A stretch of DNA of 64,000 bases from Streptococcus suis (GTDB taxonomy: Bacteria; Bacillota; Bacilli; Lactobacillales; Streptococcaceae): contig NZ_POJD01000142.1 in assembly GCF_002960445.1 (NCBI RefSeq), forward strand, positions 124,001 to 188,000, given 5' to 3'. The notes below the pieces were generated by a model. The model made no database searches and was not told the origin of the DNA. It saw nothing but the letters and a program-made list of their open reading frames with translations. How positions within the stretch are numbered: the first letter of the stretch is position 1; each line of letters opens with the position of its first letter. Made by a program: the position numbers and the translations under genes. Of the stretch, positions 1 through 64,000 are shown one piece after another.

Positions 1-263
1 TGATTGATACGTCAGACTCGTCTGTTACTTTTGATGTAACTGACCGAGCAACTTTGAATGGCATTTTGGAGCGGACCGATGCCTATGCGACAGGCTCTGG
101 CTTCCTAGATAGTGAAAGTGTGAACGGGATTACGGTCATTCCAATTAAAGATCAAATTGATAATCGCATGGTCTATGTCAAACGAGCTGATGGAGAATTA
201 AGCCAATGTGCTTTAGATTTTATTGAAATGATGCATCAATATTTTGATGCGAAGAAAGGTTAG
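1..263 (+). CDS. LysR-family transcriptional regulator, C-terminal fragment (5' end outside window)
   Basis: An open frame enters from the window edge (first full codon at position 3) and stops at TAG 261-263, giving about 86 residues. The tail reads like the end of a LysR effector-binding domain: a short strand with VIPIKD, then YVKRADGELS and a final helix ending FDAKKG. In streptococci a LysR-type regulator commonly sits directly before lspA, as here (lspA starts 2 nt after this stop). That synteny is the main support. The DNA-binding domain is outside the window, so target and effector cannot be judged. Confidence 0.6.
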   Translation, partial: IDTSDSSVTFDVTDRATLNGILERTDAYATGSGFLDSESVNGITVIPIKDQIDNRMVYVKRADGELSQCALDFIEMMHQYFDAKKG

Positions 264-264
264 T

Positions 265-729
265 ATGAGAAAGTTTGGATTTCCAATTCTGGCAGTTATT
301 TTGATAGCTGTTGACCAGCTTGTTAAGGCTTGGACAGTTGCCAATATTGAATTAGATACGGTTGAGCCATTTCTTCCAGGATTTATGAGTTTGGCCTATT
401 TACGCAATTATGGAGCGGCTTGGTCCATCTTACAAAATCAGCAGTGGTTTTTCACGATTGTAACAATTGTAGCTGTGACCGGTTTGATTTGGTATTATGT
501 GAAGCAAATCAAGGGTAACCTATGGACCTTGTTTAGCCTGGCTTTGATGATTGCTGGAGCTCTGGGGAATTTTATTGATCGAATTCGTCTTGGTTATGTA
601 GTGGATATGTTCCACTTGGATTTTATCAGTTTCCCAGTATTTAATGTGGCGGATATGTGTTTGTCTGTCGGTGTTGGTATTTTGTTTATTTGTATCATGA
701 AAGAAGAGAGTAATGGAAGTAAGAGTTGA
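265..729 (+). CDS. lspA: Lipoprotein signal peptidase (signal peptidase II)
   Basis: A 154-residue polytopic membrane protein that removes signal peptides from diacylglyceryl-modified prolipoproteins. Four hydrophobic segments are visible. The catalytic aspartates sit in the family motifs NFIDRIRLGYVVDMF and FNVADM near the C-terminus. The ATG at 265 is chosen over the upstream in-frame ATG at 244 because it begins the typical MRKFGFPILAV start and follows GAAGAAAGG. It overlaps the pseudouridine synthase gene by 17 nt, so the two are probably translationally coupled, an arrangement usual in Firmicutes. Confidence 0.97.
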   Translation: MRKFGFPILAVILIAVDQLVKAWTVANIELDTVEPFLPGFMSLAYLRNYGAAWSILQNQQWFFTIVTIVAVTGLIWYYVKQIKGNLWTLFSLALMIAGALGNFIDRIRLGYVVDMFHLDFISFPVFNVADMCLSVGVGILFICIMKEESNGSKS

Positions 730-1609
730 GATTGGTGGCATTCGTTTGGACAAGGCCTTGGCGGATTTGACAGATTTGTCCCGTTCAGTTGCCAATGAAC
801 AGATTAAAAATGGTCAGGTTTTGGTTAATGGACAACCCAAAAAAGCCAAATATAGTGTGCAGGCTGGTGACATCCTAACCTATCAGGTGCCAGAAGTAGA
901 AGAAATTGACTATGTAGCGGAAGACATTCCCTTAGAAATTGTCTATCAGGATGCGGATGTGGCTGTGGTCAATAAACCTCAAGGGATGGTTGTTCACCCA
1001 TCTGCGGGCCACACATCTGGTACACTGGTCAATGCTCTTTTGCATCATGTCAAGGATTTATCAGGCATCAATGGTGTTCTTCGACCTGGAATTGTCCATC
1101 GGATTGACAAGGATACATCTGGCTTGCTCATGATTGCTAAAAACGATGATGCTCATACCAAGCTGGCTGCTGAATTAAAAGACAAAAAGTCGCTTCGTAA
1201 ATATTGGGCAATTGTTCATGGAAACCTGCCAAATGACCGTGGAATGATTGAGGCACCGATTGGGCGTTCTGAGAAAGACCGCAAGAAACAGGCTGTTACA
1301 GCCAAAGGGAAAGAAGCTGTGACACGTTTTCAAGTTTTGGAGCGTTTTGGGGATTATACCTTGTTAGAATTGACCTTGGAAACCGGTCGGACACATCAAA
1401 TACGTGTTCACATGGCTTATATCGGTCATCCAGTAGCAGGGGATGAGGCCTACGGTCCTAGAAAGACCCTAAAGGGACATGGTCAGTTTCTTCATGCCAG
1501 AACGCTTGGATTTACCCATCCGAGAACTGGGGAAGTAGTGGAGTTTACGGCAGAAGCGCCAGCTATTTTCCAAGAAACGCTTGAAAAACTGCGTCAGTCA
1601 AATGGCTGA
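713..1609 (+). CDS. rluD: RluA/RluD-family 23S rRNA pseudouridine synthase
   Basis: 298 residues. An N-terminal S4-like RNA-binding domain (about 1-75, IRLDKALADLTDLSRS) precedes the pseudouridine synthase domain. The catalytic aspartate lies in HRIDKDTSGLLM, and the family motif TGRTHQIRVHMAYIGHPVAGD follows near residue 225. It isomerises uridines in large-subunit rRNA; the exact target uridine cannot be fixed from sequence. The start lies inside the end of lspA, indicating coupling. The symbol is by homology class, since Firmicutes carry several RluA-type paralogues. Confidence 0.9.
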   Translation: MEVRVEIGGIRLDKALADLTDLSRSVANEQIKNGQVLVNGQPKKAKYSVQAGDILTYQVPEVEEIDYVAEDIPLEIVYQDADVAVVNKPQGMVVHPSAGHTSGTLVNALLHHVKDLSGINGVLRPGIVHRIDKDTSGLLMIAKNDDAHTKLAAELKDKKSLRKYWAIVHGNLPNDRGMIEAPIGRSEKDRKKQAVTAKGKEAVTRFQVLERFGDYTLLELTLETGRTHQIRVHMAYIGHPVAGDEAYGPRKTLKGHGQFLHARTLGFTHPRTGEVVEFTAEAPAIFQETLEKLRQSNG

Positions 1610-1625
1610 TGAAAACCTGTTCATC

Positions 1626-1654
1626 TTGCCCATTTTCCCAACAAATGCTATACT
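1626..1654 (+). promoter_or_regulatory. Sigma-A promoter of the phnA/yjdM-like gene
   Basis: TTGCCC (1626-1631) and TATACT (1649-1654) are separated by 17 nt, with a TG extension (TGCTATACT). AAGGAG follows at 1673-1678 before the ATG at 1690. Confidence 0.7.
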
Positions 1655-1689
1655 AGTAGACGATAAAAATGTAAGGAGTATGAAAAAAT

Positions 1690-2028
1690 ATGGAAACTTT
1701 ACCAAATTGTCCAAAATGTCATTCTGAGTATGTCTATGAAGACGGCGCCCTTTTGGTCTGCCCTGAGTGTGCTTATGAGTGGAACCCAGCGGATCTAGCT
1801 GAGGAAGAAAGTGGACCTGTTGCAATTGATGCGAACGGTAATCGTTTGGCGGATGGCGACACGGTAACTCTGATTAAGGACTTGAAAGTCAAGGGTGCGC
1901 CTAAAGACTTGAAACAAGGTACACGCGTGAAAGGTATCCGTATCGTTGAGGGTGACCACAATATTGACTGTAAAATCGATGGTTTTGGTGCCATGAAGTT
2001 AAAATCAGAATTTGTGAAAAAAATCTAA
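1690..2028 (+). CDS. PhnA/YjdM-family zinc-ribbon protein
   Basis: 112 residues. The N-terminal zinc ribbon has paired CxxC motifs (CPKCHSEY and [10 protein letters not shown]), followed by the family core [20 protein letters not shown] and the C-terminal [14 protein letters not shown]. The family was named PhnA for an Escherichia coli gene near the phosphonate operon, but its physiological role is uncertain and no phosphonate genes occur here. The gene is monocistronic between its own promoter and a terminator. An ATG at 1680 is in another frame and too close to the AAGGAG; the ATG at 1690 has suitable spacing. Confidence 0.85.
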
Positions 2029-2030
2029 GA

Positions 2031-2056
2031 GAAAGGACTGGTCAATCCAGTCTTTT
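2031..2056 (+). terminator. Rho-independent terminator after phnA-like gene
   Basis: GACTGG and CCAGTC form the stem around TCAAT, followed by TTTTG. It lies just after the phnA-like stop codon. Confidence 0.7.
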
Positions 2057-2076
2057 GTCGTCTTTGAAAGGATAAT

Positions 2077-2712
2077 ATGAAGAGTCAAACTATTTTATTC
2101 TATAGTCGGTGCTTGTTGGCAGTTTTGGCTATTACAGGAACGGTCTTGGAGATTGTAAAGTACGGTATCGGTATGCTTATGTACTATACGGTGCTTTCAA
2201 ACCTCTTGGTATCTGTCTTTGCGGTTTATATGGTGCTTGCCATGAAGAAGGGTGAGGATTTACAGGCTCCTCGTTTTCTTCGTATAAAGGCTGCGGTAAC
2301 CATGTCTATTATGATTACCTGTGTGGTCTATCACTTGATGTTGGCACCTCTTGCAGATGATTTTTGGCGAGTGGAAAACATGCTATGCCACTATATTGTT
2401 CCGATTTATTTCTTGTTAGATACCCTACTTGTCGACCGTCAGCAACAGTACAAGTGGTTTGACCCGATTTGGTGGACACTTTTGCCAGTTCTCTACATGA
2501 TTTTTGGGCTTGTTAATGGTCTTTTTATCAAAATTCCTATCCCTGATGCTAAGGACAGTCCCTTTGCCTATTTCTTCCTCAATGTTCCCAAATATGGATG
2601 GCCTTATGTACTGACCTATGCAGGCACGATTTTCGTAGCCTATCTGGTTTTTGGATTTGTTTTGACTGGTGTAAAATCCGTTACTGTCCGTCGTGGTCTG
2701 CTAAACAAGTAA
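2077..2712 (+). CDS. Pr6Pr-family integral membrane protein
   Basis: 211 residues with about six hydrophobic helices. The layout resembles the Pr6Pr/FAR-17a group of membrane proteins found in many Gram-positives: TVLEIVKYGIGMLMYYTVLSNL in the first pair, CHYIVPIYFLLDTLL in the middle and a late Y-F-F-L-N-V region. No enzymatic function is established for the bacterial members and none is proposed. It starts 21 nt after the preceding terminator, with AAAGGATAAT before the ATG. The pyr promoter follows, so it is not part of the pyr operon. Confidence 0.7.
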   Translation: MKSQTILFYSRCLLAVLAITGTVLEIVKYGIGMLMYYTVLSNLLVSVFAVYMVLAMKKGEDLQAPRFLRIKAAVTMSIMITCVVYHLMLAPLADDFWRVENMLCHYIVPIYFLLDTLLVDRQQQYKWFDPIWWTLLPVLYMIFGLVNGLFIKIPIPDAKDSPFAYFFLNVPKYGWPYVLTYAGTIFVAYLVFGFVLTGVKSVTVRRGLLNK

Positions 2713-2759
2713 CATTCTCAGCAAAATCCGAAGATTGTCAATTTTTTTACTGTAAGAAT

Positions 2760-2788
2760 TTGTCTAGGTAGAAAAATTGTGCTATACT
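2760..2788 (+). promoter_or_regulatory. Promoter of the pyr operon
   Basis: TTGTCT (2760-2765), 17-nt spacer, TATACT (2783-2788) with an upstream TG. It drives the PyrR-regulated leader. Confidence 0.8.
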
Positions 2789-2801
2789 TTGCTTAATCAA
2801 T

Positions 2802-3450
<649 letters not shown>

Positions 3451-3505
3451 TCGTTTATTTTTCAACTCAATATTCTACATCTATATCATAAAGGCAGGTA
3501 TCGTC

Positions 3506-4429
3506 ATGACAATTACAAATGGTAAAGTTTCACTCAAACACTTGGTTACTATGGAAACTCTTTCAAATGAGGAAGTGCTCGGGCTTATTCAGAGAGGAAT
3601 TGCTTTCAAAAATGGGGAGCGGGTAGAGTTGGATAGGAAGTATTATGCTTCCAACCTATTCTTTGAGGATTCGACTAGGACCCACAAGTCTTTTGAAATG
3701 GCAGAGCTTCGTTTGGATATGGGTATGATTGACTTTGATGCGCGTACCAGTTCGGTCAATAAGGGTGAAACCTTGTATGATACAATTTTGACCATGTCAG
3801 CCTTGGGGGTCGACATCTGTGTCATTCGTCACTCTGAAGTAGATTACTACAAGCAGTTGATTGATAGCCCTACCATTCAGACTTCTATTGTCAATGGTGG
3901 TGACGGTTCTGGGCAACACCCAAGCCAATCCTTGCTTGACTTGATGACTATATATGAAGAATTTGGAACCTTTGAGGGCTTGAAGATTGCCATTGCTGGT
4001 GATATTACACACTCACGGGTTGCCAAGTCCAATATGCAAATTTTGAAGCGTTTGGGCGCTGAAATTTACTTTGCTGGACCAGAAGAGTGGTATGCAGAGG
4101 AATTTGATGTTTATGGTCAACATTTGAATATTGATGATATTGTTGAGAAAGTAGATGTCTTGATGTTGCTTCGTGTGCAACACGAGCGCCATGATGGTGA
4201 TGGTGGTTTTTCGAAAGAAACCTACAATCGCCTTCATGGTTTGACAGAGGAACGTTACAAACGTTTGAAAGATAGGGCTATTGTCATGCACCCAGCCCCT
4301 GTCAATCGTGATGTAGAAATTGATGACCATTTAGTAGAGGCACCAAAATCACGCATCGTCCGACAAATGCAGAATGGTGTATTTGTCCGGATGGCGATTT
4401 TGGAAGCCATTGTTAATGGTAAGGCTTAA
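3506..4429 (+). CDS. pyrB: Aspartate carbamoyltransferase catalytic subunit
   Basis: 307 residues. It condenses carbamoyl phosphate and aspartate in the second step of pyrimidine synthesis. The carbamoyl-phosphate motif [13 protein letters not shown] is near residue 52, with HPSQSLLDL and [11 protein letters not shown] further on. No regulatory subunit gene is adjacent, as expected for Gram-positives, where control is at PyrR. The ATG is preceded by AAAGGCAGGTATCGTC, an adequate ribosome site. A 489-nt repeat-filled gap separates it from carA, an unusually long interval inside an operon. Confidence 0.97.
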
Positions 4430-4439
4430 GAATTTATTA

Positions 4440-4773
4440 GACTTATCTTACTTAATGTCGCCAATAGAGGCGACGAATAGAAAGGCAAGGGACTGGTCAA
4501 TGGTTGCAAGCAACTCATTTCCCTACGCCTGCCTCTATGGAGGTCAGGCTATTCCTTGCACTAGCTCGAAAATGGATTATTATCGAATCCATTTTCTCAC
4601 GTCGGTCAGAGCAAGTCGGACTACATGCAAGGCATGTGTCCTTCTACGCAAAGTCCTATGGGACCTTTGCTACCTCTGACACTAGCCGTAAGGTTTACCT
4701 AATATCGAGCTAAACCTTACGGCGTCGGACTTATCTTATTTAATGTCGCTCAGAGAGGCGACGAATAGAAAGG
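4440..4773 (+). repeat. Structured composite intergenic repeat, copy 1 (pyrB-carA gap)
   Basis: Two 46-bp direct repeats (4440-4485 and 4728-4773; each GACTTATCTTA, then a small hairpin, then GACGAATAGAAAGG) bracket a 242-bp core. The core is dense with self-complementary segments: GTTGCAAGCAAC; GCCTGCCTC with GAGGTCAGGC; AAAATGGATT with AATCCATTTT; GTCAGAG with CTCTGAC enclosing GCAAAGTCC/GGACCTTTGC; CGTAAGGTTTA with TAAACCTTACG. The same unit recurs at 6044-6370 at about 95% identity by eye. No plausible protein is encoded; short open frames crossing it have no family features. It resembles a small non-autonomous repeat, analogous to pneumococcal BOX/RUP, though I cannot match it to a named family. 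Confidence 0.85.
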
Positions 4774-4812
4774 AGAAGGGGTGTTCTGTTGCTCGGATTT
4801 GTAACTGAATTC

Positions 4813-4902
4813 GGGCTACGGACTGGGTCAAAAAGATAGTTTTTCCTCGAACGCAAACGTTCTTGGTCAAACTCCTATTTTGACTGTGTCCGTTTAACGC
4901 CC
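4813..4902 (+). repeat. Start-codon-proximal hairpin repeat, copy E1 (before carA)
   Basis: A 90-nt segment folding on itself in three nested stems: GGGC/GCCC (4813-4816 with 4899-4902), ACGGAC/GTCCGT (4818-4823 with 4888-4893) and GTCAAAA/TTTTGAC (4827-4833 with 4878-4884), with inner hairpin GAACG-CAAA-CGTTC. It ends 16 nt before the carA ATG, and no purine-rich ribosome site lies in that 16 nt. Four other full copies in this window keep the stems with different bases. Confidence 0.9.
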
Positions 4903-4918
4903 TTAATATCTTATTATT

Positions 4919-5995
4919 ATGTCAAAAAGACGTTTAATTTTGGAAGATGGTACTATTTTTGAAGGTGAGGCCTTTGGTGCTGATATTGATGTGACTGGTG
5001 AGTTGGTTTTCTCGACTGGAATGACTGGTTATCAGGAATCAATCACAGACCAGTCCTATAATGGTCAGATTTTAACCTTTACCTATCCTTTAGTTGGAAA
5101 TTACGGGATCAATCGAGATGATTATGAATCCATTAATCCGACCTGTAAGGGGGTTGTGGTTAGTGAATGGGCTCGTAGGGCAAGTAACTGGCGTAACCAG
5201 ATGACTTTGGATGAATTTTTAAAGGCTAAGAAAATTCCAGCTATTTCTGGAATTGATACACGCGCCTTGACTAAAATTATTCGCAAACACGGTACCATGA
5301 AGGCCACCTTAGCAAATGTTGGTGATTCCGTTGAGCATTTGACGGATCAGCTGAGGGCGACCGTTTTGCCAACCAACAACATCCAGCAAGTATCTACCAA
5401 AACAGCCTATCCTGCGCCTGGAATTGGCCGTAGTGTTGTGCTGGTTGATTTTGGCTTGAAACATTCGATTCTTCGTGAATTAGCAAAACGCGATTGCAAT
5501 GTGACGGTTGTTCCTTACGATACGACAGCAGAAGAAATATTGGCTCTTAATCCAGACGGTGTCATGCTGTCAAACGGTCCTGGTAACCCAGATGATGTTC
5601 CAGAAGCTTTGGACATGATTCGGGGCATTCTTGGAAAAATTCCAATTTTTGGTATCTGTATGGGGCACCAACTCTTCGCCAAGGCCAATGGTGCTACAAC
5701 TTACAAGATGAAGTTCGGGCATCGAGGATTTAACCATGCGGTTCGTGAAATTGCGACTGGTCGAGTAGATTTTACCAGTCAGAACCACGGTTATGCTGTT
5801 GCTCGTGAAGATTTGCCAGAGTGTTTGATGATTACACATGAGGAAATCAATGACAAATCAGTTGAAGGGGTACGTCACAAGTACCACCCAGGTTTCTCTG
5901 TTCAATTCCATCCGGATGCAGCACCTGGTCCACATGATGCTAGCTATCTCTTTGATGAATTTATGGATTTGATGGATGGCTTCCAGGCAAGATAA
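4919..5995 (+). CDS. carA: Carbamoyl-phosphate synthase small (glutaminase) subunit
   Basis: 358 residues. It hydrolyses glutamine and channels ammonia to CarB. An N-terminal CPSase small-chain domain (about 1-165) is followed by a class I glutamine amidotransferase domain with the nucleophile in [10 protein letters not shown] and the histidine in [12 protein letters not shown]. The third triad position is Asp in HPD rather than the Glu of the common HPE. The ATG at 4919 has no Shine-Dalgarno sequence next to it; the nearest (AGAAAGGAGAAGG, 4768-4780) lies upstream of the E1 hairpin. It is the third gene of the pyr operon. Confidence 0.96.
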
Positions 5996-6043
5996 TAAAT
6001 CTATTGTTTACAATTTAGAAAACACTTTATTGCCGAATGTCAG

Positions 6044-6370
6044 TTATTTAATGTCAACCTGTGAGTTGACGAATAGAAAGGCAAGGGACAGGTCAATGGT
6101 TGCAAGCAACTCATTTCCCTACGCCTGCCTCTATGGAGGTCAGGCTATCCCTTGCACTAGCTAGAAAATGGATTAATGTCGAATCCATTTTCTCACGTCG
6201 GTCAGAGCAAGTCGGACTTCATGCTAACGCATGTGTCCTTCTACGCAAAGTCCTATGGGACCTTTGCTAACTCTGACACTAGCCGTAAGGTTTACCTAAT
6301 ATCGAGCTAAACCTTACTGCGTCGGACTTATCTTATTTAATGTCGCTCAGAGAGGCGACGAATAGAAAGG
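6044..6370 (+). repeat. Structured composite intergenic repeat, copy 2 (carA-carB gap)
   Basis: Second copy of the element seen at 4440-4773. Its first bracket is shorter and its small hairpin has changed from GTCGC/GCGAC to GTCAA/TTGAC (6053-6057 with 6066-6070), a base-pair-preserving change. The second bracket (6325-6370) matches copy 1 almost exactly. The core 6082-6324 keeps all major inverted repeats; differences fall largely in loops, for example TTATTATCG versus TTAATGTCG between the AAAATGGA/TCCATTTT arms. No coding potential is credible. Confidence 0.85.
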
Positions 6371-6415
6371 AGAAGATACAGGTTCGAATAAGATTTGATT
6401 TTCCTATTCGAACAC

Positions 6416-6508
6416 GCCCTAAGGACTGTGCGAAAAAGATAAACGTCGTCTTGATGCTTGAAGCATCAGCGTCGCGTTTCCTATTTTAGCTTTGTCCTCT
6501 TAACGGGC
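6416..6508 (+). repeat. Start-codon-proximal hairpin repeat, copy E2 (before carB)
   Basis: Same architecture as E1 with different bases: outer stem GCCC/GGGC (6416-6419 with 6505-6508, the reverse of E1), second stem AGGAC/GTCCT (6422-6426 with 6494-6498), third GC-AAAA/TTTT-GC, inner hairpin GATGCT/AGCATC (6453-6458 with 6462-6467). It ends 15 nt before the carB ATG, with no ribosome binding site in between. Confidence 0.9.
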
Positions 6509-6523
6509 TTTGTATCATACATT

Positions 6524-9500
6524 ATGCCAAAACGTACAGATATTAAGAAAATTATGGTGATTGGGTCTGGTCCGATTATTATCGGTCAGGCTGCGGAGTT
6601 TGATTATGCTGGGACTCAGGCTTGTTTGGCTTTGAAGGAAGAAGGTTATAGTGTTGTCTTGGTCAATTCAAACCCTGCGACCATTATGACAGACAAGGAA
6701 ATAGCAGACAAGGTTTATATTGAGCCGATTACGCTTGAATTTGTCACACGGATTTTACGGAAAGAGCGTCCAGATGCTCTCTTGCCAACTCTTGGTGGTC
6801 AGACTGGTCTCAATATGGCCATGGAATTGTCTAAGGCTGGTATTTTAGATGAGCTTGGAGTTGAGTTGTTGGGAACTAAACTGTCTGCAATTGATCAGGC
6901 AGAGGACCGCGACCTCTTCAAACAACTCATGGAAGACCTCGAGCAACCCATTCCTGAATCAACCATTGTGACGACAGTTGACGAGGCTTTGGCATTTGCT
7001 AAGGAGATTGGTTATCCTGTCATTGTTCGTCCAGCCTTCACGCTGGGTGGTACTGGCGGTGGTATGTGTGCCAATGAAGAAGAACTGCGTGAAATTGCGG
7101 AAAATGGTCTGAAATTGTCGCCAGTAACCCAGTGTTTGATTGAGCGTTCCATTGCAGGTTTCAAGGAAATCGAATACGAAGTCATGCGTGATGCAGCTGA
7201 CAATGCCTTGGTCGTATGTAACATGGAAAACTTTGATCCTGTAGGAATTCATACAGGGGATTCTATCGTATTTGCCCCAACACAAACACTTTCGGATATT
7301 GAAAACCAGATGCTGCGTGATGCCAGCCTCAGCATTATTCGTGCCCTCAAAATCGAAGGTGGCTGTAATGTGCAGTTGGCGCTGGATCCACATAGTTTCA
7401 AATACTATGTCATCGAAGTAAACCCACGGGTTTCTCGTTCATCTGCCTTGGCATCGAAAGCGACAGGTTATCCTATTGCCAAATTGGCAGCAAAAATTGC
7501 GGTTGGCTTGACCTTGGATGAAATGGTGAACCCTGTTACTGGAACAACCTATGCCATGTTTGAACCTGCTCTTGACTACGTTGTGGCAAAAATTCCACGT
7601 TTCCCATTTGATAAGTTTGAAAAAGGGGAGCGCCGCCTTGGAACGCAGATGAAGGCAACTGGCGAGGTCATGGCCATCGGTCGTAACATTGAAGAAAGCC
7701 TACTCAAGGCCTGCCGTTCCTTGGAAATCGGTGTCTATCACAATGAAATGCCTGAACTCAGTCAAGTGACAGATGATGAATTGGTTGAAAAGATTGTCAA
7801 GGCTCAAGATGACCGACTCTTCTATCTCTCTGAAGCCCTTCGCCGTGGCTATACAGTAGAAGAATTGGCTCAGTTGACCAAAATTGATGTCTTCTTCCTC
7901 GACAAGCTATTACACATCTTGGAAATCGAACAGGAATTGGCAATCAATCACGATAATATCAACTTATTGAAAAAAGCCAAGAAATACGGATTTGCAGACC
8001 GCAAGATTGCAGAACTCTGGGGCAGAACTGAATCCTACATCCGTCAACTGAGAACAGACCACAAGATTGTACCCGTTTACAAGATGGTGGACACTTGTGC
8101 GGCTGAGTTCGAAAGTTCAACACCTTATTTCTATTCAACTTATGAGTGGGAAAATGAGTCAATCCGTTCGGAAAAAGAATCTGTTTTGGTGCTTGGTTCT
8201 GGACCAATTCGTATCGGTCAGGGTGTGGAGTTTGACTATGCGACGGTGCATTCTGTAAAAGCTATTCAGGCCGCTGGCTACGAAGCCATCATTATGAACT
8301 CAAACCCTGAAACGGTGTCAACAGACTTCTCGGTTTCGGACAAGCTTTACTTCGAGCCCTTAACCTTGGAAGATGTTTTGAATGTGATTGACCTTGAGAA
8401 ACCAAAAGGGGTTATCGTTCAGTTCGGTGGCCAGACGGCCATCAATTTGGCAGAGCCATTGGCCAAAGCAGGCATTCCAATCTTGGGGACACAAGTGGAA
8501 GACTTGGACCGAGCAGAAGACAGGGATTTGTTTGAAAAATCCCTGAAAGACCTAGGTATTCCACAGCCACCAGGCCAAACCGCAACCAATGAAGAGGAAG
8601 CTCTAGAAGCGGCCCGCAAAATTGGGTTCCCGGTGCTTGTTCGTCCCTCTTATGTCTTGGGCGGTCGTGCAATGGAGATTGTCGAAAATGAAGCAGACTT
8701 ACGTTCCTATATGAGAACGGCGGTCAAGGCTTCGCCAGAACATCCTGTTTTGGTGGATTCTTATATCGTCGGTCGTGAGTGTGAGGTTGATGCTATTTCA
8801 GATGGTAAGGATGTCTTGATTCCAGGGATTATGGAGCATATCGAGCGCGCAGGGGTTCACTCAGGTGACTCTATGGCAGTTTATCCCCCACAAACCTTGT
8901 CTAAAGAGGTACAGGCGACTATTGCAGACTGCACTAAACGATTGGCAATCGGTCTTAACTGCATCGGTATGATGAATATCCAGTTTGTCATCAAGGATGA
9001 AACGGTCTATGTCATTGAGGTTAATCCTCGTGCCAGTCGTACGGTGCCATTCTTGTCCAAAGTCACAGACATTCCAATGGCTCAGGTTGCAACCAAATTG
9101 ATTTTGGGACAAAGCCTTGCGGAACTTGGTTACCAAGACGGTCTTTATCCTGAGAGCAAGCAAGTGCACGTTAAGGCACCAGTATTCTCATTTACAAAAT
9201 TGGCTAAAGTTGACAGTTTGTTAGGACCAGAGATGAAGTCAACCGGTGAGATTATGGGGTCAGACTTGACGTTGGAAAAAGCACTGTATAAGGCTTTTGA
9301 AGCAAGCTATCAACACCTGTCTGAGTATGGTAATGTAGTCTTTACCATTGCGGATGAAGACAAGGAAGAAGCTCTTGGACTTGCCCAACGCTTCCATGAA
9401 CTAGGCTATGGTCTGCTGGCTACGGCAGGTACAGCTACCTATCTGGCTGATAAGGGACTATCCGTGACAACTGTTGGCAAATTGGGCGATGCTGCTTATC

Positions 9501-9703
9501 AAGATATTCCAAGTCTTGTTCGAGCAGGTAAGGTTCAGGCGATTATCAATACGGTTGGTAAAAAACGGGTGGCGGATGGTGACGGTCAAGTCATTCGAAG
9601 CTCTGCTATTGAAGGAGGAATCCCACTCTTTACAGCCCTTGATACAGCAGAAGCTATGATTAAGGTGTTAGAAAGCCGTAGCTTTATGACACAGGCAATA
9701 TAA
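6524..9703 (+). CDS. carB: Carbamoyl-phosphate synthase large subunit
   Basis: 1059 residues. It makes carbamoyl phosphate from ammonia, bicarbonate and two ATP. The two homologous ATP-grasp halves each begin with a GSGPI(I/R)IGQ motif ([17 protein letters not shown] near residue 12, [16 protein letters not shown] near 555). An oligomerisation region lies between them and an MGS-like allosteric domain at the C-terminus ([13 protein letters not shown]). ATG 6524 gives the universal [10 protein letters not shown] start; an in-frame TTG at 6458 would start inside the E2 hairpin and is rejected. No Shine-Dalgarno sequence precedes 6524. Confidence 0.97.
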
Positions 9704-9727
9704 AAGTATAAGCAAATTAGCAAGATT

Positions 9728-9754
9728 GACGACTTCGCAAGAGGCCGTCTTTTT
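9728..9754 (+). terminator. Terminator of the pyr operon
   Basis: GACG/CGTC stem (9728-9731 with 9746-9749) with additional pairing around TTCGCAAG, followed by TTTTTG. It lies 25 nt after carB. Confidence 0.6.
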
Positions 9755-9812
9755 GATATAATAGAGTTGTAATTATAACTAGTAGGATCGGCAAGGTAAA
9801 TAAGGGAATAAA

Positions 9813-10262
9813 ATGAAAATAGAAAAAATGACAGTAGAAGAGTTTTTACAACTGAAGAAGGATGCTCAGGTATCCTTGCTTCTATTTATTGTTTTTGGAG
9901 TTTTCTTGTTTTCAAGTATGTTTTATATTACAGCGATTGGGGCGAGAACACAAATGTACAATTCACTTGTGACGATGGTGTTTCTATCTGTGTTGATGAG
10001 TGCAGTCAGACCCTATGTTTTTTCCAAAAATATCTTAGAGAAAAAACAACCTGAGCTGAAACAGTATTCGACAAAGGGCTACTCAGTTTCTAGTGCCTTT
10101 CTAAAAAGGGTTTTTCTAGTTTATTCGGTTGCGATTATTGTGGTTGTATTCGGTTTTGCTTCTGCCTACGTAACTCGGGTTGAGACCATCCTTCCCGATG
10201 ATACTTTACCAAGTCTGGAACAGAAGTCTATTATTGAATTAGAGCTTGAGGAAAATAAATGA
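9813..10262 (+). CDS. Small membrane protein, unknown function (type VII immunity-type neighbourhood)
   Basis: 149 residues with three strong hydrophobic segments at about 20-40, 48-65 and 108-130, and acidic ends. I do not recognise a family. A TATAAT at 9757-9762 may be its promoter. The stop overlaps the next start by 4 nt (ATGA), so it is coupled to the Imm59-like gene. Small membrane proteins paired with soluble immunity proteins are common beside LXG toxins of type VII secretion systems, and a broken toxin follows, so an immunity or accessory role is an inference from context only. Confidence 0.6.
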   Translation: MKIEKMTVEEFLQLKKDAQVSLLLFIVFGVFLFSSMFYITAIGARTQMYNSLVTMVFLSVLMSAVRPYVFSKNILEKKQPELKQYSTKGYSVSSAFLKRVFLVYSVAIIVVVFGFASAYVTRVETILPDDTLPSLEQKSIIELELEENK

Positions 10263-10522
10263 CAAAGCAAGAATTACTGAATTTTGTGGAAGCTCATCAA
10301 TCTGAAATAGGGGCATTTACTATTATGCCAGGAAGAAAATTTGGTGGGCAATTTACTCTGGGCTACTATTTTGATGAGGAATCACAAAAATATAAAGTAT
10401 ATGAGGTGAGTGAGCGTCAAGAATTCTGGGTATGGGATGAATTTGATATGGAATCTGAGGCAATAGATAGACTATATCGAAAAATAGTTTTTAGTTTTAA
10501 TTTAAATGAAAAGCATATTTAG
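10259..10522 (+). CDS. Small acidic immunity-like protein (possibly Imm59 family)
   Basis: 87 residues, soluble and acidic. The pattern GGQFTLGYYFDEESQKYKVYE followed by an acidic stretch (DEFDMESEAIDRLYRKI) resembles Imm59-type immunity proteins of polymorphic toxin systems, recalled from memory and not checked. It is coupled by a 4-nt overlap to the upstream membrane protein. Directly downstream lies the frameshifted toxin C-terminus. In intact loci the immunity gene follows the toxin, so this reversed arrangement fits a shuffled cassette array. Confidence 0.45.
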   Translation: MTKQELLNFVEAHQSEIGAFTIMPGRKFGGQFTLGYYFDEESQKYKVYEVSERQEFWVWDEFDMESEAIDRLYRKIVFSFNLNEKHI

Positions 10523-11516
10523 ATTTATCCATCGACTCTCTTGGAATTGTAGAGGGCTCTGTTAAGGGACTCCAAAGCCAACTTTCTCACATTGAAGTCT
10601 CAAGCCCAAGCCAAAATCAGCTCAACGCTCGTCAGGGTCAGGACTTTGTGGACTTACAAACGGTTGAGTTTGGTAAAATCGCCAGCAAGGTCGAGAATAA
10701 CATCACGATCAAGATGACGGTTGATGGCGTTGAGCAGAAGATACGAGTTGATGCGATTGGCTTTGATGAGGCAGGCAACATCCGCATTCAGGAATACACA
10801 ACTGCCCAGAATGGTTTGAAAATCAGTCGTCAGAACCTCTTGGAAGACCTGTCCAAGTACGGCGGCACCATTGTCGGCGCAGGCAAGGGCGACTTTGTCG
10901 GCGGTGTTGAGATACCTAAGGGCACACGGATTGATGTCGTGTCGCAGAAGACGGGGAATGTGACGATAGGCTCATCGAATACCGTCTATTCTATACATGA
11001 CTTTAAAGCTGAGATGGAGCAATTGCCTCATATCAATCTTTCAAAACAGGTTGAAGATGGCTTGGTTAGTACGAAGAACGGGAGCCGTCCGTCACCTCAC
11101 CATGTTTATTCAGTAGAAGAAATTGCAACTCATCTTGCTATGTTCGATGATGGAGCGGTGAAAGTTATGAGCTTTGAATCATATGATTATGGGGTGCAAA
11201 ATTATGGTGCGACGATAGGCCATCCTGACGGTCATTATGTAATGCCTAAATTTGTTTATGAAAAAGCTGTAAGGGCATCTAATGGTAATCCAAGAGTTCT
11301 AGAGGAACTATTGGGATTAGAACAGGGGTACTAGGAGATAATCCAGTTGTTATTGATATTCAGCGCTAAAAAAACCTCCGGATGCCTTCTGGTAACGAGC
11401 CTGGAGCTTGGCAAGGTTTGTGGGAACCTGGAGGCTACACACAGGGAGGGATTCCTGAGGCAGTGATTGATCAACTTAGTGAGTCGGATTATACAATAGA
11501 CGAAGTATTCAAATAG
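10510..11516 (+). pseudogene. Orphan, frameshifted C-terminal cassette of a polymorphic (LXG-type) toxin
   Basis: The frame is open from 10510 with no credible start until GTG 10648, so the N-terminus is missing. A pretoxin linker (GLQSQLSHIEVSSPSQNQ, QGQDFVDLQTVEFGKI) leads to a toxin-like domain ending at TAG 11332-11334. The homologous tail continues in another frame: GDNPVVIDIQR, an in-frame TAA at 11367, then LRMPSGNEPGAW and GGIPEAVIDQLSESDY to TAG 11514-11516. That tail is typical of toxin C-termini in this group. One frameshift near 11320-11335 and one nonsense codon mean it cannot make a full toxin. Such orphan modules can recombine onto intact LXG genes. Confidence 0.8.
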
Positions 11517-11531
11517 AAAGGTCAGATATAT

Positions 11532-12392
11532 ATGAAAGTGTTACGAGGGACTGACTTTATAATATATGAATTAAATGGGCAATATAGCATTAATTGGTAT
11601 CGTGGGCGAGAACGATTCTCTTATCCAATAGATGAAGATTTAGTAAAAAAAGCTCTGTTAACATCTAAAGACGGGAAAGAGGTCATGTTTTATGTAGAGC
11701 ATGGGCGCTGGCCAGAAGAGGATGAGTTAGAGCATTATAATGAATCTAACGTAATTACACATAGAGGGAATAATTTTATTGTCTATGAAGAAAATGGCAA
11801 ATATGAGATGCACTTTATGACTGGCGGATTTCAAGACCGAGAGGTCATCTATCCTATTTCTAAAGAACTTATGGAAAGAGCTTTTGAGTCGCCTCAAGAT
11901 GCCTATGAAGTAAAAATTTACTTAATGACAGGCCATTGGCCAGATAAGAGTCAAGACGAATTGGATAGAAATTTCTTAAGACAGTTTCCAGAGCAAATTC
12001 TTAAGACCCCGACTATTTCAAAGACTCTCTTTTCAGAGTATGAGTTTACGAAATTATTGAAACAAGCAATTGAAACAGTATTACAGACTAGTAAAATTGA
12101 CAGCTTAGGAATAGTTGAAGAACATTTGGAACTCTTGCTTCTAGACCCAATCAAGTGGCAGGAAGAAACAGAAATTATTCATTTACAGTTATTGCAAGAA
12201 AAGCTGAACAACTACATCCACTTTATCGAAAGTAAGCAGTATGTGGACAGCTACGGGGATGACTTTACAGAAAAAGTTATCAATCTTACTTTCCAGTATG
12301 CTCCGTCGGATAACGGTCTTGCTTTCCTTGTGCAAGTTCAAAAAGTTCTACAGCCGACAGATATTCGTTTGAAGGTTGTTGTGCCAGAGTAG
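11532..12392 (+). CDS. Probable immunity protein: duplicated N-terminal domain plus DUF6572-like C-terminal domain
   Basis: 286 residues. Residues about 1-70 and 75-145 are tandem copies of one small domain: RGTDFIIYELNGQYSINW then YPIDEDLVKKAL in the first, RGNNFIVYEENGKYEMHF then YPISKELMERAF in the second, each ending in GRWPEE or GHWPDK. The C-terminal ~100 residues (LLQEKLNNYIHFIESKQY, LTFQYAPSDNGLAFLVQV) resemble DUF6572, often found near polymorphic toxins. It follows the broken toxin by 15 nt with AGAAAGG before the ATG. The immunity role is inferred from location. A relic of a paralogue's last 26 codons lies at 15574-15654. Confidence 0.6.
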   Translation: MKVLRGTDFIIYELNGQYSINWYRGRERFSYPIDEDLVKKALLTSKDGKEVMFYVEHGRWPEEDELEHYNESNVITHRGNNFIVYEENGKYEMHFMTGGFQDREVIYPISKELMERAFESPQDAYEVKIYLMTGHWPDKSQDELDRNFLRQFPEQILKTPTISKTLFSEYEFTKLLKQAIETVLQTSKIDSLGIVEEHLELLLLDPIKWQEETEIIHLQLLQEKLNNYIHFIESKQYVDSYGDDFTEKVINLTFQYAPSDNGLAFLVQVQKVLQPTDIRLKVVVPE

Positions 12393-12401
12393 AGTTTTAA
12401 G

Positions 12402-12431
12402 TCCAGACAGGGTTACCTTGTCTGGATTTTT
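12402..12431 (+). terminator. Rho-independent terminator
   Basis: TCCAGACA/TGTCTGGA stem (12402-12409 with 12419-12426), then a T-run. Almost the same hairpin occurs on the - strand at 31428-31460. Confidence 0.85.
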
Positions 12432-12565
12432 TGGTATAATGGGAAGGTAGATTTTTCCTTGATACATAAGAAGCTAAGCTATACTAGGTCTAAAGCGGAG
12501 CTGGAGGATGAGATGGAACTAGAAATGCTTTACTTTATTTCTGTTTCGAAACGATGTGAGCAGCT

Positions 12566-12679
12566 ATGCTATTTTTCAAAAACCTCAAGAAAGGTATAAA
12601 GCCATCTGGTGTGGTGGATGACCAGATCTGGTCCAACTCCCGCTTCAAGCTGCCGCAGGTTATGTGTTTGGAGGTATAG
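12566..12679 (+). pseudogene. Orphan N-terminal gene fragment in a 356-nt gap
   Basis: Thirty-seven codons from ATG 12566 (MLFFKNLKKGIKPSGVV, DDQIWSNSRFKLPQV) run to TAG 12677-12679. They look like a genuine protein N-terminus cut short. In another frame, the next 90 nt (about 12650-12743) read AAGYVFGGIVNTLYDGLV and end at TGA, also protein-like. I read the stretch 12440-12748 as spliced debris of at least two toxin-locus genes. Neither fragment is assignable to a family. Confidence 0.4.
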
Positions 12680-12748
12680 TGAATACACTATACGATGGTT
12701 TAGTACGTAATGATTTGGAAGGGGATAACTGGGCTTTATGGTGAGTAT

Positions 12749-13423
12749 ATGTTTTTAAGAAAAATTATTTATATTGGTGAGTCTGAAAATGGTGCAGTTT
12801 ATTTTGATACGGAGAGGAAATTAGCTCTGTCAGCTCCCAAAAGTCAACTGCTCAATACAGAAGGAGCGGGTAAGGTTAACCGCTTTATCCCTCTATTGGT
12901 GGGTTTTCTTATCGTAGGCGGTGGGACTAGTTTTTTTACGGTTGCCAACCCATTTGGAGGTCGTTATAGCTATGGAACTTTGATTTTTTTAGGGTTTGCT
13001 TGGCTCTTTGAATTTATTGGTATGGTATGGCTTTTAGAGAGAGCACTTTATAAAAATGTTCAACAAGCACAACCTACCAACCGACAGAACTTTAGGGTAG
13101 CAGTTTATAATAATCTAATCTGGCGTAATTTTAGTGATAAAAAGGTGACAACTGGTAAAATAGTAGTTTGTTGGCTTTTTGTATCGATGATATTTTTAGT
13201 AAATATTGCTTGTTTCCCTATATTTCAAAATACGATTTTGCCGTTAATTTTGAATAGTTCGAGTATTGGTAGTGAAATAATAATGCTATCATTATTGGGG
13301 ATTATGCCTTTCAGTTTGGTACTTCTAATCTGGCAAAATAATCCAATACGTTTCATGAATCTTGTAGGTAAATACCAAAAGCGAGAGATTAAATGGGGTA
13401 AGGAATCCATGGCTAAAGATTAA
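12749..13423 (+). CDS. Membrane protein of the type VII immunity island
   Basis: 224 residues. A cytoplasmic N-terminal stretch (IGESENGAVYFDTERKL) is followed by about four transmembrane segments (roughly 50-70, 78-98, 138-160, 175-195) and a basic-then-acidic tail. No family recognised. The start at 12749 is preferred over the in-frame ATG at 12710, because the extra 13 codons overlap debris and the MFLRKIIYIGES start follows GGTGAG. It is the first intact gene of a run of membrane proteins whose base composition is more AT-rich than the flanking housekeeping genes. An immunity role is possible, unproven. Confidence 0.6.
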   Translation: MFLRKIIYIGESENGAVYFDTERKLALSAPKSQLLNTEGAGKVNRFIPLLVGFLIVGGGTSFFTVANPFGGRYSYGTLIFLGFAWLFEFIGMVWLLERALYKNVQQAQPTNRQNFRVAVYNNLIWRNFSDKKVTTGKIVVCWLFVSMIFLVNIACFPIFQNTILPLILNSSSIGSEIIMLSLLGIMPFSLVLLIWQNNPIRFMNLVGKYQKREIKWGKESMAKD

Positions 13424-13447
13424 TTTGTAAGTGAAAAGGAATAGAAT

Positions 13448-13924
13448 ATGGCTGAAGAAATTTTGCCGTTAGGCAGTGTCGTTACATTAAGAAATGGAGA
13501 TGGCACAGAGTTGGTAATTATTGCAAGAGCAAGTATAGTCGTTGAAAATGATGAAGAAATCTATTATGACTATGGTGCGGTTTTGATTCCTCAAGGAATG
13601 ATGACTCCTGACAATGTTTTCTTTTTTAATAGAGAAAATGTTCAAGAGATTAAATTTAGAGGTTATGAAAATAACGATGAAAAACTATTTTCTAAACAAT
13701 ATAATCAAATGATTGAACATTCTCATACCCCAAAGGAACTGTTTAGTTTACAAGTTGTTAGCCATAAGATCGGAAATGCTAAGTTTTTAGGTAAGGCTGT
13801 CAAAGTACTTGATAAGGTCGGAACAGTAATGACTTTTGCCCAAGTCGGATTTGAAGGTATTTCAGGAGGTATCGAAGAATACACTGAATCAAAAGATGTT
13901 GGCAAGGCGCTAGGTTTTGGGTGA
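13448..13924 (+). CDS. DUF4176 protein fused to a toxin-linker remnant
   Basis: 158 residues. Residues about 1-85 match the DUF4176 layout (LPLGSVVTLRNGDGTELVII, YYDYGAVLIPQGMM, VFFFNRENVQEIKFRGY), a small domain usually encoded beside LXG toxins and type VII secretion genes. Residues about 105-158 (KFLGKAVKVLDKVGTVMTFAQ, GGIEEYTESKDVGKALG) look like the helical pre-toxin region of an LXG protein cut short by a stop. The gene therefore seems to be a DUF4176 gene joined to the linker of a toxin that lost its catalytic domain. AAAAGGAATAG precedes the ATG. Confidence 0.65.
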   Translation: MAEEILPLGSVVTLRNGDGTELVIIARASIVVENDEEIYYDYGAVLIPQGMMTPDNVFFFNRENVQEIKFRGYENNDEKLFSKQYNQMIEHSHTPKELFSLQVVSHKIGNAKFLGKAVKVLDKVGTVMTFAQVGFEGISGGIEEYTESKDVGKALGFG

Positions 13925-13930
13925 TAGTTT

Positions 13931-14803
13931 ATGAAGAAAAAATCTATTTTTAAAGCCAGTTTTGAAGAGAGTCTCAATCTTGAGGATGATGGATTTTTAA
14001 AATTGCAGCAGGATCAACATGATAAAACTGCTAAATATTTTAAAGGTGGAAGGACATCGATGTGGTTTATCATCCGAAGCTTAATTGTAACGCTAATTTG
14101 TCCTATTGGATTTAATTTTTCCATGCTAGTTGTTTCCATGATATTTCATGATAGCCAAACTTTAACTATACCAATCGCAGAATCTCCCTCGTTGACGGTG
14201 AGTATTTATCTAATCCTTCTCCTAATTTGGCTCTTATTAGTGGTGATCGGAAAGTTTGTTAAACGAATGTACCTTTTTCCTTATCGATATCAATTTCATG
14301 CTTTCACATTTATGAATTGGTTTGCATTAGAATTCAATTTAGTATTTAATGACTTCTTGTTACCTGCATTATCATTTTTTGGGGTTATTGCTGTCTATAC
14401 TTTCATTGGATTTTTGGGCTATTTCATGATTACGATAGAGCTTGGAAACCTTAGAAAACTAATGTACAGAACGGTTAGTGCTCCCAGTTTGATCGATAAA
14501 ATCGCCAATAAAATTGCTATTTATGGGATGGGAGTCTTAAGTTTGGGCGTCATTGTTAACTTTATTCTGAAAGGAGTGGGAATGAAGTTCGCGACATCAA
14601 TGACGGCATTGGGTTTTCTGCTTACATGGTTTGTGGGGAATATTGTGATAATGGCAATTACGATTTTCATTGGATTCCCCTACTTCCTTCAGGCTTACTA
14701 CAAATGGAAATATCCAGAAGAATATCGAGAATGGGAAGGGAAATCCCGTGAAGACTGGTACGGTAAAAGGTATTTGAAAAAACACAAGGAGATATTAGAA
14801 TAG
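13931..14803 (+). CDS. Polytopic membrane protein of the immunity island
   Basis: 290 residues. A cytoplasmic N-terminal region (about 1-45) is followed by around six hydrophobic segments and a charged C-terminal tail (YKWKYPEEYREWEGKSREDW). It begins 6 nt after the DUF4176 fusion gene, suggesting co-transcription. No family is recognised. Similar large membrane proteins accompany LXG toxins in streptococci, so membrane-located protection against a cognate toxin is a reasonable but untested inference. Confidence 0.6.
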   Translation: MKKKSIFKASFEESLNLEDDGFLKLQQDQHDKTAKYFKGGRTSMWFIIRSLIVTLICPIGFNFSMLVVSMIFHDSQTLTIPIAESPSLTVSIYLILLLIWLLLVVIGKFVKRMYLFPYRYQFHAFTFMNWFALEFNLVFNDFLLPALSFFGVIAVYTFIGFLGYFMITIELGNLRKLMYRTVSAPSLIDKIANKIAIYGMGVLSLGVIVNFILKGVGMKFATSMTALGFLLTWFVGNIVIMAITIFIGFPYFLQAYYKWKYPEEYREWEGKSREDWYGKRYLKKHKEILE

Positions 14804-14804
14804 G

Positions 14805-14906
14805 ATGGTAGAAAAGTGGCAAGAGAATAACAATAAAATTGAAATATTGTATGAACAGTCTAGAAATGCGTCGCCTAAAAAAAGAGGATGGAGCTGGCCA
14901 TGGTAA
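14805..14906 (+). CDS. Small 33-residue ORF between membrane protein genes
   Basis: ATG 14805 to TAA 14904-14906 encodes 33 residues beginning MVEKWQENNNKIEIL and ending KKRGWSWPW. It follows the previous stop by one base and overlaps the next gene's start region, the spacing expected for a coupled gene. The tryptophan-rich tail resembles the ends of its neighbours. It may be a real micro-protein or the remnant of a longer gene; I cannot decide. Confidence 0.35.
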   Translation: MVEKWQENNNKIEILYEQSRNASPKKRGWSWPW

Positions 14907-15574
14907 TGATTTTAAGAACTTTGTTATTCCCTGTTGATAATGGTATGGGAACTGGATTGAGTGGAGATGGATACTCCGCTGAATATGATTTGTGGACTGG
15001 TAAAGTTAGATGGCGGAAAGCTGCTGAAGGCTCAATTAGTAAACAACAAGAGCTGACATTCAGACTATTGGTACTATCTTCTATACTTTCTCCAATACTG
15101 GTGGCAGGTTTGCTATTATTTAGCAGAAATCTATTTCAGGGGACAAAAATTTTATACATAGATGTAGATAAGTACGCACCAATAATTTTAGGTATTGTTT
15201 TATTTTTAGCATTTGAAACTTTGATGCTTGCTATAAGAAGACGCGATCCTATTGTTCAAGTAGAACCAAGTTTAAGAAATCAACATGAGTACTTTGAAAA
15301 AATGTTTGACTTTTCAATAAAGAAAAATATTTCAGGAAGAAAAATCCCTCCCTATGTAAGCACATATTTAGCTTCTTTTAGTGCCTTACTATGTATCCCT
15401 CTATCTTACTATGTTTACCTAAATCCTGAGAATTTTTCAGACACAAATTATGGTTCCATTGTGACACTTTTAGTGACGAGTGTTTTTGTTTCGTTGCTGC
15501 CTAACGTTCTATGGAATCTTATTATTAAGCATATTATTTATTTAAAACTTATTCGTAAAACAAACGGAAAATAA
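14900..15574 (+). CDS. Membrane protein of the immunity island
   Basis: 224 residues. A soluble N-terminal stretch (PVDNGMGTGLSGDGYSAEYD, LWTGKVRWRKAAEGS) precedes four transmembrane segments arranged in two pairs (about 45-70, 85-105, 150-170, 185-210). The N-terminus resembles in style that of the 12749 gene, a short description-like loop before a transmembrane bundle. ATG 14900 is preferred because GGAG lies 6 nt upstream; ATG 14888 and ATG 14906 are in-frame alternatives. It ends where a relic of the DUF6572 gene begins, so it is the last gene of the island. Confidence 0.55.
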   Translation: MVMILRTLLFPVDNGMGTGLSGDGYSAEYDLWTGKVRWRKAAEGSISKQQELTFRLLVLSSILSPILVAGLLLFSRNLFQGTKILYIDVDKYAPIILGIVLFLAFETLMLAIRRRDPIVQVEPSLRNQHEYFEKMFDFSIKKNISGRKIPPYVSTYLASFSALLCIPLSYYVYLNPENFSDTNYGSIVTLLVTSVFVSLLPNVLWNLIIKHIIYLKLIRKTNGK

Positions 15575-15654
15575 CTGGCCTTGCTTTCTTAGTGCAAGTT
15601 CAAAAAGCATTACAGTCGACAGATATTCGCTTGAAGGTTGTTGTGCCAGAGTAG
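15574..15654 (+). pseudogene. Relic: last 26 codons of a second DUF6572-type immunity gene
   Basis: The 81 nt translate to TGLAFLVQVQKALQSTDIRL then KVVVPE and stop. This is nearly identical to the C-terminus of the protein ending at 12392 (NGLAFLVQVQKVLQPTDIRL). The rest of that gene copy is absent. It forms a direct repeat with 12312-12392 bracketing the 12.4-15.57 kb segment. Confidence 0.85.
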
Positions 15655-15709
15655 AGTTATTTCTACAAAATGAAGACTACATTTTCAGTATTTCTGGTAC
15701 AATAGACTT

Positions 15710-16498
15710 ATGAAAATAATCGTCACAACCAGTCTTCGAATGAACCATGACCTGATCTTACAGGCTAGGGAAATAGCAGCGCAGCTCAATCTAGACTATC
15801 AAGACCGTCGTAAGAGGTCTGTCCGGTCTATTCTAGCAGAAACAGAAGCTGACGCAGTGCTTGTGGTCTATCAGGACCAGCTAGTTTTGGAAGAAAAAAA
15901 TGGACAACGCTTCTTTTTCCACCCTGACACAGCTATCTTGCGTATCAAGTCTGGAAGGGATCCGCTTTTGGAATTGCTAGGACCTGATAAACATACCGTC
16001 CTGGACTGTACCATGGGGCTGGCTTCTGATAGTATTGTCCTAGCTAGTGCGGGTCATCAGGTGACAGCCTTGGAAAGTTCACAGCTTATTCACTTTATGG
16101 TGAGCCGAGGTCTGAAAGAGTTTGATAGTGGCAATGACGCGGTTAATCAAGCCATGCGGTCTATTCAGACAATTTGGACAGATAGTTTGACATATTTGAA
16201 AGAGCAGGTCGATCTATCAGTTGATATCATTTACCTGGACCCCATGTTTTCGCAAGAGATTACGGAATCGGATAATCTCGACGGACTAAAACCCTTTGCC
16301 AATTATTCGGCCCTGTCTGAAGATTTTTTGAAAGAATGCAGGCGTGTGGCCAGAAGAAAAATCATTATCAAGGCTCATTTTAGAGATGAAGTTTTTGAAA
16401 AATTCGGCTTTGTACATCATGTCAGACCCAATCAAAAATTTCATTATGGAGAAATCATTTTGGAGGAAAATGATGAAAATTTTAGTAACAGGTTTTGA
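15710..16498 (+). CDS. RsmJ-like class I SAM-dependent methyltransferase
   Basis: 262 residues. The SAM-binding motif is [19 protein letters not shown] (near residue 102) with the acidic ribose contact in ALESS. The catalytic-type motif is IIYLDPMF near residue 178. This layout matches the Firmicute group related to RsmJ, the 16S rRNA G1516 methyltransferase; actual substrate is uncertain. Promoter TACAAT lies at about 15699. The gene overlaps pcp by 26 nt, so the two are coupled. Confidence 0.8.
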
Positions 16499-17120
16499 TC
16501 CTTTTGGTGGTGAGGCTATCAATCCAGCTTTAGAAACCATCAAGTCCTTACCCCCTACCATAGCAGGCGCAGAGATTATGATTGTCGAAGTTCCGACTGT
16601 TTTTGATAAGGCTGCTCGTGTTTTGGAAGAAAAAATGGTAGAATATCAACCTGATGTAGTGCTTTGCATTGGTCAAGCAGGGGGGCGTGTAGATTTGACA
16701 CCTGAGCGCGTGGCCATTAACCAGGATGACGCTCGCATACCTGACAATGAAGGACAGCAGCCAATTGACAGAACCATCCGTCCAGATGGCCCAGCAGCAT
16801 ATTTTTCAACCCTGCCTATCAAGGCCATGGTCGAAGCCATTCGTTCTGCGGGCATTCCAGCTTCTGTTTCCAATACCGCCGGCACCTTTGTCTGCAACCA
16901 TCTCATGTATCAAGCCCTATATCTGGCTGAAAAATCCTTTCCTAATACTAAGGCAGGCTTCCTCCATATTCCCTATCTTCCTGAGCAGGTCTTGGACAAG
17001 CCAGGTGTTCCGTCCATGTCCCTTGAGGTGATAGTCAAAGGGATAGAAGCGGCCATTTCAGCCATTGTAGCCTATGCGGACAAGGAAGATATCAAAACTG
17101 TTGGAGGGGCGACGCATTGA
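16473..17120 (+). CDS. pcp: Pyroglutamyl peptidase I (pyrrolidone-carboxylate peptidase)
   Basis: 215 residues, the standard length. This cytosolic cysteine peptidase (family C15) removes N-terminal pyroglutamate. The catalytic residues are visible: Glu in [16 protein letters not shown], Cys in [14 protein letters not shown], His in [11 protein letters not shown]. The ATG at 16473 is chosen because GGAGG (16462-16466) is 6 nt away and it yields the canonical [14 protein letters not shown] start; ATG 16470 is too close. An in-frame start at 16344 lies within the upstream gene and is rejected. Confidence 0.95.
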
Positions 17121-17428
17121 TGGATGGAAAATGGCAGAGCAGGCAGCGTGTTGAACAGATGGAAAGTATATTTAATTCCCAAATTCAGCTCGTTTCAGCA
17201 TTACGAACAATTCTAGAACAGGTTGAAACAAGCCAGCCAGCTTATCTGGAATTACTGGACTATTACCAAAGTTCGACTTTCCTAGAAGATATGGACTTGG
17301 CTGATAGAGGGGAATTTAAAAATCTTCCCTGCGGTGTCTTGAGTGAAGATGGTGTCTATAATCTGCTTGTAGATAAAAAAGAATTAGCAGCCAAGCTAAG
17401 AGAATGTGCGGCTTTATTGGACGTTTAA
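17120..17428 (+). CDS. DUF4298 protein
   Basis: 102 residues. The ATG overlaps the pcp stop codon (TGATG at 17118-17122), so translation is coupled. The segment LDYYQSSTFLEDMDLADRGE and the downstream GVLSEDGVYNLL are the DUF4298 signature. Function unknown; the N-terminal half is helical and may form a coiled coil. Together with the methyltransferase and pcp it forms a three-gene operon. Confidence 0.8.
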   Translation: MDGKWQSRQRVEQMESIFNSQIQLVSALRTILEQVETSQPAYLELLDYYQSSTFLEDMDLADRGEFKNLPCGVLSEDGVYNLLVDKKELAAKLRECAALLDV

Positions 17429-17492
17429 TGCAATAATGAAAGTCTATGCTAGTTATAGACACAGTTATTTACATAACTTTTATTACGTAAAC

Positions 17493-17527
17493 AAAAACTA
17501 CCTTCATCTCCATGAGAGTAGTTTTTG
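17493..17527 (+). terminator. Rho-independent terminator after the pcp operon
   Basis: AAAACTAC and GTAGTTTT form the arms around CTTCATCTCCATGAGA, ending in a T-run at 17526. Confidence 0.75.
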
Positions 17528-17638
17528 TCTTTTCCAGCCATTTTTTGATATACTAGATAGGTTAAAAAATTTAGAAAGGTTCTGTTTTGGGTCATTCCCA
17601 AACAGTAGTCAGGTATTCTGGCTAGAGGTATTAGTTTC

Positions 17639-18973
17639 ATGTCTCAAACCCACATTAACGTTATCGGAGCTGGCTTGGCTGGCTCAGAAGCGGCTTATCA
17701 GATTGCCAAGCGTGGCATTCCTGTCAAACTCTACGAGATGCGTGGTGTCAAGCCGACGCCCCAGCACAAGACGGACAATTTTGCGGAGTTGGTTTGTTCT
17801 AACTCTTTCCGTGGTGATAGTTTGACCAACGCTGTCGGTCTGCTCAAGGAAGAAATGCGTCGCTTGGATTCCATCATCATGCGGGCTGGTGAAGCTCACC
17901 GTGTGCCTGCTGGCGGGGCCATGGCCATGGACCGTGAGAATTTCTCCCAAGCGGTTACAGATGAGATTCACAATCACCCACTGATTGAGGTCATTCGTGG
18001 CGAGATTACGGACATTCCAGAAGATGCCATCACAGTTATCGCGACGGGGCCTTTGACATCAGACGCCTTGGCAGAGAAGATTCACGCACTGAATGGTGGC
18101 GACGGTTTTTACTTCTACGATGCGGCAGCACCGATTGTGGACAGCTCGACCATTAACATGGATTTGGTCTATCTCAAGTCCCGGTATGACAAGGGAGAGG
18201 CTGCCTATCTCAATGCTCCGATGAACAAGGAGCAGTTCACCGCTTTCTATGAGGCTTTGATTTCAGCTGAGGAAGCTCCGCTCAATTCCTTTGAAAAAGA
18301 AAAATACTTTGAAGGATGTATGCCCATTGAAGTCATGGCCAAACGTGGTATCAAAACCATGCTCTATGGCCCAATGAAGCCAGTTGGTCTGGAATATCCA
18401 GAAGATTACAAGGGACCACGTGATGGCGAATACAAGACACCCTACGCAGTTGTCCAGCTCCGTCAGGATAACGCAGCAGGTAGCCTTTACAATATTGTTG
18501 GCTTCCAGACTCACCTCAAGTGGGGGGAGCAGAAGCGGGTCTTCCAGATGATTCCAGGGCTTGAAAATGCGGAGTTTGTCCGCTACGGCGTAATGCACCG
18601 CAATTCCTACATGGATTCGCCAAACTTATTGGAACAGACCTTTGCGACCAAGAAAAATCCAAATCTATTCTTTGCAGGTCAAATGACAGGAGTAGAAGGC
18701 TATGTTGAGTCTGCCGCCTCTGGCTTAGTAGCCGGTATCAATGCTGTTCGTCGCTTCCGAGGCGAAGAACCCGTCATCTTCCCACAGACCACAGCTATCG
18801 GAGCTCTGCCATTCTACATCACCCACACGGAAAGCAAGCACTTCCAGCCTATGAATGTTAACTTTGGTATCATCAAGGAACTAGACGGACCGCGGATCCG
18901 CGATAAGAAGGAGCGTTATGAGGCAATAGCAGAGCGTTCCCTCAAGGACTTGGAAGAGTTTTTGGGCTACTAA
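17639..18973 (+). CDS. trmFO: Methylenetetrahydrofolate-tRNA-(uracil-5-)-methyltransferase
   Basis: 444 residues. This folate- and FAD-dependent enzyme makes m5U54 in the T-loop of tRNA in most Firmicutes. The N-terminal dinucleotide-binding motif is [20 protein letters not shown]. The family segments [24 protein letters not shown] and [19 protein letters not shown] are all present. Length is normal. It has its own upstream region with TATACT at about 17548 and is followed by a clear terminator, so it is probably monocistronic. Confidence 0.97.
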
Positions 18974-18990
18974 GATAATCAGCTATCCCC

Positions 18991-19012
18991 AGACACCTCC
19001 GGGTGTCTTTTG
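18991..19012 (+). terminator. Rho-independent terminator after trmFO
   Basis: AGACACC/GGGTGTCT hairpin with short loop and TTTTG. Confidence 0.85.
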
Positions 19013-19049
19013 TGTTATACTGGGATTAGAAGAGCGGAGGAGAAATACG

Positions 19050-20078
19050 ATGCACCACGATACTTGGAAGGGAATTATTCTGCAGAAACAAGGTCTGTTG
19101 AAACCCCAGTCTGTTCAGCAAATCTGCCAAAATCTCAATGGTTTGCAGGCTCAGTTTCAGCCCTATGTTCATGTCGGATTTCGTAACCGTATGACAGCGG
19201 AGGATTTTCATGAAGGTAGCTGGCAGGAGGAGTTGACACGCCAGTGGTCCATTCGGCGAACGGTTCATGCCTATCTCAAGTCGGAAATTCCCCTCTATAT
19301 CCACGAGGGGCGGCTGGCCAGCACCGAATACTTAAAGACAGAAGGACGGGACGGGTTTAGCCCACAGACCAAGCAGAAATATCACCAGCTGATTTTAGAA
19401 GCCCTTGAGCAAGGTCCTATGAGCCGCGAGGAGCTCAAGGCTCTTTGCCGTGCGGAAAAGATGACGCAGGAAGAGGAGAAGCAGGTCTTCAGCGCTTGGG
19501 GCGGCCTTTTTCGCTACATGGTCGAGCGTGGGGAAGTCTATCAGGAGTACGGTGCCAAACGTTTTCACCTTCTGACAGACTTTCAGCCACTTTCACGGGA
19601 AAAAGCAGAGCTGGAAATCGCACGGCGGTATTTTTCAGGTTTTGGTCCTGTCAGCTTAGCGGATGCCCGTTATTACTTCAAGGAAAATAAATCTACGGTG
19701 CTAGATTGGATGAAACAATTAGATTTGAAAACTATAGAAGTAGCAGGGGAAGAACGTTTTTATCTAGGAAAATTAGAAGAAGCAGAAGTACCAGACTGCC
19801 TCTTCATTGCAGGTTTTGACCAACTTTTGCTAGGTTACGAAAAGAAAGCCAATCCCTTCTTTGAGCCCAAGCATATTCGGCAGATTTATACGCTGACAGG
19901 CATTGTCAAACCCGTTGTTTTCTACAAGGGACGACTGGTTGCGACCTGGCGGCGAGACAAGGGCAAGATTGAATTGGCTATATTTGAAAATTTGACCAAT
20001 CGTGAACTGAAAGAACTGGAACGTTACCGTCGAGTCTACGAGGAACGCTTGAAAACTGAGCAAAAATTGTTCGGATAA
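19050..20078 (+). CDS. Winged-helix DNA-binding protein (HTH_42 / AlkZ-YcaQ-like superfamily)
   Basis: 342 residues. The N-terminal half has winged-helix features (WKGIILQKQGLLKPQSVQQI, SIRRTVHAYL). The segment FIAGFDQLLLGYEKKANPF resembles the conserved core of the winged-helix family that contains the interstrand-crosslink DNA glycosylase AlkZ/YcaQ. The C-terminus KPVVFYKGRLVATWRRDKGK also fits. Whether it is a glycosylase cannot be told; the catalytic Q-x-Q motif of true AlkZ is not evident. GCGGAGGAGAAATACG precedes the ATG. It lies alone between a terminator and the esterase operon. Confidence 0.75.
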   Translation: MHHDTWKGIILQKQGLLKPQSVQQICQNLNGLQAQFQPYVHVGFRNRMTAEDFHEGSWQEELTRQWSIRRTVHAYLKSEIPLYIHEGRLASTEYLKTEGRDGFSPQTKQKYHQLILEALEQGPMSREELKALCRAEKMTQEEEKQVFSAWGGLFRYMVERGEVYQEYGAKRFHLLTDFQPLSREKAELEIARRYFSGFGPVSLADARYYFKENKSTVLDWMKQLDLKTIEVAGEERFYLGKLEEAEVPDCLFIAGFDQLLLGYEKKANPFFEPKHIRQIYTLTGIVKPVVFYKGRLVATWRRDKGKIELAIFENLTNRELKELERYRRVYEERLKTEQKLFG

Positions 20079-20169
20079 TCCGAAAAATGACGTAAAATAA
20101 CTAAATTTTCTGAATATTTCAGAAAATCTATGGTATAATACTAAAAACACTGTTTAGAAAGAGATGTCT

Positions 20170-20994
20170 ATGAACAAGTCCTACTTTTATTTGGATATGA
20201 AAACCCATGAATTGGAAGTGCCCTTTACTGCTAGAAAACGCCGTGTCCGTGTTTTATTGCCAAAAGGATATGAGGAAGATACGGATAAAACCTACCCTGT
20301 TGTCTATTTCCATGACGGGCAAAATGTCTTGTACAGTAAAGAAGCCTTTTCAGGGCATTCTTGGAAAGTCATTCCAACTATCAAGCGAAATCCTGATATT
20401 GCAAAGATTATTGTTGTGGCCATTGACAATGATGGTGCCGAACGTATGCACGAATACGCTGCATGGAAGTTTAGCGAGATGGGTATTCCTGGTGTTCAGT
20501 TTGGTGGTAAGGGTACGTTATATGCCGAATTTGTTATGGATGTGGTCAAACCTTTTATTGACAATACCTATCGCACCAAGTCTGACAAGAGCCACACAGC
20601 CATGATTGGCTCATCACTTGGCGGTAATATCACTCAGTTTATGGGATTGGCTTATCAGGACCAAATTGGCTGTTTGGGAGTATTTTCTTCTGCAAACTGG
20701 CTTCATCAAGAAGCTTTTGACCGCTATATTGAGCGACAAGCACTGGATAAAAATCAACGAGTTTATATCTACGTTGGAACAGAAGAAGCAGATGATACCG
20801 ACAAGACCCTCATGGCAGGTAATATCAAACAGGCCTATATCAATTCCTCGCTGACCTACTATCGTCAATTGATAGCGGGAGGCGTTGATTTGGACAATAT
20901 CGTCTTGGAAGTTGTTTCTGGTGCCGTCCATAATGAGGAAGCCTGGGCAGCTTATTTGCCAGATTGCTTGCGCTTTTTAAGCGAAAAGTGGTAA
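20170..20994 (+). CDS. Alpha/beta-hydrolase esterase, Esterase D-like (first of two)
   Basis: 274 residues. An N-terminal strand region (RKRRVRVLLPKGYEEDTDKT, YPVVYFHDGQNVLY) is followed by the nucleophile elbow in AMIGSSLGGNITQF, an acid in YVGTEEADD and a histidine in SGAVHNEEAW. This is the layout of the putative-esterase family (PF00756), which includes S-formylglutathione hydrolases and enterochelin esterases. Substrate unknown. ATG 20170 is preferred over 20164 because AGAAAGAG would sit against the latter. It is the first gene of a three-gene operon. Confidence 0.8.
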   Translation: MNKSYFYLDMKTHELEVPFTARKRRVRVLLPKGYEEDTDKTYPVVYFHDGQNVLYSKEAFSGHSWKVIPTIKRNPDIAKIIVVAIDNDGAERMHEYAAWKFSEMGIPGVQFGGKGTLYAEFVMDVVKPFIDNTYRTKSDKSHTAMIGSSLGGNITQFMGLAYQDQIGCLGVFSSANWLHQEAFDRYIERQALDKNQRVYIYVGTEEADDTDKTLMAGNIKQAYINSSLTYYRQLIAGGVDLDNIVLEVVSGAVHNEEAWAAYLPDCLRFLSEKW

Positions 20995-21021
20995 TGTAAA
21001 GAATTAGTTAGGAGAATGAAT

Positions 21022-21768
21022 ATGCATGTAGAATTTTTAAGTCACTGGTCTGGCCATCTTGGTCGAGAAATGAATGTGAACAGATATGGTCACGCGGGTA
21101 TTCCAGTAGTTGTTTTTGCCTCATCAGGCGGTTCGTACAATGAATACGCAGATTTTGGAATGATTGAAGCTTGTCGTGGCTCTATCGAGGCTGGTCATGT
21201 TCAATTTTTCACCCTAACCAGTCATGATAAGGAAAGCTGGTTGGCGGATTGGAAATCCATCCATGATAAGGCAGAGGCTCACCGTGCCTATGAGCGTTAT
21301 GTGATTGAAGAGGCAATTCCGTTTATCAAGCATAAGACAGGTTGGTTTGATGGTATGATGACAACTGGTTGCTCGATGGGAGCTTATCACGCGCTCAATT
21401 TCTTCCTCCAGCATCCAGATGTATTTACAAAAGTTATCGCCCTTTCAGGTGTCTATGATGCTCGTTTCTTCAACAACAACCATGATTATGGTCATGATGA
21501 TGCAGTCTATCAAAACTCACCGTCTGATTACATCTGGAACCAGAATGATGGCTGGTTTATTGATAAATACCGCCAAGCAGACATCATTGTTTGTACAGGT
21601 TTGGGCGATTGGGAGCAAGATGGCTTAGACTCATTTTATAATCTAAAACGCGCATTTGAAGAGAAAAATATCCCAGCTTGGTTTGACACCTGGGGCACCG
21701 ATGTGGCTCACGACTGGGTATGGTGGAGAAAGCAAATGCCATTCTTCCTCCACTCCATCGGACTATAA
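21022..21768 (+). CDS. Alpha/beta-hydrolase esterase (second of two)
   Basis: 248 residues. It belongs to the same broad esterase group, but is more divergent. The nucleophile motif is TTGCSMGAYHALNFFLQHP and the histidine is in DVAHDWVWWRKQMP; the acid is likely in CTGLGDWEQDG. The N-terminus HWSGHLGREMNVNRYGHAG is characteristic of a streptococcal esterase subgroup seen next to ATP-grasp genes. TTAGGAG precedes ATG 21022 with good spacing; ATG 21016 is too close. It follows the first esterase by 27 nt and precedes the ATP-grasp gene by 19 nt. Confidence 0.8.
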   Translation: MHVEFLSHWSGHLGREMNVNRYGHAGIPVVVFASSGGSYNEYADFGMIEACRGSIEAGHVQFFTLTSHDKESWLADWKSIHDKAEAHRAYERYVIEEAIPFIKHKTGWFDGMMTTGCSMGAYHALNFFLQHPDVFTKVIALSGVYDARFFNNNHDYGHDDAVYQNSPSDYIWNQNDGWFIDKYRQADIIVCTGLGDWEQDGLDSFYNLKRAFEEKNIPAWFDTWGTDVAHDWVWWRKQMPFFLHSIGL

Positions 21769-21787
21769 AAATTAGAAAGGACTGCCT

Positions 21788-22954
21788 ATGAATTATCTCG
21801 TTATTTCCCCTTTTTATCCAGAAAATTTCCAACCATTTACCATTGAATTGGCTCAAAAAGAAGGCGTTACCGTTCTAGGTATTGGACAAGAACCTTATGA
21901 ACAATTACCAGAAGAACTCCGCAATGCTTTGACAGAATATTTCCGTGTGGAAGATTTGGAAAATATCGATGAAGTCAAGCGTGCAGCGGCTTTCTTGATT
22001 TACAAACATGGTCCAATTGACCGTGTAGAATCTCATAATGAGCATTGGTTGGAAAATGATGCAGCCCTCCGAGAACAATTTAACATCTTCGGAGCCAAAC
22101 CCAAACACCTGAAAAAGACTAAATTTAAGTCGGAAATGAAAAAATATTTCAAAAAAGCAGGAGTTCCTGTCGTTCCAGGTGTGGTGGTTAAAACGGAACG
22201 CGACTTTGGCAGAGCTTTGAAGAATGTTGGTTTTCCAATGATTGCCAAGCCTGACAATGGTGTCGGTGCATCTGGGACTTTCAAAATCGAAAATAAGGAA
22301 GATTTTGATCGATTTGTTGACACTTGGGATAGAAGTACCGTCTATTTCTTAGAAAAATTTGTTAATTCAAGCATCATCACTACTTATGATGGTTTGTTGG
22401 ACCACGAAGGCAATGTTGTTTTCGAAACAGGCTTAACCTATGTCCACACACCATTGGAGCTTATGTTGTCAAGAAAAGACAACGCCTACTTTATCGAGAA
22501 GGAATTAGATCCAAAGTTGGTGGAATATGGCAGAGCTATTATAAAGGCTTTTGGTATGAGAGAGCGCTTCTTCCATATTGAATTTTTCAAGGAAGGTGAT
22601 GACTATATCGCTATCGAGTACAATAACCGCATGGCAGGTGGCTTTACAGTGGAAGCCTACAATTACGCACATTCTATTGATTTGTTTAAGGATTATGCTA
22701 ATATTGCGACTGGTGGTACTTTAGAGGATAGAAAATTTGACCCTCAATACTGCTTAGTTGCGACCCGTCGTGATACAACAGACTATGTTCACTCAGCAGA
22801 TGACATTCATCAGAAATTTGCTGATAAGATTAAGACTGTTAAACGTATGCCAGACGCCTTTGCGGAATTGCAAGGAAATGATGCCTACCTCCTTGTGACA
22901 GAGAGCAAGGAAGTGTTGGATGACATGATTGCCTATATTGGTTTAACAAAATAG
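21788..22954 (+). CDS. ATP-grasp carboxylate-amine ligase-like protein
   Basis: 388 residues. A preATP-grasp Rossmann region (NYLVISPFYPENFQPFTIEL) precedes the ATP-grasp fold: PVVPGVVVKTERDFGRAL, FPMIAKPDNGVGASGTF (a glycine-rich ATP-binding loop) and IEYNNRMAGGFTVEAYNY with the metal-binding Glu and Asn. ATP-grasp enzymes join a carboxylate to an amine or thiol through an acyl-phosphate; the substrate here is unknown. Co-transcription with two esterases suggests a small biosynthetic or modification pathway making, then hydrolysing or trimming, an amide- or ester-linked product. Confidence 0.8.
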   Translation: MNYLVISPFYPENFQPFTIELAQKEGVTVLGIGQEPYEQLPEELRNALTEYFRVEDLENIDEVKRAAAFLIYKHGPIDRVESHNEHWLENDAALREQFNIFGAKPKHLKKTKFKSEMKKYFKKAGVPVVPGVVVKTERDFGRALKNVGFPMIAKPDNGVGASGTFKIENKEDFDRFVDTWDRSTVYFLEKFVNSSIITTYDGLLDHEGNVVFETGLTYVHTPLELMLSRKDNAYFIEKELDPKLVEYGRAIIKAFGMRERFFHIEFFKEGDDYIAIEYNNRMAGGFTVEAYNYAHSIDLFKDYANIATGGTLEDRKFDPQYCLVATRRDTTDYVHSADDIHQKFADKIKTVKRMPDAFAELQGNDAYLLVTESKEVLDDMIAYIGLTK

Positions 22955-22996
22955 AATGAATTGAAAGATGCCTAAAATGGTGTCTTTTTTCTTTTC

Positions 22997-23060
22997 TTAC
23001 AACCTTGTAAGTTTCTTAATCAGAATTGTAAGAGTGCAGAGGTACAAGATTTTTTATAAT
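22997..23060 (+). promoter_or_regulatory. BceR-type operator and promoter of the bce module
   Basis: TTACA-ACCT-TGTAA (22997-23010) is a perfect inverted repeat of the form TNACA-N4-TGTAA, the known target layout of BceR-like response regulators. A further half-site (TTGTAAG) lies at about 23027. TATAAT is at 23055-23060 with a poor -35, as expected of an activated promoter. Confidence 0.7.
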
Positions 23061-23092
23061 AGACTCATAAGAAAACGAAAGAAGGGAATCAT

Positions 23093-23307
23093 ATGTCATT
23101 CAAATTTTTACAAGCCAAGAAAATGGAAGAAACGCTATTCTCAGAAAAAGAGAGAGCTGAACTCATTGAACAAGCCATGTTCTTGGAAGAGCTCTCCCAT
23201 GATTTGCAAAGTATGCGATTTATGGCATACTAGAGGGAGACAGAAAAAGTGTTGACCTAGTAAAGAAGTATTATGAAACAGTAAGAAGAAAAGTTAAAAA
23301 CTATTAG
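23093..23307 (+). pseudogene. Frameshifted small gene at the head of the bce operon
   Basis: ATG 23093 (after GAAGGGAATC) opens 46 codons (MSFKFLQAKKMEETLFSEKE, then RAELIEQAMFLEELSHDLQ) to TAG 23231. In the next frame a protein-like tail overlaps: AKYAIYGILEGDRKSVDLVK then KYYETVRRKVKNY and TAG 23305-23307. Joining the frames near 23203-23212 would give a coherent charged helical protein of about 70 residues. I do not recognise the family. It sits directly downstream of the BceR-type promoter and 8 nt before the ABC transporter gene, so it is the operon's first gene, apparently broken. Confidence 0.5.
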
Positions 23308-23315
23308 GAGTTTGT

Positions 23316-24068
23316 ATGTTATTAGAAATCAATCATTTAGAAAAAGTTTATCGAACACGCTTTTCAAAAGAGGAAACGCGTGCCTTACAAGATGTGGATT
23401 TTAAGGTAGATGAGGGCGAATTTATCGCGATTATGGGCGAAAGTGGCTCTGGAAAAACGACCTTACTCAATATTCTAGCAACCTTGGACAAGCCGACGAG
23501 GGGATCTGTTATCCTAAACAATCAAGACATCACCAGTATCAAGGAAAGCAAGCTGGCCGATTTCCGTTTGCGTAATCTGGGCTTTGTCTTCCAAGATTTT
23601 AATCTCTTGGACACCCTGTCCATCCAAGACAATATCTTTTTACCTCTGGTATTGGCACGTACCAGCCATGAGGAAATGGAAAAACGGTTGAAAGTTTTGG
23701 CGCCAAAACTGCGGATTCAAGATTTGCTGAAAAAACGTCCTTTTGAGCTGTCTGGGGGACAGAAGCAGCGCGTGGCCATTGCCCGTAGTTTGATTACCCA
23801 GCCGCAGATTGTCCTAGCAGATGAACCGACGGCTGCCCTAGATTATCGCAATTCGGAAGACTTGCTGAATTTGTTTGAAGCGATTAATCGTGACGGTCAA
23901 ACCATTCTTATGGTAACTCACTCGGCCAATGCAGCCAGCCATGCCAAACGGGTTCTCTTTATCAAGGACGGTCGCATTTTCCATCAACTATACAAGGCAG
24001 GCAAGAGCAATCAAGACTTTGCCAAGGAAATTTCGCTCAATATGTCTGCACTTTTAGGGGGTGAGTAG
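23316..24068 (+). CDS. bceA: BceA-type peptide-antibiotic ABC transporter, ATP-binding protein
   Basis: 250 residues. Walker [11 protein letters not shown] (near residue 40), the Q-loop in [13 protein letters not shown], signature [15 protein letters not shown] and Walker [12 protein letters not shown] are all present. It belongs to the MacB/LolD-like group used by BceAB transporters, which sense and detoxify cell-wall-targeting peptides such as bacitracin. It ends directly at the permease start. The symbol is by module type (transporter plus intramembrane-sensing kinase and response regulator); the actual substrate is not known. Confidence 0.9.
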
Positions 24069-26039
24069 ATGTTTTACCTCAAACTTGCTGGGCAAAATAT
24101 CCGAAAATCCATGGGTGTTTTTGCTCCCTTTGTTTTAGCTAGTCTTGTGCTATTTACTCTGATTTGTTCCATGTTCTTACTCATGCTCAGTCCAGTTATG
24201 GAGACCATGGGCTCTGGTGCCGTTTCTATCGGTCTTGGTGTTGTTGTTCTGACCATTTTCTCGGTCATTATGGAGATTTATAGTTTTAATTTCCTGATGA
24301 AACAACGGGCGAGGGAATTTGGTCTCTATAACATGCTGGGGATGAACAAGAAAAAAGTAGCCTTGATAGCCAGCCTAGAATTGATGATGATATTCTTACT
24401 GGTTGTGGTTCTTGGTTCTGTCTTAGCTGGTGTGTTCGCAAATGTTCTCTACTTGATTTTTGTCAATCTAACACATTATAGTGATTTGCATTTTGGAATA
24501 GCTCCTCTGGCATTTGCCATGACCGCCTTTCTCTTTGCAGGTATCTTCTTTATCTTGGAATTACTGGCTATTCGGACTATTGGCAAGACCAGTCCGCTGA
24601 TTTTATTCCGAGCTAGTGAAAAAGGGGAGAAGGAGCCGCGTGGGAATTTCCTCTTGGCAGCACTCGGTGTACTTAGCCTAGGGGTTGGTTACTACCTATC
24701 ACTTTCTTCTCAATCTGCAGGAGTTGGCGTCATCTATCGTTTCTTCATCGCTGTGCTCTTTGTCATCGCGGGGACCTACTTGTTCTACATCAGCTTTATG
24801 ACTTGGTATTTGAAGGCTCGTCGGAAAAACAAACGCTATTTTTACACGCCAGAGCATTTCATTACCACGTCGCAGATGATTTTCCGTATGAAACAGCATG
24901 CAACTGGTTTGGCCAATATTACCCTCTTAGCAGTCATGGCCTTTGTGACCATTGCAACAACGACTTCACTTTATACTGGCATGTCAAGCATGACAAGTGG
25001 TCTTTATCCAAAGGAAACATCTATTACCTACAAAGTTGCGGATAGAAGTCAGGGTGAAAGTGCCTATCAGCAATCGGTGCTCAGCCATTTTCCAGAAAAA
25101 GCGGAAGATAGTCTGTCCTACCTGACCTACCAAGCTGGTCTGGTCTATGACGGTGGGAAGGAGATTGTCATTAGTCCAGAAACCATTGCCAATCCAGACT
25201 TTAGCAAAATAGCCTTTACCTACTTCGTCACCCAAGATGATTTCCGGAAGTTGGGCAATGACCTGCCAGAGCTGGCTGCCAATCAAGTTGCCTTTATCCG
25301 TCCAAGTGAAATGCCGTTGCTAGAGAAAGTCACTTTGGGAGATAGTACTTTCGAGAATGTAGTAAATCTTGATACAGCTATTTTCCCTGATATTACTAAT
25401 ACGCTCAATGCTGCCGTCATGGTGGTCAGTGATGATAGTGTCTTGGAAACCATTCGCAGTTACTATGAGTCAAATAATCCGCAAGGCTATCAGGTTAGTC
25501 TGGACTACCGTGTCTTTACTGATATGACCAATGAGGAAGTGGCCACTCTTGGTGAGCAGGCAGGCGATGCCTATAATATCAGTGATGCTAATGGAGAATC
25601 TTTAGGATACGTCATGCAGAAAACAGACTTTACCAATATGATCATGGGCTTCAGAGGTGGATTTCTCTTCACAGGCTTCTTGTTGGGTATTAGTTTCTTG
25701 CTAGGTGCTGCCTTGATTATTTACTACAAGCAGTACTCGGAAGGGCATGAAGACAAGAAATCCTACAAGATTCTACAAGAAGTGGGCATGAGTGCAGCAG
25801 CGGTCAAAAAGACCATTAACTCGCAAACACTTACGGTCTTCTTTATGCCACTAGCTATGGCGACCTTGCATTTCGTGATTTCTCTTGTTATGCTTAAGCA
25901 AATGCTATTGACCCTTGGTGTCACCTCTTCGCTTATGATTTATACCGTCAGCGGAATTACCCTACTGGCAGTCGCTCTGATTTACTTTGTCATTTACAAG
26001 TGGACTAGTCGCACCTATTACCGCATTATTGAACGGTAG
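24069..26039 (+). CDS. bceB: BceB-type ABC transporter permease
   Basis: 656 residues. The FtsX-like topology of BceB proteins is visible: one N-terminal helix (18-41), three helices to about 175, further helices around 190-245 and 285-310, then a large extracellular domain (about 310-520) and three C-terminal helices. The big extracellular loop is the hallmark of peptide-sensing BceB permeases and passes the signal to the BceS kinase. It starts immediately after bceA, so the two are coupled. Confidence 0.9.
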   Translation: MFYLKLAGQNIRKSMGVFAPFVLASLVLFTLICSMFLLMLSPVMETMGSGAVSIGLGVVVLTIFSVIMEIYSFNFLMKQRAREFGLYNMLGMNKKKVALIASLELMMIFLLVVVLGSVLAGVFANVLYLIFVNLTHYSDLHFGIAPLAFAMTAFLFAGIFFILELLAIRTIGKTSPLILFRASEKGEKEPRGNFLLAALGVLSLGVGYYLSLSSQSAGVGVIYRFFIAVLFVIAGTYLFYISFMTWYLKARRKNKRYFYTPEHFITTSQMIFRMKQHATGLANITLLAVMAFVTIATTTSLYTGMSSMTSGLYPKETSITYKVADRSQGESAYQQSVLSHFPEKAEDSLSYLTYQAGLVYDGGKEIVISPETIANPDFSKIAFTYFVTQDDFRKLGNDLPELAANQVAFIRPSEMPLLEKVTLGDSTFENVVNLDTAIFPDITNTLNAAVMVVSDDSVLETIRSYYESNNPQGYQVSLDYRVFTDMTNEEVATLGEQAGDAYNISDANGESLGYVMQKTDFTNMIMGFRGGFLFTGFLLGISFLLGAALIIYYKQYSEGHEDKKSYKILQEVGMSAAAVKKTINSQTLTVFFMPLAMATLHFVISLVMLKQMLLTLGVTSSLMIYTVSGITLLAVALIYFVIYKWTSRTYYRIIER

Positions 26040-26069
26040 AAGAAGTCTCGCCTTGTGCGAGATTTCTTG
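26040..26069 (+). terminator. Possible weak terminator after bceB
   Basis: AAGTCTCGC/GCGAGATTTCTT hairpin with loop CTTGT and a short T-rich tail. It may reduce read-through into the downstream toxin-antitoxin and bceRS genes. Confidence 0.5.
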
Positions 26070-26095
26070 CATTTTCAGGGAAATGGTGTTACAAT
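26067..26095 (+). promoter_or_regulatory. Promoter of the toxin-antitoxin pair
   Basis: TTGCAT (26067-26072), 17-nt spacer, TACAAT (26090-26095). It lies 37 nt before the antitoxin ATG. Confidence 0.65.
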
Positions 26096-26131
26096 GGTAA
26101 TACCAAAGGAATACTATAAGAGGTAAGAAAA

Positions 26132-26371
26132 ATGGCAGCTATCACATTGAAAGTTTCTGAGCAGGACAAGCTCTTTATGCAGGCTATGGCAAAGTTTGAA
26201 GGTGTCAGCTTGTCAGAACTCATTCGGACTAAAACCCTTGAAGCCCTTGAAGACGAATACGATGCGCGTGTGGCTGACATTGCACTTGCAGAATATGAGG
26301 CTGACTTGGCAAAAGGAATTGAGCCGATAACACTAGAACAAATGGCTGAGGAGTTGGGCGTTGAGTTATAA
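26132..26371 (+). CDS. relB: RelB/DUF6290-family antitoxin
   Basis: 79 residues. The N-terminal ribbon-helix-helix pattern AAITLKVSEQDKLFMQAMAK with GVSLSELIRTKTLEALED is that of DUF6290/RelB-type antitoxins; the acidic C-terminal part wraps the toxin. AAGAGGTAAGAAA precedes the ATG. It overlaps the toxin gene by 11 nt. Such antitoxins also repress their own promoter. The pair sits between bceB and the bceRS genes, an unusual place. Confidence 0.8.
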   Translation: MAAITLKVSEQDKLFMQAMAKFEGVSLSELIRTKTLEALEDEYDARVADIALAEYEADLAKGIEPITLEQMAEELGVEL

Positions 26372-26618
26372 GGTTATTTTGTCCGCTAAGGCTCAAAAGC
26401 AAATTCGAAAGTTGGATAAAACTGCTGCAAGTTTGATTTTGCGGTATCTTTATAAGCATATTGATGGGTGTGACAACCCCAGACAATACGGAAAAGCCTT
26501 GACTACCAATCGTTCTGGCCAATGGCGGTACCGTATCGGTAACTACAGGGTTATCGTCAGCATTGAAGATGACAAAGTGACAGTTACAAGTCTAAAAATG
26601 AGAAATGGAAGTATATAG
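26361..26618 (+). CDS. relE: RelE/ParE-superfamily toxin, probably C-terminally truncated
   Basis: 85 residues from a TTG start inside the antitoxin's last codons. MSYKVILSAKAQKQIRKLDK and WRYRIGNYRVIVSIEDDK match the RelE fold. The last strand ends VTSLKMRNGSI and stops, without the usual basic-then-VY ending. Reading the +1 frame across the same DNA gives EMEVYRK, which fits the missing ending, so a single-base indel near 26595-26602 is likely. In RelE the final Arg and Tyr take part in mRNA cleavage, so activity may be reduced. Confidence 0.75.
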   Translation: MSYKVILSAKAQKQIRKLDKTAASLILRYLYKHIDGCDNPRQYGKALTTNRSGQWRYRIGNYRVIVSIEDDKVTVTSLKMRNGSI

Positions 26619-26646
26619 AAAGCCAAGACCTGTGTCCTGGCTTTTG
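26619..26646 (+). terminator. Terminator-like hairpin between relE and bceR
   Basis: AAGCCAAGAC/GTCCTGGCTTTT, loop CTGT. It sits only a few bases before the bceR start, so the hairpin may act as an attenuator for read-through. Confidence 0.6.
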
Positions 26647-26650
26647 CAGA

Positions 26651-27325
26651 ATGAAGAAGATGAAAAAAGAGAAGATTTATATTGTTGAAGATGATGAGAT
26701 GATTGTCCAACTCTTGAAGCAACACTTGGGAAAATCTTATCAAGTGGAAAGTGTGCAGAATTTCCGGGCTGTCAGTCAGGAGGTTGCAGAACTCAAACCA
26801 GACTTGGTGCTGATGGACATTAGCCTACCCTATTACAACGGTTTTTACTGGACGACAGAAATCCGTAAAACCATGACCATGCCCATTATCTTTATCTCCT
26901 CTAGCGATGATGAGATGAATGCGGTTATGGCTATGAACATGGGTGGTGATGATTTTGTGTCTAAGCCGTTTTCTCTGGGGATTTTGGATGCCAAAATCGG
27001 TGCCTTTCTGCGTCGGGTTAATCAATTCAGCAAATCAACCGATTTGTCAATTGACCAGTTTCAACTTAGTTTAGACGGGCGATTTTCAAACGAATCGGAA
27101 CAGGTTCAATTGTCACCTACGGAAACCAAGATTTTGTCCGCCTTGCTAGAAAGACAAGGGCAGATTGTCAGCAAGGAAGAACTCTTGGAAAAACTCTGGG
27201 AAAATGAAGAATTTATCGACCAGAACACTCTTAATGTCAATATGACCCGCCTGCGAAAGAAAGTCAATGAATTGGGCTTTAACCGCATTCATACGGTGCG
27301 GGGTGTGGGGTACTTGATCAAATGA
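26651..27325 (+). CDS. bceR: Response regulator of the Bce-type two-component system
   Basis: 224 residues, OmpR/PhoB class. The receiver domain has acidic residues in VEDDEM, phospho-acceptor Asp in LVLMDISLPYYNG, Thr/Ser in IFISSSDDEMN and Lys in DDFVSKPF. A C-terminal winged helix (LSPTETKILSALLERQGQIV; NVNMTRLRKKV) ends in HTVRGVGYLIK. The likely target is the TTACA-N4-TGTAA site at 22997. It overlaps bceS by 4 nt. ATG 26660 is an alternative start. Confidence 0.9.
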   Translation: MKKMKKEKIYIVEDDEMIVQLLKQHLGKSYQVESVQNFRAVSQEVAELKPDLVLMDISLPYYNGFYWTTEIRKTMTMPIIFISSSDDEMNAVMAMNMGGDDFVSKPFSLGILDAKIGAFLRRVNQFSKSTDLSIDQFQLSLDGRFSNESEQVQLSPTETKILSALLERQGQIVSKEELLEKLWENEEFIDQNTLNVNMTRLRKKVNELGFNRIHTVRGVGYLIK

Positions 27326-28263
27326 TAGTAAGATTTATCCGAGAATACCGTAGTTTTTATTTCTCCTACATTGTTCTGGCTGGCAGTTTTATCTTGCTCT
27401 TCTATCTTTACCAACTACCCTCCGAATTCCTGCAAAACGCTCTGCTATTGTCCCTAACGCTCATCATCCTACTGACAGTGGGGCTTTTCTGGAAGTTTCG
27501 CAATCGCATGAGAGCCTTGGAAGACTATGTTCATGAAGAAGCTTTGCCCCTGCTCAATAAGCCTGTGGACCTTGCCTATCTCAACTTGATTGAAGCGGAG
27601 AAGGAGGCGACCCGGGAGCAGCTTTTGGTCTATAAGTCACGAGAAGAAGACCTGCAAGCTATGGTCAAAATGTGGTCCCATCAGATGAAAGTGCCGCTGG
27701 CTGCCCTGTCTTTGATGAGCCAGACTGACAATCTCAATCAGAAAGAAGTCGATCACCAGCTTTTGCGCTTGGATAATTACATGGCAAATCTCCTCAACTA
27801 CCTCAAACTGACCAACCATGCTAGCGATTTTCGCTTTGAGCAGGTGGAAGTGAGAGAAGTAGTGGTCGATTTGGTCAAAAAATACCGCAATCAGTTCTTG
27901 CAAAAAGAGATTTCGGTGACCATTGATGGAAATTGGCTACTGAAAACCGATAAGAAATGGCTCAGTTTTGCCCTGTCACAGATAATCGACAATGCCCTCA
28001 AGTACAATAAGACTGGTGGTAAGGTAGCTATTGAATTGAATGAGGGAATTTCCATTTCCGATACGGGAATTGGCATTTTGGCAGAAGACATTCCACGCCT
28101 GTTTGATGAGGGATTTACAGGTTTTAATGGGCGTGAACATCAAAAAGCGACAGGTTTTGGGCTTTATTTGACAAAGCGTGTTTTAAGTCAATTAGATTTA
28201 GGCATTAAAGTGGAAAGCCGAGTAGACGTCGGCACCACTGTAACCATCACCAAAGTACAGTAG
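27322..28263 (+). CDS. bceS: Intramembrane-sensing histidine kinase of the Bce module
   Basis: 313 residues. Two transmembrane helices (about 10-30 and 38-56) are separated by only a few residues, so it has no extracellular sensor domain: the intramembrane-sensing type that relies on the BceAB transporter. The H-box is MVKMWSHQMKVPLAALSL, N-box IIDNALKYNKTG, G-boxes ISDTGIGI and GFGLYL. It overlaps bceR by 4 nt and is followed by a terminator. Confidence 0.9.
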   Translation: MIVRFIREYRSFYFSYIVLAGSFILLFYLYQLPSEFLQNALLLSLTLIILLTVGLFWKFRNRMRALEDYVHEEALPLLNKPVDLAYLNLIEAEKEATREQLLVYKSREEDLQAMVKMWSHQMKVPLAALSLMSQTDNLNQKEVDHQLLRLDNYMANLLNYLKLTNHASDFRFEQVEVREVVVDLVKKYRNQFLQKEISVTIDGNWLLKTDKKWLSFALSQIIDNALKYNKTGGKVAIELNEGISISDTGIGILAEDIPRLFDEGFTGFNGREHQKATGFGLYLTKRVLSQLDLGIKVESRVDVGTTVTITKVQ

Positions 28264-28281
28264 AAGCTGTACTTTTTCCTT
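28252..28281 (+). terminator. Terminator of the bce module
   Basis: AAGTACAG/CTGTACTT with loop TAGAAG, then a T-run. The hairpin overlaps the bceS stop codon. Confidence 0.8.
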
Positions 28282-28339
28282 TTGAAAGCGCTTTGATTTT
28301 GTGATATACTGAAGCTACTAGATAAATCAGGAGGTTACT

Positions 28340-29848
28340 ATGTCACATCATCATGTTTTGCAAAACGGATCGGATATTCGTGGAATTGCCATCGCTACAG
28401 ACGAATATGCTGTCAATCTCACTCCACAGGCTACCAAGGAAGTGGTTCGCGGACTTATTCATTGGCTAACTCAGAAGCCTGAACTTGCTCAAGCCTATCA
28501 AAAAGGACAACTCAAGATTGGTATCGGTCGAGATAGTCGTCTCAGCGGTCCAGACCTGGTTGCCGCCTTTACAGAAGAAGCGGTGCGTTTGGGCGTTCAG
28601 CTGTTCGACTTCGGCATGGCCACTACGCCAGCCCTCTTCATGAGCACCCAGTATCCGCAGTTCAAGTGCCCCGCTGGTGTCATGATCACTGCCAGCCACC
28701 TGCCCTATTACTTCAACGGCATTAAGATTTTTTCGGAAAATGGCGGAGCAGAGCATGAAGATATTGACTTCATCCTCGCACACAGTGAAGACTTGCCAGC
28801 TTCTTCCCTTGGAAGTGTGACCCAAGCAGACTTGATTACGCCTTATGCCCAAGACTTAGTTGGCAAAATTCGTACCGCTTGTGGCGGACAAGAAAAACCA
28901 CTTGCCAATCTCAACATAATCGTTGATGCTGGAAATGGTGCAGGCGGATTTTTTGCTGAGAAAGTTTTGGCAGAGCTAGGAGCAGACACTACAGGCTCAC
29001 AATTCCTAGACCCCGACGGCACTTTCCCAAATCACGTTCCAAACCCAGATAACAAGGAAGCGATGGAAAGCATTCGTCAGGCTGTCTTGAAGCAAGGTGC
29101 AGATCTTGGTATTATCTTTGATACCGACGTTGACCGTGCCGCCCTGGTTACCAAGTCAGGTCAAATTCTCAATCGTAACAACCTGATTGCCGTTCTCAGC
29201 CAGATTACCCTGGCAGAACATCCAGGAACCAGTATTGTGACCAACTCTCCAACCTCTGAACACCTGAAAGTCTTTATCGAAAGCTTGGGTGGCAAACAAA
29301 TTCGCTATATTTCAGGCTACCGTAATGTCATTAACCGTGCTATTTCAGCAAACCAAGAGGGAGTTGATTGCCAGTTGGCTATCGAAACCTCTGGACATGC
29401 TGCCTTTAAGGAAAATTACTTCCTCGATGACGGGACCTATGTGGCGGCTAAGATTCTCATGCTCTTACCAAAACTGCAAGCGGAAGGCAAGTCCTTGGAC
29501 GACTTGATTGCCCAGCTTAAACAACCGCTGGAAACCCAAGAAGTACGGTTCAAACTAGAAGCGGCAGATTATCGAGCACTTGGTGAACAGGTGATTGCTG
29601 ACCTCCGCCAAACCAGCCTCGAAGGCTTTGCTTTTAACCCAGAAAACGAAGAAGGAGTGCGGTTTGACCTGACTGCTCCTTATGGTGATGGCTGGCTCTT
29701 GCTCCGTATGAGCCTACATGAACCCCTCTTGGTCTTGCAGGTGGAAAACGACCAGACAGGCCATATTCCAGCTGTTTTACGAACCCTCTCAGCCTTTTTG
29801 GACCAGTACCCAGCTGTCAATCAGGAAAAGTTGAAAGAATTGCTATAA
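28340..29848 (+). CDS. Phosphomannomutase/phosphoglucomutase family protein
   Basis: 502 residues, alpha-D-phosphohexomutase superfamily. The phosphoserine loop is ITASHLPYYFNGIKIF; substrate-binding motif GIGRDSRLSGPDL; metal-binding loop IIFDTDVDRAALV; sugar-binding ETSGHAAFKEN; C-terminal phosphate-binding domain present. It interconverts hexose-1- and hexose-6-phosphates; glucose versus mannose preference cannot be read. It is the last + strand gene before the strand switch and has its own promoter (TGATATACT near 28305) and GGAGG. Confidence 0.88.
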   Translation: MSHHHVLQNGSDIRGIAIATDEYAVNLTPQATKEVVRGLIHWLTQKPELAQAYQKGQLKIGIGRDSRLSGPDLVAAFTEEAVRLGVQLFDFGMATTPALFMSTQYPQFKCPAGVMITASHLPYYFNGIKIFSENGGAEHEDIDFILAHSEDLPASSLGSVTQADLITPYAQDLVGKIRTACGGQEKPLANLNIIVDAGNGAGGFFAEKVLAELGADTTGSQFLDPDGTFPNHVPNPDNKEAMESIRQAVLKQGADLGIIFDTDVDRAALVTKSGQILNRNNLIAVLSQITLAEHPGTSIVTNSPTSEHLKVFIESLGGKQIRYISGYRNVINRAISANQEGVDCQLAIETSGHAAFKENYFLDDGTYVAAKILMLLPKLQAEGKSLDDLIAQLKQPLETQEVRFKLEAADYRALGEQVIADLRQTSLEGFAFNPENEEGVRFDLTAPYGDGWLLLRMSLHEPLLVLQVENDQTGHIPAVLRTLSAFLDQYPAVNQEKLKELL

Positions 29849-29851
29849 TTG

Positions 29852-29887
29852 AAAACACGAGTAAGTTTGAGCTTACTCGTGTTGTTT
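29852..29887. terminator. Bidirectional terminator between convergent genes
   Basis: AACACGAGTAAG/CTTACTCGTGTT with loop TTTGAG, a T-run on + and an A-rich flank serving the - strand. It separates the + mutase from the - xerS. Confidence 0.85.
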
Positions 29888-29910
29888 TGCATAATTAATA
29901 TTACGTAAAT

Positions 29911-30981
29911 TTATAATTTATCCAGAGCATTTTTTTGCTCATCGTTAACGATATGGGTGTAGAGATCGGTGACCTGGGTATTGGCATGACCCAGCTGGTG
30001 ACTGACCAGAACTTGCGACTTGGTGGCGTCGTAGAGACGAGTTGCCAATGTGTGACGGAGTTTGTGGGGTGTGACACGTATCTTGAAGTCCGCAGAATAC
30101 TTAGCAACCATTTTCTCAATGGAAGAAGCGTCGATGCGGTTAGGCAGACCACGGTACTCAGACAGGAAGAAGGCCGTATCCGTTTTCTCAGCCTTGTAGC
30201 GTTGCTGACGGATGCTCATGTAGGCTTCTAAGTAAGGCTTAGCAAATCCTGCCACATTGACCGAGTCCCGCTTGCCACCTTTACGGGTCACCTCGATGAT
30301 CATCATCTTGAGGTTGACATCACGGAGGTCCAGATTGACCGCCTCAGACAGACGAACGCCAGATGCCAAGAGAAGCGCCAAAATCGCCAAGTCGCGTTCC
30401 TTGTTTTTTTGGAAGGAGGAGAGGGCACGTTTGGAGAGATTGACCTGGTATTCCTTGTCCACATAGTCCAAAAACTCCATGGTTTCATCGCCCAAAAAGA
30501 GCTTCTGCTTGATGTTCTCCGCCCGAGCCGCCAAGGTTTCCTTCTTCTTCTTGGTGGATACCTTCTTCATGACATTGCGGTAGAAGTAGGGCTCACCCTG
30601 ATCATTTTCCACTTCTTCGGTTAAATACTTGAAGAGACTAGAAAGTGCCGATAGGGTACGGTTAATGGTGGTCTGCGACACACCATTCTGTGTGGTATTG
30701 GCATTCAGCAAGGGACGCTCCCGCAGATAAAGAATAAAGGCTTCCATATCTTTTTTGGTCAGATGTTCCAGAATATCCAATGGAATGTCAGCAATCCGTT
30801 CCACAGATACCAAATCCGAATCCTGTAACCACTCAAAAAAACGACGGTATTCTTTCAAGTATTCATACAAGGTTGTAAAACTATAAGGCACCGCCAACTT
30901 GGACTGATAATATTCCAAAACGTACCAAGGCATGATTTCTTTTAGCTGATCAATTTTTTCCAATAATAACTCGCGTCTCAT
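29911..30981 (-). CDS. xerS: Tyrosine recombinase XerS
   Basis: 356 residues, typical of the single Xer recombinase that resolves chromosome dimers in streptococci and lactococci. Catalytic residues: Arg in [13 protein letters not shown], Lys in [10 protein letters not shown], His-x-x-Arg in [14 protein letters not shown], His in [10 protein letters not shown] and nucleophile Tyr in VTDLYTHI. The second of two adjacent ATGs (start 30981) has the better spacing to AGGAG. It acts at the difSL site about 50 nt upstream. It marks the terminus and the strand switch. Confidence 0.96.
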
Positions 30982-31031
30982 CATTTTCTCCTGATTTTAG
31001 CTATATGAGTAGTATAGCATAATCTTATACA

Positions 31032-31062
31032 AGTTTCAAGAAAATTATAGTTTTTCGGAAAG
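31032..31062 (-). other. difSL: difSL chromosome dimer resolution site
   Basis: On the - strand the 31 bp contain TTTCCGAAAAACTATAATTT followed by TCTTGAAAC, which agrees with the difSL sequence I recall from lactococci and streptococci. Its place directly upstream of xerS is the known arrangement. XerS cuts and rejoins here to resolve dimeric chromosomes, guided by FtsK. Confidence 0.93.
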
Positions 31063-31116
31063 ATGTATGTGAGCATAGTTATAAGAATAACCAAAAAAAA
31101 TTTTTTAGGAAAAATC

Positions 31117-31231
31117 AGCTAAAAATGTACTTAATTCAAGGCTAAACTGGAAATTATAGATACCCTCATTTTTCCATAAAAATGTACTTTATTAACTAGA
31201 AAACTGGAAATTTTTTCAAAAGTACATTTTT
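31117..31231. repeat. Left cluster of GTAC-centred motif, with tandem and inverted repeats
   Basis: Three copies of AAAATGTACTT or its complement: 31121-31132, 31178-31190, 31217-31231. The first two are followed by a similar AAACTGGAAAT, a degenerate tandem repeat of about 58 bp. ATTAACTAGAAAA and TTTTTCTAGTTAAT form an inverted repeat around the last two. The rest of 31065-31427 is AT-rich and shows no gene I can support. Confidence 0.7.
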
Positions 31232-31427
31232 CTAGTTAATTTGATACCTAAAACTATGTTTTCGGACATTGAGATACCTCCATTTTTTATATAAATTTAA
31301 AACAAATCTATACTTTAGACCTGTTTTATTATTTTTTAAATTGAACAAAATGAGCTCGTTTTCCCCAAATTTCAAGTTGAAATTAGCCACCCATAGGAAA
31401 TTCACTCGATACCCTCCCATTATACCA

Positions 31428-31460
31428 AAAAAATCCAGGCAAGGTAATCTTGTCTGGATT
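31428..31460 (-). terminator. Terminator of the two-gene type VII-like locus
   Basis: On the - strand TCCAGACAAG and CTTGCCTGGA pair around ATTAC, followed by a long T-run. It lies directly after the 111-residue gene. Confidence 0.85.
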
Positions 31461-31463
31461 GGT

Positions 31464-31799
31464 TTATGGCAACATCTGATAGGATGAGCTCTTAGTTATA
31501 TCTCTTTTTCTTAATTCCTTTCCGTTCACCAGACTTTCCTCGATGGAATTGGCAATCGACTGGTCTGCTTGACGAAAGGCTTCTGCCACCGTGTTCAAGT
31601 AGTTATCCAGCTGCTCAACTGTCGAAACAATCTCTTGACTCACTGACTTAAGCTGACTAGTAGTGGAAGCTACCTTTTCTTTCGAAGCATCATCAGAGTC
31701 GAAAAAGTCTGCGCTATCTGCGATCATCCCAGACATATCCACATAGCTGGCTTCGATGCTTGTAAGCTGTTCGGGGTTAATTCTCTTTTGACTACTCAT
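31464..31799 (-). CDS. Small type VII secretion effector-like protein (TIGR04197-like)
   Basis: 111 residues, almost entirely helical. QLTSIEASYVDMSGMIADSA, then TTSQLKSVSQEIVSTVEQLD and AEAFRQADQSIANS have the two-helix, small-residue-rich layout of WXG100-like partners, closest to the TIGR04197 group of small type VII-associated proteins. No WXG motif is present. It is coupled to the upstream membrane protein by a 4-nt overlap, with GGAGG before its ATG. No secretion apparatus genes lie in this window. Confidence 0.6.
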   Translation of the reverse strand: MSSQKRINPEQLTSIEASYVDMSGMIADSADFFDSDDASKEKVASTTSQLKSVSQEIVSTVEQLDNYLNTVAEAFRQADQSIANSIEESLVNGKELRKRDITKSSSYQMLP

Positions 31800-32836
31800 T
31801 CTGAAACCTCCTCAGTTTGTTTGAAATAGCGAAGAAAGTCTTCACGACTATTGACTTCATGTGCTTGACCGTCAATGGAGTACTCTACAGGAATAGTCAC
31901 CCCTTGATAAAGATCTTCTGGCTGGGGATAAAAGAGTTCCAAATTATCCAAAATGGTCGCAATAGACTCGGAATCCTCCAATAGATAGATAGACTCTTTC
32001 TCGAGCAGGGCTTGATAGATTTCTGACTCCGTCTGTGCCAAGACCGACCGATCTATGGTACTTGTCTCCGGAATCACAATCTCACCCTCTTCATTGGTAG
32101 TCAAGCTAATAGTATTGTCCAGACCGTAAATTGCAATACCTTGGGAATTCAAATTGGTTTCTAGAACAGTGCTTAAGCCCCAGATATCAACAGGAAATTC
32201 TGTTGGTTCTTCCACATTCTCAAAAACCTCCCCTGTTTTAATATCTAAATAAACTGATCGTTTGGATTCACGGCCTTCCCCCACCTTACGGATAACTAGT
32301 CGGAGAACTATCTGATTGCCTAGCTGAGATATTTTTCGCCCTCTACTATCATAAATATAGTCTTTATCAAAGTTCTGGATCGCTTGATGGATATCAATCT
32401 CTTTTTGACGAATATCACCCTCTTCAGAAGTGTATACGATAAGTTTAAGATACTCTCCATCCTCCAGTTGATGCCTATCAAACGCTACTTCTCCCAAAAA
32501 TCCTTGTTTCACAGAGCTCGATTCAGGAATCTCTTTCAAGCGAAAAGAAAGATAGGTGATATAGCCATTCAATGATTCAGGCCATTCTTCTTGATTGACA
32601 TAGGGAGAGTATGCCAGACGTTTGTCAACTTCTTCCTTGGGAGTAGCTTCCCAGGTGATGAGGGCTGATGAACGCCCTTTCAAAAACTGGTAATCCTCTA
32701 TGTAACTATCCCAGCTGGTATAGTCATAGTCCTTATTTATCTTACTGTCCTTGTAGAAATAGTAGCCCAGTCCAGAGACTAGGATAAAAACAGCACCCAT
32801 GACGAGTAGAATAAGTTGTCGCTTACTAATTCTCAT
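31796..32836 (-). CDS. Membrane-anchored extracellular protein of the type VII-like locus
   Basis: 346 residues. The N-terminal helix (QLILLVMGAVFILVSGLGYYF) lacks a clear cleavage site and should anchor the protein; the rest, about 310 acidic residues, is outside the cell. No family recognised. ATG 32836 is chosen because GGAGG lies about 8 nt upstream; a longer frame to 32881 has no such signal. Co-transcribed with the small helical protein, it may help export or protect against it, but this is inference. Confidence 0.6.
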   Translation of the reverse strand: MRISKRQLILLVMGAVFILVSGLGYYFYKDSKINKDYDYTSWDSYIEDYQFLKGRSSALITWEATPKEEVDKRLAYSPYVNQEEWPESLNGYITYLSFRLKEIPESSSVKQGFLGEVAFDRHQLEDGEYLKLIVYTSEEGDIRQKEIDIHQAIQNFDKDYIYDSRGRKISQLGNQIVLRLVIRKVGEGRESKRSVYLDIKTGEVFENVEEPTEFPVDIWGLSTVLETNLNSQGIAIYGLDNTISLTTNEEGEIVIPETSTIDRSVLAQTESEIYQALLEKESIYLLEDSESIATILDNLELFYPQPEDLYQGVTIPVEYSIDGQAHEVNSREDFLRYFKQTEEVSE

Positions 32837-32916
32837 CCTACTGACCTCCTTCCTCCTCAAGAATATCGTACTTATTCTCAAGATAGTCCAATATTTGTTA
32901 TCCTTATTTCTATAAA

Positions 32917-32946
32917 ATTATACCATTTGTTAATAACAAAATACAA
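32917..32946 (-). promoter_or_regulatory. Promoter of the type VII-like locus
   Basis: On the - strand TTGTAT (32946-32941), 18-nt spacer, TATAAT (32922-32917), 81 nt before the start at 32836. Confidence 0.6.
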
Positions 32947-33147
32947 TATATGATAAAAATTTGTGTAGAGAATTTACCAATTAGAGGAAACATCAAAATA
33001 TATTGGAGATTTTAATAAATAATAACTGAGGGTGGATGAAATACCACTTATTTCACGCTATGTTGGTATGTCTTCAAATACCTACTATCTCATAGAAAAA
33101 AATAGCATTACCCCAAAAAAATCCTTTATAATAATATAATGCGACCG

Positions 33148-33316
33148 AAAAAAATGTACTTTTGAAAGTGCAGAACTTTATCAAATTGTGGATGATAAAT
33201 GTACTTTTCAAAAGAGATATCAAGAATAAGATAAACTAATCATTATGTACAATAAATAACCCTATTCAAAAGTACAAAATAAAAATAAAGTACATTTTTC
33301 AATCAATGTACTTTAT
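33148..33316. repeat. Right cluster of GTAC-centred motif
   Basis: About six copies of an (A)AAATGTACTTTT-type motif in both orientations: near 33150, 33198, 33243, 33268, 33286 and 33305. They lie between the promoter of the 31796 gene and the divergent GNAT gene. The rest of the 32837-33431 gap is AT-rich with no credible gene; a small hairpin TGAAAT/ATTTCA is at about 33037. Confidence 0.7.
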
Positions 33317-33431
33317 GCTTCTATCCCAGTATTATCAAGGGTTTAGACCATGTTAGGTCAATTGTTCATAAATTTTTGGTTTTCAACAACCCGCATATGC
33401 TATAATACAAACAAATACGAAAGGATGTTTT

Positions 33432-33866
33432 ATGCTAGATTTTGTTCCTGTCAGTCCTGATAATTGGCGAGTTCCGTTATCTGTTTCTCCTGACCAAGCG
33501 GAGTTTGTCGCCGACAAGGTAACAACCTTGGCACGTGCCTTTACTTATCGAATGTTTGATAGTCAGGCTTATTTGATTTACCAGCAAGATTGTCCGATTG
33601 GCTTGATTTTATACCATGATTTTCCTGAACGACAAGCCTATCTCATCTCTGAATTCTTTATTGATACGAATTTCCAGCGACAAGGTTTGGGTCGTCAGGC
33701 TATGACACAGTTGCTGGAAAAATTCCGCTCAGAAAGAAAATTTTCAGCTATTCAGCTCTGTATTTTATCTCAAAACACCCCAGCCAAAGCCTTGTATGAA
33801 TCTCTGGGCTTTGTTGAAACTGGCGAATACGATGAAGACGAGATTGTATTGCGACTAGAATTCTAA
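33432..33866 (+). CDS. GNAT-family N-acetyltransferase
   Basis: 144 residues. The acetyl-CoA-binding motif A is visible as FFIDTNFQRQGLGRQAMTQL, followed by QLCILSQNTPAKALYESLGF, the usual motif B. It transfers acetyl from acetyl-CoA to an unknown amine. Promoter TATAAT at 33401-33406, GAAAGGATG before the ATG. One of the few + strand genes right of the terminus. Confidence 0.85.
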   Translation: MLDFVPVSPDNWRVPLSVSPDQAEFVADKVTTLARAFTYRMFDSQAYLIYQQDCPIGLILYHDFPERQAYLISEFFIDTNFQRQGLGRQAMTQLLEKFRSERKFSAIQLCILSQNTPAKALYESLGFVETGEYDEDEIVLRLEF

Positions 33867-33902
33867 AAAAAAATTTACACAATATAAATTATGTAAACAT
33901 AA

Positions 33903-34568
33903 TTAGCTTCTTTGACTGAGCTGCAGGATTAAATCCATAGCTGTTTTTCGATTTCGGAAATAAAGTTTTATTCCACTCGATTTTAAGCGTTTGGTAAAGG
34001 CGCTTTGGCTCAGTTTCATCTTCTCGGCAATTGGCTTTTGCTTAAATTCTTCCTGATAGATTTTATTGCTGATTAAGAATTCAAACAAGTCTGTTTGTGA
34101 ACTATTCCAAGTAGCTTTGATAAAATCACTTGAAGTAAGTAAAGGATTGATAACACGGTCGATTTGCTTGTATTCAGAAGAAAAAACAACTAGGCTACTA
34201 CCATAATCATCCTTATCTTGAATGACCTTTATCGCTTTCTGCGCTTCCCAATAAGCAGGTCCATCCACTCCAATGCTTTGTTTGGGGTCGATGGCTGTTA
34301 AAATTTCCCCCAGGCCAATACCAAATTTAATTTCTAGCTGATCACGAAAGGCCAGTTGAATTTGGTCAATCATCAAAAAAATATACGGGCTAGGCTTGCA
34401 TAGAGCTTGAAACTCATCTCCCTTTGTAAGGGTAAATGGCGATGCCAAATTCTGGGAAAAAGAATAATTGATACTATTCAGCTGCTGTTTTAGACCTTCT
34501 ATAGTGTTTGAACGCTGAGAAACCTGTTTTGAATGGATAATATTTCCTATTATTGCGATATAATTCAT
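33903..34568 (-). CDS. satD: SatD-family protein of the sat (ffh) operon
   Basis: 221 residues. MNYIAIIGNIIHSKQVSQRS is the N-terminus of SatD proteins, first described in the Streptococcus mutans secretion and acid tolerance operon ylxM-ffh-satC-satD-satE. The C-terminal segment (AEKMKLSQSAFTKRLKSSGI) looks like a helix-turn-helix. Function is uncharacterised. ATG 34568 follows AAAGGACAAGTC and is preferred over a start at 34589. No satC or satE reading frame is seen next to it. Confidence 0.85.
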   Translation of the reverse strand: MNYIAIIGNIIHSKQVSQRSNTIEGLKQQLNSINYSFSQNLASPFTLTKGDEFQALCKPSPYIFLMIDQIQLAFRDQLEIKFGIGLGEILTAIDPKQSIGVDGPAYWEAQKAIKVIQDKDDYGSSLVVFSSEYKQIDRVINPLLTSSDFIKATWNSSQTDLFEFLISNKIYQEEFKQKPIAEKMKLSQSAFTKRLKSSGIKLYFRNRKTAMDLILQLSQRS

Positions 34569-34761
34569 GACTTGTCCTTTGTTTATCATTATTTTCTATT
34601 TTAACGGACATCACGGAAAATGTCTAGTATGAGGGATTTTTTAAAACTTTCCTTTATAACGGAAATTTAGAATGCAAAATAGCGCTCTTTTCTACCATCC
34701 TACTCCTATTTTCTAGTGCTACAACTTAACCACTTCGAACAAAAAAAGTAAAAAGAAGAGA

Positions 34762-36336
34762 TTATTTTCTCTTCTTTTTGGCTTTCTTGATTTTATTGGC
34801 TTGGCGTTTCATGGATTGTTTCATAGCAAACTCACCAATTTTACCTTTCAGACCGCCTCCAAACATTTGAGACATGTCTGGCATACCAGCCCCTCCCATT
34901 AGTTGGCTCATATCAGGCATTCCTGCACCGCCCATCATGTCTTCAAGAGCAGACATATCCATGCTGTTCATATTTGGCATATTTTTAGGAAGATTATTTG
35001 GGTTAATACCCATTTGCTTCATCATCTTGCTCATATCACCAGACATGACGCCTTGCATCATGGTTTTGGCTTGGTTGAAATCCTTGATAAATTTATTGAC
35101 TTCGACAAAGCTATTTCCAGAACCGTTAGCAATACGACGACGACGGCTAGGTGTTAACAAGTCAGGATTTTCACGTTCTGCTGGTGTCATAGAGGATACA
35201 ATTGCTCGTTTTCGTGCAATTTCTCGCTCGTCAACCTTTAAGTTGGCAAGGGCTGGGTTACCAGCCATACCTGGAATCATCTTCAGCAGGTCTTCCATTG
35301 GTCCCATATTTTGAACTTGGTCCAGCTGGTCGATGAAATCGTTGAAATCAAAGGTATTCTCTCGCATTTTCTCAGCGAGTTCCAGTGATTTCTTCTCATC
35401 GTATTCTTTGCTGGCTTTTTCAATCAAGGTCAGCATGTCACCCATACCTAAGATACGAGAAGACATACGGTCTGGGTGGAAGGTTTCGATGTCGGTGATT
35501 TTTTCACCAGTACCGGTGAATTTGATTGGCTGACCAGTAATGTAACGGACAGACAAGGCTGCACCACCACGTGTATCACCGTCAATCTTAGTCAAAATCA
35601 CACCAGTAATAGCCAATTGTTCATTGAATTCACGCGCAACGTTGGCAGCTTCCTGACCAATCATGGCATCGACAACCAAGAGAATTTCATTTGGTTGAGC
35701 AAAGTCTTTGATTTCTCTCAATTCGGCCATAAGAGCTTGGTCAATCTGCAAACGACCGGCCGTATCAATCAAGACATAGTCATTATGATTGGCTTTGGCT
35801 TGCTCCAAACCTTGACGAACGATTTCCAGCGCAGGGACCTGATTGCCTAGCTCAAATACAGGTACATCAATTTGTTGACCAAGGGTCTTCAACTGGTCAA
35901 TGGCAGCTGGACGGTAAATATCCGCAGCAATCAAGAGAGGACGAGCATTCTCTTCCTGCTTGAGTTTGTTGGCCAGCTTACCAGTAAAGGTTGTTTTACC
36001 CGCACCCTGTAAACCAGCCATCATGATGATGGTTGGAATTTTTGGTGACTTGATAATGTCAGACGTTTCGGACCCCAATACAGCTGTCAATTCTTCATCA
36101 ACGATTTTGATAATTTGTTGAGCGGGGTTCAGGGTTTCAATGACTTCGTGACCAATGGCACGTTCACGTACTTTTTTAATGAAATCTTTTACAACTGGAA
36201 GAGCAACGTCGGCTTCTAGTAAGGCCAGACGGATTTCCTTGGTTGCTTCTTGGATATCACTCTCAGAAATTTTCCCCTTACGACGTAGGTTTTTAAAAAC
36301 ACTCTGCAATCGTTCTGTTAAGCTTTCAAAAGCCAT
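34762..36336 (-). CDS. ffh: Signal recognition particle GTPase
   Basis: 524 residues. N-terminal NG domain with P-loop GLQGAGKTTF, LIAADIYRPAAIDQL, LIDTAGR, DAMIGQEA and TKIDGDTRGGAALS; C-terminal methionine-rich M domain binds the SRP RNA and signal peptides. The tail contains two near-repeats GGAGMPDMSQ and a lysine-rich end. It targets ribosomes making membrane proteins to FtsY. Coupled to ylxM 12 nt upstream. Confidence 0.97.
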   Translation of the reverse strand: MAFESLTERLQSVFKNLRRKGKISESDIQEATKEIRLALLEADVALPVVKDFIKKVRERAIGHEVIETLNPAQQIIKIVDEELTAVLGSETSDIIKSPKIPTIIMMAGLQGAGKTTFTGKLANKLKQEENARPLLIAADIYRPAAIDQLKTLGQQIDVPVFELGNQVPALEIVRQGLEQAKANHNDYVLIDTAGRLQIDQALMAELREIKDFAQPNEILLVVDAMIGQEAANVAREFNEQLAITGVILTKIDGDTRGGAALSVRYITGQPIKFTGTGEKITDIETFHPDRMSSRILGMGDMLTLIEKASKEYDEKKSLELAEKMRENTFDFNDFIDQLDQVQNMGPMEDLLKMIPGMAGNPALANLKVDEREIARKRAIVSSMTPAERENPDLLTPSRRRRIANGSGNSFVEVNKFIKDFNQAKTMMQGVMSGDMSKMMKQMGINPNNLPKNMPNMNSMDMSALEDMMGGAGMPDMSQLMGGAGMPDMSQMFGGGLKGKIGEFAMKQSMKRQANKIKKAKKKRK

Positions 36337-36348
36337 ATACTTCTCCTC

Positions 36349-36681
36349 TTACTCTCTATTATCAATGCTGGTTAAAATGGCGATTTGCTCCTTCAAATAA
36401 GCATCTTCTGGATACTTAGTGAGTATTTCATCGAAAATCTGACTACGCACTACATAGTCAGAATACATATGCAGCTTCATCTCATAATCTTCCAGCAATT
36501 TTTCTGTTCGTTTAATGTTATCATAGACCGCCTGACGGCTAACTTGAAATTCCTCAGCAATCTCAGCCAAGCTATAATCATCTGCATAATACAGCTCAAT
36601 GTAGTTCATTTGCTTATCTGTCAGCAAGGCTGCATAGAATTCAAACAAGGCGTTCATTCGGTTGGTTTTTTCAATTTCCAT
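36349..36681 (-). CDS. ylxM: YlxM-family putative DNA-binding protein
   Basis: 110 residues, the regular length. It has a sigma70-region-4-like helix-turn-helix ([20 protein letters not shown], then [12 protein letters not shown]). YlxM is nearly always encoded before ffh and modulates SRP GTPase or DNA binding; the precise role is debated. The ylxM-ffh-satD operon is the streptococcal sat arrangement in shortened form. Confidence 0.95.
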
Positions 36682-36798
36682 AAGGTTTATTATATCAAAA
36701 ATTCCGTCTTAAATAAATAGAAACATCTGCTTCCGTACCTAGAAAACAGATGTAGTTTACATAATTTATATTACGTCATACAATCGAGCATAGAGCTA

Positions 36799-37497
36799 CT
36801 AATTATTCTCCAGATAAAACTCGAACCGTTCACCAACATACTGGCTATTGACATACTCAAAGGCTTGACCGTCTTCCAGATAAGAAACCTGTCTTAAAGC
36901 TAGAATAGCTTGATTTTTCGAAATTTCTAAATATTTGGCAACCTTCTCATTAGCCAATCTGGCAAAAATGGTTTGTTTACTTGTTCCGATCCGATAGCCA
37001 TTATCAATAAGGGTTTTGAAGAAATGGTTGGTCACATCTTCCTTGGGAACGTTTTTAATCAAGCGTTCCGGAATGCTGGCTACCTCATATACAACAGGGA
37101 CATTATCAGCATAGCGAACCCGCTCCATCCGAATAACGTATTCCCCCTTACCTAAAGCAAGCTGTTCAACTTCTTTCTCATTTGGTTTGGTACGAGTATA
37201 AGACAACAACTGACTGCTCGGCATTTTCCCTTGGAGTTGTACCAATTCAGTAAAAGAGGTTGTTCCACGCATCTTTTCTTGGACCCGAGTGCTTGCCACA
37301 TAGGTTCCTGAACCCACCTTACGTTGAAGTACCCCTTCTTCGACCAGCAGGGTAATGCCCTGGCGCAAGGTCATACGCGAAACGCCAAACTCATCAGCCA
37401 AATCGCGTTCACTGGGTAAGCGTTGTCCAACTGCCCAAACTCCCTTGTCAATCTGTTCTTTTAATTTATCATGAATGGTAATATATGCTGCTTTCAT
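36799..37497 (-). CDS. GntR-family transcriptional regulator with UTRA domain
   Basis: 232 residues. N-terminal winged helix (WAVGQRLPSERDLADEFGVS, MTLRQGITLLVEEGVLQRKV) and C-terminal UTRA ligand domain (RMERVRYADNVPVVYEVASI, DGQAFEYVNSQYVGERFEFY). ATG 37497 begins MKAAYITIHDKLKEQI, preceded by AGAAAGGC; the longer frame to 37587 lacks support. Divergent from guaA, as in other streptococci. UTRA regulators bind sugar phosphates or similar; the ligand here is unknown. Confidence 0.88.
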   Translation of the reverse strand: MKAAYITIHDKLKEQIDKGVWAVGQRLPSERDLADEFGVSRMTLRQGITLLVEEGVLQRKVGSGTYVASTRVQEKMRGTTSFTELVQLQGKMPSSQLLSYTRTKPNEKEVEQLALGKGEYVIRMERVRYADNVPVVYEVASIPERLIKNVPKEDVTNHFFKTLIDNGYRIGTSKQTIFARLANEKVAKYLEISKNQAILALRQVSYLEDGQAFEYVNSQYVGERFEFYLENN

Positions 37498-37632
37498 CTG
37501 ACTAGCCTTTCTTACTCCTAGTTTATCAAAATATCCGAAATTTGACCAATCTAGACCGATTTTTATCTGCAAAAACTTTCTAGACAAACAATCATCTGAA
37601 TTTCCCTATAACAAAATCAGTAAAAAACAGAA

Positions 37633-37719
37633 AAAAACGAACGCTGTTTTTTCAAAAATCCGCCATAGTTTGCAAAACAGATATTTAACAAATATAGTTT
37701 GGAAAATGTTCGTTTTTAT
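37633..37719. promoter_or_regulatory. Two PurBox-like sites upstream of guaA
   Basis: AAAAACGAACGCT (37633-37645, + strand) and the reverse-oriented AAAATGTTCGTTTTTAT (37703-37719) share the CGAAC core of the PurR box known in lactococci and streptococci. The second abuts a -10-like ATAAAAT at 37721. PurR activates purine genes when PRPP is high. No guanine riboswitch aptamer was recognised. Confidence 0.45.
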
Positions 37720-37770
37720 GATAAAATAAGTAACAGTATTTGAATTATTTTCAAAACGAAAGGGAAAAAC

Positions 37771-39321
37771 ATGACAAAACAAGATGTCCAAAAAATTATT
37801 GTATTGGATTATGGTAGCCAGTACAATCAGCTCATCTCACGTCGCATTCGTGAGTTTGGTGTCTTTTCTGAATTGAAAAATCACAAGATTACTGCTGAAG
37901 AAGTTCGTGCCATCAATCCGATTGGTATCGTTCTCTCTGGTGGTCCAAACTCTGTCTACGCTGAAAATGCCTTTGATATTGACCCAGAAATCTTTGAATT
38001 AGGAATTCCTGTCTTGGGAATTTGCTATGGTATGCAGTTGATTACGCATAAATTGGGTGGTAAGGTACTGCCTGCTGGCGAGGCTGGAAACCGTGAATAT
38101 GGTCAATCAAACTTGCAATTGAAAGCTGAATCAGCCTTATTTACAAACACACCTGAAGAGCAATTGGTTCTGATGAGTCATGGTGATGCCGTAACGGAAA
38201 TCCCAGAAGGTTTCCACTTGGTTGGTCTATCCGCTGACTGTCCTTTTGCTGCTATTGAAAACACTGAACGCCGTATCTACGGTATCCAGTTCCACCCAGA
38301 AGTTCGTCATTCGGTATATGGCAATGACATTTTGAAAAACTTTGCTTTTGGTATCTGTGGAGCTAAGGGCGACTGGACCATGGAAAACTTCATTGAAACT
38401 GAAATCGAAAAAATCCGCCAAACAGTTGGCGACAAGAAAGTCTTGCTTGGTTTGTCAGGCGGTGTAGATTCATCAGTTGTTGGTGTCCTTCTTCAACGTG
38501 CTATCGGCGATCAATTGACCTGTATCTTCGTTGACCACGGTCTTCTACGTAAGAATGAAGGCGATCAAGTTATGGAGATGTTGGGCGGCAAGTTCGGCCT
38601 CAATATCATTCGCGTTGATGCAGCTAAGCGTTTCTTAGACCTACTTGCTGGCGTATCTGACCCTGAAAAGAAACGTAAAATCATCGGTAATGAATTTGTT
38701 TACGTCTTCGACGATGAAGCGAGCAAGTTGACGGATGTTGAATTCCTAGCTCAAGGAACGCTTTATACTGATATCATCGAGTCTGGTACCGACACGGCTG
38801 AGACCATCAAATCTCACCACAACGTTGGCGGTCTTCCTGAAGATATGCAGTTTAAGTTGATTGAACCGCTCAACACTCTCTTCAAAGATGAGGTACGCGC
38901 TTTGGGTACTGCTCTTGGGATGCCTGAGGAAGTTGTATGGCGTCAGCCATTCCCAGGACCAGGTCTTGCTATTCGTGTCATGGGTGAAATCACAGAAGAA
39001 AAACTCCAAACTGTTCGTGAATCTGACGCTATCTTGCGTGAGGAAATTGCAAAAGCAGGTCTTGACCGCGATGTGTGGCAATATTTCACGGTAAATACTG
39101 GCGTTCGCTCCGTAGGTGTCATGGGTGACGGTCGGACCTACGACTACACAATCGCTATCCGTGCTATCACTTCTGTCGATGGAATGACTGCTGATTTCGC
39201 AAAACTACCATGGGAAGTCCTTCAGAAAATCTCAGTCCGCATCGTAAACGAAGTTGACCACGTTAACCGCATCGTCTATGATATCACAAGCAAACCACCA
39301 GCAACAGTTGAGTGGGAGTGA
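37771..39321 (+). CDS. guaA: GMP synthase (glutamine-hydrolysing)
   Basis: 516 residues. Converts XMP to GMP. Class I glutamine amidotransferase domain with [15 protein letters not shown] and [10 protein letters not shown]; then the ATP pyrophosphatase domain with the P-loop [14 protein letters not shown] and a C-terminal dimerisation domain ending [20 protein letters not shown] precedes the ATG. It runs against the prevailing strand on this side of the terminus. Confidence 0.98.
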
Positions 39322-39481
39322 TAGAGCCTGGGGATAGGCTCTATCAGCCAGTCCATCAAGACTGTTTTACTCGGCGCATGAAAACAAGAGAGCGTCGCTA
39401 GTCTGGGGATAGACTAATTTACCCAGCGCTATAGAAGAAAGAATAACTACAACCCGTAGAAAGCTAATTTCTACGGGTTTA
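39322..39481 (+). repeat. Hairpin-rich trailer and terminator after guaA
   Basis: Two hairpins with the same GGGG loop (ATAGAGCCT-GGGG-ATAGGCTCTAT at 39323-39346 and TAGTCT-GGGG-ATAGACTA at 39399-39416) are followed by a strong terminator AACCCGTAGAAA/TTTCTACGGGTTT near 39451-39480. The first hairpin begins at the guaA stop codon. Confidence 0.7.
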
Positions 39482-39531
39482 TTGTAACTAAATTTCCCCT
39501 ATTTCTACTTGCTTCAATCATTATTATTTGA

Positions 39532-39795
39532 AACTATAGATACATAGAAAAAGGCAATTATTATACATTCGTACTGTATTTATTGTCCAATGTAATAGCT
39601 AGACCAGACTTTGTCGCCTATGATCATCTCTATCAAAACAATCTTAGCTTACGACTGATGAAGTCAGTCTTTGGCATTCTCTTGGTCTGCTACACGGTCA
39701 AAAATCCAGAAGAGTATGAAAAGAACAGATCCATGTTTGACCTGCAAATCTTTGAAGGGTTTGAACCCAATGCACTGAGCAAGAGTCAGAAATAA
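39532..39795 (+). pseudogene. C-terminal remnant of a glycerophosphodiester phosphodiesterase
   Basis: The frame is open from 39532 without a good start and ends at TAA 39793-39795. The sequence (LSNVIARPDFVAYDH, VFGILLVCYTVKNPEEYEKN, LQIFEGFEPNAL) resembles the last part of GDPD barrels: FVAYD, then a strand with WTV/YTV, then IFEG. The catalytic N-terminal part with HRG is missing, so the fragment cannot be active. Confidence 0.55.
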
Positions 39796-39906
39796 TCTAC
39801 TGTCCATCCCTACTCTCCTTTCGTTGGGATGGACTTTACAGCTTTTTTGTTTAACGAATTAAACTTTTGTCTGGATTTGAAATATTTTTTTTGCTATACT
39901 AATCAT

Positions 39907-40764
39907 ATGAAAACTATGACACTTGGAAAATTGCTCGCATTACCCCATTTTCATCATTTTTATAACCTGCCTATTAGTGAAAATTGGGAAGGTCCTGAAA
40001 ATTATATAGTTGTTTTTGAACAGAATGGTCAAGCTGTATTTGTTGATTTGAATAGTGAAGTTGGTCACACTCACGAGGCACGTTTTGCTAGTCATTTTCA
40101 TAAAGACAATCTTTTGGTTGGTTTGGGGGCTGTTCCTGTCAGCACCTGGCCTACTTGCCAAATCCTTACCATAGAGAAAAATAGCAATCAGAGGGGGATT
40201 GCCCTTGCTAACTTAGTTGAACATTACGGACACCTATCTGTTTTTAAGGAAATAGCAGAGCAGTATCGACTACGTGAACGTTCAACGATTTATGACCCCT
40301 ACCGCTATTCCTATACCGTTGATGAGAAGAAAATTGACAAGACCAGTCAATTAAATCTGGTACCCCGTAAAGAATACGAAAAAATTAGAGATTTTCATCC
40401 ATTTTTACAGACAAATAGAGGAAATGTCTATGCTGTACCTTGTTACTACAAGGACAATAAAAGAAATCGAGAAACAAAAATCTATATCATGGGCTGGTAT
40501 TTTTACGAGAAACAGTTAAAAATATCCTGGAAACCATCTCATTCCAGAAAAAGTCGATGGCGTTCCTCAATAGTTTCGGTAGATAAGCTGTCTGAACGCT
40601 ACTTTTTCCAAGGAGAACTTTATAAGAAAGGCTCCTTTCCCATTTTCTTGGATAATCTCATCATACAAAACAAAAGCTACCAAAAACGGTTAGACACAGA
40701 ATTCGCCGCCTTCCTCAGTATCATAGAAAAACAAAAGCAAGAAGCCAAATTGCGCATAAAATAA
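39907..40764 (+). CDS. Conserved hypothetical protein, predicted leaderless transcript
   Basis: 285 residues, soluble, basic C-terminus. The opening MTLGKLLALPHFHHFYNLPI follows MKT. Motifs such as EHYGHLSVFKEIAEQYR and the aromatic tail region KIYIMGWYFYEKQLKISWKP are not ones I can assign. TGCTATACT ends at 39900, six bases before ATG 39907, so transcription should begin at or next to the A of the start codon. No ribosome binding site is present. ATG 39916 is an alternative, but that would have only a 9-nt leader and also lacks one. Confidence 0.7.
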   Translation: MKTMTLGKLLALPHFHHFYNLPISENWEGPENYIVVFEQNGQAVFVDLNSEVGHTHEARFASHFHKDNLLVGLGAVPVSTWPTCQILTIEKNSNQRGIALANLVEHYGHLSVFKEIAEQYRLRERSTIYDPYRYSYTVDEKKIDKTSQLNLVPRKEYEKIRDFHPFLQTNRGNVYAVPCYYKDNKRNRETKIYIMGWYFYEKQLKISWKPSHSRKSRWRSSIVSVDKLSERYFFQGELYKKGSFPIFLDNLIIQNKSYQKRLDTEFAAFLSIIEKQKQEAKLRIK

Positions 40765-40814
40765 GGCTGAGCCTAATGGGCCCAGCCTTATGATGCCAAG
40801 ATATGTACCTATCC

Positions 40815-41597
40815 CTAGGGTTGATAGACAATCTGATAATTAGCATTGACAATCACACCATTTTGATAGACAGAATAGTGAGTGTTGTCATTGCCTTCTA
40901 AGACATTGTATGGAATGGTTTCCGTCCGTGTATAATTCCCTTCTATTACTCGCCAATTATTCTCGCCAAGAATAGAATTAGCATATTCGATGGTCTTTGG
41001 ACCGCTTTCTAGTTGAATACCAGTTTCTGTATTCTTGAGAGGATCTATACCCTCGCTAGACGTATTGCTGACACGGTAAAAGGCATCTACATCCAGTTCT
41101 GCTGCTCCAACCTTTGTCAAAATGCGATCTCGTGTTGTATCCGTCGGATCACTTCCAGCTGAGTAAAGTGATTGGCTAAGTAAGGTATCTTTAGGCAACA
41201 TCATCAAACTCACTTCACCGATATTATTATCAATGTAGCCCGTTTCAAAAATACCATCCGTAATTTTTCCTCGTCCCAACAAATTTTGGCTTTCATCAAC
41301 CAATCCTTTTATATTAAAGACGAGAGTTTCTCCACTGCTATTTTGCCAGGTTCCAATAATGCTATCATAGTTTCCTTGCATTAAAGAATCAATATCCATA
41401 GATAATATTGCATCCATCTCTACTGAAGTAGAGGTTGTGTTATCACTACTAAAAGAACTTGAAGTGCTATTTTCACTACTAGTAGTAGTCGAACTTGTCG
41501 CTGAACTAGAACTTACTTGATTTTTATTTGGACTACAGGCAAAAAGAGTAGTCAGTGTCAGAATGCTTACTAAAATTAATGGGTAGTTCTTTTTCAT
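40815..41597 (-). CDS. Secreted lipoprotein with DUF6287-like domain
   Basis: 260 residues. A signal peptide with a lipobox (ILTLTTLFAC, Cys about residue 21) is followed by a Ser/Thr-rich linker of about 35 residues. SLMQGNYDSIIGTWQNSSGE then resembles the small DUF6287 domain, often found at the N-terminus of streptococcal lipoproteins. The C-terminal part (GPKTIEYANSILGENNWRV, YTRTETIPYN) is a second domain of unknown function. Processed by LspA and anchored to the outer face of the membrane. AGGAGAACAAT precedes the ATG. Confidence 0.75.
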   Translation of the reverse strand: MKKNYPLILVSILTLTTLFACSPNKNQVSSSSATSSTTTSSENSTSSSFSSDNTTSTSVEMDAILSMDIDSLMQGNYDSIIGTWQNSSGETLVFNIKGLVDESQNLLGRGKITDGIFETGYIDNNIGEVSLMMLPKDTLLSQSLYSAGSDPTDTTRDRILTKVGAAELDVDAFYRVSNTSSEGIDPLKNTETGIQLESGPKTIEYANSILGENNWRVIEGNYTRTETIPYNVLEGNDNTHYSVYQNGVIVNANYQIVYQP

Positions 41598-41606
41598 ATT
41601 GTTCTC

Positions 41607-42362
41607 CTATTCTCTATGAATGGTGAAGCCAGTGGCCTGCTTAGTAGCCATAATGGTCATATCTGAAATCTGAACGTGCTGAGGCTGATTGGCTACAAAT
41701 AAGGTACAATTGGCAATATCTTCAGCTTGTAGGGCATCAATCCCTTGATAGACTCCTGCTGCCCTTCCCTTGTCACCATGGAAACGAACCTGACTAAAGT
41801 CAGTTTCAACAATACCAGGTTGCAGAGTTGTGACCTTGATATTTTTATCGATTGTATCAATCCGAATGCCATCTGACAGGACCTTAACAGCTGATTTTGT
41901 AGCAGCATAGACCGCTGCACCAGCATAGGCATAAATCCCAGCAGTAGAGCCAATATTGATAATATGTCCCTCATTATTTTCAACCATTTGAGGTAAAATC
42001 TGGCGTGTAACAGTTAATAAGCCCTTTATATTGGTATCTATCATGGTCATCATATCGGTTAAGTCATAGTCTTGAAATTTATCCAAGCCCAAGGCTAGAC
42101 CTGCATTGTTCACCAAGATATGAACCTGCCCCACTTCTTGCAGTATCTTTTGACAAGAAGCAATAACTTGGTCGTTTTCTCTAACATCAAAAGAGTATAC
42201 GTAAACCTGCACCCCGTATTTTTCTTCAATCTCACATTTTATTTCATTTAATTTATCTTTTCTGCGTCCAGTAATGATGACATTGTCACCATTCTTAGCG
42301 AAAGCGTAGGCGATGGCTTTCCCAATGCCACTGGTTGCACCAGTAACCATACAATTTCTCAT
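41607..42362 (-). CDS. Short-chain dehydrogenase/reductase (YdfG-like)
   Basis: 251 residues. The NAD(P)-binding motif is VTGATSGIGKAIA. NNAG appears in HILVNNAGLALG, catalytic Ser in NIGSTAGIYAYAG, and Tyr-x-x-x-Lys in VYAATKSAV. The closest group I recall is YdfG-like 3-hydroxy acid dehydrogenases. GAGGA overlaps an upstream in-frame ATG (42371), so the ATG at 42362, about 9 nt downstream, is preferred. It lies 9 nt before the lipoprotein gene on the same strand. Confidence 0.88.
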   Translation of the reverse strand: MRNCMVTGATSGIGKAIAYAFAKNGDNVIITGRRKDKLNEIKCEIEEKYGVQVYVYSFDVRENDQVIASCQKILQEVGQVHILVNNAGLALGLDKFQDYDLTDMMTMIDTNIKGLLTVTRQILPQMVENNEGHIINIGSTAGIYAYAGAAVYAATKSAVKVLSDGIRIDTIDKNIKVTTLQPGIVETDFSQVRFHGDKGRAAGVYQGIDALQAEDIANCTLFVANQPQHVQISDMTIMATKQATGFTIHRE

Positions 42363-42447
42363 ATCGATCATTCCTCATTCTGTCTATACAATCATTATAT
42401 CATTTTTTAGTAAGAAAATAAAAACAACCAAGAAATTTTCTCGATTG

Positions 42448-43047
42448 TTAAAAGATGTTCATCAAACGCATCAGGTGCATATTAAAGCGAACCTGTCTGG
42501 CGTAGTAAATATTTCCACCATTTACATAGAGTTTGCCACCGTGGAGGAGGGCAATTGGATGATAATAGGTATAGGTTTCTCCACTTGTATTTCCAAGACT
42601 AGGAGCTACTACTGTTTTTGAATATTCTTCAGCTAGAGCTAGGGTATGCTCGCCGCCGTTTTCAGCCACAAAATCAATATAAGCAGGTCCGAAATTGTAG
42701 GCTTGGACAGCAGTCCAGACCTCAACTCCTTTTTCCTCTGCTAAGCGTAAATTTTCTGATAAATAGACTATTCCTTGGCGGATACTTTCCTTACTATCTG
42801 TAATGGTATTTGTATAGCCTGTTGCAGATTCACTGGACTGCATAACATCTGCTTCTCTCCCCTTGGTTTCTGTGTAAATCATTGCCAAGACAAGTTCTTC
42901 ATTGGCCCTGGTATCGTTCTCTGCTAGAACTTCTTGAACCATAGCCTGGTAGGTCATAACTTGCTTGACATCCTGATAGGTCTGGAAGGTTTTTACTAGT
43001 AGAAAAGCAAGGGCGATAAGGCTAATCGCTCTTATTAGTTTTTTCAT
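42448..43047 (-). CDS. Membrane-anchored lysozyme-like protein (Pmp23-type)
   Basis: 199 residues. A single N-terminal transmembrane helix ([18 protein letters not shown]) precedes an extracellular lysozyme-like domain: [20 protein letters not shown] with the likely catalytic Glu, [21 protein letters not shown] and [17 protein letters not shown]. It matches the pneumococcal Pmp23 muramidase-like group and lies in the same context (next to ndpA-like and glyA genes). It probably cuts peptidoglycan near the division site. It begins one base after the upstream gene. Confidence 0.85.
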
Positions 43048-44022
43048 TTATTTGCTCTTTATGTCTTCGATATTTTTGATTAGAATGGAATAAGTTCCAT
43101 TATCATTTTGGATAAACTCTACAGATTCAGCGTCTTGATAGACGGCATTAGGAACAATCAACTCAATGCCATTTGAGAGCGAAAGTTTCTGGTTCTCAAA
43201 CTTTTTCAGTTGACGACTGTTGTCAATCTCATCGAAGGAAATCTTATCTGGAATGACTTCTTTTAATTGATCAACAAAATTCAAACGAGCAGTTAGATTG
43301 TTATCAAAAAGCTGGTCTGCTAATTTTTCAGGAGATAGTTCATTGTCCTCTTCCAAATGATTGAAAATAGCAGACTTGACCTTGGACTGAAATTGGAAAT
43401 CTCCTTGGTGAAAATTGTCCGCAATCTTTTGTGCGGTCTGTTCAACTGCTTTGATGGATTTCTTGGCAGAAATGGCTGGCGTGACCTGCAAGAGATTATC
43501 TGAAAAGTAATGAAGAAAGGCTCCATTATGCTTAATTCTCTTTTCAATCAAATAATACTTGCGTGTCTGTAGATTGATGATTAAGGCTTCATCTGGTGTA
43601 GAACCTGCTCCTGGTAGATTGTTTTGAGTGATTTTAAGAGGACTATCACTTTCTGAACCAACGTGGGCCAGGTTTTCACGCAGGGCAATTCTTAGAAAGG
43701 CGAAATGCTCCACACCATTTCTCTCAAACTCAATGAAGATTAAATCATTGGTCTTGAGATTTTCTGAAATGGAAAATTCTTCTTTCCAGAGGCCAGCAAT
43801 CTTGACAGAATTGGTCAGTAAATCCTCTTTTAAGTAATCAAGAAAAGGACTATCTGGCTCAAACTGTCCGGTTTTGGCTTCATCAGAAAACACACGCTCG
43901 ATTTTCTTGCGCAAGTATTCTTCAATTTTGGGGCTGACAGTCAAAAGCTGGTCGGCAAGGACCAGCTCTGTGTCATCAGGACTAAATTGATGTATAATAG
44001 CTTTTTTTACAAATATATCCAT
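43048..44022 (-). CDS. Nucleoid-associated protein, NdpA/YejK-like
   Basis: 324 residues. The N-terminus (KKAIIHQFSPDDTELVLADQ) and the middle (FEFERNG-like IFIEFERNGVEHFAFLRI; DEALIINLQTRKYYLIEKRI) fit the 37-kDa nucleoid-associated protein family. Its function in Gram-positives is unknown. It overlaps the glyA stop by one base and runs directly into the lysozyme gene, so glyA, this gene and the lysozyme form an operon, conserved in pneumococcus. Confidence 0.85.
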   Translation of the reverse strand: MDIFVKKAIIHQFSPDDTELVLADQLLTVSPKIEEYLRKKIERVFSDEAKTGQFEPDSPFLDYLKEDLLTNSVKIAGLWKEEFSISENLKTNDLIFIEFERNGVEHFAFLRIALRENLAHVGSESDSPLKITQNNLPGAGSTPDEALIINLQTRKYYLIEKRIKHNGAFLHYFSDNLLQVTPAISAKKSIKAVEQTAQKIADNFHQGDFQFQSKVKSAIFNHLEEDNELSPEKLADQLFDNNLTARLNFVDQLKEVIPDKISFDEIDNSRQLKKFENQKLSLSNGIELIVPNAVYQDAESVEFIQNDNGTYSILIKNIEDIKSK

Positions 44023-45281
44023 TATAAACCTTCGTAAAGCGGGAATTGATCTGTCAAAGTACGAACTTCTTGACGGACTTCTTCAAGAACTGCTTCGTTT
44101 TCAGCATTTTCAAGTGCTTTGATAGTCAATTGAGCAACCTTACGTGCTTCTTCTACCCCAAAACCACGGGCAGTAATGGCTGCAGAACCGATACGGATAC
44201 CGCTGGTCTTAAATGGTGAGAGTTTTTCGTAAGGGATTGAGTTTTTATTGAGAGTAATATTTACTTCATCTAGGAGATGTTGAGCAACCTTTCCGTTTTC
44301 AACGACTTTGGTCACATCAACTAAGAAGAGATGGTTATCTGTTCCACCTGTGATGACCTTGAAATTAGGGTTGGCAAGGAAGACTTCTGCCATTGCCTTG
44401 CTGTTATCAATAATTTTCTGAGCGTAATCTTTAAAGGCTGGGTCTAAGACTTCTTTGAAGGACACAGCTTTCGCAGCGATAACATGCTCAAGCGGACCAC
44501 CTTGGATACCAGGGAAGATAGCTGAGTTAATTTTCTTAATGAGCGCTTCATCATTGGTCAAAATCAAACCACCACGAGGTCCACGGAGGGTTTTGTGGGT
44601 TGTAGTCGTTGTGATATGAGCATGAGGAACTGGGTTTGGATGGAGGCCAGCTGCTACAAGACCAGCGATATGGGCCATATCCACCATCAATTTAGCACCA
44701 ACTGCGTCTGCGATTTCACGGAATTTTGCAAAATCAATGGTACGAGCATAGGCTGAAGCACCTGCTACAATCAGTTTAGGCTGCACTTCTTTTGCCTGCT
44801 CTAAAATAGCATCATAGTCAAGCAAACCAGTTTCTTCGTCAACGTTGTAAGCCACAAAGTTATAGGTTTGTCCTGAGAAGCTTACTGCAGCACCGTGGGT
44901 TAAGTGACCACCGGCTGACAGGTCCATACCCATGACAGTGTCACCTGGCTCGATTAAGGCCATGTAAGCCGCGCAGTTGGCTTGGCTACCTGAGTGTGGC
45001 TGAACGTTAGCATACTGAGCACCAAAGATTTCTTTAGCACGTTCAATAGCAAGACTTTCGATGACGTCAACGCACTCTGTACCACCATAGTAACGACGAC
45101 CTGGATAGCCTTCGGCATACTTGTTGGTTAAAATAGAACCTTGGGCAGCCATAACGGCTTTAGTCACTACGTTTTCAGAGGCAATCAATTCAATATTGTT
45201 TTGCTGGCGTGCTTCTTCTGCTTTAATAGCCTCCCAAACTTCTTTGTCGAATTCTTTGAAATCTACTTTGTCAAAAATCAT
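44022..45281 (-). CDS. glyA: Serine hydroxymethyltransferase
   Basis: 419 residues. PLP enzyme converting serine and tetrahydrofolate to glycine and methylene-THF. N-terminal [38 protein letters not shown], and the PLP lysine in [18 protein letters not shown]. Full length. The methylene-THF it makes feeds thyA and trmFO elsewhere in the window. Promoter TATAAT near 45384 on the - strand. Confidence 0.97.
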
Positions 45282-45401
45282 TTACGGTACTCCTTTATAA
45301 GTGCTTGATAAAACAATAGTGCAGTTTGTCAGATTTATATCCCAAATGCTCGTAAAAACACTATGCTTACTTGCAGTTTCAGTATAATGCGACTAAATCA
45401 A

Positions 45402-46001
45402 CTATTCAAATTCTATCTCAGGTACTTCTTTCATGATAGTTTCACGACTAATCGCTCCCTGGCGTAAAATTCGTGCTTTTGGTCCAGAAAGGTCCAAGAT
45501 AGTAGAATCAATGCCCGTTAAGGCATTGTCATCAGCCACTCCTTCCAATTTTTCAGAGAATTGTGATAGAAGTTTGGTAAACTCTTTTCCACTTTCTCGC
45601 CCCGAAACGTTAGCAGAAGGTCCGATTAAGGGACCAGTTTCCCTAATCAACTGAAGGGTTTTTTCGTGATTTGGCAGACGAAATCCAACGGTATCCAGTC
45701 CAGAATTAACCCAAAAAGGAACGTTCTTGTTTGCTTTAAGGATAATCGTTAGCGGTCCTGGCATAAACCTATTATACAGTTTTTCCAGAAAAAAGGGTGG
45801 ATTTTGACTGAAAAAATAGATATCGTTCAGATTTGAAACATTTAAGTTCATGGCCTTGTCCCTAGGACGTTGTTTCAACTGATAGACACGATTGACTGCA
45901 TCTTCATTCAAGGCTTGGGCAAAGAGGCCATAGACAGTTTCAGTCGGCAAAACAACAGCCCCACCACTTTCGAGGATTGTTCGGAGTTTATCCAATGTCA
46001 T
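45402..46001 (-). CDS. Threonylcarbamoyl-AMP synthase (Sua5/YciO/YrdC family)
   Basis: 199 residues. The fold's opening GGAVVLPTETVYGLFAQALN and YQLKQRPRDKAMNLN, then RFMPGPLTIILKAN and GPLIGPSANVSGRESG, are the YrdC signature. It makes threonylcarbamoyl-AMP for t6A37 modification of ANN-decoding tRNAs. ATG 46001 (MTLDKLRTIL) follows AGAAAGG; it overlaps the end of prmC by 14 nt. The Sua5 C-terminal domain is absent, so it is a short YrdC-type protein. Confidence 0.9.
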   Translation of the reverse strand: MTLDKLRTILESGGAVVLPTETVYGLFAQALNEDAVNRVYQLKQRPRDKAMNLNVSNLNDIYFFSQNPPFFLEKLYNRFMPGPLTIILKANKNVPFWVNSGLDTVGFRLPNHEKTLQLIRETGPLIGPSANVSGRESGKEFTKLLSQFSEKLEGVADDNALTGIDSTILDLSGPKARILRQGAISRETIMKEVPEIEFE

Positions 46002-46821
46002 CTGCCACAACCTTTCTATCCTGACCGAATTGGTCTTTTATAACGCGAACACGCTTTTCGGGAAAATGCAGGGACAGTAAGTCTGTTAAGGCCTGCCCTT
46101 GCTTGTAGCCAATTTCAAAGTAGAGTTTTCCATTTTCCTTCAAAAATGTCCCTGCCTGCTCCGCAATTTGTCGATAGATGGCCAGCCCATCTTCTTCTGC
46201 GAACAGGGCTAAATGTGGTTCCGATGTTAAAACATTGGCTCCAACTTCGTCCTTGTCGTCTGGTGAGATATAAGGTGGATTGGAAACAATGATATCAAAT
46301 TGACCTGTCACAGCTTGCAAGACATCCGACTGTATGAATTGAACAGAAACCTGATTGCTTCTTGCATTTTCCTGAGCCACTGCCAAGGCATCTTCTGAAA
46401 TATCTACTGCTACCACTTCCCAATCAGGTCTAGCTTTTGCAAGGGAAATTGCAATAGCACCGCTTCCTGTACCGATATCTAAGATACGCAAACCTGCTCT
46501 GCTATTTTCCTGCAAAATCAAATCGACCAATTCTTCCGTTTCTGGTCTTGGAATTAAAACCCGCTCGTCCACCGCAAACTTCAAGTCGTGAAAATCAGCC
46601 TTGCCGATAATGTACTGGGCAGGTCGGTGCTGGGAGAGTTGCTGAAAAATATGGTTTAGTAGCTCTTGGTCAGCTGGACTAACTTCCTGGCGGAGCAAGA
46701 GGAGAAATTCCGTAAAGTTCAGTCCTTTTAAGCCTCGAAAGGTGAAGGACAGGGACTCTGCCTCTTCACCTATTGCTACTAATTCTTCTTCGTATGCTGC
46801 AAATAATTGAGCGTAATTCAT
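45988..46821 (-). CDS. prmC: Peptide chain release factor N5-glutamine methyltransferase
   Basis: 277 residues. It methylates the GGQ glutamine of release factors, whose gene prfA lies directly upstream. N-terminal helical domain; SAM motif ILDIGTGSGAIAISLAKARP; catalytic NPPY in DIIVSNPPYISPDD; RPETEELV just before. The start overlaps the prfA stop by one base. Confidence 0.96.
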   Translation of the reverse strand: MNYAQLFAAYEEELVAIGEEAESLSFTFRGLKGLNFTEFLLLLRQEVSPADQELLNHIFQQLSQHRPAQYIIGKADFHDLKFAVDERVLIPRPETEELVDLILQENSRAGLRILDIGTGSGAIAISLAKARPDWEVVAVDISEDALAVAQENARSNQVSVQFIQSDVLQAVTGQFDIIVSNPPYISPDDKDEVGANVLTSEPHLALFAEEDGLAIYRQIAEQAGTFLKENGKLYFEIGYKQGQALTDLLSLHFPEKRVRVIKDQFGQDRKVVADDIG

Positions 46822-47900
46822 TATTTGTTAAGCTCTTCTAGTTTTTGCGTTTGATCGTAGAGTACAAGGGCATCGACAACTTCGTCCATCTTACCTGACA
46901 AGATGGTATCGAGCTTTTGCAAGGTCAAGCCGATACGATGGTCTGTCACACGGTTTTGCGGGAAGTTGTAAGTACGGATACGCTCTGAACGGTCACCAGT
47001 ACCGATGGTAGATTTACGCTCTGCATCCTGCTCATCTTGGGCAATTTGGGCAAAGTGGTCAGCTACACGGGCACGGATAATCTTCATGGCCTTTTCACGG
47101 TTTTTCTGCTGAGTCCGTTCTTCCTGCATTTCCACCTTGATGTTGGTTGGCAAGTGAACGATACGTACGGCAGTCGCAACCTTGTTGACGTTCTGTCCAC
47201 CAGCACCAGATGCGTGGTAGATATCAACACGGAGGTCTTTTGGATCGATGTCATATTCCACTTCTTCGACTTCTGGCATGATGAGGACAGTTGCTGTTGA
47301 GGTGTGGACACGACCTTGGCTTTCTGTCACAGGGACACGTTGGACACGGTGAGCTCCTGATTCATACTTGAGTTTTGAATAAACGGATTGGCCAGATACC
47401 ATGGCAACCACTTCCTTGATACCACCAACACCGTTATATGAAGCCTCCATGACTTCAAAACGCCAGCCTTGACCTTCTGCATATTTTTGATACATGGTCA
47501 AAAGGTCACCAGCAAAGAGGGCAGCCTCGTCACCACCTGCAGCACCACGGATTTCCAAGATGATGTTTTTGTCATCGTTAGGGTCTTTTGGCAAGAGAAG
47601 GATTTTCAACTTTTCTTCGTAAGCCTCTTTATCAGCCTTAGCTTGTTTGAGTTCTTCCTTAGCCATTTCCTCCAAGTCAGCATCGCCAGAAGATTCTTTG
47701 ATCATCTCTTCTGCATCGACAATGTTTTGAAGTACATTCTTATATTCACGGTAGGCTGTTACTGTATCACGAGTTGCCGCTTCTTCTTTGGACAACTCCA
47801 TAAAACGCTTGGTATCGCTGACCACATCAGGGTCAGACAACAATTCACCAAGTTCCTCGTAGCGATCTTCCACCGCCTGTAATTGATCGTAGATGTTCAT
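46821..47900 (-). CDS. prfA: Peptide chain release factor 1
   Basis: 359 residues. Recognises UAA and UAG. The GGQ loop is in [20 protein letters not shown]; the stop-codon-recognition PVT tripeptide is in [20 protein letters not shown] 47900 is preceded by TTAATATCTTAATCTT without a Shine-Dalgarno sequence; the nearest (AGAAAGGAAC, about 48014-48023 on the + coordinates) is on the other side of hairpin repeat E3. This repeats the situation at carA and carB. Confidence 0.97.
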
Positions 47901-47916
47901 AAGATTAAGATATTAA

Positions 47917-48007
47917 GGGCGTTAAACGAACAAAGCAAAAATAGGAGTTTTGACGAAGGACGAAAGCGTCCTAGGAAAAACTATCATTTTTGCACAGTTC
48001 GTAGCCC
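47917..48007 (-). repeat. Start-codon-proximal hairpin repeat, copy E3 (before prfA)
   Basis: Pairs on + coordinates: GGGC/GCCC (47917-47920 with 48004-48007), ACGAAC/GTTCGT (47926-47931 with 47997-48002), GCAAAAAT/ATTTTTGC (47935-47942 with 47986-47993), and the inner GGACG/CGTCC (47958-47962 with 47967-47971). Sixteen nt separate it from the prfA ATG. Confidence 0.9.
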
Positions 48008-48049
48008 GAATTCAGTTCCTTTCTAAATATTTGACCGAACACACTTCTA

Positions 48050-48068
48050 GTTAGCTTGTAGGGCGTGT
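48050..48068 (-). repeat. Truncated hairpin-repeat fragment
   Basis: On the - strand this reads as the first arm of the repeat (CGCCCTACAAGCT) but then diverges; the matching second arm is missing. A second fragment (GGCTACGAACTGTG) lies at 48342-48355. Confidence 0.7.
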
Positions 48069-48089
48069 GCAGTTCTATTAAGATACAAA

Positions 48090-48179
48090 GCCCGTTAAAC
48101 AAGCACAGTCAAAATAGGAATTTTGACCAAGTGTTACAAACACTTGGAGAAATTATCTTTTTGACACAGCTTGTAGGGC
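48090..48179 (-). repeat. Start-codon-proximal hairpin repeat, copy E4
   Basis: GCCC/GGGC (48090-48093 with 48176-48179), ACAAGC/GCTTGT (48099-48104 with 48169-48174), GTCAAAA/TTTTGAC (48108-48114 with 48159-48165), inner CCAAGTGTT/AACACTTGG (48127-48135 with 48139-48147). Same orientation as E3; its downstream tail TTTGTATCTTAAT matches those before carB and prfA. Confidence 0.9.
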
Positions 48180-48203
48180 GTGTTCAATTCCATTGAGATA
48201 TTC

Positions 48204-48296
48204 ATGCCGTTAAGCGACTCAAAGGAAATTAGGAATTCTGACGTGGAAACTTCGATTTCTAGAAAGAATTATCTATTTCCACAGAGTCGTAGGCGT
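48204..48296 (-). repeat. Start-codon-proximal hairpin repeat, copy E5
   Basis: ATGCC/GGCGT (48204-48208 with 48292-48296, one G-T), CGACTC/GAGTCG (48215-48220 with 48284-48289), GGAAAT/ATTTCC (48224-48229 with 48275-48280). Same orientation as E3 and E4. With E3, E4 and two fragments it fills most of the 505-nt tdk-prfA gap. Confidence 0.85.
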
Positions 48297-48405
48297 ATTC
48301 AGTTCTGTTCGTATTGTCACAGGACTCAGCTAGAACAGGCACAGTTCGTAGCCTGTTTTCGGTTTTTCATAAATCGTGCCTTCAGCCTTTGATTTAAAAC
48401 CTTAG

Positions 48406-48981
48406 TTACAGTTCAATTTCCGGCGAAAAATAATGTTTGCGGCAAACCGGGATGTAGGTTTCATTTCCACCGATTTGAATTTGAGCGCCTTCATAGGTTG
48501 GCTTACCATCTTGCGTTCGCAAAACCATGGTGGCTTTCTTGGAACAATATTGGCAGATTGTTTTAATCTCATCCAATTTATCGGCCAACAGCAACAAGTG
48601 TTGGGAACCTTCAAACAGTTCATTTCGGAAATCATTTTTTAGACCAAAGGCCATAACTGGAACATCCAATTCATCTACCACTCGTGCCAAGTCATAGACA
48701 TGGTGGCGACGAAGGAATTGGGCTTCATCAATCAAAACACAATAAGGACGAGGTTCCATTTTCTGAATGTAACCAAAGATGTCCATCTCATCATCAATTG
48801 CTACTGCTTCACGTCGCATACCAATACGACTTGAAACAACACCAAAGGCATCGCGGGTATCCAAGGCAGAAGTCATAATGACGACAGGCTTACCCTGCTC
48901 TTCATAGTTATGGGCAACTTTAAGAATTTCAATGGTTTTACCAGAATTCATCGTCCCATATTTATAGTATAATTGAGCCAC
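48406..48981 (-). CDS. tdk: Thymidine kinase
   Basis: 191 residues, type II. P-loop [19 protein letters not shown] lid-proximal motif, and zinc-binding cysteines in [14 protein letters not shown] with VCRKHY near the C-terminus. It phosphorylates thymidine for salvage. The start is GTG at 48981, preceded by GGAAAGTGAAAA. Commonly upstream of prfA in streptococci, as here, but separated by the repeat array. Confidence 0.96.
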
Positions 48982-49079
48982 TTTTCACTTTCCAATCTTA
49001 AAATTTCACTCCTTCCATTCTATCATAATTTGACCATTTAGGAAATAGAAAAACAAGCCCGATTTGAGCTTGTTTGATA

Positions 49080-49304
49080 TTAGGACCAAGGTAATGATAA
49101 GAAATTTCCGACACACTCAAAAATAATTTTAGCAACTTTTGGTTTCCACTTGTATAGCATGACACATCCATAGATTAAGCTGAAGAAGGAGAATGTGATC
49201 AATAATGGGCCTTCCCATACACTTTTGGCAAAAACAGTTGCCACTAGATACAAAAACAGACCGGCAAGCAGGAATGAAAACACCATACGATAAACATAGT
49301 TCAT
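49080..49304 (-). CDS. Small two-helix membrane protein
   Basis: 74 residues with two hydrophobic helices (FSFLLAGLFLYLVATVF and LLITFSFFSLIYGCVMLY). ATG 49304 follows AGGAGGTG at ideal distance; the longer frame to 49358 has no such site. Family and function unknown. It lies between tdk and the + strand tautomerase. Confidence 0.65.
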   Translation of the reverse strand: MNYVYRMVFSFLLAGLFLYLVATVFAKSVWEGPLLITFSFFSLIYGCVMLYKWKPKVAKIIFECVGNFLSLPWS

Positions 49305-49426
49305 AAGCCAACACCTCCTATGTACGTGTAGAATAGCACAGATTGTAAGCGATGTCAATTATTTACTTATAGAAAGCAGGTGAAATTTATGCTATACTGA
49401 AACTAGCAAAATAAAGGAGAAACGAT

Positions 49427-49609
49427 ATGCCATTTGTACGTATTGATTTGTTTGAAGGACGCACGGAGGAACAAAAGATTGCCCTTGCGCGTGAAGTAAC
49501 AGAGGTTGTATCCCGTAATACCAACGCGCCAAAGGAAGCCATCCATGTCTTCATCAATGACATGCCTGAAGGAACCTACTACCCACAAGGCGAAATGAAA
49601 CGCAAATAA
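49427..49609 (+). CDS. 4-oxalocrotonate tautomerase family protein
   Basis: 60 residues, the size of the small tautomerases. The catalytic N-terminal proline directly follows Met (MPFVRIDLFEGRTEEQK), and Arg 11 is in EGRTEEQ. No catabolic pathway genes are adjacent, so its substrate is unknown. Promoter TGCTATACT near 49391, AAAGGAGAAACG before the ATG. It runs opposite to its neighbours. Confidence 0.9.
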   Translation: MPFVRIDLFEGRTEEQKIALAREVTEVVSRNTNAPKEAIHVFINDMPEGTYYPQGEMKRK

Positions 49610-49612
49610 GAG

Positions 49613-49650
49613 AAAACACTCTTGCAACTAGATGCAGGAGTGTTTCTTTG
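49613..49650. terminator. Bidirectional terminator between tautomerase and lepA
   Basis: AAACACTCTTGCA/TGCAGGAGTGTTT with loop ACTAGA; T-run on +, and A-rich left flank giving a U-run on -. It serves the converging genes. Confidence 0.85.
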
Positions 49651-49658
49651 TATCAAGA

Positions 49659-51491
49659 TTATTTCTTATCGTCTTCATCCATGCTGAGAACGCTGAGGAA
49701 GGCTTCTTGTGGTACTTCTACGGAACCGATTGCCTTCATCCGTTTCTTCCCAGCTTTTTGTTTTTCTAGGAGTTTACGTTTACGGGAAACGTCACCACCA
49801 TAACACTTGGCCAAAACGTTTTTGCGAAGGGCCTTGATGTCGCTACGAGCAACGATTTTCTGACCGATAGCTGCTTGGATTGGCACTTCAAATTGCTGAC
49901 GAGGGATGATTTTCTTGAGCTTGTCCACGATGATTTTCCCACGTTCGTAGGCAAATTCCTTGTGTACGATAAAGCTGAGTGCATCGACCTTGTCGCCATT
50001 GAGGAGAATATCCATTTTCACCAGCTTAGATGAACGGTATTCCGAAATCTCATAGTCGAAGCTGGCATAACCACGAGTGGATGACTTGAGTTTATCAAAG
50101 AAATCAAAGACAATCTCCGCAAGCGGAATTTGGTAGATGACATTGACACGATTATCATCGATATAATCCATGGTTACAAAGTCACCACGCTTGCGTTGAG
50201 CCAATTCCATGACTGCACCGACATATTCCTGTGGTACCATGATTTGTGCTTTAACGTAAGGCTCCTCAATATTGGCAATCTTAGTTGGGTCTGGGAACTC
50301 TGACGGGTTGGCCACATCAATAGACTCTCCGTCTGTCATATTGACATGGTAAACTACCGACGGAGCTGTCATGATCAGGTCAATGTTAAACTCACGCTCA
50401 ATCCGTTCTTGGATAACATCCATGTGCAAGAGCCCCAAGAAGCCACAACGGAAACCAAAGCCAAGGGCCTGCGATGTTTCTGGTTCAAACTGCAAGCTTG
50501 CATCGTTAAGCTGGAGTTTTTCTAAAGCTTCACGGAGGTCATTGTACTTGTTGGAATCGATTGGATAGATACCTGCAAAGACCATTGGGTTCATCTGCTT
50601 GTAGCCTGCAAGTGGCTCGCTGGCAGGATTTTCAGCCAAGGTCACCGTATCACCGACACGGGTATCTGCAACCGTCTTGATAGAAGCTGCGATATAACCA
50701 ACGTCACCAGTCGCTAGGTAATCACGACCAATTGCTTTTGGTGTGAAAATCCCCACTTCCGTCACATCGAAAGTCTTGCCATTGCTCATCATCTGGATGG
50801 TATCGCCTGGTTTTACCACACCATTAACGATACGAACTTGCAAGATAACGCCACGGTAAGGATCATAAACTGAGTCAAAAATCAAGGCTTGAAGCGGTGC
50901 AGCGACATCACCAGTCGGTGCTGGAACTTTCTCTACGATTTGCTCCAAGATTTCCTCAATACCAATACCAGCCTTAGCCGATGTTGGTACAGCTTCTGAG
51001 GCGTCCAAACCAATCACATCTTCAATTTCCTGACGGACACGTTCTGGGTCTGCTGCTGGTAGGTCAATCTTGTTAATGATTGGTAGGATTTCCAAATCAT
51101 TATCCAAGGCCAGATAAACGTTAGCCAAGGTCTGTGCTTCAATACCTTGAGCCGCATCCACCACCAAGATTGCTCCTTCACAAGCTGCAAGAGAACGAGA
51201 TACTTCATAGGTAAAGTCCACGTGTCCTGGCGTGTCAATCAAGTGGAAAATGTAGGTTTCCCCATCTTTAGCCTTGTAATTGAGCTGAACAGCGTTCAAT
51301 TTGATGGTAATACCGCGTTCACGCTCCAAGTCCATGCTGTCGAGTAACTGAGCCTGCATTTCCCGACTGGAAACTGTTTCTGTTTTTTCAAGAATGCGGT
51401 CAGCCAAGGTTGATTTTCCATGGTCAATATGGGCAATAATGGAGAAATTACGGATTTTCTCCTGTCGTTTTTTCAATTCTTCTAAATTCAT
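49659..51491 (-). CDS. lepA: Elongation factor 4 (LepA), ribosomal back-translocase-type GTPase
   Basis: 610 residues. GTPase motifs [30 protein letters not shown]; then EF-G-like domains and the LepA-specific C-terminal domain ([20 protein letters not shown], with [15 protein letters not shown]). It acts on stalled or assembling ribosomes. Full length, no anomalies. Confidence 0.97.
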
Positions 51492-51585
51492 GTTTCTTCC
51501 TCTACAAGAGTATTACTCTTTATTATATCAAAAATCCTAAGAACTTGCCATAAGAAAAACACCTAGAAACTAGGTGTCTGCTCTG

Positions 51586-51999
51586 CTATTTCCCCAACCA
51601 TAAGGCGATTTCACGGTGAGCAGCTTCTATGCTGTCAGATCCGTGAACAACATTTGCCACAATACCATCTATGGGTGCAGTGGCGAAATCTCCTCGAATG
51701 GTTCCAGGTAGGGCATTGACTGGATTGGTAGCCCCCATCATATCTCGCCAAGATTTGACGACTTCCGGTCCTTCTAAAATCCCAGCAATGACTGGTCCGC
51801 TGGTCATGTAGTCAACCAAGAGCGGAAAGAAAGGTTTGTCTGTTAAATGCTCGTAATGTTGAGCGACCAAGTCCTCCGTCGCTGTCATCATGTTTAGATC
51901 ACGAATGGCAAATCCACGACGTTCCACTCTGCTGAGAATTTGCCCCACCAGTCCACGTTTGATAGCATCAGGTTTGATAATGAAAAATGTTTGTTCCAT
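51586..51999 (-). CDS. ndk: Nucleoside diphosphate kinase
   Basis: 137 residues. Active-site His in [20 protein letters not shown]-terminal [18 protein letters not shown]. It balances nucleoside triphosphate pools. The ATG follows AGGAGGTTTTT and lies 9 nt downstream of the engB stop, so the two genes are co-transcribed. A hairpin AACACCTAG/CTAGGTGTCTG at 51559-51580 could terminate transcription. Confidence 0.95.
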
Positions 52000-52008
52000 A
52001 AAAACCTC

Positions 52009-52596
52009 CTAGATCTCACTCAGGATAGCATCCCAAGCCTGGTCATAACCATGGCGGGTTTCGGATGAAAAGACGACAAACTGGTCATTTTTATCGAAAT
52101 CCAATTTCTTTTTGATAATGGATTCATGCTTGTTCCATTTACCACGTGGAATTTTATCTGCCTTGGTCGCAACGATGATGACTGGAATTTCATAGTATTT
52201 TAAAAACTCATACATTTGGACATCGTCAGCCGATGGCTCGTGGCGCATATCAACCAAGCTAACGACCACGCGTAAATTATCGCGACTGGTCAAGTATTCC
52301 TCAATCATCTTGCCCCATTTAGCACGCTCAGCCTTAGAAACCTTGGCATAGCCATAGCCTGGCACATCGACAAAACGGATCTTGTCATCAATATTGTAAA
52401 AGTTTAGCTGCTGAGTTTTACCAGGTTTACCTGAAGTACGAGCTAAATTTTTTCTTCCCAAAAGGGTATTGATAAAGGAAGATTTTCCAACGTTTGACCG
52501 ACCAGCCAGGGCGATTTCAGGAATATCGTCATCTGGGTATTGGGCCTTTGAAACTGCACTCAGCAGAATTTCAGCATTGTGTGTATTGATTTCCAT
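52009..52596 (-). CDS. engB: Ribosome biogenesis GTPase YsxC/EngB
   Basis: 195 residues. G1 [17 protein letters not shown]3 [12 protein letters not shown]4 TKADKIP. Essential GTPase in 50S assembly. Downstream of clpX, the usual order in streptococci and bacilli. AGAGGTAAAG precedes the ATG. Confidence 0.96.
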
Positions 52597-52657
52597 TCTT
52601 TACCTCTCATAAATAAGGGGGAGAAAGCTAATTGCTTATCACCCCTAATGATCATTT

Positions 52658-53884
52658 TTAGGCAGTTTCTAGCAATGGCTTTTCCTTGCCATCTACTGCT
52701 GCTTTTGTAACACGAACACGTTTGACCTCATCTTGACTTGGAACTTCAAACATGACATCTAACATGGTTTCTTCGATAATAGAACGAAGTCCACGCGCTC
52801 CTGTTTTCCGCTCAATCGCCTTCTCAGCAATGGCCAACAAGGCATCCTCGTCAAAATCCAACTCTACATCATCGTAAGACAAGAGGGTTTGATATTGTTT
52901 AACCAGAGCATTCTTAGGTTCCGTCAAGATACGCACCAAGTCCTCGGTTGTTAACTGGTCTAAAGCTGCAAATACAGGTAGACGACCAATCAACTCTGGA
53001 ATGATACCAAACTTTTGAATATCATCAGCAATGATGTGTTGCATGTAAGACTCTTTTTCATCAATGGCACGATTGTTTTGACCGAAACCGATGATTTTCT
53101 CACCTAGACGTTGCTTGACAATTTCCTCAATCCCGTCAAAAGCACCACCTACGATGAATAAAATGTTTTTGGTATCCACATGGATCATTTCTTGGTTAGG
53201 ATGCTTGCGTCCGCCTTGTGGTGGCACGCTGGCAACTGTTCCCTCAATGATTTTCAAGAGAGCCTGTTGGACACCTTCACCCGAAACATCGCGGGTAATG
53301 GACACATTTTCACCTTTTTTGGCAATCTTATCAATTTCATCCACATAGATAATCCCTCGTTCTGCGCGGTCAATGTTAAAATCCGCCGCCTGCAAAAGCT
53401 TGAGGAGAATATTTTCTACGTCCTCACCGACATAACCCGCCTCAGTAAGAGCGGTCGCATCCGCAATGGCAAATGGAACATTCAGACTTTTGGCTAAAGT
53501 TTGAGCCAAGAAGGTCTTACCAGAACCAGTTGGACCAATCATAAGGATGTTTGATTTTTGCAAATCAACATCGTTCTCATCACGGTTATCTTGGAAATTT
53601 ATCCGCTTGTAGTGGTTGTAGACTGCTACTGCCAAGGCGCGTTTAGCACGGTCCTGTCCGATAACATAATTGTTTAAAATATTGAGTAATTCCTGTGGCT
53701 TTGGAGTGTCAGCCAGGTCAGTCAATACTTCTTCTGCCAATTCTTCTCGAATAATTTCCTGAGCCAGCTCCACACATTCATTACAGATGAACACATTGTT
53801 TCCAGCGATAATTTTTTTAACTTCTTCTTGATTTTTCCCGCAAAATGAGCAATAAATTAACTCATGGTTATGCTTAACAGCCAT
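52658..53884 (-). CDS. clpX: ATP-dependent Clp protease ATP-binding subunit ClpX
   Basis: 408 residues. N-terminal C4 zinc finger ([11 protein letters not shown] then [11 protein letters not shown]), Walker [13 protein letters not shown], Walker [12 protein letters not shown], sensor and RKH-type pore region. The IGF-type ClpP-docking loop appears as IIGFGQN. It unfolds tagged substrates for ClpP. It follows a 57-residue membrane protein and folA. Confidence 0.97.
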
Positions 53885-53905
53885 TTATCTCCTCTTTCAT
53901 ATCTC

Positions 53906-54079
53906 TTATCTAAACAAAAATCCATATACAGCATGGATGCTATTGACTAAATTGGTAAAAGCGTTCAATAGAAACAAAATCGCTAAACCAAATCTTTTCT
54001 TTTTAAAGGCTTGAATTGCACAAAGAACACAGATTCCACATAGAAATGCTGTAAACAAACCGAATAAACTTCTCTCCAT
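53906..54079 (-). CDS. Small membrane protein between folA and clpX
   Basis: 57 residues from ATG 54079: MERSLFGLFTAFLCGICVLC, a KKKRF turn, then LAILFLLNAFTNLVNSIHAV and a short end. Two hydrophobic helices joined by a basic turn. It starts 2 nt after the folA stop (54082) and ends 21 nt before clpX, so it belongs to the folA-clpX-engB-ndk transcript. A small gene in this position is common in streptococci. Function unknown. Confidence 0.65.
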   Translation of the reverse strand: MERSLFGLFTAFLCGICVLCAIQAFKKKRFGLAILFLLNAFTNLVNSIHAVYGFLFR

Positions 54080-54081
54080 GC

Positions 54082-54594
54082 CTAACCATCTCTTCTTTCA
54101 TAGGTTTTTATTGTAAAATCATACGGGTTTTTCTCGTCTTTTGGACGTAAATTGGCGCTTTGTAGCTGAAATTTCTCCATAGGAAATGCTTTCGGAAAAT
54201 ACACATCGCCATTAAATTGACCGTGAATATCTGTCACTATTAAAGCTTCAATGTAAGGTGCAAAAGCAGTAAAAATTTGTCCCCCACCAAGCACAAATAG
54301 AGTATGCTCCTGTTTGTGATACCAATCTAGGACATCTTCCACACTGTGTAAAATGGTAACACGTTCACACTCTAGTTGATAGGTTTTATCTGTAGTCAAA
54401 ACGATGGTGTGACGATTGGGAAGAGCACGTTTACCCATGCCGTCGAAGGTTATACGTCCCATCACCATCGTGTGACCTGTTGTCGTTTCTTTGAAATGAG
54501 CAAAGTCAGCTGGCAATGACCAAGGAAGTCTATCACCTTTTCCAATCAATCCATTTTCATCTTGAGCCCAAATGGCAACAATCTTTTTAGTCAT
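54082..54594 (-). CDS. folA: Dihydrofolate reductase
   Basis: 170 residues. WAQDENGLIGKGDRLPWSLP gives the substrate loop with its conserved Trp; catalytic acid in FAHFKETTTGH (Asp/Glu region), NADPH motif GRITFDGMGKRALPNR, VLGGGQIF. It regenerates tetrahydrofolate from the dihydrofolate produced by ThyA, encoded upstream on the same strand. GAAAGTGAGAGAAA precedes the ATG. Confidence 0.95.
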   Translation of the reverse strand: MTKKIVAIWAQDENGLIGKGDRLPWSLPADFAHFKETTTGHTMVMGRITFDGMGKRALPNRHTIVLTTDKTYQLECERVTILHSVEDVLDWYHKQEHTLFVLGGGQIFTAFAPYIEALIVTDIHGQFNGDVYFPKAFPMEKFQLQSANLRPKDEKNPYDFTIKTYERRDG

Positions 54595-54744
54595 TTTCTC
54601 TCACTTTCCGTCCTATCATTCTATCAAAAAAACATGAAAAATGCACTTACCAAGTAGGCCAAGCGCAAATTTTATAACTAGAACCAATTCCTCAATTTTA
54701 TATATTCTTGATAGACGAAACTCTACTTACTACTGTTTATTAAC

Positions 54745-54771
54745 TTAAATCGCTAAATCGAACTTCAATTG
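54745..54771 (-). pseudogene. Relic of a second thyA 3' end
   Basis: The - strand reads QLKFDLAI and TAA, the same last eight residues and stop as ThyA, 122 nt further downstream. The 27 bases differ from the real thyA end at five positions, all synonymous. Confidence 0.8.
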
Positions 54772-54892
54772 CTCCAACACTTTAGGAAAGTGTTGAAGGT
54801 TGGAAAGCGAAACAGTTCGGGGAACTGTTTCAGCCCGAGCTTATAATTAAAGAAGCGAGGTAAAAGAACTAAGTTCTTCACTGCTAATCCAG
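54772..54892. repeat. Hairpin-rich segment between thyA and its relic 3' end
   Basis: Inverted repeats CAACACTTT/AAAGTGTTG (54775-54796), AACAGTTC/GAACTGTT (54811-54829) and AAGAACT/AGTTCTT (54874-54888). No coding potential seen. The remainder of the thyA-folA gap (54595-54744) is AT-rich with no feature I can support. Confidence 0.6.
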
Positions 54893-55732
54893 TTAAATCG
54901 CCAAGTCAAACTTAAGTTGCGGTTTAACTGGATTGTAATCCACCAACTCAAAATCTTCTGCCTTAATATCAAAGAAATTGGTACCATCTGGAACATTGAG
55001 GACCAAACGTGGCTCGATTTCTGAAGGTGTACGACGGAGCAATTCTTCAGCCTGTTCAAACTGATTGTCATAGATATGAAGGTTGTTGATGAAATAGAAA
55101 AACTTCCCAACCTTCCAGCCAAAATGCTTGGCAATCATCATTTGAAGAGCGACATACTGCATGGCGTTGATATGGTGAGCCACTAACATATCATTGGAGC
55201 GCTGAGTGAGGGTTGCATCAAGATAAATCTCTCCGTCCACTCGGCGAACATCAAACATGGTCTGGAAGGCGCATGGCAAAAGACCTGCGGATTGGTCGAA
55301 GGCCTCGTAATCCCACAAAGAAATCACATTGCGACGGTTCCAGGGATTTTCTTCCAATTGCTTGAGGATTTTGGAAATGATGTCATGTTTTTTAACAATT
55401 GCACCATAGCGTTCACCGATGGTCCCTGTTCCATCTACTTCCCAGTCATTCCAATATTGAACGCCGTATTTTTCCTGCAAGACAGACAGGTCATTGGTCT
55501 GGTCTTGGTAAATCCAGAGAATTTCCTTAATAGCTGATTTAATCGGAATTGGTCTTAGTGTGGTAATAGGAAACTCCCCCTTGGCCAAATCATACTCAGC
55601 AAAGGCACCAGTAATATACTTAGAATTAGCAACGTTTCCATCCTTGTAACGTGGACGAGCATTTTCTGAAAAAACGCCCTCTTCCATAATCTTACGAATG
55701 TTCTCTTTAAAAATATTATCTGCTTTAGTCAT
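54893..55732 (-). CDS. thyA: Thymidylate synthase, predicted leaderless transcript
   Basis: 279 residues. The catalytic cysteine is in [13 protein letters not shown], the Arg-rich phosphate motif in [20 protein letters not shown]. It makes dTMP from dUMP using methylene-THF. The start [15 protein letters not shown] at 55732 is right by homology; the longer frame to 55813 overlaps the upstream gene. TATACT (55744-55739, - strand) with an extended TG sits six bases before the ATG, leaving no room for a leader or ribosome site. Confidence 0.95.
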
Positions 55733-55754
55733 GGTTTTAGTATAGCAAATTCTA

Positions 55755-55783
55755 GCAAAAAACTCCAGTTTTGCACCGGAGTT
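55755..55783 (-). terminator. Terminator before thyA
   Basis: On the - strand ACTCCGG/CTGGAGT pair around TGCAAAA, followed by TTTTTTGC. The thyA promoter overlaps its T-run. Confidence 0.8.
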
Positions 55784-55784
55784 C

Positions 55785-56087
55785 TCATTTGAAAAAAATT
55801 GAAAAGAAATCAAGTTGGAATAAACCAGATAGGGCAGTTACTAGACTGAACAGTATAAAATACAAAGCAACTAAGGTGACACTCAACAATATCTGACGAA
55901 CATTTTTCGTATAAATTGCCGTTGGTAAGCTGGCTAGTCCGAAAAATGGAATGATGAAAAATGTCAGCTTAAAATTCACATTTAAAATACCAAACCACTG
56001 GCCTATTGGTAAAAATAGCATAGCAATGAGAAAAGCAGTAATGCTATAGAGGACAATATTTAGCCGTCTTAATAGGGTCATATTCAT
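55785..56087 (-). CDS. Small membrane protein, unknown
   Basis: 100 residues with three hydrophobic helices ([55 protein letters not shown]). It follows the next small membrane protein by 12 nt with AAGGAGTTATTT before the ATG. No family recognised. Together they look like a two-gene operon of unknown role ending at the pre-thyA terminator. Confidence 0.6.
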
Positions 56088-56099
56088 AAATAACTCCTT

Positions 56100-56378
56100 C
56101 TATGGACCGAAGAGAACATAGCCCAAGCCAAAGAACAAAGGAAAGGAAATGATCAATAGAATACTGATGATACCCGTCCAAAGTTTTTTGTAATAGATTG
56201 ACAAGATGAGAATGAGCGCCCCAAATATTGGCAAAATCATCATGGTCGCTACAGAGCCCCAACTAGACGGGAAAAACCAGTCACGAATCCAGTTATCAAG
56301 GAAAAAGGCAGATAGCAAAATCAACAGACCAACGATAGTTAGATAATCAATCAGTTTAGATATGTTTACTTGTTTCAT
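56100..56378 (-). CDS. Small membrane protein, unknown
   Basis: 92 residues with three hydrophobic helices (LTIVGLLILLSAFFLDNWI, MMILPIFGALILILSIYY, ISILLIISFPLFFGLGYVLF). ATG 56378 (MKQVNISKLIDYL) follows AAAGGGGTG; the frame extends to 56417 without support. First gene of the pair ending at 55785. The insertion sequence begins 100 nt upstream. Confidence 0.6.
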   Translation of the reverse strand: MKQVNISKLIDYLTIVGLLILLSAFFLDNWIRDWFFPSSWGSVATMMILPIFGALILILSIYYKKLWTGIISILLIISFPLFFGLGYVLFGP

Positions 56379-56477
56379 AAACCGACACCCCTTTCTCTTT
56401 ACACTTTCATTGTACACTTTTTTACCGTTTTTTCAATATATGTATATAGAGAAACTGTGACGGCGGAATCGAAAAAG

Positions 56478-57891
56478 GGCTCTATAATTTCTGTAGTGGG
56501 TAAATCCACTGTAGAGATTATGGAGCCTTTTTGAGTATAGAAAAAAGTCCCATATGCCCTATAATGAAAAGCGACGAAACTCACATTAGAAAGGGTTCAT
56601 ATGGAACAACTAAATCTTATCACAAATCTTCTCAGAATTAAAGACAAAAATATTGTTATCACTGATGAATATGATATGGGAACTCACTTAGAACTCCACG
56701 GTCACTTGGATTACACAGCCCCTAAATGCCCTTCCTGCAAGGGACAAATGACAAAATACGATTTCCAGAAAGCCTCTAAGATCCCCTACCTAGAAACAGC
56801 TGGCTATCCCTTACTTATCCGACTTAGAAAGCGTCGCTTCAAGTGTAAAGATTGCGGAAAAATAGCGGTTGCTGAAACTCCTCTTGTCAAGAAGAACCAC
56901 CAAATCTCTGTCGCGGTTAACCAGAAAATCGCCCAATTACTCATCGAAAATCAAGCAATGACACATATTGCACACAGGCTATCAATTTCAACATCGTCAG
57001 TTCTGAGAAAGCTCAATGAGTTCAAGTTTAAAACAGATTGGAATACCTTACCTGAGATGATGAGCTGGGACGAGTATGCCTTCAAGAAGGGGAAAATGAG
57101 CTTCATCGCTCAAGATTTCGACTCCCTAAATGTCATCACCATTCTCGACGGAAGAACTCAAGCAACCATCCGAAACCACTTTCTACGCTATCCTAGAAAG
57201 GTTAGAAATCGGGTCAAAGTGATTACCATGGATATGTTTAGTCCCTATTATCAACTTGCTAAACAGCTTTTTCCGAATGCAAAAATTGTACTCGACCGCT
57301 TTCATATTGTTCAACACCTTAGTCGTGCTATGAACCGTATTCGTATTCAAATTATGAATCAATTCGACAGAACATCGCAGGAATACAGAGCCTTGAAACG
57401 CTACTGGAAATTGATTCAACAGGATAGTCGTAAACTCAGCGATAAACGATTTTATCGCCCTATGTTTCGAATGCATTTGACTAACAAGGAAATCCTAGAA
57501 AAACTCCTGTCTTTCTCCGAGGAACTACGACAGCACTATGAACTCTATCAGCTTCTCTTATTTCATTTCCAAGAGAAGAACTCAGACCATTTCTTTGACC
57601 TAATTGAACAAGAAATAGCCACTGTTAATTCTATTTTCCAGACGGTATTTAAGACATTTCTAAAGGATAAAGACAAGGTTTTGAATGCACTAGAATTGCC
57701 TTATTCAAACGCCAAACTGGAAGCTACCAATAATCTCATCAAAGTCATTAAGAGAAATGCCTTTGGTTTCAGGAACTTTGAAAATTTTAAAAAACGCATT
57801 TTGATTGCTTTGAACATAAAGAAAGAGAGAACGAATTTCGTCCTCTCTAGGTGTTAGCTTTTCATCTACCCACTACAGTTGACAAAGAGCC
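56478..57891 (+). mobile_element. ISL3-family insertion sequence, complete, with 8-bp target duplication
   Basis: 1414 bp bounded by imperfect inverted repeats. The left end GGCTCTATAATTTCTGTAGT and the right end (complement) GGCTCTTTGTCAACTGTAGT both continue GGGTA. The flanks carry a perfect 8-bp direct repeat CGAAAAAG (56470-56477 and 57892-57899), the duplication length typical of ISL3. A single intact transposase gene lies inside. The right flank is a transcription terminator, so the element landed at its edge. Confidence 0.93.
56601..57857 (+). CDS. tnp: ISL3-family transposase
   Basis: 418 residues. N-terminal zinc-binding region (CPSCKGQMTKYDF and RRFKCKDCGKIAVAETP), helix-turn-helix (THIAHRLSISTSSVLRKL), then the DDE domain with Asp in SWDEYAFKKG, Asp in ITMDMFSPYYQLAK and Glu in NAKLEATNNLIKVIKR, and GFRNFENFKKRIL at the end, which is diagnostic of ISL3. 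Intact and probably active. AGAAAGGGTTCAT precedes the ATG. Confidence 0.95.
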   Translation: MEQLNLITNLLRIKDKNIVITDEYDMGTHLELHGHLDYTAPKCPSCKGQMTKYDFQKASKIPYLETAGYPLLIRLRKRRFKCKDCGKIAVAETPLVKKNHQISVAVNQKIAQLLIENQAMTHIAHRLSISTSSVLRKLNEFKFKTDWNTLPEMMSWDEYAFKKGKMSFIAQDFDSLNVITILDGRTQATIRNHFLRYPRKVRNRVKVITMDMFSPYYQLAKQLFPNAKIVLDRFHIVQHLSRAMNRIRIQIMNQFDRTSQEYRALKRYWKLIQQDSRKLSDKRFYRPMFRMHLTNKEILEKLLSFSEELRQHYELYQLLLFHFQEKNSDHFFDLIEQEIATVNSIFQTVFKTFLKDKDKVLNALELPYSNAKLEATNNLIKVIKRNAFGFRNFENFKKRILIALNIKKERTNFVLSRC

Positions 57892-57899
57892 CGAAAAAG

Positions 57900-57923
57900 C
57901 AGGGGAATGCCCTGCTTTCATGA
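57900..57923 (-). terminator. Terminator after the glycosyltransferase gene
   Basis: On the - strand AAAGCAGGG and CCCTGCTTT... pair around CATTCC, followed by a T-run that is now split by the insertion sequence boundary (CGAAAAAG duplication). Confidence 0.7.
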
Positions 57924-57925
57924 AC

Positions 57926-59320
57926 CTAGTTATAACCTAGAGCAAGCTTATACTGCTTGCGTGCCTCTGAATAGCTAAATTTGTTAGCATAGTCAAGAAT
58001 CGTCTTAGACAATTCCTGCCGATCTTCTAAAGGTAAATTTGCTAGATTTTTCAAGACCTTGACAAGATCTTCTACACTATCAAAACCACATTGTTGATAG
58101 ATACCTAACTCTTCTAAGACTTGATTATGGCCATAATCAACCCTGGAAAGGATAGGAATCAGTCCTTGACCAAGACACTCTACCATGGCGTTGGCAAACA
58201 TTTCTGTTTTTGAACAAGAAAGATAGCCTACGTATTGATTACGTTGGATAGTTACACTTGGGACAAACCCCTTAAATATGACATTCTCGGGGATAACATT
58301 CTCTTCTTTAAAAGCTTGGATTTCTTCGAATAGACCTCCGTAAATGTGAAGCTCTAACTCTGGTAGAAATCGCATAGCTTCTACAGCCATAGCTATTCGT
58401 TTACCTTTACTGAAGTTTCCAACAAGGAGTAGCTTATTGGTAGACAAGCCTATTGGAAGTATTGGAGTAATGTTTACCGCAGTTGGTGGTAAAAATGTAG
58501 CTGTAACTCCCTCTTCAGCTAAGTTTGGAATGATGTATGGACTCGCTACATATATTTCCCTATCCAGGACAGTTGTGTAGGTTTCTCGGCTATTAACAGC
58601 CTCTACATGGTTATAATGTAGCACATCTCTATACCGAGCACCTACAGATTTACAATAGTCTTTTATTTTTTGTGAAGCAGCTTGAAGCTGGTCATTCAAA
58701 ACAATATCCTCGTCAGGATTGAGGTTCTTAATCAGGTAATGAAGGAAGAGGTCGTCCGGAGTAATGAGACAATCTTTCCAATAATAATTACAGATATCCT
58801 TACCAATCAGTCCCCTAAGGGTCGTTTCTCCCGACCTATTCAGATACTCAAAACGGCCATCAGCATAACTAATATAAAACGGTCGTTCATGAACAGTAGT
58901 TGTAGCAATATGAACCAAGGAGAGGCTACGTTCAATAATAATGCTAACAAACCTTGAGGAAGTCAAGCTAACATTGAAATAGCCAGTATCTGTTGTATAG
59001 ATTATCTCATTAGAGCCGATTTCTTTTTTACTCTCCCATGAAATCCCTTTAGCCTGCAAATCTTCTTCAAAGTCTTGGAGACTATAGTTGAAAATCTCAA
59101 CATCAATATCAGAATAAAGGTGAGGCAGAATTACAACCTGGTCAGGGTTGAAACCGATATGGCGCATTTGTTCGCGCCAATAGGGAGCAGAATAAGGATT
59201 TGGTACAAGAAGTTTATTTGCGATACCTAAATCATTTAGAACATTTTGTCGAAATACTTGAGAGGTCTCGTAGCCAAAGGACTTATCCGTTAGCCAGTAG
59301 CGTAATGTATAAACCGTCAC
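57926..59320 (-). CDS. GT-B-fold glycosyltransferase next to the MucBP surface protein
   Basis: 464 residues. The C-terminal half has family-4-like features: KLLLVGNFSKGKRIAMAVEA, LHIYGGLFEEIQAF, VIFKGFVPSV and KTEMFANAMVECLGQGLIPI. The N-terminal half resembles streptococcal glycosyltransferases of the GtfA/B or poly-glycerol-phosphate glucosyltransferase kind (EIYVASPYIIPNLA). Acceptor unknown. It is the gene immediately downstream of the 1096-residue surface protein on the same strand, 93 nt away, so glycosylation of that protein is a plausible inference. Confidence 0.75.
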   Translation of the reverse strand: MTVYTLRYWLTDKSFGYETSQVFRQNVLNDLGIANKLLVPNPYSAPYWREQMRHIGFNPDQVVILPHLYSDIDVEIFNYSLQDFEEDLQAKGISWESKKEIGSNEIIYTTDTGYFNVSLTSSRFVSIIIERSLSLVHIATTTVHERPFYISYADGRFEYLNRSGETTLRGLIGKDICNYYWKDCLITPDDLFLHYLIKNLNPDEDIVLNDQLQAASQKIKDYCKSVGARYRDVLHYNHVEAVNSRETYTTVLDREIYVASPYIIPNLAEEGVTATFLPPTAVNITPILPIGLSTNKLLLVGNFSKGKRIAMAVEAMRFLPELELHIYGGLFEEIQAFKEENVIPENVIFKGFVPSVTIQRNQYVGYLSCSKTEMFANAMVECLGQGLIPILSRVDYGHNQVLEELGIYQQCGFDSVEDLVKVLKNLANLPLEDRQELSKTILDYANKFSYSEARKQYKLALGYN

Positions 59321-59413
59321 CTTTTTCTCCTATTACTTTAAAAGAATAATCAAAAGGATCTAGCGATAAAACAAGATCCTTTTGAAAACTACAAATTTGC
59401 CAAAATTGAAAAT

Positions 59414-62400
59414 CTAGGCCGCAACTGTAGACTGAGTAAGACCGATTGAATCATATTCAACAGTCGGTGTCACAGACAGACTTGCTGGTTTGTAATAGTA
59501 GGTTATAATTGTCTCCCCTTCTTTTACATGTCCAACCTCTACAACATCTACATGGCTAAAGATATAAGGAACTTTTGGTGCTTCCTCTGTGATTTCTTTT
59601 GTATAGGTGTAGGAATAATATCGAGTCTCGTAATAATTTTCCCCCACTTTATCTTGTCTTGTTCCGTTAAATCGTTCTACTTCTGTAGCTGGGTCGAAAC
59701 CACGAGCAATTGCTTGCTCTCTATAATCAATATTTTGATTCATTGCAGGCGCATCAGATTTTGCAACGTATGCAACAAATGTTTTTGTACCTTTAACAAT
59801 TGTGTTATTTACAATTTGCCCTGTAGCACCCGTAGTAGTATCCAAAAATTCAACTGGAGAAGTAAGCATGCCAGCAATTACTTTATCTTTTGCTGCTTTA
59901 TCAAGTGTAGTATTGTACAACAAATAGGTAGGTGTGGTAACAGTCTTAGTGTCCACAATAGAGCCATCTGCTCCCTTGATTGCAGTGGTTTCCACTGTTG
60001 CAACAAGTTGGTTATCTACAACCTTAGTAGATGGAACAATTTCCTCACCCGTCACTTCATTGACATAACGCGTAATCACTGTTCCTCGAATTTCTTTAGT
60101 AGAAGCCTCAAGTTTACGATAGATATAGGTTACATAAGTTGTACCTTCTGTAACTGATTCAACTTCAGCCCCGTCAATTCCTGCTAGAACATAAACTCCA
60201 TCATTTGTTGTGATTCGTTCTTCCTTAACAGTAGCAGCATTGTAAATACCACCAATATTTTCTACTTTTGTATCTCTATCAGTTGGTACACCATCGATAT
60301 AAGTTCTATTGACAGTCGTCCTAGTCACAACTCGATCAGTTACTAACGAAACTTCTGGTTTCAGTGTATTCCCTGCTTCGTCTTGGTAGCGAACAATAAC
60401 TGACCCTTTAGTTTCTGTAACTTCTTCTGTTTCAGTTCGAGTATTGTTTTTAAGTTGATAAACAAATGTTACATCGGTTGTGCCAACCTTCAAAGTACCT
60501 TGGCTTGGAGCAGAATTTTCAGCTAAACCTTTGAATGCATAATTATTGTTGTTAAAGGTAATTGCATCCTGTCTAATACTATCCGCATTATAGGTTACAC
60601 CAGTCGGAGTCGTTGTCGTCTGAATTTCCTCGACCCCATCAGTAGTAATGCTGGTACGAGAAATAATGTTTACAGCACCGCTAAGCAATTCTTTAGATGG
60701 AGCAATTGGTGTACCTTCTTCATCTACAAAGTGCACATTTACTGTACCTGTTTCTTGTACTGGATCAAGAACTTTGCGAATTACTACAGGTTGAGCAACC
60801 TTACGGTAAACATAGCTTACTGTTGTGTCGCCAGCAACAACTTTACCAGTTTCATTTCCTTCAACAGCCACAAACTCATATGTGTCGCCATTGTACTCCA
60901 AGACAGCTGCCTTGACTGCTGCTGCATTATAGGTTGCATCGCTGACTACTTTATTTTCTTTAATTTCTTCGACACCGTCAGTGGTTACCTTAGTACGGAA
61001 GGTTGTAGAAATAACAGCACTTACCAATTCCTTAGAATCTGCAAGTTTATTACCAGCCTCATCGACATAATGAACAGTAACCTTACCGGTTTCTTGGATT
61101 GGATCAAGCTCTTCACGAGTGACAACCGGTTGAGCAACCTTACGGTAAACATAAGTAACTTCTGTCTCACCAGCTACTACTTGGCCAGTTTCATTTCCTT
61201 TAACAGCCACAAACTCATATGTGTCACCATTGTACTCCAAGACAGTTGCCTTAACTGCTGCTGCATTATAGGTTGCATCGCTGACTACTTTATTTTCTTT
61301 AATTTCTTCGACACCGTCGGTGGTTACCTTGGTACGGAAGGTTGTAGAAAGAACTGCATTTACCAATTCCTTAGAATCTGCAAGTTTATTACCAGCCTCA
61401 TCGACATAATGAACAGTAACCTTACCGGTTTCTTGGATTGGATCAAGCTCTTCACGAGTGACAACTGGTTGAGCAACCTTACGGTAAACATAAGTAACTT
61501 CTGTCTCGCCAGCTACTACTTTGCCAGTTTCATTTCCTTTAACAGCTACAAACTCATATGTGTCACCGTTGGATTCAATGGTATTTACTTTCAGGGCAGC
61601 AGCATTATAGTCAAGATCATTTGGTACAGTATTTTCTTTAATTTCCTCTACACCGTTTACAGTCACTTTAGTACGATAAGTAGTAGAAACAACAGCATTT
61701 ACCAATTCTTTAGAAGCAGCTATTGTATTGCCCTCTTCGTCAACATAGTGAACTGTAACCTTGCCCTTATTCTCCTGTGTCTCAGTTGTCAAATCAGCTG
61801 AAGGTAGAGTGTTAGGGCTTGTAGGTGTTTCTGCAGGTACAGATGCGATTTCTGGATAATAGCCAACATATTCCCAACAAGTATCTGTTGCAGGTGTATG
61901 AGTAAAGCGAGCATTTAATTGCAGTTTGACATTTTCAACCAAATCAAGGAAGGTTGATGAATTGGCGAGAACCGGTGTAGAAACTCCGATACTTCCTGCA
62001 ACCAATAGAGCAATAGCTACATGTTTGCCTGTTTTACGGTTCTTAAACAATAAGTAACCACCAAATGTCAACATACCCAACCCTGCAATAGCAATAGTTT
62101 TTGAGCTAGCAGAGCCTGTTTTTGGCAAAATAGACTGTACAGATTTCGCAGGAATACCAGTTATCCTCGATACTGTCTGAGCAACAGTTGAAGGTGTTTC
62201 CGCTTTTGGTGTGACTGTTACTACAGGAGCTACTGGAACTTGTGGTTCAACTTGAGGTGTACCAGGAACAACTGGGATTTGTGGAACTTGTGGCGTGCCA
62301 GGAACTACTGGGATTTGTGGAACTAATGATGGTAGGGTTGGTAGGATTGGTTGTATCGGCTCAGGATCCACTGGAACAACTTGGCAACTACCAGAAGGTT

Positions 62401-62704
62401 TATATACGGCAACAAAACCAGTAATCCACTCAAAATTCCCTGTCTCTGGATTGATCCAAGAAAGCTGTTCATCAATATTACCTGATTTAATTCGTGCCTT
62501 TTGCTCCACTGTTAAATCATTGAAATTTACTCTACTAATCGTGGCATCTACCGTGCGATTCGTTTGCACTACTGCAGAATTAGTAGTCTCATTCGCAGAA
62601 ACCAATGATGAACCTGCAAGGACGCCAACTGTACCTAGTAGTGCCACTCCAAGTCCTTTGACAGCCTTATGTTTTCGAAATCCATACTTATGTTTTTTTT
62701 CCAT
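59414..62704 (-). CDS. MucBP-repeat surface protein with an internal LPXTG sorting signal
   Basis: 1096 residues. A YSIRK-like signal peptide (HKYGFRKHKAVKGLGVALLG, cleavage near Ala37) leads to a short domain, then a proline-rich linker with near-repeat IPVVPGTPQ. LPKTG lies at 193-197 (DNA 62114-62128), followed by a hydrophobic stretch (203-220), KNRKTGK (221-227) and a second hydrophobic stretch (228-244) ending PVLAN, like a new signal peptide. The rest (249-1096) is extracellular: a 60-residue domain and about six MucBP-like repeats opening GKVTVHYVDE. The C-terminus ends TQSTVAA with no anchor. Only two Cys occur, at 107 and 276. Likely adhesin-like. Confidence 0.88.
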   Translation of the reverse strand: MEKKHKYGFRKHKAVKGLGVALLGTVGVLAGSSLVSANETTNSAVVQTNRTVDATISRVNFNDLTVEQKARIKSGNIDEQLSWINPETGNFEWITGFVAVYKPSGSCQVVPVDPEPIQPILPTLPSLVPQIPVVPGTPQVPQIPVVPGTPQVEPQVPVAPVVTVTPKAETPSTVAQTVSRITGIPAKSVQSILPKTGSASSKTIAIAGLGMLTFGGYLLFKNRKTGKHVAIALLVAGSIGVSTPVLANSSTFLDLVENVKLQLNARFTHTPATDTCWEYVGYYPEIASVPAETPTSPNTLPSADLTTETQENKGKVTVHYVDEEGNTIAASKELVNAVVSTTYRTKVTVNGVEEIKENTVPNDLDYNAAALKVNTIESNGDTYEFVAVKGNETGKVVAGETEVTYVYRKVAQPVVTREELDPIQETGKVTVHYVDEAGNKLADSKELVNAVLSTTFRTKVTTDGVEEIKENKVVSDATYNAAAVKATVLEYNGDTYEFVAVKGNETGQVVAGETEVTYVYRKVAQPVVTREELDPIQETGKVTVHYVDEAGNKLADSKELVSAVISTTFRTKVTTDGVEEIKENKVVSDATYNAAAVKAAVLEYNGDTYEFVAVEGNETGKVVAGDTTVSYVYRKVAQPVVIRKVLDPVQETGTVNVHFVDEEGTPIAPSKELLSGAVNIISRTSITTDGVEEIQTTTTPTGVTYNADSIRQDAITFNNNNYAFKGLAENSAPSQGTLKVGTTDVTFVYQLKNNTRTETEEVTETKGSVIVRYQDEAGNTLKPEVSLVTDRVVTRTTVNRTYIDGVPTDRDTKVENIGGIYNAATVKEERITTNDGVYVLAGIDGAEVESVTEGTTYVTYIYRKLEASTKEIRGTVITRYVNEVTGEEIVPSTKVVDNQLVATVETTAIKGADGSIVDTKTVTTPTYLLYNTTLDKAAKDKVIAGMLTSPVEFLDTTTGATGQIVNNTIVKGTKTFVAYVAKSDAPAMNQNIDYREQAIARGFDPATEVERFNGTRQDKVGENYYETRYYSYTYTKEITEEAPKVPYIFSHVDVVEVGHVKEGETIITYYYKPASLSVTPTVEYDSIGLTQSTVAA
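60430..61790 (-). repeat. Tandem 339-bp repeats within the MucBP surface protein gene
   Basis: Equivalent positions recur at 61761, 61422, 61083 and 60744, exactly 339 bp (113 codons) apart. The second and third units are nearly identical in DNA, the first and fourth are diverged, and two further MucBP-like domains downstream are degenerate. Such identity favours unequal recombination and copy-number change. Confidence 0.9.
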
Positions 62705-62895
62705 AAATTTTTCTCCTAATATGATATCATGTCAGTTACTATAAATAGACAGTACTTACATAGTCATTTTATTACATATTTCAGATTTTTTCAAGTGATA
62801 TTAAAAGATTTTTTTTGAATGTTCAGTTCTTACTGCTTATCGCATAACCTAACCAAAACCATCTACGTAGTTGATTTACAATGATAAAGAAAACG

Positions 62896-62925
62896 CTAAA
62901 AAAGCAGAGTTCCCCCTGCTTCAGT
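62896..62925 (-). terminator. Terminator after glucokinase
   Basis: On the - strand GAAGCAGGGGGAACTCTGCTTTTTT: stem AAGCAG/CTGCTT and a T-run. Confidence 0.8.
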
Positions 62926-62927
62926 CA

Positions 62928-63887
62928 TTATTTCAAAACCAGTGATGCGGCACCAAGGACACCAGCATCATTGCCACGAGTTGCCAAGACAATCTGCGTG
63001 CTTTCCTTGATTTGTGGGAAACTATTTTCAGCAAAGACCTTGCGAACACCGTCCAACAGGAACTCACCTGCTGCAGACACACCGCCACCCAGAACAATGT
63101 AGGCTGGATTGAGCACAGCCGCAATATTGGCACAAGCCACACCGAGATATTCTGAGAAGTGACGGTAGACAATGAGTGCTAGGTCATCTCCTTCTTTTGC
63201 TAAGTCAAAGACATCTTTAGCCGTCACATCCTGACCATCATCAATCATCTGTTTAAGCTTAGCATCTCCAGCGTATTGATCAGCATAGCGACGGCTGAGG
63301 TTGACAATACCTGTCGCAGAAGCCACAGTTTCCAAGCAACCTTTTTTACCACAGGTACAAGCAAACGGAGCTTCAAAATCAACTGTGATGTGTCCTAACT
63401 CACCACCCGCACCTTTGACACCACGAATGAGGTTGCCAGCAGCGATAACACCACCACCAACACCAGTTCCAAGGGTCATAAAGACAACGTTAGGATTGTT
63501 GTTCCCAGCACCAACCCACTGCTCACCAAGGGCAGCTACATTGGCATCGTTGTCGATAAAGAATGGTAAACCGAGCGCAGTTTCAAACTGTTCTTTGACC
63601 AGCTGCAAGGTCTTCCAGTTTAGGTTATAGGCTCCAATAACCGTACCAGCTTCACTATCGACGACACCAGGTGAGCCCATGCCGACACCTAAGAAATCAT
63701 CTTTTGTCAAACCATGGGTTTCAAATCGCTGCTTGATACTGTCAATAATATCAGGAACAATGTGACTTCCCTCATCCAAAATATTGGTCTTGATAGACCA
63801 TTTTTCTTGAATCTCACCATCCGTTGTCAAAATCGCCAACTTAACTGATGTACCACCTAAGTCAATACCAATAATTTTTTTTGCCAT
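62928..63887 (-). CDS. glcK: ROK-family glucokinase
   Basis: 319 residues. N-terminal phosphate motif IIGIDLGGTSVKLAIL, sugar-binding DNDANVAALGEQWVGAG, the ROK zinc site CTCGKKGCLETVAS and GTGVGGGVIAAG. It phosphorylates glucose with ATP. Start after AAGGAGAAC; promoter TATAAT at about 63917 (- strand, TGTGGTATAAT). This is a standard streptococcal glucokinase. Confidence 0.95.
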   Translation of the reverse strand: MAKKIIGIDLGGTSVKLAILTTDGEIQEKWSIKTNILDEGSHIVPDIIDSIKQRFETHGLTKDDFLGVGMGSPGVVDSEAGTVIGAYNLNWKTLQLVKEQFETALGLPFFIDNDANVAALGEQWVGAGNNNPNVVFMTLGTGVGGGVIAAGNLIRGVKGAGGELGHITVDFEAPFACTCGKKGCLETVASATGIVNLSRRYADQYAGDAKLKQMIDDGQDVTAKDVFDLAKEGDDLALIVYRHFSEYLGVACANIAAVLNPAYIVLGGGVSAAGEFLLDGVRKVFAENSFPQIKESTQIVLATRGNDAGVLGAASLVLK

Positions 63888-63970
63888 AATGTTCTCCTTG
63901 CGTGTATATTTCCTTTATTATACCACAACGCAAAGGTTTGCGTAAAGCCTTTTCATAAATTTGTACGGAT

Positions 63971-64000
63971 AAAAAAATTGCTCTATCGAAAGAGATAGAG
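63971..64000 (-). terminator. Terminator of the gene upstream of glcK (outside window)
   Basis: On the - strand CTCTATCTCTTTCGATAGAG followed by CAATTTTTTTAT. Confidence 0.8.

Follow-up and report, generated by a model that had tools for sequence, protein, structure and literature searches.

Displaced gene ends and hairpin tails behind thyA, sufU and pgk in Streptococcus suis and related streptococci

In a 64,000-nt stretch of Streptococcus suis DNA (contig NZ_POJD01000142.1, positions 124,001 to 188,000; hereafter called the window) the gene thyA is followed by a hairpin-rich insert and then by a second copy of its own 3' end, which is the displaced end of a resident thyA allele. By comparing genomes we show that such displaced ends stack and recombine, and that in the lineage of genomes G216 and G277 the foreign unit is, judged from the alignments, short. 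In our best explanation, for which belief and doubt are about evenly balanced, short homology let DNA bearing BOX-type repeats join resident gene ends, and the composites that arose were then spread by homologous recombination. A reading made earlier from the window sequence alone had recognised the second thyA end; it had missed the dispersed BOX-type modules in the tail, the serial nature of the process and the existence of at least three such genes, thyA included.

The functional thyA copy (279 aa) occupies 54893-55732 on the minus strand, as do all features of this locus, with its stop at 54893. Right after the stop codon begins a 121-nt insert, tail1 (54772-54892), which starts with CTGGATTAGCAGT. 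Next comes the relic (54745-54771), the displaced 3' end of the resident allele, which reads CAA TTG AAG TTC GAT TTA GCG ATT TAA in frame (QLKFDLAI-stop) and whose homology reaches 28 nt upstream of the end of the stop. The relic and the functional thyA end are identical at 22 of 27 positions, and every one of the five differences is synonymous. After the stop, the two copies in the window stay weakly similar for 13 nt (8/13). When the coordinates were recomputed, the sequence-only reading proved accurate in all these points: the peptide and its stop, the frame, the five synonymous differences and the 121-nt gap. Beyond the relic lies tail2 (GTTAATAAACAGTAGTAAGTAG..., 54595-54744), which from its match to genomes G150 and G280 is the resident 3' flank of the displaced thyA end. 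It extends up to the next gene, dfrA (54082-54594), whose product we take to be dihydrofolate reductase.

Within the insert, the section related to dispersed BOX-type repeats (54797-54866) contains a hairpin at 54809-54831, and a final hairpin, an inverted repeat at 54772-54798, adjoins the relic. A further stem (54886-54934) was predicted from an inverted repeat and from folding, and pairs thyA coding sequence (54919-54934) with the stop region and the first 7 nt of the tail (54886-54901). The folding of the 301 nt from 54660 to 54960 was better than that of 100 out of 100 shuffles (z = -3.2). Covariation in the tail1 stems was weak, the pairs being mostly invariant among 11 genomes. Rfam gave no match up to E=1 across 53900-55900, and no intrinsic terminator was found by a simple scan of 54560-55000. 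The thyA protein of the window was 95-99% identical to its 12 nearest records, which were from S. suis (11) and an uncultured Streptococcus (1).

The relic was found as a true gene end in other genomes. G150 and G280 are without the insert, and in both an intact thyA runs straight into a flank of the tail2 type. Tail2 of the window matched this flank without gaps at 147/150 positions in G150 and 146/150 in G280, and the relic matched the intact thyA end at 25/27 positions in each, with a thyA gene identity to the window of 89.8% and 89.5%, respectively. Strains of this kind, with the relic as the true thyA end and without the 121 nt, had been named beforehand as the check to be made. The outcome that was to refute the reading, a match found by chance in unrelated contexts or absent from any thyA allele, did not occur. 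Among random sets of five substitutions, 19 of 200,000 (about 1 in 10,000) preserved the peptide, which makes neutral drift of a dead duplicate a poor explanation. The decisive point is the match of relic and flank to the gene end of G150 and G280; with all five changes synonymous as well, the relic of the window belongs to a different thyA allele, the resident one, whose end was displaced. What both versions of the earlier reading have in common, namely displacement of the thyA 3' end by DNA that brought its own end, is borne out by G150 and G280.

The comparison covered 27 genomes from this and neighbouring species, selected among 284 of the genus by a match to the region at E <= 1e-20, in a sample with one genome per species. 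At a threshold of 16/24 nt a thyA relic was found in 11 of the 27, and degenerate relics were recognised by eye in G112 and G136. The tail1 start comes right after thyA in 13 of the 27. Tail2 was found in its empty-site form in G150 and G280, and tail4 (GATGAGGGGG..) in its empty-site form in G016, G120, G014, G110 and G279, while tail3 (GTTGTAGGCTG..) occurred in G252, G173 and G126. In G216, G277 and G022 thyA is followed by tail1, then the relic, then tail4. The order in G252 is thyA, tail3, hairpin, relic and tail1, the tail that elsewhere comes first. Since a tail can lead in one genome and take second place in the next, the endings accumulate serially. G112 and G124, the latter of the same listed species as the window, have insert, relic and flank in common with it.

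Based on identity along its length, the thyA-dfrA locus of the window is a mosaic. The dfrA stretch at 54082-54600, located +300 to +800 behind thyA, was 92-100% identical to the otherwise diverged G150, G016, G120 and G277, as against 70-87% to G112, which shares the thyA insert of the window; this points to a recombination block at dfrA, the target gene of trimethoprim. Directly behind thyA, pilus-like genes were seen in G117 (L069/L010), where no relic was seen by eye on the dfrA side, and a large surface-protein gene in S. suis SSHP-D (L075, 3840-6837). Islands, too, may use the thyA-dfrA junction as a site.

The same anatomy was found at sufU and pgk. A sufU insert in 9 of the 27 genomes starts with AGG...ACTGCGA or ACAGCGA, ends with ..GTTTAGTGT and is followed by a copy of about 40 nt of the sufU end. 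At pgk, 19 of the 27 genomes have at least one pgk-end relic, set apart by terminator-like and other hairpins, most of which share a similar right end (..CTAGCAAGGT). A hairpin of about 55 nt that precedes many pgk relics was present in 36 of the 284 genus genomes, 15 of them outside the 27. By the same threshold, pgk relics were found in 10 of the 13 further genomes read from the 15 picked by this hairpin, and G208 has four; the pgk anatomy recurs across several species.

Upstream of the stop, the homology of the copies covered 27-28 nt (7 cases) or 41-42 nt (4) at thyA and 43 nt at sufU (9), of which a few bases may be chance. At pgk it covered 22 nt (13), 39-44 nt (18), and 57 and 72 nt (one each), and by eye an additional hairpin breaks up the relic in several of the 22-nt cases. 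Downstream, homology stopped at most 2 nt from the stop codon in 40 of 53 relics (9/11 for thyA, 9/9 for sufU, 22/33 for pgk), the window with its 13 nt past the stop, 8 of them matching, being among the exceptions. The relic flank was the genuine flank of a functional gene end elsewhere (at least 17/20) in 7/11 thyA, 5/9 sufU and 22/33 pgk cases, and was without a known native counterpart in 4/11, 4/9 and 11/33. The tail of the gene itself resembled the relic flank (>11/20) in one thyA, no sufU and six pgk cases. Single inserts, including the gene end, measured about 90-220 nt.

Several further observations were made behind pgk. Longer relics followed by a different tail were seen in L388 (G026), L392 (G254) and L391 (G073), with 57 and 72 nt in two of them and a degenerate third, implying a further join position in pgk. 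In L399 (G014) genes that we presume to be IS66-like lie inside an interrupted pgk relic (682-2300), near the start of the 15 kb behind pgk. In the same L399 a piece of the pgk cassette was found at about 15000-15100, some 14 kb away and in inverted orientation.

A scan covered 1,995 gene ends, of which 1,926 came from 2.0 Mb of G014, G124, G075 and G157 and 69 from the window. Its eight hits were thyA of the window, pgk of both G124 and G157, and five others that by eye are tandem arrays, repetitive genes or an IS end. Among these sampled ends no gene besides thyA and pgk had the stacked-end anatomy; sufU was found in a separate scan of fetched loci. In stop-anchored scans with ORFs of 60-100 aa and more, the shuffled controls are contaminated by thyA-versus-thyA pairs or repeats. 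These scans also gave repetitive ORFs and intergenic arrays (e.g. G014 L250; G075 L286, L294 and L298; window 4736), and in view of the controls the conclusions are based on the scan of 1,995 ends and the flank comparisons. The G075 loci L298 (2181-2680), L294 (18410-18760 and 6053-6480) and L286 (6112-6400) contain tandem arrays with units of about 158-232 nt and hairpins, and one G075 array copies the end of a transposase-like ORF.

The extent of the DNA that moved could be read most clearly in G216 and G277. Their last 420 nt of thyA are identical at 416/420 positions, and the two insertions are probably one event. Compared with the empty G016, the thyA body from -420 to -41 matched at 376/379 positions in G216 and 374/379 in G277, and the relic with 170 nt of flank matched without gaps at 208/211 and 210/211. 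The last 39 nt of the functional thyA matched at 29/39 positions. By these identities only the last ~39 nt of thyA and the tail are foreign in the G216/G277 lineage, with surroundings that are 98-99% G016-like, and whole-gene replacement is excluded there because the thyA body is resident.

We then set the body against the end in each relic-bearing genome, using its nearest empty genome as reference. The functional end was closer than the relic in 7/11 thyA, 6/9 sufU and 10/19 pgk cases, and the relic was closer in 4/11, 0/9 and 4/19, with three ties for sufU and five for pgk. Only G216 and G277 were clear; elsewhere the outcome was mixed or opposite. For sufU of G278 the functional end matched the nearest empty genome at 39/40 and the relic at 36/40 positions, with a body identity of 99.4%. 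No near-identical empty genome was found for the window among those compared; the nearest is G117, with a body identity of 91.8% and matches of 26/28 for the functional end and 25/28 for the relic. As the functional end mostly goes with the gene body, longer imported tracts fit, and the mixed outcome points to imports that run both ways and differ in length. Of the two versions considered from the window alone, allele replacement and integration at the 3' end of the gene, the integration version fits G216/G277, and longer imported tracts fit most other genomes.

With a 163-nt query made of insert and relic, matches at E<=0.001 were obtained in 85 of 197 genomes of the genus. The relatives of the insert core (54797-54866) are dispersed, modular, intergenic and hairpin-forming. 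They look like the modular BOX-type repeats of S. suis (PMC3049150), to which they are likened by description and not by module sequence. The available text of that paper (Croucher et al. 2011) describes RepSU1 and the boxA/C and boxE/F families as BOX-type repeats of S. suis and notes that BOX is thought to be a MITE. The insert is modular, hairpin-rich and dispersed in intergenic space like these repeats, and its core matches dispersed copies; it lacks the CAACCACTGCG.. stretch with which like hairpins continue there. Unlike the BOX-type repeats, which the same text presents as stand-alone elements, the module here belongs to a tail that separates the functional end of a gene from a displaced one, and some inserts of this kind do without it. 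The core is absent from the thyA insert of G022 and from the sufU inserts of G136, G022 and G278, and is therefore not obligatory. A repeat flanking the insert is present, but its length varies among the cases, and the terminal inverted repeats and short fixed target-site duplication of a MITE were not found. The thyA pairing TTTAACTGG../..CCAGTTAAA involves the gene itself, and no common ends were seen at sufU or pgk.

According to our best explanation, the incoming DNA would have brought a thyA end, a stop codon and a BOX-type hairpin tail. The join would have fallen in front of the old end, within the last ~28-41 nt of the resident thyA, whereby the gene would have obtained a new ending and the old one would have stayed behind as a relic. 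The founding joins would have been of the illegitimate type, made where short homologies occur, and the gene side would have relied on ordinary homology, as in homology-facilitated illegitimate recombination. The composites would then have been spread and reshuffled, with differing tract lengths, by homologous recombination in a transformable species. In the text available from two sources, S. suis is described as transformable (PMC7992943) and three competent species are described as joining DNA illegitimately with homology as the anchor (PMC3240628). Gene body and relic would act as two homology arms, the relic giving incoming DNA its right arm, and the hairpin tail would supply a new 3' UTR. 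With a homologous right arm, transformation could install composites with any tract length, which matches the mixed outcome of the comparison of body and end.

The join points at thyA were inspected by eye. The thyA hairpin unit breaks off at GAGCAA or GAAGCCA, and in 8 of 24 distinct dispersed copies the like hairpin continues into GAGCAATCAACC (2) or AAGCCAATCAACC (6). At the two join points thyA reads CCGCAA and GAGCCAGTTAAACC. The 4-5 shared bases, counted by eye, would fit illegitimate recombination anchored by homology on the gene side. Against this explanation, the same few genes recur, whereas random illegitimate joining should scatter, and the join positions cluster at thyA, sufU and pgk. 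In addition, all nine of the nine sufU inserts carry a relic, a pgk-end stretch, sometimes degenerate, comes after the pgk hairpin in the genomes read, and no donor with a tail but without a relic was identified among the genomes compared. The recurring genes and the constant pairing of insert and relic at sufU would be explained better by a site-specific process.

Site-specific integration would involve small non-autonomous elements with an attachment site in the last ~40 nt of the gene and a recombinase acting in trans, and we regard it as a possible, albeit doubtful, alternative. The new gene end would be attL and the relic attR, and repeated integration would give rise to arrays, as in tRNA-gene islands and integron cassettes. 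It agrees with the clean insertion in G216/G277 relative to G016, with breakpoints that cluster near -40 at three unrelated genes, with the recurrence of the same genes (pgk in several species) and with the similar right end ..CTAGCAAGGT on most pgk hairpins. However, it predicts that the relic goes with the body, which was true in just 4/11 thyA, 0/9 sufU and 4/19 pgk cases; the inserts are too short for an integrase, and the pgk hairpin joins two positions in the gene (-39 and -22). A phage or satellite origin found no match either, the cassette patterns of thyA, sufU and pgk being unmatched in viral contigs and the thyA and pgk sequences in phage records. The sufU-region query gave one Enterococcus phage record with 70.6% identity over query positions 546-698. 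In plasmid records, searched with the pgk cassette alone, 11 records were matched, from other genera only, at 60-90% identity and with no more than 46% of the query covered. Viral contigs, phage records and, for the pgk cassette, plasmid records yielded neither a recombinase nor a larger element with these ends, and thyA, sufU and phosphoglycerate kinase had zero occurrences in the main texts of two papers on streptococcal ICE and IME sites. A dedicated recombinase is possible. It seems unlikely that streptococci carry mobile non-coding 3'-end cassettes of ~90-220 nt (last ~40 nt with the stop, 3' UTR or terminator, and hairpin) that insert at the 3' ends of thyA, sufU and pgk via a putative dedicated recombination, with the newest one providing the ending of the gene and older endings archived downstream.

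We consider it rather improbable that the resident gene was exchanged in a single event for a whole divergent thyA and the 3' flank belonging to it, with the old 3' end left in place. The window speaks for such a replacement in that its thyA is ~90% identical to G150/G280 and the flank 97-98%, and the functional end was nearer to the relatives of the body in 7/11 thyA, 6/9 sufU and 10/19 pgk cases; yet the thyA body is resident in G216 and G277, and a single replacement leaves the stacking and the three genes unexplained. The similarity to G112 and G124 separates none of the models, since insert, relic and flank are common to them and the window. If a BOX-type element had transposed and made a long target-site duplication, this would account for the direct repeats that flank the insert and would suit the view of BOX as a MITE in the available text of PMC3049150. 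We consider it very unlikely, given repeats that vary from 22 to 72 nt and mostly end at the stop codon, and given the lack of the core in the thyA insert of G022 and in the sufU inserts of G136, G022 and G278. Hardly credible at all is a chance match or a tandem duplication of gene end and tail. Taken alone, the DNA score of the relic match was only moderately improbable, since among 200 dinucleotide shuffles of the downstream 900 nt one did equally well; tandem arrays do exist in these genomes, in G208 at pgk, and the window tails share 8/13 nt after the stop. For the window both are contradicted by the match of relic and flank to real gene ends in G150/G280, and the tails are otherwise unrelated.

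In integron cassette arrays the newest cassette stands beside a fixed gene and older ones follow downstream, with hairpins between them. The arrangement described here resembles them in each of these respects and differs in having no integrase and no coding cassette. For streptococci, the available text of PMC7168690 and PMC4701971 describes ICEs and IMEs that insert at the 3' ends of housekeeping genes. As with these elements, an insertion at a gene 3' end restored the coding sequence and left direct repeats, and relatives have the empty site. Unlike them, the inserts are without integrase, relaxase or cargo gene, single ones measuring about 90-220 nt; no integrase gene was found in the 121-nt insert, and the other inserts are too short for one. 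Homology-facilitated illegitimate recombination and 'dimorphic' small variable segments are treated in the available text of PMC2884548 and PMC3240628, and in that of PMC3784515 the process is named in the reference list alone, alongside a pneumococcal paper of 2002. Our loci would share with this process one homologous side, short or no homology on the other, and small strain-specific segments, but here the same genes are joined at their 3' ends again and again, the joins pile up, and the gene ends left behind can still be recognised. The parts are thus of known kinds as far as the accessible texts go (BOX-type repeats, homology-assisted illegitimate recombination and integration at gene 3' ends), and no description of serial gene endings at defined housekeeping genes was found in the accessible part of the open-licence literature.

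As the relics record past gene endings, each locus would be a small archive of recombination events. If endings and 3' UTRs are swapped in this way, streptococci would change the mRNA ends of essential genes and leave the protein untouched, and this would account for some of the hypervariable hairpin DNA between genes in S. suis. Hitch-hiking on gene ends by homologous recombination is also a possible vehicle for BOX-type repeats, for which no mobilising mechanism is given in the available text of PMC3049150. Selection can be direct at thyA (thymidine prototrophy).

Elsewhere in the window, at about 4420-4800 on the minus strand, an intergenic hairpin array lies between direct repeats of ~47 nt (CCTTTCTATTCGTCGCCTCT..GCGACATTAARTAAGATAAGTC), a non-genic look-alike of the thyA arrangement, and a related pair of repeats was found at 6044 and 6333. 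At 59414-62704, also on the minus strand, a surface-protein ORF of 1096 aa has an LPKTG-type motif in its first fifth, followed by an apparent second signal segment and repeats, and is perhaps a fusion of two wall proteins.
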